Below, in pieces: positions 1 through 38,638 of a stretch of 38,638 bases of DNA (position 1 is the stretch's first letter; every line of letters starts with the position of its first letter). The notes beneath the pieces are model-generated. The model did not search any database. It was not told the origin of the DNA and saw only the letters and a program-made list of their open reading frames with translations. Origin of the DNA: a virus; IMG/VR virus record IMGVR_UViG_3300030116_004138, positions 1-38,638 of that record. One strand, 5' to 3'. Both the position numbers and the translations under genes were made by a program.

Positions 1-2
1 GT

Positions 3-75
3 GAGTGGTGATTGAAGATCGAGACTCTCCTCCCCCTTAACAGGGAGAGTCGAGATCAAGATCATCAAACCACTC
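3..75. repeat. Long imperfect inverted repeat (large hairpin)
   Basis: GAGTGGT (3-9) pairs with ACCACTC (69-75), GATC (17-20) with GATC (54-57), and GACTCTCC (23-30) with GGAGAGTC (44-51). The apical loop is 31-43. Between the two inner stems, GA (21-22) faces GA (52-53), which in RNA would be a tandem G.A mismatch. No U-run follows on either strand, so it does not look like a simple terminator. Confidence 0.6.
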
Positions 76-90
76 ATCCAGGTCTCATTA

Positions 91-102
91 TACCGATCGG
101 TA
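91..102. repeat. 12-bp perfect palindrome
   Basis: TACCGATCGGTA is a perfect palindrome in the non-coding terminal region. It could be a protein-binding site or part of a terminus-processing site; the sequence alone does not decide. Confidence 0.4.
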
Positions 103-202
103 CAGGTCAGAAGTGTATCAGGCTGAACATGGTGTGGTCAGATCACAGTGGTTGCAGCGGTTATCAGCCCTGCTTATCACTCTATTAGTGTTGCTTATCA
201 GC

Positions 203-231
203 TGAGATCCATTGGTATGACTGGGATCTCA
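203..231. repeat. 8-bp inverted repeat
   Basis: TGAGATCC (203-210) and GGATCTCA (224-231) are perfect inverted copies around a 13-base loop. Confidence 0.4.
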
Positions 232-364
232 AAGGGAAGTCGCGACAGATCGCGTGAGATGCACGCATCCGTTACGCATGTGTTCCAACTACCGCGCGCC
301 TGCGCCTGCACCCGCGAAAACCGAGTCGCGTCCGCACGCCTGTTGATCGTGCGTGGAGCTTTGA

Positions 365-379
365 CCCCCCTACGGGGGG
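365..379. terminator. GC-only hairpin, possible terminator
   Basis: Six C (365-370), the loop TAC, then six G (374-379) make a strong hairpin about 50 bases past the thyX stop. On the plus strand it is followed by ATTTTG, on the minus strand by TCAAAG. The minus-strand transcripts that reach it therefore lack a good U-run, and a terminator role is only possible. Confidence 0.35.
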
Positions 380-391
380 ATTTTGCGCCCT

Positions 392-424
392 GCCTATAAC
401 GTATATAGGCTTCAGAAATTTCTG
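392..424. repeat. Two adjacent inverted repeats abutting the thyX stop
   Basis: GCCTATA (392-398) pairs with TATAGGC (404-410) around a 5-base loop. It is followed at once by the perfect 12-bp palindrome CAGAAATTTCTG (413-424), which ends one base before the thyX stop codon (425-427). Minus-strand transcripts leaving thyX would fold here. This may protect a 3' end or be part of terminus structure. Confidence 0.4.
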
Positions 425-1054
425 TCAGGATTCAAGGGCTGCATAGACCTCAGGAAAACACTTAAAAATAAGTTTTTTACATTCATCAGCGATCATTCTG
501 TGTTCAAGCTGTGTTCCATTGCTGCAACGAAGCTCACAATAATGAATCCAAGACCTCAAAGTACCATTCATGTACAATTTAGTCGGAGCTGACAGAGGTA
601 AGACCTCACGAGCACATTCTTTAGCAATACCAGCCTTCAACATCTCATTATAGAGATGATAAGACATGTCATAAACTTGCTTAGCTTTAATTTGAAACTC
701 TTGAGCAACATAAGGGTTAACATCATCAATACTAGACTGTCTATTAGTCAAGTCTTGACGACGTACAGCAAGTGTATCCGGCATTTCAGTTACACCAGCA
801 TAACGCTGTGAGAACTCTTGGAAGCTAAAGCTACGATGACGGAGGATCTGTGCTGCAATACTACGAGTGGTAGTAATTTCTACGCACATGTTCACCATTT
901 CAAAAGGTGACCAGTGTTTATGTTTGATGAGATATTTAATCAGCCTTGCACTGGTCTCAGTGTTGTTCTGATTATTAGGGTTAGACACTCTAGCCATATA
1001 GGAGATTAGGTTATCTCCATCGGGGGAAGCATGGACTAGCTCTACTGAATACAT
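425..1054 (-). CDS. thyX: Flavin-dependent thymidylate synthase ThyX
   Basis: Converts dUMP to dTMP with methylene-tetrahydrofolate as methyl donor and FAD/NAD(P)H as reductant, supplying thymidine for phage DNA. The 209-aa product has the ThyX signature RHRX7S exactly: R72, H73, R74 and S82, followed by QRY. A C-terminal segment with NGTQLEHR matches the substrate-binding end of the family. Length is usual for ThyX. The ATG start sits about 200 bases from the terminase gene and has no clear Shine-Dalgarno. Two direct repeats upstream (1089-1125) may be its own regulatory sites. It is the last gene before the non-coding terminal region and far from the ribonucleotide reductase genes with which it cooperates, which suggests separate acquisition. 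Confidence 0.95.
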   Translation of the reverse strand: MYSVELVHASPDGDNLISYMARVSNPNNQNNTETSARLIKYLIKHKHWSPFEMVNMCVEITTTRSIAAQILRHRSFSFQEFSQRYAGVTEMPDTLAVRRQDLTNRQSSIDDVNPYVAQEFQIKAKQVYDMSYHLYNEMLKAGIAKECAREVLPLSAPTKLYMNGTLRSWIHYCELRCSNGTQLEHRMIADECKKLIFKCFPEVYAALES

Positions 1055-1088
1055 TAACTAACGGTGGTACTACAAGAATTGATTACTG

Positions 1089-1125
1089 TGTTCCAGTACA
1101 AATAAAAAAGAATTTGTTCCAGTAC
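1089..1125. repeat. Direct repeat pair upstream of thyX
   Basis: TGTTCCAGTAC occurs twice (1089-1099 and 1115-1125), 26 bases apart and centred about 50 bases upstream of the thyX start (read as GTACTGGAACA on the coding strand). A second weaker pair, GGTGGTACT, flanks them. The spacing of about two and a half helical turns suits a repeated protein-binding site or promoter element; no known consensus is recognised. Confidence 0.45.
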
Positions 1126-1178
1126 TCGAGAAATCAATAAGATGTTGTCTTTGTTTTAGGTGGTACTTACTGCTTCAT

Positions 1179-1194
1179 GTTTCATCCATGAAAC
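1179..1194. repeat. 7-bp inverted repeat with 2-base centre
   Basis: GTTTCAT, CC, ATGAAAC: near-perfect dyad symmetry between the terminase terminator and the thyX upstream repeats. It is AT-rich and operator-like; function unknown. Confidence 0.4.
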
Positions 1195-1200
1195 AGTAAA

Positions 1201-1216
1201 GGGGACCGAAGTCCCC
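1201..1216 (-). terminator. Hairpin terminator after the large terminase gene
   Basis: On the coding strand GGGGAC, the stable TTCG tetraloop, then GTCCCC, followed by TTTACTG. The stem is perfect (6 bp). The U-run is short, so termination may be partial and thyX could still be reached by read-through. It lies about 45 bases past the terL stop. Confidence 0.6.
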
Positions 1217-1218
1217 AT

Positions 1219-1245
1219 TACAGGGAGTCCACCCTTCTCCCTGTA
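1219..1245. repeat. 9-bp inverted repeat just past terL
   Basis: TACAGGGAG (1219-1227) pairs with CTCCCTGTA (1237-1245) around a 9-base loop. With the neighbouring terminator it gives two consecutive stem-loops right after the terL stop codon, which could stabilise or trim the mRNA 3' end. Confidence 0.45.
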
Positions 1246-1261
1246 TACATCAGGGCTTGGG

Positions 1262-2992
1262 TTAAACCCAGGTGGGGACTGAGTTGTTGTCTTTACCTCT
1301 AGCCTGCTGTCTTTGTTCCATATTCATGTTAAATACGAGGTGATCAGCGAAGCAATCGAGGTCATCTTCCCAGTGTTCAATGAGATCATTCCAGTCTTGA
1401 CGTTTACGGTTAATGATTTCTTCTTGAGCTGAGATAGAGAGGATGTCTGTGAAGTATTTAACACCTTGAGCCAAGGCATCAATACGGTCATCATGTCTGA
1501 CTGCACCTTTTTCACGACACATGCGGCTCATTTGGTAGAAGAGCATGTATTGGAGTCTTTTTTCAGGTGCTGTGTCTGGGTTAGACTTATAGTCCCAATC
1601 AATTACTGATTTATCTATAACAAGCCGGTGTTGATTAAGTACAGGCTCAAGTGTGTCAATGATCCTGTCTTCTTTACGTACGTTAGCTCGTGTTTCTTCA
1701 ACGTTAATTGCTTGTTTGGTTTGTTTAAGGTGTTTTTTAAAGAGTTCAGCAACGATACCATCACCAAAGTTAGATTCAATAAGGAGTGTTTTGGTGTCGT
1801 ATTTTCTGCAGCCTTTTAGAATGTCCAGGAGCGTGTTGTCTGAGTATCCGTCTCTGTAAGCACGCATTTCGTGCAAGTACAGGATACCGTTACGTTGCGA
1901 GAGATAAGCTGCGACTGTTTCATCTGAGCCACGACCCGACGGGTCAACCGAGCAGACTGTGTCGTCGTAAGGATCCCAGTTTCCTTGGAGCTGCATTGGA
2001 CTGTAGAAATAATCTCCAGGTAATCCGACAGTCGGTAATTCCTTGAGGCAGTTTCGTGGGTCTGAGCACCAGATGATTGATTCAGGAGCAGACTTAGGAT
2101 TAACAGAGGTGACGACAAGGTCAGCCATTTTAAGGGGGAATTTCTCTGCGTCAGACAAGCTGGTATCCAGCATGAACTGAAGCATGAAATTTGAGCGTCC
2201 CATAGACGCTTCACGTTCGATAAGATCTTCATCACTAAATCGATCTGGGTCAGTTACATCCCACGACTGAGCACCGTTATCAATCTGTTCTTGCAGCTGA
2301 GGGGCTATAAGACCCTCGTAATTAGTCATTGACCGTGGGACACGTGCAGGCCAAATAAGAGGCCTATAAGAGCGTTCTGCGAGCTTCTTATAGATAGTAA
2401 AAGTAGTCTGGGGAGTACCCAGGTACATGATGCGGGAGTCTTCTTTAGGAGTAAGGATAGACTCAGCTTCTGTACAGAGTTGCAGGAGCTTTTCACGCAT
2501 CATTTCAGTCATTGAGTTACCAGGAACTTCAACGTCGTCGAGAATCATTAAATCTGCGCGGCTTCCGGTGAGCTGACCAGTGATACCCACCGACTTGACG
2601 CTTGGCGCTTGGCTTGGAGAACAAAGGACGTCGAAGCTGATGCGACTCCAGCGTGCATCGTCCGACTTGGGTCTGAGATGAGAAAGCCATGGTGTTTCAA
2701 TGATTAGTTTTTGTAGGAAGATGGACATGTTGTCGGCTCTCTCTTTAGAGGCCGAAATAATCATGATCTTTTTTTCTGAGTTATTGAAAAGCGTCCACAG
2801 AACGAAGGCTCCAGTAATCCATGATTTTCCAACACCACGGAAAGCTTGAATCTGAAGACGTTTAGGTCCATGCTGAAGATAGTCTGCGATTGCATATTGA
2901 GCGCGTGTTGGTTCTGGGAGATCAAGCTGCTTCCACAGTGCTTGTAGAAACAGCTTAAAATCGTCCTGTAAGGCGGTTAAAACATCTTGCAT
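1262..2992 (-). CDS. terL: Terminase large subunit (T7 gp19-like DNA maturase B)
   Basis: Packaging motor ATPase and nuclease that cuts concatemers and drives DNA into the prohead. The 576-aa protein has a Walker A at residues 51-58 (FRGVGKSW), a Walker B ending in D152-D153, and a C-terminal RNase H-like nuclease. That nuclease has candidate metal ligands D350 (in VDPSGRGSDET), E406 (in LIESNFGD) and D502 (in HDDRIDA), all typical of the gp19 family. Length matches T7 gp19. The small subunit gene lies about 2.2 kb upstream, separated by four other ORFs instead of the short T7 18.5/18.7 spacer. No start alternative is needed: ATG at 2992, about 30 bases after the preceding stop. Confidence 0.95.
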   Translation of the reverse strand: MQDVLTALQDDFKLFLQALWKQLDLPEPTRAQYAIADYLQHGPKRLQIQAFRGVGKSWITGAFVLWTLFNNSEKKIMIISASKERADNMSIFLQKLIIETPWLSHLRPKSDDARWSRISFDVLCSPSQAPSVKSVGITGQLTGSRADLMILDDVEVPGNSMTEMMREKLLQLCTEAESILTPKEDSRIMYLGTPQTTFTIYKKLAERSYRPLIWPARVPRSMTNYEGLIAPQLQEQIDNGAQSWDVTDPDRFSDEDLIEREASMGRSNFMLQFMLDTSLSDAEKFPLKMADLVVTSVNPKSAPESIIWCSDPRNCLKELPTVGLPGDYFYSPMQLQGNWDPYDDTVCSVDPSGRGSDETVAAYLSQRNGILYLHEMRAYRDGYSDNTLLDILKGCRKYDTKTLLIESNFGDGIVAELFKKHLKQTKQAINVEETRANVRKEDRIIDTLEPVLNQHRLVIDKSVIDWDYKSNPDTAPEKRLQYMLFYQMSRMCREKGAVRHDDRIDALAQGVKYFTDILSISAQEEIINRKRQDWNDLIEHWEDDLDCFADHLVFNMNMEQRQQARGKDNNSVPTWV

Positions 2993-3024
2993 ATGTATAG
3001 GTATTGTGGTGGAATAGCAACGTG

Positions 3025-4032
3025 TTATTTACCGACAACTACGTAGATAGCTTTACCAGCTTGATAAAGTAAACGAGCATTCCGTGCAATTTCAAGCATT
3101 TTGGCCATCTGTACAAAACCTTCCTGACCATTACCGTTGCCACTATGTCCATTTGAAGGTGGACCTTTGGTATCATCAACAGTAGTTTCAACTAGATCAT
3201 ATTCACCGTTAGTGCCGTTTGAACCATTAGTCCCGTTAGCCTCCATAACCATAGGAGGTGTATAAGGAGTTGAAGGAGCAGTAACAGTTGCACCTGGTTG
3301 TACAGAGGTATCAAAACCGGGTAGAGGGTTGGGTTTATATTTTATTGAAACCCCACCTGCTGTTGATTGGACACTAGGTTGTGCCGGATAAACAGGGAAC
3401 CTAGTATTAGTCATGCCTAATTCATGAGCAACGACAAACGGAAGTCCACTGACGACAAGGTCAATATCCATGTCAGGCTCAACATCAAAGCCTGGTTGAT
3501 TACTACGGTGCTGGTGTTGGTTGTAGTATTTACGAGGTATTACACGTAAATATCCAGTAACTTCGTTAATGTCAACGACATATTTATCACCATATGTTGC
3601 ACGAACTTTGCTTTCTACAGTATCCTTAAAGTTTTTAAAAATGGGATCGGAAACTGAGTCAAGATCATCACCTATACCGCCAGAAGCAATGCCCTCTGCA
3701 TGTTCACCAATAGATGGTTTGTCACCGTGCACATATCTGTGTTCAGTTGATTGGCTTTGCTCGCGTGCTTGTGCACGGATCTGAGCAGCATTAGCTCTGG
3801 CTGCGTCAGTCGTGTACATGCGTTCACCACGCGCACGTCTATTACTTTGACCACTACGGTCACCTGTTCGTGGCTTCCAGCTACCACCTTTTTCTAAACT
3901 TTGACCCCTAGTAACTTTACCGGAAGGTTTACCAAGTTCTTTTTCTAAAGTTGCTCTATCAAGTGGTCTACCAGCTTGTTTTTGTAATTCATTAGCTTGC
4001 CTAGACCACTCTTGAGGAGTGAGTTGAGGCAT
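3025..4032 (-). CDS. Hypothetical protein, low-complexity, unknown function
   Basis: I do not recognise this 335-aa protein. The N-terminal 100 residues are polar and basic (Gln/Arg-rich). Residues from about 125 to 175 look like a folded alpha/beta segment (SDPIFKNFKDTVE, then DINEVTGYLRVIPRKYY). The following stretch is Pro/Thr-rich with an Asn-Gly-Thr/Ser repeat (GTNGSNGTNG) near residue 268. The last 30 residues form a short helix with many Ala and aliphatics. Its ATG immediately follows the U-run of a terminator-like hairpin (4033-4060) whose 3' arm is the only purine-rich ribosome-site candidate. It sits between the terminase subunits, so a packaging or virion role is possible but not shown. 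Confidence 0.8.
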   Translation of the reverse strand: MPQLTPQEWSRQANELQKQAGRPLDRATLEKELGKPSGKVTRGQSLEKGGSWKPRTGDRSGQSNRRARGERMYTTDAARANAAQIRAQAREQSQSTEHRYVHGDKPSIGEHAEGIASGGIGDDLDSVSDPIFKNFKDTVESKVRATYGDKYVVDINEVTGYLRVIPRKYYNQHQHRSNQPGFDVEPDMDIDLVVSGLPFVVAHELGMTNTRFPVYPAQPSVQSTAGGVSIKYKPNPLPGFDTSVQPGATVTAPSTPYTPPMVMEANGTNGSNGTNGEYDLVETTVDDTKGPPSNGHSGNGNGQEGFVQMAKMLEIARNARLLYQAGKAIYVVVGK

Positions 4033-4060
4033 AAAAAAAACCGCCCCTTGCGGAGCGGCG
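4033..4060 (-). terminator. Rho-independent terminator / possible attenuator
   Basis: On the minus strand CCGCTCC, the tetraloop GCAA, GGGGCGG, then eight T, then ATG of the next gene. The 7-bp stem has one G-U pair and ends directly in the U-run, a classic intrinsic terminator. The start codon at 4032 follows with no gap, so the AAGGGG in the 3' arm (11 bases before ATG) is the only visible Shine-Dalgarno. Termination and translation start therefore share sequence. Confidence 0.75.
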
Positions 4061-4082
4061 TATACTTATGTGGACAGGTTTG

Positions 4083-4637
4083 TTATGCGGCGGTTGGACG
4101 ATTACCTTTTACTTCCTTAGCCCGTTTTTTCTTCAGGCGTTCAAGACGAGCACGTGCTTGTCGGACAGCATTTTGCATTGCACCTTTTTTGTCCTTATGT
4201 GCTGCAATGAATGCCTTAACACCTTCAATTTCTTTGACCGTAGTTGGCCGATTGTCTGTTTTAGGCTTTTTACTTTGAACTGGTTTAGTACCAGCAGCTT
4301 TTGGCTTAGTTGTTGGTCGTCCAGTACCTACATAGGCTGCACCGGTTCTACCCCCACCTTGTTTGATAGCGAGGCCACCGCGTGCACGGTCTTTCTTCAA
4401 TTGCGCCCTGTCTTTGTCTTCCTGAGCTAACCTTTTACGTGCTTGTGCTTCAGTCTCAGGGAAAAGGCGCTTTTCCTTTGCTGCAGCCGTTTCAGATCCA
4501 CGGCGGCGAAGACTACGAAGAAGTTCTCTACGTTTTGATTGCCGTGTTTGGCGTCTTGGAGTTGTTGTACGCGCTGATCGCTGTTCACGAATTTTGCGAA
4601 GACGCTCTCTACGTTTTGATGCTGATTCTCGTGCCAT
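4083..4637 (-). CDS. Very basic hypothetical protein
   Basis: A 184-aa protein, about one third Arg/Lys, not recognised. Residues 1-50 are an Arg-rich helix-like block (ASKRRERLRKIREQR and similar). The middle (about 85-135) is Gly/Pro/Lys/Thr-rich and probably disordered. The C-terminal 45 residues look helical (IEGVKAFIAAHKDKK, then ARARLERLKKKR). Such composition suggests nucleic-acid binding, for instance with packaged or replicating DNA, but no domain supports this. It begins 2 bases after the HNH gene stop and shares the strand of all neighbours, the main reason to prefer it over plus-strand frames across the same bases. Confidence 0.7.
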   Translation of the reverse strand: MARESASKRRERLRKIREQRSARTTTPRRQTRQSKRRELLRSLRRRGSETAAAKEKRLFPETEAQARKRLAQEDKDRAQLKKDRARGGLAIKQGGGRTGAAYVGTGRPTTKPKAAGTKPVQSKKPKTDNRPTTVKEIEGVKAFIAAHKDKKGAMQNAVRQARARLERLKKKRAKEVKGNRPTAA

Positions 4638-4639
4638 TA

Positions 4640-4969
4640 TTAGTTAATGTGTGATAAAATAAGTCCTTCTCTAAGAAGATTTTGTCCGAAGCGTTCTCTC
4701 ATCCATGAACGCCAATGGGTACTTCCTTTGTCCTGATTGCATGGGGTACAGGCTGGAACAACGTTTGATGTAATATCTTCCCCACCAAGGCAGCGAGGAT
4801 GAACATGATCCAGTGTGAGTTCGTGTAATTCATAAGTTTTTCCGCAATAAACACATGTGCATCCAAAGTGCTCTTTGATGCTGCGCCTCCAAAGGCGCTT
4901 AGCTTCTGGAGACGTCATGGTTATTAGGTTGTAAAGATAATGATCAGGAGTTGGAAGCAAGGGGGTCAT
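4640..4969 (-). CDS. HNH endonuclease
   Basis: A 109-aa HNH nuclease. It shows a zinc ribbon with C39-x2-C42 and C74-x2-C77 around the core D54-H55, then GGxD, N69 and a final N78-x-D-K-G. This is the McrA-type HNH layout that nicks or cuts double-stranded DNA. Its ATG overlaps the stop of the upstream basic ORF (ATGA), indicating translational coupling. It lies between the two terminase genes. HNH proteins next to terminases assist packaging in some tailed phages, while free-standing HNH proteins can also be homing endonucleases. The sequence does not decide between these. Confidence 0.88.
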   Translation of the reverse strand: MTPLLPTPDHYLYNLITMTSPEAKRLWRRSIKEHFGCTCVYCGKTYELHELTLDHVHPRCLGGEDITSNVVPACTPCNQDKGSTHWRSWMRERFGQNLLREGLILSHIN

Positions 4970-5223
4970 GCAGATCTAGGCTTTCTTCGTTCGGTTCCAC
5001 GATTGCGACTTGCAATCATCAGGCGTGTTCTATTAGTTCTAGGGATGTGAGCATTGTCTTTGCCATCACCCTTGTAGCCTGTGCCGTTACGTTTAGTTTT
5101 CCTATCTGCTTTATTAGCCGCAACACGGATCTTTCGTCCGTACTGGGATCTGTTATATGCTTTTTGTTGGGACTTATGGTTCCCGTTGGCGTATTTAGGT
5201 CCACTAAAGCGCTGCTTTACCAT
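4966..5223 (-). CDS. Small basic hypothetical protein
   Basis: 85 aa, rich in Lys, Arg, Asn and Gly, with no hydrophobic core typical of a globular enzyme; not recognised. Its ATG lies 20 bases inside the terS 3' end, and its stop overlaps the HNH start as ATGA. It is thus embedded in a coupled terS - basic protein - HNH series. This arrangement is the main evidence that it is translated. Possible nucleic-acid or prohead binding is only a guess from charge. Confidence 0.6.
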   Translation of the reverse strand: MVKQRFSGPKYANGNHKSQQKAYNRSQYGRKIRVAANKADRKTKRNGTGYKGDGKDNAHIPRTNRTRLMIASRNRGTERRKPRSA

Positions 5224-5455
5224 ACAGCCTCCGATGAACCATTTCAGGATCGACCTCAGGCATAACTGCAGCTAACTTTGACAGTGGATTGCCTTCAAAG
5301 GCCACACCACTGATATCATTAGTTTTCAGCCAGTCACACGCTGCTTTTAGGTCTTGAGTTGTTGCTTCACCGGATTTAATCCGAGCAAGAAACTCCGTTG
5401 TGATTAAATTATGCAGTTCATTGAACTGATCTTCTGTTGCCTTTTTCTTAGCCAT
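5204..5455 (-). CDS. terS: Terminase small subunit (DNA maturase A)
   Basis: 83 aa, the usual size of the gp18-type small subunit. The protein is mostly helical. It begins with a Lys-rich segment, followed by ATEDQFNELHNLITTEFLARI and a segment around DLKAACDWLKTNDISG, then a C-terminal MPEVDPEMVHRRLYG. This matches what I remember of small terminases of marine cyanopodoviruses. It recognises concatemeric DNA and recruits the large subunit. It overlaps the upstream 84-aa ORF by 8 bases and the downstream basic ORF by 20. Confidence 0.78.
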   Translation of the reverse strand: MAKKKATEDQFNELHNLITTEFLARIKSGEATTQDLKAACDWLKTNDISGVAFEGNPLSKLAAVMPEVDPEMVHRRLYGKAAL

Positions 5456-5702
5456 TCCTAAGAACTATTTGATCAAGTTTATTTTCAATACGTACCATGT
5501 GATCTTCCATGCGGGCGACCATAGTTGCTAGATCACTTTTAGATACATAATCTTGAGCAACACCCAGTTCAACCCCATCTATACGACGATCTAAACCGCT
5601 AATGCGGTCATGGACGTTATTGATTCGTTGATGTAGTCGGTTGTTGAGTGCTGCTCCTGCTGTCACTGTTGCTATTGCTAGCGTCACTATTGCTTCTAGC
5701 AT
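5448..5702 (-). CDS. Small membrane-anchored coiled-coil protein
   Basis: 84 aa. Residues 2-20 are hydrophobic (EAIVTLAIATVTAGAALNN), followed by a long charged helical stretch with heptad-like spacing (RISGLDRRIDGVELGV, then MEDHMVRIENKLDQIV). This fits a type II anchored coiled coil. Similar small proteins are common in cyanophages without known function. The position just before terS, where T7 carries its holin and spanin genes (17.5, 18.5), makes a lysis role (holin- or spanin-like) a fair hypothesis. It starts inside the 3' end of the upstream secreted-protein gene (86-base overlap). Confidence 0.75.
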   Translation of the reverse strand: MLEAIVTLAIATVTAGAALNNRLHQRINNVHDRISGLDRRIDGVELGVAQDYVSKSDLATMVARMEDHMVRIENKLDQIVLRNG

Positions 5703-6258
5703 TTGTAATTGAAACGATTGGAACTATGTCGTGACAGAGGACTTCAACACGACTACCTGGCCTAAAGGTGAAGCCAGCCGACATGATTTCAGTACATTTG
5801 AGTGCACGAACCATCTCGTAATTTAAGCGCATCTTTTGTTCATGGCGTCTAGCAATTTGTTTGCACTGTTCAATCATTCCTCCATCCAATGGGATCATAA
5901 AATTGAGCTGCATACCATAGTTATTAGAACGCACATATCCATCAGATTCGTGTGGGATAGTGTCGTTACCCATATAAAATGGGCTAAACGTCATTGTTGA
6001 TCCATTACAAGAACTATTTGGACCAAATACTTGTCTACTTGGTGCACCATTGTTCTGAAATTGCACGGCCTGATTGGTCACATTGCCAGTTGCAGCCGCT
6101 ACAGGGTTTGATGTATTTTGTACTTCAGGTTCTGCAAATGCAGGTGTTACTGCGAGAAGATAGAGAGTGAAGTAGTAGTAGACGTTTGGTCTATGCTTTC
6201 TGTAATGTCTGTTGTTTCTACTACACCTGCTGACCTTGTCGTTATTTCTAATGACCAA
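5617..6258 (-). CDS. Putative secreted cyanophage protein, start uncertain
   Basis: The conserved part starts at a signal-peptide-like hydrophobic stretch (YFTLYLLAVTPAFA, cleavage after AFA) at about position 6180, followed by EPEVQNTSNPVAAATGNVTNQ. The mature domain has four Cys and a Ser/Asn/Thr-rich tail. I recognise it as a protein common in marine cyanophages, with no known function. No ATG, GTG or TTG lies just before the signal peptide. In-frame options are TTG at 6258 (used here, giving an Arg-rich 25-residue leader) or ATG at 6339. Both overlap the upstream gene (6147-6497) in another frame, so initiation may depend on coupling or an unusual codon. Confidence 0.7.
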   Translation of the reverse strand: MVIRNNDKVSRCSRNNRHYRKHRPNVYYYFTLYLLAVTPAFAEPEVQNTSNPVAAATGNVTNQAVQFQNNGAPSRQVFGPNSSCNGSTMTFSPFYMGNDTIPHESDGYVRSNNYGMQLNFMIPLDGGMIEQCKQIARRHEQKMRLNYEMVRALKCTEIMSAGFTFRPGSRVEVLCHDIVPIVSITNARSNSDASNSNSDSRSSTQQPTTSTNQ

Positions 6259-6497
6259 GGATCTCCAGCTGTAGTTACGGAAAATGTTGTACCGCTCCCA
6301 GCAACATCTGCGCTGGGTGTAATGTTTGAACCACTCCATGATGAATAATCACCACCATAGACTTCAGTTTCAATAGTACGTTCAATCTCAGTCGTGGTGG
6401 TGGTAGTAGACTGCATTGACCCCTGGGTAAACTGAGGGGTGACAGTTTGTGCTGATGCAGGCAAAGCCAACAGCAACATCAAAAGGAGTTTTTTCAT
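6147..6497 (-). CDS. Putative secreted cyanophage protein
   Basis: 116 aa with a clear signal peptide (MKKLLLMLLLALPASAQ, cleavage after SAQ or ASA). It is followed by a Thr/Ser-rich beta-type domain with a run of Thr, TEIERTIETEVYGGDYSSWSG and a conserved-looking C-terminus (TSLSIFSQ). It usually occurs in cyanophages next to the PEVQNTSNPVAAATGNVTNQ-type protein, as here; the function is not known. The ATG at 6497 overlaps the stop of the upstream 58-aa gene (ATGA), which is why I chose it over upstream in-frame codons. The pair is exported and may act in the periplasm or on the outer membrane. Confidence 0.8.
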   Translation of the reverse strand: MKKLLLMLLLALPASAQTVTPQFTQGSMQSTTTTTTEIERTIETEVYGGDYSSWSGSNITPSADVAGSGTTFSVTTAGDPWSLEITTRSAGVVETTDITESIDQTSTTTSLSIFSQ

Positions 6498-6670
6498 TCC
6501 TTTTTTTCGCGGGTAATTGAGAAAGTTGCAAGTGTGCCACTGAGGATTGAGGCCACATAAGTTGGGTCCATTTTTTCCATCCATCCTGCGTAACTAGCTG
6601 TAAGTAATCCAGCTGACCACACAAGGACAAGGAATTTTATGAATCCTTCTTTTTTGTTATCTTTGTCCAT
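6494..6670 (-). CDS. Small two-helix membrane protein, holin candidate
   Basis: 58 aa. A Lys-rich N-terminus, a hydrophobic helix (FIKFLVLVWSAGLLTASYAG), a short polar turn (WMEKMDPT), a second weaker hydrophobic helix (YVASILSGTLATFSI) and a charged tail (TREKKE). Size and topology suit a class II holin, though many small membrane proteins look alike. It lies between the Pro-rich protein (34-base overlap) and the secreted protein (ATGA overlap). Frames on either side of these bases give no sensible product. Confidence 0.72.
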   Translation of the reverse strand: MDKDNKKEGFIKFLVLVWSAGLLTASYAGWMEKMDPTYVASILSGTLATFSITREKKE

Positions 6671-7062
6671 GCTTGTTTAAGGATGGGCTTCAATACGGTT
6701 ACAGTTCTTTTGAACACAGCTGTTGCTGTAAGGGTAGCTGCAACAGACACGGTGGCAGTAGTACCAGCCGTGATTAGTATTTCATTAGACGGTAGAGGTA
6801 TGTCTACATCGGTAAATGGAATACCAACCTCTCGTACGTCTTTAGGAATTTCCGGCAACTTAACCGGAGGTGGTTTAGGTTTGGGTTTATCAGATTGAGT
6901 TGTACCTTTGACTCCCGGAGGCGGTCTAAGGTCACTAGGAGGCACCACAAGCGGCTTGTAAGACGGCAAATCAGCTCGTGGTACCTCCAGTACCGGACGG
7001 GGTAAAAGAAGGGGTTCAGGGAGCCTTATAGAGGGTAGGTTTAGTGGCTCTCCTAAATCCAT
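6637..7062 (-). CDS. Proline-rich protein with C-terminal membrane segment
   Basis: 141 aa. Residues 1-75 are Pro-rich with repeated LP, RP and VPP motifs (LPSIRLPEPLLLPRPV, PPSDLRPPPG). A short segment (VREVGIPFTDVDIPLPS) follows, then a hydrophobic stretch (ILITAGTTATVSVAATLTATAVF), and a basic tail (LKPILKQAWTKITKKK). The type is widespread in marine cyanophages and not characterised. Topology suggests an extended Pro-rich domain anchored by one C-terminal helix, which could span the periplasm in the manner of a spanin. Its ATG overlaps the upstream stop (TGATG). Confidence 0.78.
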   Translation of the reverse strand: MDLGEPLNLPSIRLPEPLLLPRPVLEVPRADLPSYKPLVVPPSDLRPPPGVKGTTQSDKPKPKPPPVKLPEIPKDVREVGIPFTDVDIPLPSNEILITAGTTATVSVAATLTATAVFKRTVTVLKPILKQAWTKITKKKDS

Positions 7063-7223
7063 CAGCCTTCACCAAAAAGACCGCGTTCAATAAAATCAAC
7101 GGCTTGATCATCAACTTGGTTGTCACTCTTTTCAGCAAGTGCACGAAGAAGATCAACAATCATACGCTTAACTTTTTCAGACTGAATAAACTGAAACAGG
7201 ATTGGACGGATAATAGTAATCAT
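7062..7223 (-). CDS. Small conserved hypothetical protein
   Basis: 53 aa, beginning MITIIRPILFQFIQSEKVKR and ending in an acidic segment (DQAVDFIERGLFGEG). It is mainly helical: an amphipathic helix at the N-terminus, then MIVDLLRALAEK. I recall near-identical short proteins in other marine cyanophages, always of unknown function. The ATG at 7223 has 21 bases of leader after the preceding stop, and its stop overlaps the next ATG by one base. The N-terminal Ile/Phe-rich helix may associate with the membrane. Confidence 0.75.
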   Translation of the reverse strand: MITIIRPILFQFIQSEKVKRMIVDLLRALAEKSDNQVDDQAVDFIERGLFGEG

Positions 7224-7244
7224 TGTAATTTAAAAGGTAGATTT

Positions 7245-7688
7245 TTATTCAGGCTCAGTCGGCCAAACGATGTTGTTAGGGTCAGACTGGTTAGTAAGGT
7301 TACGTAGTGCATGGACATAGGCGTCTAATTCGGCAATGTCATCTGTAGTAGGACTAATGCCTTGTCGCACTTCACTTAAATATCGTGAGATACGCCACTC
7401 AAAAGAGTTGATCTTATCGTCACGTTCAAATCGGGACCTATTCCACAACACGTCTTGTTCTGCTTTTATTTCCTCAGCAGTTTTGTCTGATACAACCCAT
7501 TCAGACCCATTCCAGGTTGCTTTCTGTGTATCAGTGTTGTGCTCCGGCTTAAATCCTGCAAATACATAACCAGCATCTGCAATCTCTTCATCTGTAAATG
7601 ATGAAGGATCAGTACGGATTTGACCGTTAGATAGTTGAATTTTGAACGGTAGCTCTTGTGGCTCACCTTGATTAAATGAATAAAGCAT
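7245..7688 (-). CDS. Tail fibre assembly chaperone-like protein
   Basis: 147 aa from the ATG at 7688, which overlaps the upstream stop (TAATG). Upstream in-frame codons are inside the previous gene and are not needed. The opening (EPQELPFKIQLSNGQIRTDPSSFTDEEIADAGYV) and the central Trp-containing segment (TQKATWNGSEWVVSDKTAEE), followed by a long helix and ending NNIVWPTEPE, match the phage tail assembly chaperone type found beside cyanophage fibre genes. Likely role: folding or trimerisation of the fibre proteins encoded just upstream; not an adhesin itself. Confidence 0.7.
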   Translation of the reverse strand: MLYSFNQGEPQELPFKIQLSNGQIRTDPSSFTDEEIADAGYVFAGFKPEHNTDTQKATWNGSEWVVSDKTAEEIKAEQDVLWNRSRFERDDKINSFEWRISRYLSEVRQGISPTTDDIAELDAYVHALRNLTNQSDPNNIVWPTEPE

Positions 7689-8578
7689 TATGCAACTCCG
7701 ATCCAAAGAGATTTATCAGGGTCCATTTGATAAGTACTGCTGCCAGGTATTAAGTGGCAGATACGTATCTTTTCACCACCAGAAAAGTTATAAGCGGGGC
7801 TTTTCATCATAGTTGCTGTGTTAGCGGCTGCACCGCTAGTCTCCCTGTAAAGATAATATTTACCAGAAGCTTGGGGTACTTGACCTTCACCAAGCGGTAG
7901 GATTGTCCCACTCCCACCATCAGACGTAGTCATGTAGGAATCTGCAATACCATCCTGTGCACCGGTTGAATTTGAACCAGTTGTAGTTGCAAGTGTAAAC
8001 GTACTAGTTGTTGGACTGGTAGTATCTGTAATTGTTTGTCCAAACGTACGGCCATCAGAGGTAGTTAACGATTCAGGAAATCCTCCAGATGCTGTTCCAG
8101 TAATTGTCAAACCGTTATTTACGTTTGTCCAACCACGGGCGCCACTGTCCGCAAAACTATTTTCATTATCATCATCTTCATTAAATACCCATGATTCCAG
8201 CAAAGTATTTTGTGAACTGTTTAAAATTTGTACAGCAGCAATAGGACAATCTGCATGATACATACCGTTAGGACCTGGAATTGTTTGCTTGTGTCCTATG
8301 AAAATACTTTTACTCCCACTAGCACCTGAAGGCATTGAAACTTGTGATACGTCATAAGCACCTGTATAGTTTAATGAACCAGAAAATCCGATAAACCTCA
8401 AACCAAAAGACATCCAATCTGAGGTAGGGTCGCCGGCAAGATCAGCAGGATCACCACCTGGCCAAGTGCCACCGCTTTTATCAATTAGCTGAGAATGAAG
8501 ATTAAAAACACCATTTGATACTAAAGACGTTGGCGCATTTCTGGTAGCAGTAATAAAGTTACCGTTATATTGTCTCAT
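7688..8578 (-). CDS. Fibre-associated structural protein
   Basis: 296 aa, rich in Gly, Ser, Thr and Asn with beta-strand character and no signal peptide. It begins MRQYNGNFITATRNAPTS. The C-terminal half contains GKYYLYRETSGAAA and GEKIRICHLIPGSSTYQMDPD, which read like a receptor-contacting or carbohydrate-binding beta domain. I do not recognise a named family. It sits in the fibre cluster with TAATG overlaps on both sides, so a tail-fibre tip or accessory adhesin is the best inference. Confidence 0.65.
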   Translation of the reverse strand: MRQYNGNFITATRNAPTSLVSNGVFNLHSQLIDKSGGTWPGGDPADLAGDPTSDWMSFGLRFIGFSGSLNYTGAYDVSQVSMPSGASGSKSIFIGHKQTIPGPNGMYHADCPIAAVQILNSSQNTLLESWVFNEDDDNENSFADSGARGWTNVNNGLTITGTASGGFPESLTTSDGRTFGQTITDTTSPTTSTFTLATTTGSNSTGAQDGIADSYMTTSDGGSGTILPLGEGQVPQASGKYYLYRETSGAAANTATMMKSPAYNFSGGEKIRICHLIPGSSTYQMDPDKSLWIGVA

Positions 8579-8943
8579 TAGCTGATCTCTTCATAGGAAC
8601 ATATTATGTTAAGATCATTGCCATTACTAGCAACTGCTCTAATTTTGTCATCTTCTTCTAAATAAATTTGAGTATCTTTGGAGATTACGATTAGAGTAGT
8701 TTCAGCAGGTACGTCAATATCACTAGCTAAGTAGAAGGTGCTTTGACCACCTCTTTGAAGCATTATGGAAACTGCGGCTGCAGCACTGCCATCAACATTT
8801 GAAACAATTAAAGAGTTAATTTTAAAAACTTTATTACTGCTGGCGGCGTTAGCAAGTACATCAGTAGTTAAGGTGTTAGCAAGAACAAGTGCTGCTGTTT
8901 TACCAGTGACGGTTGCTAACCCAGCTATATTTGGAGCTGTCAT
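8578..8943 (-). CDS. Small virion beta-sandwich-like protein
   Basis: 121 aa starting MTAPNIAGLATVTGKTAALV. Strand-rich, with segments resembling those of small structural proteins in many cyanophages (KINSLIVSNVDGSAAAAVSIML, and DVPAETTLIVISKDTQIYLEEDDKIRAVAS). The pattern of an ordered list of short strands suggests a single beta-sandwich. Likely a capsid, neck or fibre accessory protein; exact position in the virion unknown. It is coupled to the next gene by a TAATG overlap. Confidence 0.68.
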   Translation of the reverse strand: MTAPNIAGLATVTGKTAALVLANTLTTDVLANAASSNKVFKINSLIVSNVDGSAAAAVSIMLQRGGQSTFYLASDIDVPAETTLIVISKDTQIYLEEDDKIRAVASNGNDLNIICSYEEIS

Positions 8944-8949
8944 AATTAA

Positions 8950-11436
<2,487 letters not shown>

Positions 11437-11437
11437 T

Positions 11438-12442
11438 TTAGGTCTTCATGATAAAGGCTAGGGCGTAATAAGGTGGCAGGTTTGCATTAGTACCTGTTTG
11501 AGTGGTTGATGTATTTCCATCAGCATCTAATCCTGTTACTTCAGTTCGTGAATCTGCATCATAATGAGCATCATTTGCATTAGAAGTTTGTGATGTCGAA
11601 TCAAACATGGCATCCGAACCCTTTCTTACGGGATGTTTGTAATCTCCATATGTCCCGTGAGAGTGACCAATAAGTACAGCATTGGCACTACCACCGGTCT
11701 GACCACTTCCCAGACCGGGATATGCATTATCAGTACTGTTAGGATCCGCACCAACAATAAATTTATCTCTTAAATCCGGTGCTCCGTTATTACCATCACA
11801 AAAAACCCAGCCGCTTGGTGCTGTGCTTCCTGTGAACATCATGATCATGCCAGCAGTAAATCCATCTCCACTAGAGGCTGAAGTTATACGACCCTGTGCA
11901 TTTACAGTGATAGATGTATTTGTATAACTTCCAGCTGTAACACCTGTATCAGACAGCTTCGTATCGTCTACTGCATCATCACTGATCTTATTTGTAATAA
12001 CAGCGTCAGTATCAAGCTTATCTGAGTTAATTGCGTTATTAGCAATCTTATTTGTATCAACAGCGTTGTCTGCAAGCTTTGAAGTTGTCAGCGAAAGATC
12101 TGAAACACCGCCCGCAGTAACATTACTTAGGTTGTTTGTAGTTTCCTGAGCTATGTATAAATTCCTGTTGACAGCATCATTTAGGTCATCAGCTTTAACT
12201 GTACTACCAGAGCTAAAGACAATCTTATTGTTAGAATCGTCAGTAACTCTGTAGATACGGATTGCAACATTGTCACCAGGGGCTGTGTCAAACCTAACAG
12301 TTGTTGCGTTATGCAATTCAAACTCTGTTGTGCCAATCTCATCTAAACTTACACGTACATCAGATGGAGTTAAATATGGAAATGTCAGGGTAAAGTCTCT
12401 AGTGCTATTATTCCCTGTATATGTATTTTGTGTTGTTGCCAT
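11438..12442 (-). CDS. Tail fibre, T7 gp17-type N-terminus with tail-collar tip
   Basis: 334 aa. Residues 1-120 match the T7 fibre N-terminal domain (MATTQNTYTGNNSTRDFTLTFPY, ADDLNDAVNRNLYIAQETTNN). Residues about 120-200 repeat short units such as KIANNAINSDKL and KISDDAVDDTKL, forming a shaft. The C-terminus is a phage tail-collar domain (GMIMMFTGSTAPSGWVFCDGNNGAPDLRDKFIVG, GGSANAVLIGHSH, ending LPPYYALAFIMKT). It is likely the first of two fibres attached to the tail. Its stop is one base before the next ATG, and its start overlaps the gp16 stop (TAATG). The N-terminus is clearly paralogous to that of the 828-aa fibre. Confidence 0.88.
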   Translation of the reverse strand: MATTQNTYTGNNSTRDFTLTFPYLTPSDVRVSLDEIGTTEFELHNATTVRFDTAPGDNVAIRIYRVTDDSNNKIVFSSGSTVKADDLNDAVNRNLYIAQETTNNLSNVTAGGVSDLSLTTSKLADNAVDTNKIANNAINSDKLDTDAVITNKISDDAVDDTKLSDTGVTAGSYTNTSITVNAQGRITSASSGDGFTAGMIMMFTGSTAPSGWVFCDGNNGAPDLRDKFIVGADPNSTDNAYPGLGSGQTGGSANAVLIGHSHGTYGDYKHPVRKGSDAMFDSTSQTSNANDAHYDADSRTEVTGLDADGNTSTTQTGTNANLPPYYALAFIMKT

Positions 12443-15400
12443 TACTTATACATCCCTAATACGTTGTTGATCTGGTCGGTATTTCCACGTTCAGAAAACT
12501 CAGATACAGCATCTTGACGATATTGCTGCATACGAATTTCCTCAGCATCAGTAAGTTGAGATTCAGCTCGTTTACGTGCTTGCATAAGTGCAGCGTTAAT
12601 ACGTGCATGAAGGTTGTTCCACTTACGGTGATCAACAATTCCATTAGAAGCAGCCTGTGCTTCCCTATAGGATTTAACAAAACCTTGATTGTCATCCATA
12701 ATACGTCTTAAGTCACGAGCAAACTCACCTTGTTTACCCATGATTTCGTATAGCTCAGCACGTTGAGCAGGTGTATATTCAACACCACGGCCATTAGTAA
12801 GCATAGAAGGTCGTGAATCAAACTCAACGTCAATCAAGAACTGTTCAAGATCAGTTTGACCTCCGTATGCTTTCCAAGGACTAACAGCATTCCAAATACG
12901 GTGGAAGAAGTTTGAAGGTTCATTGACCTTCTTACCTGTAATCCAGCTGTACTGGACAGCAAGGTCTCCTTTGGCAATAGGGTTACGGTTAGCAATCAGG
13001 TGGTAAATATCTTGCTCAACAACACGTAGTTCTGGATGAATTAAACGTGCCAGTTCATTACGCATACCAGAAAGAGGTATAGAAGAACTACCAAAGCTTG
13101 CAGCCCATCGTGATGTAGCTGCAGGGTTACCAGCTGTGATGTCAAACAAAGGCTCAAGGCCAGACATAAATGACTTACTAGTCATATGTGCACTCAACAG
13201 GAAACCAAGACGATTGAAGGTTGTCTCAAGGTCATGTCCATCAAGTGAGCTGAAGTTATCCATAACGTCTGCTGTAACAGCTAGCCAGTCAGTAACAGCT
13301 CCAAGGTTGTCGTAGCTGTACCAATTGCCGTCAAGACCCATATAAGTCCTAGGCTTGAAGTTAGCCTCACGCCGGACACTATTGGTTTGTGTGTCAAAGT
13401 GACCAGTACCACGCAACCTGCCAGCAGTAAACATGGCTCCAGCAGCTAACACCGCAAGAGTGCCAATTGCTTTACGACCACGAATCTCTGCACGTAACGT
13501 GTCAAACCGTTGGTCGGCATACTCGTCTACAGGAATATTTTTGGACTGAAGGATTTCACTGATCTCTTCTCTTGTAAATGCATGACGAGGCTTATACGCA
13601 ATTTTGTTGTAGTCCCGTACAAACATGCTGAATGGACTATGCGTGTCAGTAAACCGCATAACATTCAATGATGTCTTAGGGAACATCAAAAATGGCTTAA
13701 GACCAGGTGCTCTGCTCAACATGTCACCAAGAGCATTGACAGCTGGTGTGTCCATGTTCATGGCAATTTCTTTAGAAGCAAAGGACACTGCTTCGTCAGT
13801 AACCTTGCCGGTTTCATCGAACATCTTTTCATAGACTTCCTTTCGGATAGCCTGTGCTCCAGCTTCATCTAATGCCTTAGTACCGTTCAAGGTAACTCGG
13901 TCAAAGGCAGCTCCACGTGCCTCAATGTTTGCAATGACGGAGTTAGTAAACCCGTCAAATGCAGCCATAGCATTCATACCAAACTTAAGTAGTGGATGAT
14001 TAGCTAGGTCATTCATAGCTTCAATATGCTGATACATGACCATTGGACCGAGGTTCCCGGTTTCTTCAGCACTTTCAGCAAAAGCCTTATACAAAGTCAG
14101 AGCTTCATCGTTCTTACGTTGGAAGTCACTCTTGTACAACCAATCAACAGAACTAGGATCCTGTGAAGCACGACGGAATACTTGACCCATGTACTTACCA
14201 GCCTGGCCAATTGTTTCAGCCATAGCTTGATATTGGTAGAAACCACGGCGTAACGTCCGCGTATCACCTGTTGATAATGCACCTGCAAATGTTGCAAGTG
14301 GCCGTTCAACTAGAAGCGCAATGTTACTAGCTCCTGCTTTAAGTGGTGTAGATACTGCAGAAAGGACAGAGTTATAGATGTTTGACCAGACACCCTGCAT
14401 CACCAATGAAGGGATCTGGGGGTTGTTGTCAATGAATGCTTTACTGATGGTTCCACTGCTTTCGCGTATCCACTCATTCAATGAACCAATGGTGCGTACG
14501 TTGCCATCAGTGACTTCATATGCAAGCATTAGTGGTCCAAGCATCTCAGGCCGTTCCTTTTGCACAGCACGTAGAGAGGAAAGGATTTCGTTTGTCTCTT
14601 CAGTAACTGTGTTAAAGCGTTTAAGTGTTTCTTCACGAGCTGACTCAACAGCATCCTTAGTGCCTTTAGGTCCAAGTTGCTTAGCAGCACGCTTGGCCAT
14701 GTTCAAAATACCAAGGCCACGACCGGATACGTAACTACGCTGCGCCTTCTGAACCATCAAATATGCAAGACGATCCAAGATCTGTTCCTGTGCAGCAGCA
14801 ACAGCCCCGGTATCTTCCATCAAACGCATACCTTCAGCCATGTCAGAGACCTGACCTGCAAAGGATGTATCAACGTAGGCTTGTGCCTTCATTAGATCCA
14901 TATTTGCAAAGTCATCCATGTACCGCTTGATTGTTTTCATAACACCGCGATAAGCAGCACCACTAAGTACATCAACACCTTCAAGGCGGTCAGTCTTAAA
15001 TTTATCTAAGATACGTTTAAGCTCTGGAACAGACTTGCCGTAAAGATCAGCAGCTAATGCTTCACCTGCTTCATCAATCTGTTTATATGAGATATACCCA
15101 TCAGCTGTGTTGTATCCGTATTTACCGGCATTTTTCAGTTCTTCACTAAGCCCACGAAGAATTTGGAATCCGTTCTCACCACCACTAGTACTCCACTTCA
15201 AAGCACCATCAGTCATGACACTACCTAACCGTCCATAACTGGAATCCAGGTTCTTATTGATACGTACAAGCTGAACACTTGCGTCAATAATTCCTAGATC
15301 ATCTACTGAACGTGTACCACTTTCTTCGTAGCCGTAGAGATCATGGACTCCTTTTTGTGGAGTCGGGTTTTCAATGTCGTAGTTATTAGCAAAGTTATAA

Positions 15401-16383
15401 CTACCTAATTCATCAAGAGCTGTAGATCGTTTAGCTACAGACTTAAGAACGGCATCTTCAACAGGATCTTCAGAAAGCGTGTCTAATTCTAAGTTCTTTT
15501 CAAAATAGTTCTTTGATAGCTCGTCTTCTGGAACCCACCGCGTAGCGTCTTTTAGGCCTTTACGGCCACGTAAAAACTTTGCAGCACCAAGAAGTACATC
15601 ACTAAAAAGACCAAGGCCAATACCTTCATTGCGGTTTTTAGACCGAACAACATCAGGATGATCATCATCTAGTGTAGCCCAGTCATGTGGGAATACACCA
15701 AACAAGTTTTCATTTTCAGGTGTACTTAGTAAGTCACGTAGAGAGGCTTGTAGGTTAGCATCTTCACCTTGGGTTTCCACAATAGTGTCAACCAAAGCGC
15801 CAGATCCAGCAGCAGCACCTGAGTTAGCGAAGAACTGAAAGAACTTATCATTACCAAGTTTTTGTAATGCTTGTGCTTTTTTACTGCCAGCAGCAGCTTT
15901 TGTAGCTGTAGCAGCATGTCCAGCTTTACCTAAGAGTCCAACCCCTTTTGTAAGCAGAATAGTAGGTAAAACAATAGAGGAGATTTCACGTAATGCTTGA
16001 ATGCCTCTATCATTAAATTTAGGAATCTTGGGAACATTAACCCCAGGAATGATGTTAACAGTGTCAACACCAAAATCAATAACGGATGTAGGTATTGAAA
16101 GAACTGCTTCCGTGGTTGTACGTGCAGCGTCTCCAAGATCGTACCCCTCTTGCCAAGGCATACTTTGATCTTGCTGTCCTTCATCCTCTTTAGGTGCTGC
16201 CTCAGCAGCGGCATCAGGCTTTGGTGTAGAAGGAGCGGGAGCATCCCCTTGAGGTTGCTCCGGTTCTTGCTCAACAGGTTCAGGTTCTGCAATTGAAGCT
16301 TGTATTCCTTGTAGAACTTGCTTTAACCTTTCTTCGTCTACACCACCAACCTGAGCACTCATGTACTCATCAAATTGGCTCAT
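12442..16383 (-). CDS. Internal virion protein D (T7 gp16-like)
   Basis: 1313 aa, the longest gene of the window, at the gp16 position. It is released from the capsid during infection and forms part of the trans-envelope channel for DNA. The N-terminal 100 residues are acidic and Pro/Gln/Ala-rich. A hydrophobic segment (TTTEAVLSIPTSVIDFGVDTVNIIPG) follows, and further Ala/Gly-rich hydrophobic stretches occur near residues 140-200 and 670-700. No transglycosylase domain is visible at its N-terminus, unlike T7 gp16; that domain is at the end of the preceding gene. ATG overlaps the upstream stop (TAATG). Confidence 0.85.
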   Translation of the reverse strand: MSQFDEYMSAQVGGVDEERLKQVLQGIQASIAEPEPVEQEPEQPQGDAPAPSTPKPDAAAEAAPKEDEGQQDQSMPWQEGYDLGDAARTTTEAVLSIPTSVIDFGVDTVNIIPGVNVPKIPKFNDRGIQALREISSIVLPTILLTKGVGLLGKAGHAATATKAAAGSKKAQALQKLGNDKFFQFFANSGAAAGSGALVDTIVETQGEDANLQASLRDLLSTPENENLFGVFPHDWATLDDDHPDVVRSKNRNEGIGLGLFSDVLLGAAKFLRGRKGLKDATRWVPEDELSKNYFEKNLELDTLSEDPVEDAVLKSVAKRSTALDELGSYNFANNYDIENPTPQKGVHDLYGYEESGTRSVDDLGIIDASVQLVRINKNLDSSYGRLGSVMTDGALKWSTSGGENGFQILRGLSEELKNAGKYGYNTADGYISYKQIDEAGEALAADLYGKSVPELKRILDKFKTDRLEGVDVLSGAAYRGVMKTIKRYMDDFANMDLMKAQAYVDTSFAGQVSDMAEGMRLMEDTGAVAAAQEQILDRLAYLMVQKAQRSYVSGRGLGILNMAKRAAKQLGPKGTKDAVESAREETLKRFNTVTEETNEILSSLRAVQKERPEMLGPLMLAYEVTDGNVRTIGSLNEWIRESSGTISKAFIDNNPQIPSLVMQGVWSNIYNSVLSAVSTPLKAGASNIALLVERPLATFAGALSTGDTRTLRRGFYQYQAMAETIGQAGKYMGQVFRRASQDPSSVDWLYKSDFQRKNDEALTLYKAFAESAEETGNLGPMVMYQHIEAMNDLANHPLLKFGMNAMAAFDGFTNSVIANIEARGAAFDRVTLNGTKALDEAGAQAIRKEVYEKMFDETGKVTDEAVSFASKEIAMNMDTPAVNALGDMLSRAPGLKPFLMFPKTSLNVMRFTDTHSPFSMFVRDYNKIAYKPRHAFTREEISEILQSKNIPVDEYADQRFDTLRAEIRGRKAIGTLAVLAAGAMFTAGRLRGTGHFDTQTNSVRREANFKPRTYMGLDGNWYSYDNLGAVTDWLAVTADVMDNFSSLDGHDLETTFNRLGFLLSAHMTSKSFMSGLEPLFDITAGNPAATSRWAASFGSSSIPLSGMRNELARLIHPELRVVEQDIYHLIANRNPIAKGDLAVQYSWITGKKVNEPSNFFHRIWNAVSPWKAYGGQTDLEQFLIDVEFDSRPSMLTNGRGVEYTPAQRAELYEIMGKQGEFARDLRRIMDDNQGFVKSYREAQAASNGIVDHRKWNNLHARINAALMQARKRAESQLTDAEEIRMQQYRQDAVSEFSERGNTDQINNVLGMYK

Positions 16384-18878
16384 TAGTTACTTGCAAATGA
16401 AGGTCTTAGTATTTCAGGATCATTGAGTGATGCTTGACCATATCCGTACTTAACAGCACGTTTGATAATAGAAGGGTAGTAGTTTTTATTTTCATCAGTA
16501 GCGCCAACTCCGTATTTTTGCACTGTTCCTGGTCCAGCATTGTATGCATAGATAGCAGTCCGCAGATCAAAGTTATAACTATCCATTAGATGCCGCAGAT
16601 AACGTGCTGCACCATCAATAGCTGAATCAGTGTTCAATGGGTCTACACCCATCTGTCTAGCAGTACCAGGCATGAACTGTGCAATACCAATTGCTCCAGC
16701 ACTACTAAGTGTTTTACCAGTAATTACATCAACACGGAACCCGCTTTCTTGTTCTAATAGAGCTGTTAGCAGAGCTGGTGGAATACCATTTGCATCTGCT
16801 GCTTCTTTAATTTTTGAACCAAAACCACCGGGTACATTAGCAGGATTAAACTCTCTAGTTTCAGCAAATCCACGGATGGATCGTTCAGGAGTTTGATGCT
16901 TATACAACAAAGCCCTAGCTTGTGGAGAAAGGTTATTATCTACATATTGCAATGAGGGTGGTTCTGGCATTGGAGGTAAATCCATTGCTTTCCTTGCTCG
17001 TTTAATAACTTCTAAAGGTGTATATCCAGTCTGGCTAGCAACGTAATTAATAATGCCAGGCATCTTAAATCCGTTTCTAGCAATATCTTTATCCATCTGT
17101 TCAAACTCAGCCCTAGTTAAAATCGCACCTGGTGAATCAAGAATGCGTTCACCCATGGTTTGAAGTAAGTAAGTAGTATTAGTTTGACGGCTGCGTGCAG
17201 AAATTTTGTTTTCTTGTGAAGCTAGTTCCTGCTGACCAGAAATGTAGTTAGAGAACTTACCGTCTCTAGTATTGAAGTTATAGATACTAGTAGACCCTGG
17301 GTTCTGTGCATCGTTATAGAGCTGCACTGTTTCGGCTTGTGCCTGATTAGCAATTTGATCAGGGTTAGCATCAGGTCCTGCGCTGTTAATAAGTTCAGCA
17401 ACACGGCGATCATATTCACCCTGCAGATTGCCAATGATATTGACACTAGCCTGACCACGTACACCATCAGGTGTAGCCTTCAGACCCGGTGTTGCCTTAA
17501 CAAGTTCTTCAAGAGCCTTGTGGTGAGTTTTTGTTTTACCAGATCTCATAGAAGCTTGATCAGTTGCAAGCTTCAGCCACTTTTGACGAATCTTTAAGCT
17601 AGGAATCCTCATAACGGCTTCAGGTGTCAGCTGACCAGAGAGGTAGAGATTCTCAAACATTGCATCAGTTTCACGCTCGACACGCGCAGAAGCAGTGTCT
17701 TTAAGAAGTGCGCTTAGACGTGGATCTTCTTGACCAGTAGTCTGACGAATTTGCGATTGCATGGCTTCAATGTCAGCCTTAGTAGGTGTCAGACCATCTG
17801 TAACCTTTGCGATGTATTCATCAACCATCACTTTGGTTTCTTCAAGCCTATTTTTACGTCTTGCTTCGTTGTTAGCGCGCTCTTCAGCAGCTTGCTCTTG
17901 CTTAAGGTTTTCAAAGTCCGTAGGCTTCATTTCACCGTAGGTCTTACCACCCATACCTGGCATCTTTTGAGCTTCAATAGCATCAAGATCATCAATGCTT
18001 AACCTGCCAGCATCCATCATCTTTTTAAGATGACCGACGGCTTTTTCAAACCCACGCTTTCTACCTAATACCTGACCATTCTCGTCATAAGTTACAGAAA
18101 GCGATCCTACAAAACTTGCAAAATCTTTTTCGTTTTCAAACAAAGCAGTGATCTCTGCAACTTCTACGTAGTTGTCGTTTTGAAGGTCTAATGCAGCACC
18201 CTCTTTCATCAACTTGGCATGAGTTTTCATCGTGCCTGGATACAGCTCAGAGGCAAGCATGTCATCACCAAAGCCGTTCAACTCAAAGGTTTTTACGAAC
18301 TTTTCACGAGCCGTCTCAATAGCTGCAGCACGGGATGCCTGATCTGTAATTTCTACACCTTGAAGCTGTTTAGGCAGCCAAGATTCATAAAACTGGTTAG
18401 CTAAAGCAAGTTGAATTTTTGCAGTACGAATTGCACGCCAACCCGACAAGTCCCGAATTTGTGAGGCAACCTCGTGATTCCCTGTCTGCTCATATGCTTT
18501 AGCACCAAGTGCTTCAGTTTCTTTATTTAACTCACGGACCTCTTCAATCTTAGAGTTAAACAAAGAGTCAACATATGCTTCTGGATTTCTCAGGTATTTC
18601 TGATACTCCTCGGCTTTGATTTTAGCTGTTTCTTTTTCTCGATACTCAAGCTCACGTTCCTCAAGGAACTTACCAAGCTTGTCACTGATCTGTGAAATAC
18701 TTTGAAAAGATTTGGCTAATTTATCAGCACGACTCTTGTCACGGGTATAAAGATCTTGAGCATTTTGTTGTTCAGACCTACGTAATGCTTCTAAGTTTCT
18801 ATTAATATAAGGGGTGACGTCAGGGACATCAACAGGGGCGAAACCCTCTTCTTTTACAAATGATTGATATTGTGCCAT
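16383..18878 (-). CDS. Internal virion protein C (gp15-like) with lytic transglycosylase
   Basis: 831 aa from ATG at 18878, just after the gp14 stop; a TTG four codons upstream overlaps that gene and is less likely. Residues about 1-650 are helical and charged, as in gp15 ejection proteins. Residues about 686-806 are an SLT (soluble lytic transglycosylase) domain: catalytic Glu at about 711 in LLEQESGF, then GAIGIAQFMPGTARQMG, and AIYAYNAGPGTVQKYG. The enzyme cuts peptidoglycan locally so that the DNA channel can cross the wall. In T7 this domain is on gp16; here it is fused to the gp15 C-terminus. It may double as the only muralytic enzyme seen in the window. Confidence 0.9.
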   Translation of the reverse strand: MAQYQSFVKEEGFAPVDVPDVTPYINRNLEALRRSEQQNAQDLYTRDKSRADKLAKSFQSISQISDKLGKFLEERELEYREKETAKIKAEEYQKYLRNPEAYVDSLFNSKIEEVRELNKETEALGAKAYEQTGNHEVASQIRDLSGWRAIRTAKIQLALANQFYESWLPKQLQGVEITDQASRAAAIETAREKFVKTFELNGFGDDMLASELYPGTMKTHAKLMKEGAALDLQNDNYVEVAEITALFENEKDFASFVGSLSVTYDENGQVLGRKRGFEKAVGHLKKMMDAGRLSIDDLDAIEAQKMPGMGGKTYGEMKPTDFENLKQEQAAEERANNEARRKNRLEETKVMVDEYIAKVTDGLTPTKADIEAMQSQIRQTTGQEDPRLSALLKDTASARVERETDAMFENLYLSGQLTPEAVMRIPSLKIRQKWLKLATDQASMRSGKTKTHHKALEELVKATPGLKATPDGVRGQASVNIIGNLQGEYDRRVAELINSAGPDANPDQIANQAQAETVQLYNDAQNPGSTSIYNFNTRDGKFSNYISGQQELASQENKISARSRQTNTTYLLQTMGERILDSPGAILTRAEFEQMDKDIARNGFKMPGIINYVASQTGYTPLEVIKRARKAMDLPPMPEPPSLQYVDNNLSPQARALLYKHQTPERSIRGFAETREFNPANVPGGFGSKIKEAADANGIPPALLTALLEQESGFRVDVITGKTLSSAGAIGIAQFMPGTARQMGVDPLNTDSAIDGAARYLRHLMDSYNFDLRTAIYAYNAGPGTVQKYGVGATDENKNYYPSIIKRAVKYGYGQASLNDPEILRPSFASN

Positions 18879-18880
18879 TG

Positions 18881-19513
18881 TTAACCCCAAACGTTCATTT
18901 TTTTACCTTGGTTATAAGTATCAACACCGCCACCAATCAATGTTCCAGCTGCACCCAATAATGCTCCAGTCATGTCCATATCAGGTTTAACTGGCGGTAG
19001 CCCAGGTATAGGTTGGAATTGAACAGGAGCAAGTGTTTTACGATTAGCTGCCTTAAGTCTGTTTCTGATGTTGGCAACATCGTTCCGATAAGAGTCTGCA
19101 CCCCTAACAAGGTTTGAAGCAATCAAAGCCTGTGATCTACCAAATTCAGCCATACCTCTTGCAGCTAGTCGGTCAGCTGTTCTACCAGTTCCAAAGTAAT
19201 TACCTTTTTCTGCAAGCTTGATAAAGTCATTCTGCAAGGACACAGACGCTTGATCATATAGCGCATTAAGTTGTTGTTGCTCTGCACCATAACCACGACT
19301 TGCAGCAAGGAAGTTTTCATCCAGTTGCTCTTCAGCACGGGTTGCATTGGTTGCATATTCAGCTCTTGATCTATCCCATTCAATTTCACGAATGGCGAGC
19401 TGACGTTTGTAGTTATTAGCTTTAGCCCTATTTTCAGCAGAGGCTCCTGCCAGTTGTCCACCTGCACTAGCTGCAGCTGAGACCCCTGTTAGTATTGTTG
19501 TCGGTTCGCACAC
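18881..19513 (-). CDS. Internal virion protein B (T7 gp14-like)
   Basis: About 210 aa. Begins (M)CEPTTILTGVSAAASAGGQ, similar to T7 gp14, which starts MCWMAAIPIAIS. I therefore prefer the GTG start at 19513 over a TTG four codons upstream. A short hydrophobic N-terminus is followed by a long Ala/Gln/Arg-rich helical region (QLAIREIEWDRSRAEYATN) and a Gly/Pro-rich tail with GALLGAAGTLIGGG. gp14 forms the outer-membrane part of the ejection channel. The gene overlaps the end of the gp13-like gene by 47 bases. Confidence 0.82.
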   Translation of the reverse strand: MCEPTTILTGVSAAASAGGQLAGASAENRAKANNYKRQLAIREIEWDRSRAEYATNATRAEEQLDENFLAASRGYGAEQQQLNALYDQASVSLQNDFIKLAEKGNYFGTGRTADRLAARGMAEFGRSQALIASNLVRGADSYRNDVANIRNRLKAANRKTLAPVQFQPIPGLPPVKPDMDMTGALLGAAGTLIGGGVDTYNQGKKMNVWG

Positions 19514-19964
19514 GGCAAAATTCAATAAAGGTTACATTGTTTGGTCCGTATTGCACTTCTCGCAAAAACTTAAAACCAAGGAATTTAAGAAGCTTTAGAT
19601 GGACCGTGTTGCGCTTATCGCAAATGTTCCACAGCATCTTTTCTTGTCTACTGTCAATAAATCTTTTACACTTACGTGCAAACGACTTCGGATACTTATG
19701 TATCTCAGGAGTGCATAGCATCCAGATCCCGTTCTCGGGACCAATACCAAAAGCTGCTCCCCATTTGTTGTCTGGAGTCAGCCAAGCCCCTGAGTAGCCG
19801 CTGTGAGCCCCTAGAAGCAGGGAGTAGTACGGGTTGTGACCATGACCCTCCCTGACTTCTCTAAGGTCCTCTGGACGCAAATTAGAGGCTATTTCAACAG
19901 CAATTTCTTTAGTGAGTGGATAGATGTACTTAGACACGCTTGTAGTAACTTGGGTTGTAGTCAC
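19467..19964 (-). CDS. Internal virion protein A (T7 gp13-like)
   Basis: 165 aa, the size and place of T7 gp13. The segment FARKCKRFIDSRQEKMLWNICDKRNTVHLKLLKFLGFKFLREVQYG parallels the gp13 end (rigid helix, then HIRFLKTIGAVFHEE) and has the look of a degenerate GNAT acetyltransferase fold. In T7 gp13 is needed for assembly of the internal core. It overlaps the tail tube B gene by 35 bases at its start and the gp14-like gene at its end. Confidence 0.82.
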   Translation of the reverse strand: MTTTQVTTSVSKYIYPLTKEIAVEIASNLRPEDLREVREGHGHNPYYSLLLGAHSGYSGAWLTPDNKWGAAFGIGPENGIWMLCTPEIHKYPKSFARKCKRFIDSRQEKMLWNICDKRNTVHLKLLKFLGFKFLREVQYGPNNVTFIEFCRVRTDNNTNRGLSCS

Positions 19965-22749
19965 CCTCCCAAGTCAAAGAAGTAAGTGTTGCTGGGAGTG
20001 GAGAAGTAGATTTGACTGATAAGGTAAAGTTATCACTCTTTTCGTAAACCGGTACATATGCTGCATAAGTATCTTCAATGCGAACATCACCAGCTTGATA
20101 ACTATCAAAGGTTGTAGATGAAAACTGTTGAGAGAAGTTCGGTTTGCCAACACGGGTTAGCTCAGTCTCATATACACCAATACGGCTGAAGATTAGATTG
20201 ACGCGGTGGACAGTTAAGGAACCACGCTGCTCATTGACAGTTACATTCCCAGCCTTTGTCTGTACAAAGAACCTAGGTAGGTCAACCTGCATCGTGTAGT
20301 CATAACCAAAGTTAAGCTCAATATTGTTCCATTTACCAGGAACAGTGACATCAGTACCAGAATTAGGTACATCAATTCCAGTGATAATTGTTCCATCTGT
20401 ACCTCCTTTAACAGCCGTTAGGCTAGGTTTTTTGTCATCAATGTCAGCCAGCCAACTAAGAGTAAAGGTTGTTTTATTTGTTGACGAGTCATAAGTACCA
20501 CCAGTGGCTGGTGAGTAGTTATCAAGATGCACTAAGTACGTATCATCATTTTCAGTAAAGCCAAGTGCATCATCACGTATCAAATCAATCTTCTGCAAGA
20601 AGTCTTGATCGTCTACAAAAAAGTAGGTGTCATCAGTTACACAGTGATACTTGATAGCTCTTGTGTGCTTCCATCTGAACCATGCAGATTGCAGCTGACG
20701 TTCAACAGTACCGAAATACTTATACCCAAAGACTTCGTTGCTATCCCTTTTACCAAGGAAAACAAAGCTGTTCTCACGAGAGTTGGCGATAAGGTCTAGA
20801 TCGTTATTAAGCTTACGGGATATCACCTTGCTTAACTCAACAACCTGTGGCTCTCCTTCACGAGCTACATTTGCCATAGCAAAGAAGCGTGAGAATGCAC
20901 CTGCGTTGTCTACAAAACCAGCAATCGTACCCATTGAAATGGGTACCATCTTTGCGTTGTAGTTATAAGTAGCAATGCTGGCTAACTTAGCTGACTCAGG
21001 TTGAAGAATGTCACTGTCAGTTGCAAGCAAGAACTGTTGGTTCTTAGCAAAGACAATCAGACCAGTGTTCTGTTCTAGACCATCAAACAATTCAGATGGG
21101 TAGGTAGAGCTACATGAGATGTCAATAGGATCATCAGCAGCAACAGTGAGTGCTGTTTTAACAAAGAAGTTACCGAGAGCTCCGGGACGTGAAAGTACGA
21201 CATTGTCACCGCTGAGGAAGACAAGGCGATTCCTAAAGAACAGGACCTTATTGATTTTTGCACCTACAAAGCTGGGATCCGGGTTAGTGTTTTCATCACC
21301 AACTTCTCGATCTTTGTAATCAAAGTGCTTTACTTTAAACTCACCATTTGCCGTACGTTGAATAACAACCGGCATAGTGGTTTCCTTTAACTTCTTTTTA
21401 ATACCAGGCTGTGCACATTCAGACCAACTACCAGGTCCATCTACTCCTTGATCACCTTCAAACTTTAGGTAGTAATCATCTTCATTAGAAGAAGTATTTG
21501 CCACCTTTAGAATGTAACCATTCTTGGATTGAAAAGGCAGATTCGTTACATCATTTGTTGAAGAGGTGACAACAGTTAGGAGGTCAGTGTTAGGTGTAGT
21601 AACAGTAAAGTTTTGAGCGACAACATTTTCATCGTTATGGTCACCGCTATAGAGGTAAAGTCCGTTGCCAATGATTTCGGAGTTAATGTTGGCTGGCAAA
21701 TCAGCTTGAATACCACCCAATATAGTGTCAACACTTACTGAAGTCTGTTGGTCAAATGGAGTAGGTGCTGGACGTATTGCACCTAAAGAAGCTTTGATAG
21801 TTGATGTTTCAGCGTCATCTACAGTAATTGTATAGGACTTGCCTGACAAAGTAACACTAACAGTGTCATCAGCTTGCCATCCTTCACCACCATGTAGGAG
21901 GTCTAATTCAGCTTTATATTTGCATGTGTAGTCTTCAGCCCCGTCTTGTAAATCTTTACCGGCCTTAGGTCCTTGCTGACCAGTAACAGTAAGCCTGAAT
22001 ATAAGATTTGTCTTGTTGCTGCCGGAGTTAACTGAATATACTTTCGTGCCAATAAGCGGACAGTGTCCTTTGTCACCACTATATGTATCATACCCCTCAC
22101 CAGCGGGGCTTGTGCTAATACGGGTAGCACTGCTAATTGTAGTGGTATTTGTATTGTCTGGATCGTGAATGTTTAATGCATACTGACGTCCATTAACAAC
22201 CTGTTTAACTTCAACAAAAGCAACGTAGGGGTGGGGATTCTCTGCTGTTTTGTGAGCAGAGGTTGGGTGCATTTCTACAGTTGTCTTGCGGTTGCAAACA
22301 AACGTAGAGTCATTAATGGTCGTGAATTGAAGGTCACCAGTATCAGGGTTGCCATCAGACAAGTAAGCTTTTAAGTCAGTCTCTTGGTTGGTTTCGTACG
22401 TAACATCGATTGCTTCTCCACTTTCACAGCTCCACATATTGACACTGCCATCAGACTGTACTTGGCCGATGTAACTGCCTTCAGTTTCGTCACGGTAGTA
22501 ATGAAACCAATGCTTAGAGGAAGTGGCTCCCACCAACGGTTCATAGTCAGTACCTGAAACCAGCTGGTTATTACTATCGTAAACTTTAGGTGCGCCAACT
22601 CTTTTAGAACCAGGTCTTTTATACAGACCTCTGGTTAGGTCTGGGATGCAGTTAACAGCATCTCGTACTTGACCCTGACCTTTGTATTGATCCGGAGCTT
22701 CGTTAATGCCACCGAAGAAGTCAGGGATTCTCTGTGTAATTGCAGTCAT
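19930..22749 (-). CDS. Tail tubular protein B (T7 gp12-like)
   Basis: 939 aa, at the gp12 position directly after tail tube A (start and stop overlap at 22749). The opening (ITQRIPDFFGGINEAPDQYKGQGQVRDAVNCIPDLTRGLYKRPGSKRVG) is the diagnostic gp12 N-terminus. Later segments NKVLFFRNRLVFLSGDNVVLSRPG and GLIVFAKNQQFLLATDSD belong to the nozzle beta-propeller. The protein forms the hexameric tail nozzle. It is longer than T7 gp12 (794 aa) because of extra beta-rich insertions between residues about 180 and 430. Confidence 0.92.
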   Translation of the reverse strand: MTAITQRIPDFFGGINEAPDQYKGQGQVRDAVNCIPDLTRGLYKRPGSKRVGAPKVYDSNNQLVSGTDYEPLVGATSSKHWFHYYRDETEGSYIGQVQSDGSVNMWSCESGEAIDVTYETNQETDLKAYLSDGNPDTGDLQFTTINDSTFVCNRKTTVEMHPTSAHKTAENPHPYVAFVEVKQVVNGRQYALNIHDPDNTNTTTISSATRISTSPAGEGYDTYSGDKGHCPLIGTKVYSVNSGSNKTNLIFRLTVTGQQGPKAGKDLQDGAEDYTCKYKAELDLLHGGEGWQADDTVSVTLSGKSYTITVDDAETSTIKASLGAIRPAPTPFDQQTSVSVDTILGGIQADLPANINSEIIGNGLYLYSGDHNDENVVAQNFTVTTPNTDLLTVVTSSTNDVTNLPFQSKNGYILKVANTSSNEDDYYLKFEGDQGVDGPGSWSECAQPGIKKKLKETTMPVVIQRTANGEFKVKHFDYKDREVGDENTNPDPSFVGAKINKVLFFRNRLVFLSGDNVVLSRPGALGNFFVKTALTVAADDPIDISCSSTYPSELFDGLEQNTGLIVFAKNQQFLLATDSDILQPESAKLASIATYNYNAKMVPISMGTIAGFVDNAGAFSRFFAMANVAREGEPQVVELSKVISRKLNNDLDLIANSRENSFVFLGKRDSNEVFGYKYFGTVERQLQSAWFRWKHTRAIKYHCVTDDTYFFVDDQDFLQKIDLIRDDALGFTENDDTYLVHLDNYSPATGGTYDSSTNKTTFTLSWLADIDDKKPSLTAVKGGTDGTIITGIDVPNSGTDVTVPGKWNNIELNFGYDYTMQVDLPRFFVQTKAGNVTVNEQRGSLTVHRVNLIFSRIGVYETELTRVGKPNFSQQFSSTTFDSYQAGDVRIEDTYAAYVPVYEKSDNFTLSVKSTSPLPATLTSLTWEGDYNPSYYKRV

Positions 22750-23759
22750 TAGCGACGAAGTCCAAGATATGGAAGATATGTTTGATATGAAGTGTCATCA
22801 CCCAGACCCATATAATTATGGTCACCTTGATTACATTCATACTCCATGCAGATAGCCCTTGTATAAGCTTCCTGTTGCTGAAGTAACTGAACCAACGTAG
22901 GGTTAGAAACAAGCTGTGTAGCAGCTCTTACAGAGGCCTTCTGTACGATGTAACGTTTGAATGGTTGAGGCAGATCCTCAAATGGCCAAAGGTAGACAAC
23001 ATCACAACTTACCTTGTCAGTGAATTGGTCACTGTGTTTGATCTTGTCGTACAGGTAACCTCCACGCTTAACTACATTAGTAGTACGTACATGGAAATCA
23101 TCATGTACATCTAGACGTAGTACGTTAGAAGGGATAGGGATCTTGTTACCACTAGGAGAGAACTCAACGTGGGATTCAGTATTGAAGACCCAACCTTCAC
23201 TCTGTACTTCAATGTTTGTTTCCTTAAGAAGTTGCAGAATGAATGCAACCTCTGGATTAGCTAAAGTGTTGTAGGTCTCAACTCTCTTTGTAAATAAGAC
23301 CTTTGCATTGCTGGCAGGTGCTGTACCAAATACAACGTTCCCTGAACTAACTACATAGTCAGTAGCTAGTACACCGTTTACAGTTACAGAGATCTGTGAT
23401 GGTGAGTCATATGAAAAACCAATTGCAAACGTTGTTTTGGTAAATGAAATACTAATTGCTTCCCCATCTCCTGGAGCAGTGTCAAACGTAAGAGTAGTTC
23501 CAGAGATGCTGTAAGCAGTGTTCGCGCTACCTGCAACGGTTACAGTGAGAACATCAGTTGAATGATATCCATCATAAAGAGTAAAAGCTGTAGTTGCATC
23601 ATCACCAGTTGCAGTCTGAGCAACTACATTAAATTCGGTCTCCGCTTGAATCTCCAGGTTTGCACCAAGAGTAGTAACTGGGGATTGACCAATGCTCCCC
23701 AAAATTGAATTTACTGCGGATAGTTCGGTATCGAGATCAATAGTTGTAGGAGCAGGCAT
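22749..23759 (-). CDS. Tail tubular protein A (T7 gp11-like)
   Basis: 336 aa. LDTELSAVNSILGSIGQSPVTTL at the N-terminus and VAFILQLLKETNIEVQSEGWVFNTE in the middle are typical gp11/adaptor motifs. So is the C-terminal LPQPFKRYIVQKASVRAATQLV. T7 gp11 is about 196 aa. The extra length comes from an insertion of about 115 residues (from about 45 to 160) with two beta-rich units containing VTVAGSANTAYS and VTVNGVLATDYV. These resemble each other and may decorate the neck. The gene follows the strong terminator after the capsid gene, so its mRNA comes from read-through or a promoter I cannot see. Confidence 0.9.
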   Translation of the reverse strand: MPAPTTIDLDTELSAVNSILGSIGQSPVTTLGANLEIQAETEFNVVAQTATGDDATTAFTLYDGYHSTDVLTVTVAGSANTAYSISGTTLTFDTAPGDGEAISISFTKTTFAIGFSYDSPSQISVTVNGVLATDYVVSSGNVVFGTAPASNAKVLFTKRVETYNTLANPEVAFILQLLKETNIEVQSEGWVFNTESHVEFSPSGNKIPIPSNVLRLDVHDDFHVRTTNVVKRGGYLYDKIKHSDQFTDKVSCDVVYLWPFEDLPQPFKRYIVQKASVRAATQLVSNPTLVQLLQQQEAYTRAICMEYECNQGDHNYMGLGDDTSYQTYLPYLGLRR

Positions 23760-23765
23760 ATGAAT

Positions 23766-23792
23766 AAAAAAAAGGGACTCCGAAGAGTCCCC
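23766..23792 (-). terminator. Strong rho-independent terminator after the capsid gene
   Basis: On the coding strand GGGACTC, the TTCG tetraloop, GAGTCCC, then eight T. It starts about 20 bases past the capsid stop, a position equivalent to the T7 late terminator T-phi after gene 10. It would enrich capsid mRNA over tail genes. Confidence 0.88.
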
Positions 23793-23813
23793 ATAGAAAA
23801 CATAAAAATAAAA

Positions 23814-24965
23814 TTACCAACCGTCGGTATTTTCTCCAGAATCGCCGGTAGCAGCACCAGCAATAAGCTCAACGCAGGCAGCAGGGTTCAGATAGTCAGC
23901 ACCCATGGCCAGACGTCCAACGATCAGGTCACCCTGATACATCACGGAAGTGTCGTTAGAAGTCACTTGGACCTGAGGACCGATAGCTTCAACACAACCT
24001 GCAGCTTCCTTCTGGAAGATCAGACCGCAGGAATGGTCAAACTTTGCTTCCAAACCGTAGTTGTTACGGGAGCCATAGTCAGTACCATCCACAGCAGTGT
24101 CATCTTCCATGGCATTACCGATAAAATTACCAAGATTGCCAGGAGAGGTTTGGTCAGTAGTACCACCGTAAGCAGTACCAAAGTTGCCAAGGAACGGAAT
24201 GTTCATTGACTTATAAATCTGGATACCAGCAATCTCAATGATGCCTTTACCAGACTGCAGAGCGGTACCCTGCACGTCACGGTTTACAAGACCACCGTCG
24301 CCAACCTTTTGGATCAGTTCGTAGTACTGACGAGGGTTCAGGACAGCCGCACGACCGTCAGTACTGACACCCTTTTCATCCAAAGCAGCCGCTGCATCGT
24401 AGAAAGCTGTGATCAGATTGTCAGCATTATATGCATCTGAAAGGTTTGCAGAAGAACCTACTCGGATTTGAGTACCACCAGGCTCTGCATAGTTAGTAGC
24501 ACTGATGGGGCTAGCAGCACGAGCACCACGGGTAATCGAACGGAAGATCTTCCGGTCATAGGTCTCAGCCAGTGCGTAGCCAATCTTGCGAGAGATCTCA
24601 CCACGCAATTCGTAATGAGCAAGGGTTTCATCGAGCTCATACAGGAACGCAGAGCTGACCAGCAGGTCATCAACCGTGATGGTCTTCTCAGCTACCGGAG
24701 GAGCTTTGTCAGAGTTACCCAGGATCGGAGTACCAGGGGTGTGATAGGAAGCCTTGGTACGACCGGTGTAGATGAACTGAAGAGACCTACCGTTCTTCAG
24801 CGTACGCTTCATGACAAGGTCACGAGCGATAGTGTTATGTTGGAAACCTTTGAAAACCTCACCAGAAAATAGCTTAAGGTAAAGGTCGCGGTCATTTTTA
24901 GGGTTGTTCGCAGTGTCCGCCTCAAAATTTTGGCGGCCTAAACTTACCTGATTGACATTAGTCAT
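23814..24965 (-). CDS. Major capsid protein (T7 gp10-like)
   Basis: 383 aa with the HK97-type capsid layout of T7 gp10: KNDRDLYLKLFSGEVFKGFQHNTIARDLVMKRTLKNGRSLQFIYTGR near the N-terminus, TITVDDLLVSSAFLYELDETLAHYELR in the middle, and GLIFQKEAAGCVEAIGPQVQ near the end. It shows no sign of the T7 10B frameshift product, as translation stops after GDSGENTDGW. A 157-base leader with palindromes precedes it, and a strong terminator follows. Confidence 0.95.
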   Translation of the reverse strand: MTNVNQVSLGRQNFEADTANNPKNDRDLYLKLFSGEVFKGFQHNTIARDLVMKRTLKNGRSLQFIYTGRTKASYHTPGTPILGNSDKAPPVAEKTITVDDLLVSSAFLYELDETLAHYELRGEISRKIGYALAETYDRKIFRSITRGARAASPISATNYAEPGGTQIRVGSSANLSDAYNADNLITAFYDAAAALDEKGVSTDGRAAVLNPRQYYELIQKVGDGGLVNRDVQGTALQSGKGIIEIAGIQIYKSMNIPFLGNFGTAYGGTTDQTSPGNLGNFIGNAMEDDTAVDGTDYGSRNNYGLEAKFDHSCGLIFQKEAAGCVEAIGPQVQVTSNDTSVMYQGDLIVGRLAMGADYLNPAACVELIAGAATGDSGENTDGW

Positions 24966-25122
24966 TGTTAAAAAATAAAAGAAATAAAAATATGAACCGA
25001 ATCAAGATCTTGAAAAAATTTTTGTGGTCTATTCCCACCGTCTAGACGGCTAAGGGTATCCTCCGTAGAGGGCCAAAGCCAATAAGTAAGGAGGGGAATC
25101 GAACCCCTCCCAAGTCACCAGA
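24966..25122 (-). promoter_or_regulatory. Capsid gene leader region
   Basis: The longest gap in the structural block. Reading toward the capsid it holds the tRNA T-arm-like hairpin (listed separately), a small CCTC-TACG-GAGG hairpin, the 12-bp palindrome CCGTCTAGACGG (25038-25049), an A/T-rich segment and a T-rich stretch up to the start codon. No Shine-Dalgarno is visible. A promoter is likely for the most abundant virion protein, but I found no motif repeated elsewhere that would identify the phage RNA polymerase promoter. Confidence 0.45.
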
Positions 25123-25128
25123 TTACTT
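25084..25128 (-). other. tRNA T-arm-like hairpin (acceptor/T minihelix look-alike)
   Basis: On the minus strand GGAGGGG, loop TTCGATT, CCCCTCC: a 7-bp stem whose centre GGGGTTCGATTCCCC is a perfect tRNA T-arm consensus (GGTTCGANTCC). Outside it, TTACTT on the 3' side can pair with AAGTAA (123-128 on the plus scale) across a 12-base bulge, giving an acceptor-plus-T-arm minihelix. There is no D arm, anticodon arm or CCA, so it is not a tRNA gene. It may be a tRNA fragment (attachment-site remnant) or an mRNA-processing or stability element. The stop of the 33-aa ORF lies within it. Confidence 0.5.
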
Positions 25129-25224
25129 CTTATAAGCCACACCGCGATAGCGGAGCGCATCTACACGATAACGCTCAGCACGCCGGCGCTGTGCTTCAAG
25201 GAAACGAATAAGATTGATAGACAT
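25123..25224 (-). CDS. Tiny conserved basic protein
   Basis: 33 aa: begins MSINLIRFLEAQRRRAERYR and ends in RGVAYKK. It is one amphipathic, Arg-rich helix. I recall near-identical mini-proteins in other marine cyanophages near psbA or capsid genes; the function is unknown. The start ATG at 25224 lies 17 bases after a stem-loop (25242-25265). Too short for normal ORF cut-offs, but codons and context support it. Confidence 0.62.
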   Translation of the reverse strand: MSINLIRFLEAQRRRAERYRVDALRYRGVAYKK

Positions 25225-25241
25225 AGTTCGTACAAGATACA

Positions 25242-25265
25242 CCTAAGCCCCGTTCCATGCTTAGG
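25242..25265 (-). promoter_or_regulatory. Stem-loop between two small genes
   Basis: CCTAAGC and GCTTAGG form a perfect 7-bp stem around a 10-base loop. It starts 3 bases after the stop of the 54-aa gene and ends 17 bases before the 33-aa gene start. There is no U-run, so it is more likely an mRNA stabiliser, a processing site or a translational control element than a terminator. Confidence 0.5.
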
Positions 25266-25268
25266 AAG

Positions 25269-25433
25269 TCATGCGTCTAATGTCGCTTCAAGTACCATTT
25301 TGGTAAACTGTGTTTCTAAGAACTCAATATCTTTTTGATCTTGTGGATGACCACCAGACCATCTTTGTTTATATAATCTTAGGGCGTCTCTAATAATACG
25401 AGCGCCACCATCATCTACTTGAATGTCAAACAT
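25269..25433 (-). CDS. Small conserved protein downstream of psbA
   Basis: 54 aa: MFDIQVDDGGARIIRDALRL, then YKQRWSGGHPQDQKDIEFLE and a C-terminal helix ending VLEATLDA. It has the look of a small helical protein that I recall in many cyanophages, function unknown. It begins 22 bases after the psbA stop and is probably on the psbA transcript. Confidence 0.68.
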   Translation of the reverse strand: MFDIQVDDGGARIIRDALRLYKQRWSGGHPQDQKDIEFLETQFTKMVLEATLDA

Positions 25434-25455
25434 AAGATGAACGTACGAATAATAA

Positions 25456-26532
25456 TCAACCGATTGCTGGAGCTGTCAGAGCTACAGGAGTAGTCTCAGC
25501 AGCAGCCAGATCAAGCGGGAAGTTATGTGCATTACGCTCGTGCATCACCTCAAAGCCGAGGTTTGCACGGTTAAGTATGTCAGCCCAGGTATTAACTACC
25601 TGACCATTGTTTGCAATAATGGATTGATTAAAGTTAAACCCATTGAGGTTGAAGGCCATTGTACTCACGCCGAGTGACGTGAACCATATGCCGACAATAG
25701 GCCAAGCAGCAAGAAAGAAGTGAAGGCTACGGCTATTATTGAAGCTGGCGTATTGAAAGATAAGCCTACCAAAATAGCCGTGAGCAGCAACAATGTTGTA
25801 AGTCTCTTCCTCTTGACCAAATTTGTAACCATAATTTTGAGATTCGTTTTCAGTTGTTTCACGCACGAGAGAACTCGTGACAAGACTTCCATGCATTGCT
25901 GAGAACAAAGACCCACCAAATACGCCGGCAACACCAAGCATATGGAAAGGATGCATAAGAATATTGTGTTCAGCTTGGAAGACAAGCATGAAGTTGAATG
26001 TACCGGAAATGCCAAGAGGCATGCCATCAGAAAAAGAACCTTGGCCGAATGGGTAGACCAAGAAGACTGCAGCAGCTGCAGCCACAGGAGCAGAGTACGC
26101 AACAAAGATCCAAGGCCTCATGCCTAGTCGATAACTAAGTTCCCACTCTCGTCCCATGTAAGAAAAGATACCAATGAGGAAGTGGAAAACGACGAGCTGG
26201 TATGGTCCGCCGTTATATAGCCATTCATCAAGTGTATTAGCTTCCCAAATTGGGTAGAGGTGTAGTCCGATGGCGTTGCTGCTCGGAACGACGGCTCCTG
26301 AAATGATGTTGTTTCCATAGAGGAGGGAGCCTGATACGGGTTCGCGGATTCCATCAATGTCTACGGGTGGAGCTGCAATAAATGCAGTAATAAAGCAAGT
26401 AGTTGCGGCCAGTAAACACGGAATCATAAGGATTCCGAACCAGCCAACATAAATTCGGTTGTTAGTAGAGGTTACCCAGGAGCAAAACTCATCCCAGGCA
26501 GACCTCTGTTGTTGTTGTAATACAGCGGTCAT
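25456..26532 (-). CDS. psbA: Photosystem II reaction-centre protein D1
   Basis: 358 aa, five transmembrane helices, inserted in host thylakoids to replace photodamaged D1. Typical segments: [20 protein letters not shown] (helix A), [14 protein letters not shown] (helix B), [50 protein letters not shown] (helix D, chlorophyll and Fe ligands) and [17 protein letters not shown] with the Mn-cluster ligands. The C-terminal processing site follows LDLA. The residue equivalent to D1 position 130 is Glu (E129 here, in YMGREWEL), the high-light D1:2 type of cyanobacteria. No introns or disruptions. The start codon is within a potential hairpin (26530-26583). Acquired from a host; an auxiliary gene that maintains electron flow during infection. 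Confidence 0.98.
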
Positions 26533-26583
26533 TAAAAGTGCGGAGTTGTTGTTTACGAGGGTATGTATTTGAGCACTTTAATG
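26530..26583 (-). promoter_or_regulatory. psbA leader inverted repeat covering the start codon
   Basis: On the coding strand CATTAAAGTGC (26583-26573) can pair with GCACTTTTAATG (26541-26530), which includes the psbA ATG, with one bulged base and a 31-base loop. No Shine-Dalgarno lies upstream of the ATG. The fold would hide the start codon, so it is a candidate translational switch. The upstream part (26584-26625) also contains TCCTCC and GGAGGA arms of another stem. Confidence 0.5.
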
Positions 26584-26625
26584 AATCCTCCCAAGGCTCA
26601 CGTCCAGTGGAGGACTTGGTGTAAA

Positions 26626-26979
26626 TCAGAAGGAGTATTTAATACCTGCTTTGGTACCGTAGGAGTTGACATCGTCAAAGGCTGCAGACAGCTCGCCATA
26701 GACGCCAAGCTTTTCAGTAATACTGGCAGAACCAAAGACTTTGCCTGTCAAAATTGTGTCACTTTCTTCGTTATCAGGGGAGACAACTGAAGGTCCACCT
26801 TGGACACCCCAGGACCCAACTTCATTGCCAGCTTCATAACCAACATGGAAATCAGTTTGATGACCATTGAAGTCCGTGCCAGTAAAGCCTGCGTTATTTT
26901 CCACGTTCACATAAGGACCAGCAATAGCAGCACCGTGTGCCATGCCGAGGAGGAGACCAGAAGCGATAATAGATTTCAT
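26626..26979 (-). CDS. Small secreted beta-barrel-like outer membrane protein
   Basis: 117 aa. The first 20 residues are a signal peptide (MKSIIASGLLLGMAHGAAIA, cleavage after AIA). The mature part starts GPYVNVENNAG and alternates polar and hydrophobic residues in about six strands (DFHVGYEAG, SWGVQGGPSVVS, TGKVFGSASI, LGVYGELSAAF, GTKAGIKYSF). The final Phe with aromatic and hydrophobic residues at -3 and -5 is the BAM-complex recognition signal of outer-membrane proteins. Similar proteins occur in cyanophages with unknown role. It may alter the host surface, for example to block superinfection or help release. It lies between hli and psbA. Confidence 0.75.
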   Translation of the reverse strand: MKSIIASGLLLGMAHGAAIAGPYVNVENNAGFTGTDFNGHQTDFHVGYEAGNEVGSWGVQGGPSVVSPDNEESDTILTGKVFGSASITEKLGVYGELSAAFDDVNSYGTKAGIKYSF

Positions 26980-26986
26980 GTGTGTG

Positions 26987-27124
26987 TTACTTTTTTTTGG
27001 GTTTAGATTTCTTAGGGAAGCCAGCCTTCATGTTTGCGTATGCTGGAGGGCTGACAGTTGATTTTGATTTGGGCCGAGAAGTCCCAGCCCTCTTGCGCTT
27101 GTTAATATTTTCGTAGAGGCTCAT
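26987..27124 (-). CDS. Tiny Lys/Arg-rich conserved protein
   Basis: 45 aa: MSLYENINKRKRAGTSRPKS, then a Ser/Lys/Pro segment and AYANMKAGFPKKSKPKKK. This type is widely conserved in cyanophages; function unknown. The basic composition suggests nucleic acid or virion binding. It follows the 43-aa gene by 5 bases and precedes the beta-barrel gene by 7. Confidence 0.75.
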   Translation of the reverse strand: MSLYENINKRKRAGTSRPKSKSTVSPPAYANMKAGFPKKSKPKKK

Positions 27125-27129
27125 TAGTT

Positions 27130-27261
27130 TTATTCCTGTGCAGGAGACAATGAGGTGACATACATGTTGTCACTTTCAATAGCTTTCTTTTTAGCAGGTG
27201 CTTTCTTAGCAACCTTAGGTTCAACAGGACGTTGAGCTTGTTCGTAGGGTCGTACAGTCAT
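27130..27261 (-). CDS. Tiny Lys/Ala-rich protein downstream of hli
   Basis: 43 aa: MTVRPYEQAQRPVEPKVAKK, then an Ala/Lys-rich stretch (APAKKKA) and a C-terminus with SDNMYVTSLSPAQE. Not recognised. Its ATG overlaps the hli stop (TAATG), so it is coupled to hli translation. Confidence 0.6.
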   Translation of the reverse strand: MTVRPYEQAQRPVEPKVAKKAPAKKKAIESDNMYVTSLSPAQE

Positions 27262-27452
27262 TACCAAATACCAGGGATAATTTGACCAGTCAATGCGTAT
27301 GCACCAAGTGCAGCAATGACGCCCATCATTGCAAGGCGTCCATTGAGTTTTTCAGCCCTTTCGTTGTGAGTTTCAGTTACTTCCATTAGTGTCATAGGTG
27401 GTTCAGTTGCGTAAATGTTTGTACGTCCGCCGTCTTCAATAACTGTTGTCAT
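27261..27452 (-). CDS. hli: High-light-inducible protein (Hli/Scp)
   Basis: 63 aa, single-helix chlorophyll a/b-binding-family protein. The signature ERAEKLNGRLAMMGVIAALGAYALTGQIIPGIW (residues about 31-63) contains the chlorophyll-binding ExxNGRxAM motif and the C-terminal PGIW. It protects photosystem II and chlorophyll intermediates in the thylakoid and works with phage D1. TAATG overlaps link it to the scaffold gene upstream and the 43-aa gene downstream, so it is transcribed with capsid genes. Confidence 0.96.
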   Translation of the reverse strand: MTTVIEDGGRTNIYATEPPMTLMEVTETHNERAEKLNGRLAMMGVIAALGAYALTGQIIPGIW

Positions 27453-28216
27453 TAGAAACTCACGTCAGAACGTTCAAGTTTTTCAAGGACATCCAAACGG
27501 TATGCCTCATCTCGGTCGTACCGAGGATTAGAGATTGCATCAACAACCTCTTGCTGACTACGGAATACATCACGGCTATTAGACGGTGGCTTGCCTTGCA
27601 GCTGTACTCCTTCGTATCCATTTTCGGTTGTGTACCGTGCCTGTAGACCAGCCATCATTAATTTGATTTGCTCAATTGAACCGGTGTCAATCACTTGATT
27701 GAAAGCCTCAGCTTCTCCATCAGATAGAGATTGAGCAGCCCAGTCAGTGAGCTCTTCATACTGGGCTTGGCCACCAAATTCTGCAAAAAGACTGTCTACA
27801 TCAGCCTGTGAAAGATCAGGAGTTTCTGCCGCTTGAGGTGCAGAAGCCTGCATCTCAAGGTATGCATTGACAAGGTCAGTGCTATCCATTGCGGCAAACT
27901 TATCAATGGTTTCCTGGCTCAGTTCACCGGACTCATACCATTCAGCGGAAGCTTCAGAAATCAACTCAGTAGTTTCAGTAGGTTCGTACTCCTGAGTTTC
28001 TTCTTCTACTTCTGCCTCTTCCTCATCGCTACCTTTACCTAGTTGCTTTTGAGCTTCAAGGTAACCTTTCTCAAGCTCTTCAACGTTTTTATATTTACCA
28101 GCGAGCAACTGTTCGTGTTCAGCACTCAGCTTTTCCCCAATCTCTAGAGACTCTTGCTCTTCAGCAGTGAGAATACTAGGATCTGTAGTGTTATCAAATG
28201 TAAGGGTTTCAGCCAT
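27452..28216 (-). CDS. Capsid assembly (scaffolding) protein, gp9-like
   Basis: 254 aa, very acidic (Glu/Asp/Gln-rich) and mainly helical, between portal and capsid as in T7 gp9. EHEQLLAGKYKNVEELEKGYLEAQKQLGKG is typical of podovirus scaffolds. The C-terminal segment (RSQQEVVDAISNPRYDRDEAYRLDVLEKLERSDVSF) matches the capsid-interacting helix-loop-helix. It forms the prohead core and leaves before DNA entry. It overlaps the portal stop by 8 bases. Confidence 0.9.
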   Translation of the reverse strand: MAETLTFDNTTDPSILTAEEQESLEIGEKLSAEHEQLLAGKYKNVEELEKGYLEAQKQLGKGSDEEEAEVEEETQEYEPTETTELISEASAEWYESGELSQETIDKFAAMDSTDLVNAYLEMQASAPQAAETPDLSQADVDSLFAEFGGQAQYEELTDWAAQSLSDGEAEAFNQVIDTGSIEQIKLMMAGLQARYTTENGYEGVQLQGKPPSNSRDVFRSQQEVVDAISNPRYDRDEAYRLDVLEKLERSDVSF

Positions 28217-29783
28217 CTGTTGGTTGTTGTTGGGTGATTTGTTGTGCTAGCTCTGCAGCATCAGGATTCTTAGAAGGATCCATCAGAGGTGCAGACATCA
28301 TCTGGCCGGCTTGTCCAACAATTGATTGTTGTGTAGCCATCGCCTGTTGTTGCTGCATATCTTGCTGCATCTGTTGAGGAGTTTTAACAAGGTTGAGTAC
28401 GTCAATACCTTGTGCAGCAGCTAGACGTTTGATTGCTTCACTAGCGTCAATGTATTTAACTAGTGCTTCAGGACCAAGGGTCTGTGCAATGGTTCCAATA
28501 AACGCAGTCAGACTTTCACGGTCTTGACCGCGACCCAAAGCATTAACCCCAGCCACGATCTGTGGCTGTACATAGTCTTTTGGAATCTTTGGTAGCTGAC
28601 CACTACGTTGCATAACCATCAGCGTCCTAGCCAAGTAAGGCTTGAGGAACTCAATGGTAAGCAAACTAAAGAGGCCACCAAGTTGTTGCTCCAGTTCAAG
28701 CTGAGTCAACCTGACTTCTTCAGCAGTAGTTCTTTCAGACTGACGAATATTGAGTAGCAAGAAAGCTTCACCAATGCGACGTTCAATCTGCTGTGCCATC
28801 TGTGATGCAGTAGAGAAGTCAGCTGTCTTGCCAACTTGCACCACACTCACGTCTTCTGGCCTGCCTTGAACAATTGCACCGTTGCCTGCTTTAGCAATGG
28901 TCTGTGGCTTGGTGCTAGCAGCAGGGTTCACAAGGAACACCACCTTTGCAGCAGCAGCAGAGCCTTCAATCAGTGCCTGGCTTAATGCTTCTAGAGAACG
29001 CAGGTCACCCAAGAACTCTTCCACACGACCACGGCCATAGTCCTCACCATCAACAGAGTTGAACCGGAGTACCAACCATGGGCTTGCTTCAGCAGGAGCG
29101 GTACTCCGTGATCCAGCAATGATGCCTCCCTCTACCTCTTGATGCCATACCCAAGAGCCATTGTCTTCACGTCGTACATACGTATAAACCTCAGCATCAT
29201 CTCCACCATCTCTGCCTGTCACTGTCTGTGGATCAGGCTCAGGATCAAGGTTAAGCAGCTTACGACTGATCAGTTCCTTGGTAACGATCTCACATACATA
29301 ACCATTGCCATCACGACTAACGACGAAACGGTTCAACGGGAAGTTCTTAAGACCATCCTTACCCATGAACACCAGTGAGTTACCACCAACAATCAGATGC
29401 TTCAGTGCTTGATGCACGACAACACGATCACTGGATGCAGCGATCTTGTCCATGACCATTCTTTCCATCTTGGAAAAAGACAGGTCAAGTTCACTGCGAA
29501 CCTCTGGTGGCAGCTCTTCACCAAGCTTGTCATCTCTGACTTGAAGCTTGAAGAAGGTGGTCTGCGGAGGGAGTAGTGCAAGCATTAGCTTTGCAGCTAA
29601 CGTCACAACTGACTTAGCCCCAACAGACTGCCAAGGTGTCTTGAGTTTCTTATGGTTCTGACGGACATTCAAGTCGTCAGTGATGAGGTGAGGCAAAGTA
29701 AGTTCGGAACACTCCACTGCACGATCAAGGAACTGTGCTCGATCTTTAGACAGAAAGTCATACCGTTCTTTTGCCTTAGACAT
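28209..29783 (-). CDS. Portal protein (T7 gp8-like head-tail connector)
   Basis: 524 aa, matching T7 gp8 (536 aa). Characteristic: RYDFLSKDRAQFLDRAVECSELTLPHLI at the start, GAKSVVTLAAKLMLALLPPQTTFFKL, ERRIGEAFLLLNIRQSERTTAEEVRLTQLELEQQLGGLFSLL near residue 350, and a Gln/Met-rich C-terminal tail (QQMQQDMQQQQAMATQQ). It forms the dodecameric ring at one capsid vertex through which DNA passes. It starts within the end of the gp7.3-like gene (8-base overlap). Confidence 0.95.
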   Translation of the reverse strand: MSKAKERYDFLSKDRAQFLDRAVECSELTLPHLITDDLNVRQNHKKLKTPWQSVGAKSVVTLAAKLMLALLPPQTTFFKLQVRDDKLGEELPPEVRSELDLSFSKMERMVMDKIAASSDRVVVHQALKHLIVGGNSLVFMGKDGLKNFPLNRFVVSRDGNGYVCEIVTKELISRKLLNLDPEPDPQTVTGRDGGDDAEVYTYVRREDNGSWVWHQEVEGGIIAGSRSTAPAEASPWLVLRFNSVDGEDYGRGRVEEFLGDLRSLEALSQALIEGSAAAAKVVFLVNPAASTKPQTIAKAGNGAIVQGRPEDVSVVQVGKTADFSTASQMAQQIERRIGEAFLLLNIRQSERTTAEEVRLTQLELEQQLGGLFSLLTIEFLKPYLARTLMVMQRSGQLPKIPKDYVQPQIVAGVNALGRGQDRESLTAFIGTIAQTLGPEALVKYIDASEAIKRLAAAQGIDVLNLVKTPQQMQQDMQQQQAMATQQSIVGQAGQMMSAPLMDPSKNPDAAELAQQITQQQPTDG

Positions 29784-30039
29784 TTAGACCTCCAGAACCA
29801 GCATTAGATTGCTGTTGGTTCAAAGGAATACGAAGGTCACTTGCTCCAACACGTTTTGCCTTTGAGTCAGAAGACTTCTTCATATAATCAACCTTCGGTT
29901 TATCAGTCATTGCCTGCAAAGGCTTAGGGGGTGGTGGTGGTTTGGGTGCCTCCGGAGCTGATTTTTGAATAGGAGGTAATGGCGTTGGGTCAGGAGCCTT
30001 TGTATTAAACCCAAGTAAACTTGCAATGCTAGCGCACAT
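29776..30039 (-). CDS. Tail assembly protein (T7 gp7.3-like)
   Basis: 87 aa just upstream of the portal gene, as is T7 gene 7.3. A short hydrophobic start (MCASIASLLGF) is followed by a Pro/Lys-rich disordered middle (PEAPKPPPPPKPLQ) and the tail RVGASDLRIPLNQQQSNAGSGGLNV. T7 gp7.3 ends similarly (Ser/Arg block, then GGGINI). In T7 this protein is carried in the virion, aids tail fibre attachment and is ejected with DNA. Homology rests on position and the C-terminal pattern only. Confidence 0.7.
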   Translation of the reverse strand: MCASIASLLGFNTKAPDPTPLPPIQKSAPEAPKPPPPPKPLQAMTDKPKVDYMKKSSDSKAKRVGASDLRIPLNQQQSNAGSGGLNV

Positions 30040-30214
30040 CTTCTTCTTCTAATAGTGAAAGTAAAAAGGTAACTACACTTGCCTGACCGGCTTTGTAGTA
30101 AATGTCGTTGGGACAATCAGATGGTTTGATTGGTTCTGATGGGAACGCCGCAACGACACGAGCTACCATCTTATCTATTGAATTAAAGTTAAGCGTATTG
30201 CGGGAGGTTGACAT
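30029..30214 (-). CDS. Small hypothetical protein
   Basis: 61 aa from the ATG at 30214 inside the nrdB 3' end (26-base overlap). An upstream TTG in frame is less likely. Begins MSTSRNTLNFNSIDKMVARV. It has an N-terminal helix, a Cys/Pro loop (KPSDCPNDIYYKAGQ) and a hydrophobic C-terminal helix ending in acidic residues (TFLLSLLEEEDVR). Not recognised. It joins the nucleotide genes to the head genes. Confidence 0.65.
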   Translation of the reverse strand: MSTSRNTLNFNSIDKMVARVVAAFPSEPIKPSDCPNDIYYKAGQASVVTFLLSLLEEEDVR

Positions 30215-30902
30215 TACTATGCTCAAAGAACGCTGGCATCCGACCAGCCTTGGTCTCTGCTAATTGAGGTGCTTTACCCTCATACATCAACCGGTCACTA
30301 GACTCCAGCCAAAATTTTTTGTTCAAATACTTGTCGGAGTGATTACCCAAAGGTTGCATTACCCAATGGATAGTTGCCTTCCTGAGCTTATCAAGAGAAG
30401 GACTGATGTTGTACCCCAGCTCAGTATGAACCAGACTATTGGTAGCCACATGGATTTGTTCATCACGGCTAATATCAGCGGAAACTGTTCTCATGCCAGC
30501 GTCACCATTAAAGCGAAAGAATGGTAAAAGAACGAAGAAGATTGCACGCTCGGCAACCAACGCTTTTGTGATCGTGTGATCTGGATGTGCCTCCCACGCG
30601 GACTTAAGCCGTAGTGCTTCCGCCTCAGCTTGTTCATCAATACCGTAAGCATTGGCGATGTAATTAAGTGCGATGTCGTGGTTCTCTTCGTCTTTGACGT
30701 TTGATTCCAGTATTGTTTTCGCGAGTACCGGTACTTCAGAGGTAAGAGCATCACTGATAAAATCTCCCACAGGTAGTTCCATGTGCCTTAATGCAAGAGC
30801 ACGGTGGATCGCTTCCTCCGCACCCTTCTTGCAAGTACCAGCAGTTGTCTGGACTGGTGTCCACTTTCTTTTTCTGTTTAGTAGTTTCTCGTACGGATTC
30901 AT
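30189..30902 (-). CDS. nrdB: Ribonucleotide reductase beta subunit, class I-type, no radical Tyr
   Basis: 237 aa, short for the family (usually 320-380). The diiron/dimanganese ferritin-like ligand set is visible: E72-x-x-H75 (in DEENHD), E118 (in VAERAIFF) and E148-x-x-H151 (in RDEQIH), with E42 as the likely first ligand. In class Ia proteins the radical Tyr is four residues after the first His; here that residue is Leu79. The cofactor must store its oxidising equivalent elsewhere, as in tyrosine-free subclasses. It starts inside the nrdA stop (ATGA), so alpha and beta are translationally coupled. The C-terminus has one near-terminal Tyr (NLPQYA) for contact with alpha. Confidence 0.87.
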   Translation of the reverse strand: MNPYEKLLNRKRKWTPVQTTAGTCKKGAEEAIHRALALRHMELPVGDFISDALTSEVPVLAKTILESNVKDEENHDIALNYIANAYGIDEQAEAEALRLKSAWEAHPDHTITKALVAERAIFFVLLPFFRFNGDAGMRTVSADISRDEQIHVATNSLVHTELGYNISPSLDKLRKATIHWVMQPLGNHSDKYLNKKFWLESSDRLMYEGKAPQLAETKAGRMPAFFEHSNVNLPQYA

Positions 30903-32284
30903 TCTTGACAGTCACATTGAAGTTCTTCAGTCGGCCCTTCAAGTAAACTGGCAATGTAGTCTTCTACTTCAGCTTCTTCTAAAGCTGCATAAGCACTTGA
31001 CTTATCTTGTACATCACCCATCACTTGAAGAGAATAATAAAGGGAGGTCTGAGGAGATTTCAACCACTCTTCGATAAAGGCGTTGTCGTAGGTGACAACA
31101 TCACTCCAACTGTTGAAGCTATACCCATGAAGAAGTCCCGTGCGGTCTAGGAGAGTCATGATGCCATCAGCAACACGCTTGTAATTTTCCCAACCGACTT
31201 TACTGGCGATTTCAACTTCGCCATAATCATATGTTTGTACACCGAACGTCCCGCTATCACGGTCTACTGTCCGGCTAATTGGTGGTGCAATTTCAGGGGT
31301 AGCTGTATAACCATCAAGGTCCTTTGAACGGTAGCTACAAGATGCTGTAGGAGCAATTGCAAAAGCACGTACCATATTATGTACACGTGCAATTCCAGCG
31401 GCTTGTTTGATACCTTCAGCAATGGCTACGACTAATTCGTAAGCAGGTGTTCGTACTGCAGTGCCATTGTTGTAGTCATCTAGTGCAATACCAAACTGCT
31501 CATAGGTTATGCCGTACCGCCGTAGGAGGTTGGCAAGTCCAAGCATTCCAAGTCCAACTTGTCGGTCTGTTTCTGCTGGCAGATATTCTCCTGTATCTCC
31601 GACGCCAGTTCGAGCATGGAGGTTGCACAATTGCTGCATCCCTTCAGCGAAAGCACGCGGAATGTCATCATATTCACAGGCAGCGAGATTGACATGCTGC
31701 AAGAGGCAGGTTCCTCGCGACGGCAAGTACACCTCAAGACAAACATTTCCCCGGATTCGGTTTCCTTCATTGTCATACTTGATTTTGTTTAACCAGATGT
31801 CACCAGACTTGATTCCAAACAGAAGGGCTTTCTTGGTTTCCTCCGACGCAGCTTGCCAACTATCTTCGGTGATGTTGACGCATCGTTTGACCCAAGGCAA
31901 TTCAGATCTAGAAGCCGTGATAAATTCAACAATGTCGGCGCCATCAAGATCGTAATGCAAAACAATCGCACCATTCTTGTACTTACCGCCACGTCGGAGC
32001 ACCTCATTCAAAGAAGAATAGATTTTCCCGAACGACACAGGACCAGAGGCAACAAGCCCTTTTCCGTTATCGTTCCCTTTGGGTCGTAGATTGGATAAAT
32101 GAATTGCAACTCCTGCTCCGTTTCTGAGGGCGTGGGATGCAAATCGCCAGCTGGCTTCAATGCCTTCTGGTCCTTCCATTGAGTCATCAACAACAAAAAC
32201 CGTGCACGACACGGGAAGGCGTCCCTCTGGATCATCAATCCAAGATTGAACACGCCCAGTTCTAGAGATATAAGAGGTGGTCAT
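30899..32284 (-). CDS. nrdA: Ribonucleotide reductase alpha subunit, minimal class I-type
   Basis: 461 aa, much shorter than typical NrdA (about 700-760), with no ATP cone. Catalytic features: redox Cys27 (SCTVF) and Cys203 (NLAAC), thiyl-radical motif N180-x-C182-x-E184 (NVCLEVYLPS), phosphate loop around APTASCSYRS, C-terminal radical-transfer pair Y416-Y417 (SLYYSLQ), and final redox Cys457/Cys459 (CDCQE). The Tyr pair is specific for class I and argues against the class II label often given to short phage enzymes. It reduces ribonucleotides to deoxyribonucleotides using the neighbouring beta subunit. ATGA overlaps with MazG-like upstream and nrdB downstream. Confidence 0.92.
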   Translation of the reverse strand: MTTSYISRTGRVQSWIDDPEGRLPVSCTVFVVDDSMEGPEGIEASWRFASHALRNGAGVAIHLSNLRPKGNDNGKGLVASGPVSFGKIYSSLNEVLRRGGKYKNGAIVLHYDLDGADIVEFITASRSELPWVKRCVNITEDSWQAASEETKKALLFGIKSGDIWLNKIKYDNEGNRIRGNVCLEVYLPSRGTCLLQHVNLAACEYDDIPRAFAEGMQQLCNLHARTGVGDTGEYLPAETDRQVGLGMLGLANLLRRYGITYEQFGIALDDYNNGTAVRTPAYELVVAIAEGIKQAAGIARVHNMVRAFAIAPTASCSYRSKDLDGYTATPEIAPPISRTVDRDSGTFGVQTYDYGEVEIASKVGWENYKRVADGIMTLLDRTGLLHGYSFNSWSDVVTYDNAFIEEWLKSPQTSLYYSLQVMGDVQDKSSAYAALEEAEVEDYIASLLEGPTEELQCDCQE

Positions 32285-32670
32285 GGGTTAACTAGATCGT
32301 TAAGAATAGGTGGTGTGTAGTTTGGTCCTTTCAGGACTTTGCCGTCTGCACGGCGGATTGGTTTACCGTCCAACCCAAGTTTGGACATGTTTGATTTATG
32401 GACACGATCAAGTGCTTTCTCTAGATCCCATTCCATATTTTCTGCATACTGAAAACAGACGTATACAAGGTCTGCTAGCTCCTTAAGTTCACACTCATAC
32501 GGCTCAGATCTGTGTGCCTTTTGAAACTCTTGGAACTCTTCAGCGATCAAAGTCAATTGCATAGCCCGGTTCTCCAGACTGTTCTGAATCCCGTACGCTG
32601 TGCGGAACTCTATCGCTTGATCGCTCGCACTCTTTGAGATGCAATGTGGTGTTGTACAGTTCATTTTCAA
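32281..32670 (-). CDS. MazG-like nucleotide pyrophosphohydrolase
   Basis: 129 aa all-alpha NTP-PPase. Ligands E-x-x-E (in LIAEEFQEFQ) and E-x-x-D (in ELKELADLVYV), then DRVHKSNMSKLGLDGKPIRRADGKVLKGPNY, a tail that phage MazG-like proteins share. It hydrolyses (d)NTPs, or possibly ppGpp-like signals, during infection. The ORF overlaps the DUF3310 gene by 130 bases in another frame. A shorter start at the internal Met of MQLTLIAEE is possible, but FRTAYGIQ upstream resembles the family N-terminus. It is coupled to nrdA by ATGA. Confidence 0.85.
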   Translation of the reverse strand: MKMNCTTPHCISKSASDQAIEFRTAYGIQNSLENRAMQLTLIAEEFQEFQKAHRSEPYECELKELADLVYVCFQYAENMEWDLEKALDRVHKSNMSKLGLDGKPIRRADGKVLKGPNYTPPILNDLVNP

Positions 32671-32839
32671 GGTAATGGATAGCCTTCTTCAGGTCTTCAA
32701 TCTCTGTGTGAGTGCTTTTGAATCCGGCTCTGCAAATGTATTTGATTGCATTGCCTCTGAAATAATTAAGGTCTTGATCTCTAATAAAATCCCAGACCTC
32801 TATGGATCCACGGGTGTAGTGCTTGGGGGACTCGGCCAC
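32540..32839 (-). CDS. DUF3310 protein
   Basis: 99 aa. HYTRGSIEVWDFIRDQDLNYFRGNAIKYICRAGFKSTHTEIEDLKKAIHYLENEL is the DUF3310 pattern, also found in the C-terminal part of T7 gp1.7, a nucleotide kinase. A role in nucleotide metabolism is therefore likely but not established. The last 35 residues have no family match and overlap the MazG-like gene in another frame. It starts 40 bases inside the NblA-like gene. Confidence 0.87.
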   Translation of the reverse strand: MAESPKHYTRGSIEVWDFIRDQDLNYFRGNAIKYICRAGFKSTHTEIEDLKKAIHYLENELYNTTLHLKECERSSDRVPHSVRDSEQSGEPGYAIDFDR

Positions 32840-33030
32840 TGTTTTACTAAGTTGCTGACAGTATTTGATAGTGCAAAGTTCTGGCGTTGAAGTGCCATAA
32901 ACAATGTGATGATGTCTTTCTTCTCTGCGGCAGGTAAAAGATCTTCAAGACGGCGGAGCTTGAATGATTGCTCCACCGTCAAATCAGTCACCGGCATCGG
33001 AAGGAGACCAGGGTATGACTCGTCCGTCAT
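32800..33030 (-). CDS. NblA-like phycobilisome degradation adaptor (candidate)
   Basis: 76 aa. Residues 17-65 read LTVEQSFKLRRLEDLLPAAE, then KKDIITLFMALQRQNFALSN and TVSNLVKQW. They align, with one gap, over the whole core of cyanobacterial NblA as I remember it (Anabaena: LSLEQQFSIR...LYEQMVV...ELLKHQW). Shared: the L-[ST]-x-E-Q-x-F-x-[LI]-R start, L47-x-x-Q50, and L61-x-K63, equivalent to the Leu and Lys needed for ClpC contact. NblA links phycobilisomes to Clp protease. A phage copy would dismantle the antenna and release amino acids. Both ends overlap neighbours (47 and 40 bases). The assignment is from motif reading only. Confidence 0.72.
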   Translation of the reverse strand: MTDESYPGLLPMPVTDLTVEQSFKLRRLEDLLPAAEKKDIITLFMALQRQNFALSNTVSNLVKQWPSPPSTTPVDP

Positions 33031-33712
33031 AATTTTGGTTGGTAAGGATCTTTGCTAGCCGTGCATTCATGAGTGCATCATTTTCTGTCAAACCTTTGTC
33101 TTCAAAAGCTTTCACAACAGTACTCCATTTATATCCATGCTCTTCAAACAATGCGATTGCACGTTTGACACCTATACCAGGTACACCTGAGTAACCATCA
33201 GTCTGGTCACCAGCAAGTGTTTGAATGTAATGCCACTGCATACCATCTTCAGGAGTGATGTCTACCACTTCTTCCATGTTGTACAGCTTGCCTGGTATCT
33301 GTCGCATGTCCTTATCAGGACTGACGATGATGTTGTCAGGATGTTTAGTTGCATAGACGCCCATTGCATCGTCGGCTTCTAGCTCAGGCCATCTTATGAC
33401 TTCATAGTGCTTAGATAGTTCTGTGATGACACGTTTGTATCCACAGGGCTTTTTTCTATTTCGATGACCTTTGTAACTTGGGTAAATTTTTTTCCTGAAA
33501 TTTTTAGAGTCACTAAAGAACAAAATCATTTCAGGCACATCCCACATGAACTCAGCTTTGATGCGTGATAGTTCATTGGTGACATTTTTATAGGCTTCAG
33601 TGAAGCGGCTGACGACTACAATGACATCATCACCAAAGTCAAAGTCTTCCTCTGCTGCAGCACATGCTTTATAGACGATGAAGTCCGCATCAATGAGGAG
33701 TTTCAATCCCAA
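32984..33712 (-). CDS. 5'-3' exonuclease (T7 gp6-like, FEN/PIN family)
   Basis: 242 aa. Metal-binding acids appear in LLIDADFIVY (first Asp), ELEADDAMGV, IIVSPDKDMRQIPG and LAGDQTDGYSGVPGIG. The last includes the helix-hairpin-helix GVPGIGVKRAIALFEEHG. This is the gp6 family, which removes RNA primers and degrades host DNA for nucleotides. It starts 10 bases before the end of the upstream ORF. Confidence 0.93.
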   Translation of the reverse strand: MGLKLLIDADFIVYKACAAAEEDFDFGDDVIVVVSRFTEAYKNVTNELSRIKAEFMWDVPEMILFFSDSKNFRKKIYPSYKGHRNRKKPCGYKRVITELSKHYEVIRWPELEADDAMGVYATKHPDNIIVSPDKDMRQIPGKLYNMEEVVDITPEDGMQWHYIQTLAGDQTDGYSGVPGIGVKRAIALFEEHGYKWSTVVKAFEDKGLTENDALMNARLAKILTNQNYDGRVIPWSPSDAGD

Positions 33713-34158
33713 AAATCCTCCCAGCCTTTAGGCTCTCTACCTTTCACCCATCTAATTTTATGTGTAATAGGATGAACGATTACAGGTGTAGCAATTTTTT
33801 TGGAAATATTTCCAGCACTACCATACCTACCTTGACCATTCTTTTTACTTACAGCAACATCTACAGAAATCAGATCCTCAGTTCCTCGTGCAAATACAAG
33901 ATCTACTGATCCTGTACACCCAGCATTTTGGAATACTTCTACACCTCTTTCCCAAGCTGCTAAAGTCACCAAAAGTTCGTAGTAATCTCCAATTCTGTTA
34001 GGATCAGTGGACTTCGGACCAGTCTTTACCCTGTTTAGCTTCAGCTTCGATTGGGACTCGTAAGTTGTAGTACTCTCCTGCGGCTGTAGCTGCGTAAATA
34101 AGTCCTGCTGACAAGTCGTTTGCGTGCTCTCTATGACACTCGTACTGTAATTCGTCAT
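33703..34158 (-). CDS. Possible PD-(D/E)XK-type nuclease-fold protein
   Basis: 151 aa from ATG at 34158; a TTG at 34215 is also in frame. The first 45 residues overlap the polymerase 3' end in another frame and are Gln/Thr/Ser-rich, so true initiation may be later. The folded part, GDYYELLVTLAAWERGVEVFQNAGCTGSVDLVFARGTEDLISVDVAVSKK, has the helix-strand-strand layout of PD-(D/E)XK proteins with E61, D86 and D100. The usual Lys of E-x-K is Ala102 (K105 follows). It could be an inactive or migrated-Lys nuclease. I do not recognise a named family. The C-terminus is KGREPKGWEDFWD. Confidence 0.68.
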   Translation of the reverse strand: MTNYSTSVIESTQTTCQQDLFTQLQPQESTTTYESQSKLKLNRVKTGPKSTDPNRIGDYYELLVTLAAWERGVEVFQNAGCTGSVDLVFARGTEDLISVDVAVSKKNGQGRYGSAGNISKKIATPVIVHPITHKIRWVKGREPKGWEDFWD

Positions 34159-35284
34159 GTATAAATGCAAGCTGTGATGCACACAGCTGGGTGGTTTTAA
34201 TTGTTTGATCAGCAATCACCATCCACCGCTTCGCAACTACACCTGCTCCCGACTGAAGCAAGTAGTTCAAAGCTTTGTGTGATGAATCAAGTTGGATTTT
34301 CCGTCCGTCTATAGATCGGATAAAGCCCTTCTCAGATGCCTTTTTGATTGCCTGAAGAAGTTCCGCAAGACCATCAATAGCCGAAACAAATGCTTTTCTG
34401 ATGTCCTTACCTTTCTTACTAGCCTCACCATCACTCAAGGCAGAGTCAAAGGAGTGTCCAATTTTTTTGTCTCCTGCTCCGTAGAGGAAGGCATAGGTAA
34501 CTGTTTTGACAGCACGTCTGGAGATGCCAATTTTGTCGGCATTAACTTGGTGAATGTCTCCATTGAGGAGGATATCCGCATACCTACCGTCGTCATAACG
34601 AGCAAGATAGTGAGCGAGCATCCTAAGTTCAATACCAGAAAGGTCTGCTCCCACCATGATCTGGCCTGGGGTTGCGGTAAATAGCTTTCTAAATTCAGTT
34701 TCACTTGGTACTTGGGCTAAGTTGGGTTTTCTATGTGCACATCTGTGCGTGTTGGTTGCTACTGAACAGTGATGATGAATCCTAGATTTCGTAGAAAGCT
34801 TGAGCCATGCGTTGATGCCTTCGGATATCATCCCCAATTTCTTGGTAATATCTAGACATTTCATGAACTCCAAAGCAATCGCTGGCCCATCGGACGCAGC
34901 TATCTCCTTCAGTACAATCTCGTCTATAATCGGCTTCCCAGTAGGTGTCTTCTGGGTTGGTTCCCAGCCATGAAATGTTTGCAGGATCCATGAAATATGG
35001 TCGCGAGAGGTTACGTTTGTTTCCTTTAGTCGTGTGAATGTACATCCTTTGACATACCCAGCTGGACCGTTATCTCGTTTAGGAGTAAATTCCGGTCCTG
35101 CAACGTAAGGGTGTTTGTTGCGTAATAATTCAGTAGTTTTTTCAAGCTCTGATCTGAGAGTAGATGCAAGTTCCCATGCAGCGCATTCATCAAAACACCA
35201 TCCATGTAGTTCTTGTTTAGTAAGGATCTGAGCAACCTCGTGCTCTAGCGCAACCCACTCAGGTATGGGTGGAAGTGGTCGCAT
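34004..35284 (-). CDS. DNA polymerase family A, polymerase domain ORF
   Basis: 426 aa covering palm, thumb and fingers of T7 gp5. Motif A has D214 (VGADLSGIELRMLAHY), motif B R256/K260/Y264 (RRAVKTVTYAFLYGAG), and motif C H376-D377-E378 (FIHDELQ). The end is KDWSEVH, like the T7 terminal His. Tyr264 corresponds to E. coli Pol I Phe762, the residue that in T7 is Tyr526. There is no exonuclease domain in this ORF. That domain is in the ORF just upstream in another frame, overlapping by 40 bases. ATG at 35284 has no Shine-Dalgarno and lies 2 bases past a seven-A slippery run, so it may be made mainly as a -1 frameshift fusion of about 585 aa. Confidence 0.92.
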   Translation of the reverse strand: MRPLPPIPEWVALEHEVAQILTKQELHGWCFDECAAWELASTLRSELEKTTELLRNKHPYVAGPEFTPKRDNGPAGYVKGCTFTRLKETNVTSRDHISWILQTFHGWEPTQKTPTGKPIIDEIVLKEIAASDGPAIALEFMKCLDITKKLGMISEGINAWLKLSTKSRIHHHCSVATNTHRCAHRKPNLAQVPSETEFRKLFTATPGQIMVGADLSGIELRMLAHYLARYDDGRYADILLNGDIHQVNADKIGISRRAVKTVTYAFLYGAGDKKIGHSFDSALSDGEASKKGKDIRKAFVSAIDGLAELLQAIKKASEKGFIRSIDGRKIQLDSSHKALNYLLQSGAGVVAKRWMVIADQTIKTTQLCASQLAFIHDELQYECHREHANDLSAGLIYAATAAGEYYNLRVPIEAEAKQGKDWSEVH

Positions 35285-35760
35285 AGTTTTTTTGTTACGT
35301 TTACATCTTGTATGCAGTATTCCTGCATTTCAGGAGACCATCGCTGCCAATCAGTACTTTTTCCAAACGATCCTTTGTATTCACCAAGCCGGTAGCCGTA
35401 GGACTCTAATGAATGCCTGCCATACATTTGAGGCGGCATGTTAGCCCAGGTGTGTTTTTGATCCACACCGAGCATGTTTGTGTGATAGAGCCTAGATAAC
35501 AATAATGTATCTACAACCAAGGCGGTTGGTTGGAACCACGGATAGATTTTCTGAAGTACAGGTATGTCATAAGCGATGACATTATGGCCGCAAATGATGT
35601 CCGCTTCTTCAAGTACTTGAACACCACGGACAATAGGTTCTTCATTCCCTTCATCGTTGTAGACAAGGGTTTGATCAGTCTCTGTGTTATAGATGACCAA
35701 ACAGTGGATACAGGTAACATCATGAAGAAGGCCGTTACTTTCCAGATCGAATACGAGCAT
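35245..35760 (-). CDS. DNA polymerase 3'-5' exonuclease domain ORF
   Basis: 171 aa equal to the N-terminal proofreading domain of T7 gp5. Exo I D5/E7 (FDLESNG), Exo II D65 (GHNVIAYD) and Exo III D152 (YCIQD) keep the same spacing and even the same numbers for D5, E7 and D65 as T7. The frame ends at TAG (35247-35245) right after HPYLSGLR. K157-K158 are encoded within A AAA AAA, a canonical -1 slippery heptamer in the correct frame; a shift there continues as TMRPLPPIPEW into the polymerase ORF. Alternatives are two separate chains or a sequencing error in the A run. Confidence 0.9.
   Translation of the reverse strand: MLVFDLESNGLLHDVTCIHCLVIYNTETDQTLVYNDEGNEEPIVRGVQVLEEADIICGHNVIAYDIPVLQKIYPWFQPTALVVDTLLLSRLYHTNMLGVDQKHTWANMPPQMYGRHSLESYGYRLGEYKGSFGKSTDWQRWSPEMQEYCIQDVNVTKKLCDHFHPYLSGLR
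35287..35293 (-). other. Candidate -1 ribosomal frameshift site
   Basis: Coding-strand sequence ACA AAA AAA CTA: the heptamer A AAA AAA in zero frame (X XXY YYZ type). Downstream, CCACT (8 bases after the heptamer) can pair with AGTGG, or alternatively ACCCA with TGGGT (16 bases after). Both stems are short (5 bp). Slippage by -1 joins the exonuclease frame to the polymerase frame. Confidence 0.55.
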
Positions 35761-35839
35761 TTCCCCACAAGTAAGTTTTATCTACAAATTGAGCACGCTT
35801 TACCATCTCAGGCGTGGGAGGATTTGGTTTAGTCAGCAT
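35735..35839 (-). CDS. Tiny hypothetical protein between primase and polymerase
   Basis: 34 codons: MLTKPNPPTPEMVKRAQFVD, then KTYLWGNARIRSGK. It fills the 98-base gap after the primase-helicase and overlaps the exonuclease ORF start by 26 bases, in keeping with the packing of the genome. No strong ribosome site. The Pro-rich start and basic helix look protein-like, but there is no family match. Confidence 0.42.
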   Translation of the reverse strand: MLTKPNPPTPEMVKRAQFVDKTYLWGNARIRSGK

Positions 35840-35858
35840 TGCTTGCTGATGTGGTGAA

Positions 35859-37430
35859 TCAAAAATCTGAGGCTGGTTCAAATTCTTTTTCATTGAATTT
35901 ACAAGTTTCAAGATCGTATTTCAATTGACATGCGACGCCAACTTCGCCTGAATAGCGATTTTTAAGGACTCGCACTGTCGTAGCATCTCGTTCAGTGTCA
36001 CTCTGTTGATTCCTTTCGAGTGCAATAACTGCATCTGACAGTTGGCCAATACTTCTACTACCTCTGAGGCTTCGTAGTTGTACGCGGCCACCTTCTTCGT
36101 GTGACTGTCCATTTTGTGGTGTTGATGTGTGGCAAACCAAAAACAATGAAATACCAGTACGCTCAACTAGAGAACGTAACTTAGTCATTGTTTTATCAAT
36201 CATCAGCCGCTCATCCCCGTCAAGGCCAGACAGCAAAATAGACAAGTGATCAAGGAAGACAATACGGGTCTCAAGACCGGCTGCCATATACTCAATCCGT
36301 TGGTAAATGTGATCCGGGTCATACGATCCAAAGCCATCAAATAAGTGCAAGTTCCATTTAGCTACCGTCTTATCAAAAGCTTCAGTTAGCTCAGATCTAT
36401 CAGGGGTTCCGAGGTGGAGACTTTTTCCAACTGCTGCGGACATGAGTCCGAGAGCTGTACGACGGTTTGACTCTTCAAGTGCCAAGTAACCAATCCGTTC
36501 TCCGCTGTTGAGCAGGTGAGTACATAACTGGCGACAGAATGACGATTTACCGATCCCTGATCCTGCAGTAATCGTGACAAGCTCTCCGTACCTGATCCCG
36601 TGAAGCTTTGTTTGTAATCCTTGAAATGGGTAATCATGATCTGCTGATGGCAGTGGGGTGGTAACAACTTCAAGCAACGTCTTTGCATCAACAATTCCGT
36701 CGGGCTTGTATTGTTTGTGGTTGAAATTAATAACTTGTCGGACTGCCTCGTAGTCCCTTGCTTGTAAAGCTTCTGAGGCATCCTTGTATTCGTCTAGGAC
36801 ACCGATGAAAACCTTGCTAGGTGGTAATACACTGGCAGCTTCTACAGCAGCTTTTTGGCCTGCTTCATCGTTGTCAAAAAATAGAATGATCTTGTCGTAA
36901 TGATTGATCCATTCATAGTTATGTTGGATTGCTTTCTTTGCAGAAGCAGCTCCGTTTGGAATGGATACAACTGGCCAAGGCTGGCATTCGTAGACAGACA
37001 TAGCGTCCATCTCACCTTCTGTAATGACAAGCTTCTGGTCTTTTGCAGTTTTGTGTCTGAAGTTCTGCATTCCGAATAGGGTTTTGACTTCCCCTTCACA
37101 TCGGAATTGCTTGTCTTTTGTCCTTACTTTTGCTCCGACAATCTTTCCAGAGCTGTCATAATAATAGTGACGTAAGACCTCTCCATCTCTGTAGGTTTTG
37201 TAGAGCTCTGCAGTTCGTTCTGATATGTTTCTGGACTGCAGCCGTCCGGCTGATCCTTGTAGCTGTACATCGTGCACTTGATGAGTGTGGTGGTTTACTT
37301 GCTCGCCATCGCTGTTAGTTACAGCGTGACATCTAAAACAAAAAGTGTGGCCGTCTGAATACAAGCTATTCGCATCAGACGAGCCACAATTAGGACACGG
37401 TATGTGTCTTACAAATTCACTGTCGCTCAT
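35859..37430 (-). CDS. DNA primase-helicase (T7 gp4-like)
   Basis: 523 aa, bifunctional. Zinc finger C12/C15/C31/C34 (residues 10-36). TOPRIM primase core with E138/E140 (ITEGEMDA) and D186-N-D188 (FFDNDEAG). RecA/DnaB-type helicase with Walker A 290-297 (GSGIGKSS), the E319-E320 catalytic pair, Walker B ending D394 (VFLDHLSILL), H434 sensor (LVCHTS) and an Arg finger region R456/R459 (LRGSRSIGQLSD). The C-terminus ends with an aromatic (EPASDF), as in T7 gp4, where it contacts the polymerase. It overlaps the endonuclease stop by 4 bases (ATGA). Confidence 0.96.
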   Translation of the reverse strand: MSDSEFVRHIPCPNCGSSDANSLYSDGHTFCFRCHAVTNSDGEQVNHHTHQVHDVQLQGSAGRLQSRNISERTAELYKTYRDGEVLRHYYYDSSGKIVGAKVRTKDKQFRCEGEVKTLFGMQNFRHKTAKDQKLVITEGEMDAMSVYECQPWPVVSIPNGAASAKKAIQHNYEWINHYDKIILFFDNDEAGQKAAVEAASVLPPSKVFIGVLDEYKDASEALQARDYEAVRQVINFNHKQYKPDGIVDAKTLLEVVTTPLPSADHDYPFQGLQTKLHGIRYGELVTITAGSGIGKSSFCRQLCTHLLNSGERIGYLALEESNRRTALGLMSAAVGKSLHLGTPDRSELTEAFDKTVAKWNLHLFDGFGSYDPDHIYQRIEYMAAGLETRIVFLDHLSILLSGLDGDERLMIDKTMTKLRSLVERTGISLFLVCHTSTPQNGQSHEEGGRVQLRSLRGSRSIGQLSDAVIALERNQQSDTERDATTVRVLKNRYSGEVGVACQLKYDLETCKFNEKEFEPASDF

Positions 37431-37780
37431 GTGAGCCAGTCAACAGGTATGGTTGCAAACGAGCACCACTTGATGCCGAGTTTCTCGCACCATGCGGCGT
37501 ACGTTGTTTTACTTTTTTTAGATATTGTGTTGTAGGGTGCCTGAAAGACCATGCGTAGGTCAATGTCAGGATTCTGTTTGATGACCTCTTTGATCTTCTT
37601 ACGATCCTTACTGTCCCAATAACCCTTGCACTCAAGCCAGACACCATTCGGAAGAATGAAGTCAGGCGTGTAGTTGTGCTGGATTATATAAGGAACCTTC
37701 GTGCTTTCATATTCATATTTGACACCCAGTCCGACGAGAAGGTCAGCGACCCTCTCTTCGAGACCAGAGCGGAATGCCAT
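37427..37780 (-). CDS. Endonuclease I, Holliday junction resolvase (T7 gp3-like)
   Basis: 117 aa. FRSGLEERVADLL and YTPDFILPNGVWLECKGYW carry the active-site residues E8, D40, E50 and K52, equal to T7 E20, D55, E65 and K67. The missing 12 N-terminal residues are dispensable linker in T7. It resolves branched DNA before packaging and degrades host DNA. Its ATG overlaps the ssb stop (TAATG). Confidence 0.95.
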   Translation of the reverse strand: MAFRSGLEERVADLLVGLGVKYEYESTKVPYIIQHNYTPDFILPNGVWLECKGYWDSKDRKKIKEVIKQNPDIDLRMVFQAPYNTISKKSKTTYAAWCEKLGIKWCSFATIPVDWLT

Positions 37781-38343
37781 TAGAAATCAACGTCAAAATT
37801 ATCAGCAGGAGTAATGTTCGGCTCACTAGCTTTAAATCCTTTGGTTGTACCAAACAATGCAACCACATCCACGTCATCCATGTCACCGGTATCAATACCA
37901 GCAGAAGACGAAAGGGAGACAACCTGCACAGCCTTTAGCTTCAGGCTTGTGCCGTAGGTAGTTTGATCCTTCAGGATGTAAGGTTTCTGGAAGAATGCAA
38001 GCTTCACCTTGCTACCGCTATACAGCGGAGTTTCTTCATCAGTAATAGGTGTACCTTCAGTGTCCACAATGGGAGGCTTTGTATCTTCATTCCAAGAGAA
38101 CTTAATTTGATACATACCCTGTGATACTTCTTCCCAAGGTTCAGGCTTACACACTGCACGCTTAGGATTCTTCAGTTTTGATTCACACCACTTGAGGCTA
38201 TCAACGCGGTCTTCTTCTAGTTTGTCAGCAATGTCTTGAGGGACTACAGCCATCAGCTTGTAGCCAAACTTGCCGGGTTTCAGTACTGCCTGGTATCCCT
38301 CAAGGACAACAGGCTGTTCGGTAACAATAGTGTTTCGTGCCAT
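37780..38343 (-). CDS. ssb: Single-stranded DNA-binding protein (T7 gp2.5-like)
   Basis: 187 aa from the ATG at 38343, which overlaps the RNA polymerase stop (TAATG); a TTG two codons upstream is unlikely. An OB-fold-type core (QAVLKPGKFGYKLMAVVPQD, KFSWNEDTKPPIVD, KVKLAFFQKPYILKDQTTYGTSLKLKAVQVVSL) is followed by an acidic tail ending in Phe (DNFDVDF). That tail is the gp2.5 hallmark that contacts polymerase and primase-helicase. It coats single strands at the replication fork. Confidence 0.88.
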   Translation of the reverse strand: MARNTIVTEQPVVLEGYQAVLKPGKFGYKLMAVVPQDIADKLEEDRVDSLKWCESKLKNPKRAVCKPEPWEEVSQGMYQIKFSWNEDTKPPIVDTEGTPITDEETPLYSGSKVKLAFFQKPYILKDQTTYGTSLKLKAVQVVSLSSSAGIDTGDMDDVDVVALFGTTKGFKASEPNITPADNFDVDF

Positions 38344-38638
38344 TAGCAAAAGAAATAGGTGGAGTCAATTACCTTCGCTGGATTCAGCGTGTCGATAATC
38401 GGTGGTTCTGTCTCTGCTCCAATGTGATGAGCAAAGGTAGTTAGGTAGTCATGTTCCGCAAATAAGTGCATGTATGTCTCACGAACAATGGTTGAAAGAA
38501 CAGACATGTCAGTAGCACGACAAAGTACCGAGTCGTGTATGAGGGAAATCGGTGAGTTGAAACGGAGTGCAGATAAGTGCAGGAGGCTTGCATCTAGTGA
38601 GTGAATAAGGTTGGGAGCTGTTGCGTTTTTATGGTGAT
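38343..38638 (-). CDS. Phage RNA polymerase, C-terminal part (cut by window edge)
   Basis: The last 97 codons of a T7-type single-subunit RNA polymerase. HHKNATAPNLIHSLDASLL matches the T7 stretch around GIAPNFVHSQDGSHL, and ISLIHDSVL holds the catalytic Asp of motif C (T7 D812). VRETYMHLFAEHDYL matches VRETMVDTYESCDVL, and the end STYFFC corresponds to the T7 foot FAFA. The 5' part lies beyond base 38638. It transcribes middle and late phage genes. The stop overlaps the ssb start. Confidence 0.95.
   Translation of the reverse strand, partial: HHKNATAPNLIHSLDASLLHLSALRFNSPISLIHDSVLCRATDMSVLSTIVRETYMHLFAEHDYLTTFAHHIGAETEPPIIDTLNPAKVIDSTYFFC

Follow-up and report, generated by a model that had tools for sequence, protein, structure and literature searches.

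Gene arrangement at the locus

The window, which is the whole stretch of viral DNA analysed here (38,638 nt; IMG/VR record IMGVR_UViG_3300030116_004138), contains a short minus-strand ORF for a 76 aa protein, flanked on one side by a T7-like exonuclease gene and on the other by genes for a DUF3310 protein, a MazG-like protein and ribonucleotide reductase (Table 1). The original prediction had placed a 76 aa ORF here, among nucleotide-supply genes, and its position, strand, start and stop codons and surroundings were all verified. The first 47 nt of the ORF are shared with the end of the exonuclease gene, and its last 40 nt with the GTG start of the DUF3310 gene. ThyX and a T7-type endonuclease I are also encoded in the window. 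A phage-borne D1 and a phage-borne Hli had been proposed as well; the former was clearly identified, whereas the latter is likely from its sequence but scored below the family cut-off.

Table 1. Coordinates of the features discussed, in the window and in phages carrying diverged homologues
Feature	Coordinates	Strand	Evidence or remark
NblA-family gene, 76 aa	32800..33030	-	ATG start, TAG stop; PF04485 match and conservation
Leu61-Val62-Lys63	32842..32850	-	Aligned with Leu51/Lys53 of Anabaena NblA (1ojh_A)
T7-like 5'-3' exonuclease (gp6-like)	32984..33712	-	PF02739, E 5.3e-13; phrog_107, E 9e-65
DUF3310 protein ('nucleotide kinase' in annotation of relatives)	32540..32839	-	PF11753, 54.1 bits
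MazG-like nucleotide pyrophosphohydrolase	32281..32670	-	phrog_671, E 3.8e-31; PF01503, E 3.8e-7
Ribonucleotide reductase (class II type), large chain	30899..32284	-	PF02867, E 4.3e-19; same slot annotated in relatives
psbA (D1)	25456..26532	-	PF00124, 298 bits
Likely high-light-inducible-like protein (hli), 63 aa	27261..27452	-	PF00504, 19.1 bits (cut-off 22.3)
DNA polymerase, two overlapping ORFs	35245-35760 and 34004-35284 (34004-35760)		
ORF of 170 aa	33703-34215		phrog_23404
NblA-family loci of Prochlorococcus phages	L003:2465-2776 (P-SSP7), L054, L063, L177		Diverged homologues

Selection on the ORF was examined in the core codons that are free of gene overlap. Comparison with relatives (L008, which was out of register, excluded) gave a median pN/pS of about 0.23 (range about 0.16-0.30); in most pairs the synonymous sites were close to saturated. 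Purifying selection therefore acts on these codons, and the ORF is a real, conserved gene. Its shortness, the overlap with both neighbours and the fact that several relatives' records leave it without annotation might suggest a chance or vestigial frame between overlapping genes, but there is next to no chance of this, as it is refuted by the conservation of the protein in codons whose synonymous sites are nearly saturated, and identity among phage homologues is 48-84%.

Assignment to the NblA family

When the 76 aa protein was searched against the whole Pfam library, PF04485 (NblA) was matched with 24.6 bits (E 3.4e-5), positions 1-49 of the 50 in the model aligning to residues 16-64; the same family was recovered for the gene in a search of the whole record. 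Taken singly this match is marginal, being 0.4 bits below the gathering cut-off of 25 bits, which was exceeded by the homologue of the cyanophage isolate S-TIP37 (27.8 bits). An alignment of the protein with 22 IMG/VR relatives (A1) was consistent throughout, in that all 23 members matched PF04485 (best E 4.8e-9). Residues E20, Q21, K24, D39, A46-L47-Q48, Q50, N56 and W65 were invariant in A1, and the residues cited in the original prediction (L17-T-V-E20-Q21-S-F-K-L-R, L47-x-x-Q50 and L61-x-K63) were all present.

Profile comparisons gave the same assignment. In a search of the PDB with the A1 profile, ranks 1-4 were 3cs5 (E 1e-5), 1ojh, 2q8v and 2qdo (E 0.03-0.2 for the latter three), all of them NblA entries and together the four solved NblA sequences. 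A genome scan with the Synechococcus elongatus NblA peptide yielded a single locus, and cellular NblA was then collected by family search. HHalign aligned A1 with the resulting 14 cyanobacterial sequences over 55 columns (E 2.6e-6), and an HMM built from them scored the 76 aa protein at 13.6 bits, against a best score of 6.9 among 1,880 shuffled sequences. The sole NCBIfam match was the NblA equivalog NF045916 (23.6 bits), far from its curated cut-off of 100 bits, and the protein is thus classed as a distant member of the NblA family and not as a strict equivalog. Among phage families the best was PHROG 27006 (E 1.4e-19, 70.6 bits), for which PHROGs gives no function. Plasmids searched by tblastn returned no match. 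A match to SpoVIF (PF14069, E 0.16) was rejected as a chance helical match.

The AlphaFold2 model of the protein consisted of two helices, at residues 19-34 and 37-63 (pLDDT about 90), so that it has the small size and helix-loop-helix form of NblA, with its core of about 55-65 aa. Foldseek against the PDB and VIA-align returned only weak, unrelated matches to this model and no NblA structure, which is uninformative because the query is a two-helix hairpin of tiny size. Against viral models Foldseek gave one strong match, A0A516MNW8, which at 70% identity is a close relative and adds no function. L61 and K63 were nearly invariant across A1. By alignment they correspond to the C-terminal Leu/Lys pair L51/K53 of Anabaena NblA, reported to take part in phycobilisome binding (Bienert et al. 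2006).

Identity to cellular NblA was low (about 22% over 55 columns) and the predicted structure is made up of helices only, as would be expected if a small helical phage protein, for example an accessory of host takeover or DNA replication, resembled NblA by convergence alone. This is very improbable, since the match is collinear across the whole domain, including the N-terminal LxxEQ motif, the C-terminal Leu-x-Lys and the Trp that follows it, and since NblA was both the sole family recovered and the top group in the PDB. What sets the protein apart from cyanobacterial NblA (3cs5, 1ojh, 2q8v and 2qdo), besides its divergence and its location in a phage, is a pair of extensions that overlap neighbouring genes, a proline-rich lead at the N-terminus and a tail at the C-terminus; the two helices, the N-terminal EQ and the C-terminal Leu-x-Lys are shared. 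The gene of this T7-like virus of marine cyanobacteria is thus in all likelihood a phage-borne nblA, as had been predicted.

Distribution in cyanophages and earlier reports

Relatives of the protein were encoded in 37 phage records, all from cyanophages or uncultured marine phages; 50 IMG/VR loci carried a relative at 60-84% identity, and 18 named cyanophage isolates carried a homologue. In the named phages examined the order was the same: exonuclease, then the nblA-like gene, then DUF3310, MazG-like and ribonucleotide reductase genes. The nearest isolate over 25 kb (45% covered, 77% identical) was S-TIP37, which is T7-like and infects Synechococcus WH8109, in keeping with the T7-like context that had been described for this DNA. 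From this kinship the likeliest host of the window's phage would be a phycobilisome-bearing Synechococcus. The S-TIP37 homologue has 73% protein identity to the window copy, the same slot after the exonuclease and a length in the same range; the differences, including the PF04485 scores given above, are at the sequence level only.

No gene was annotated at the nblA slot in S-TIP37, S-RIP2, NATL1A-7 and the fosmid phage AP013538, perhaps because the ORF is overlapped by both of its neighbours. The earlier expectation that annotation pipelines would call the gene hypothetical was thus right, or even generous. In S-RIP1 (L056:2430-2608) the nblA-like gene matched in two frames and is frameshifted in the record, as a pseudogene or through an error of sequencing.

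Phage-encoded NblA has been described before. PMC9602691 credits Nadel et al. 2019 with the prediction of nblA in 15 cyanophage isolates from marine and estuarine waters, of which 14 were cyanopodoviruses; in a published tree the cyanopodovirus genes formed a separate cluster. The same paper states that S. elongatus lost phycobilin on expressing nblA genes recovered from viral metagenomes of marine origin, and that freshwater phage copies degraded phycobilisomes when expressed. The freshwater phages Ma-LMM01, MaMV-DC and PaV-LD and the cyanomyoviruses S-TIM5 and S-SCSM1 likewise encode NblA but belong, by published description, to different phage groups from that of the window. More recently, viral NblA has been reported to harm host photosynthesis (Nadel et al. 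2025, Nature 648:434-442, cited in PMC12892361). The same review, itself recent, cites an estimate that photosynthetic light capture may be lowered by up to 5% worldwide. The identification of nblA in the window is therefore right, yet not new in kind, cyanopodovirus nblA having been predicted in 2019 and viral NblA studied in 2025. The later work reportedly deals with T7-like cyanophages and includes deletion of a gene from a phage. Phages that carry NblA dismantle the principal light-harvesting antenna of cyanobacteria in the ocean, and the window adds one further probable carrier.

Proposed function

The NblA dimer is a four-helix bundle in which the C-terminal part of the protein binds phycobiliproteins and the N-terminal part binds ClpC. 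NblA serves ClpC as an adaptor, binding phycobilisomes and handing them to the Clp protease (PMC7966870, PMC4103541). By homology, the window's protein would likewise dimerise into a four-helix bundle, with its C-terminal part binding phycobiliproteins and its N-terminal part binding the host ClpC chaperone, and phycobilisomes would in this way be delivered to the ClpC-ClpP protease. Degradation of the antenna would free amino acids and lower excess excitation, and phage-encoded D1 and Hli would meanwhile sustain photosystem II. To this explanation as a whole, a viral NblA that delivers the antenna to ClpC-ClpP with D1 and Hli retained, we assign a probability of roughly 0.88. The position of the gene between the exonuclease and the nucleotide-supply genes makes it probable that it is expressed along with the replication genes and suggests early-to-middle timing.

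Homologues in Prochlorococcus phages

Homologues were also found in the Prochlorococcus phages P-SSP7, P-SSP3, NATL1A-7 and P-GSP1. The gene occupied the same slot in P-SSP7 (PSSP7_019A), P-SSP2, P-SSP3 and NATL1A-7, and the P-GSP1 homologue was diverged and adjoined ribonucleotide reductase. Taken singly, the copies of P-SSP7, P-SSP3 and NATL1A-7 had no Pfam match. The family profile nevertheless gave an alignment to cellular NblA (HHalign E 1e-4). With the cyanobacterial-NblA HMM the P-SSP7 copy scored 12.5 bits, above all shuffled sequences (maximum 6.9). Two helices were predicted here too, at lower confidence.

The P-SSP7-group homologue is under strong purifying selection. In its non-overlapping core the median pN/pS was 0.12 over 119 pairs, which have ancestry in common and so do not count as independent. 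Between P-SSP7 and P-SSP2 about 0.8 of the synonymous sites differed, and the amino acids were almost unchanged. Prochlorococcus uses other antenna proteins and is without phycobilisomes and nblA (PMC7439483). Retention of the homologue in phages of such hosts means that antenna breakdown may be only a part of what these proteins do, and the selection on it hints at another target for a Clp adaptor. The record of P-SSP2 gives Synechococcus WH8017 as host, and some of these phages may also infect Synechococcus, so that the antenna explanation, though weakened, may still hold for them.

The window's protein could be a ClpC adaptor of the NblA fold that, during infection, acts chiefly on other host proteins and not on phycobilisomes, antenna loss being secondary or absent; the occurrence and the low pN/pS of homologues in phages of a host that lacks nblA would favour this. 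We consider it improbable, because the window copy falls in the Synechococcus-phage group and keeps, by alignment, the phycobiliprotein-binding Leu/Lys, and because loss of phycobilin is a published effect of a marine viral NblA (PMC9602691). The cyanopodovirus NblA family as a whole, to which the window's gene belongs, might have a conserved role that is not limited to phycobilisomes, in which it brings other host proteins to the Clp protease. We regard this as somewhat unlikely; if true, it would explain why a diverged homologue is kept under such selection in P-SSP7 and similar phages of Prochlorococcus, a host without phycobilisomes or nblA. For the window itself, delivery of phycobilisomes to ClpC-ClpP is the preferred explanation.

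Other features of the window

The DNA polymerase of the window is represented by two overlapping ORFs (Table 1). The annotations of S-TIP37 and P-SSP7 show the polymerase divided in like manner; a frameshift or a split protein has been suggested there. Between the polymerase and the exonuclease lies a 170 aa ORF which overlaps the end of the polymerase. It has no Pfam match and belongs to a PHROG family with no function given, and its C-terminal half resembles a PD-(D/E)XK nuclease by eye.
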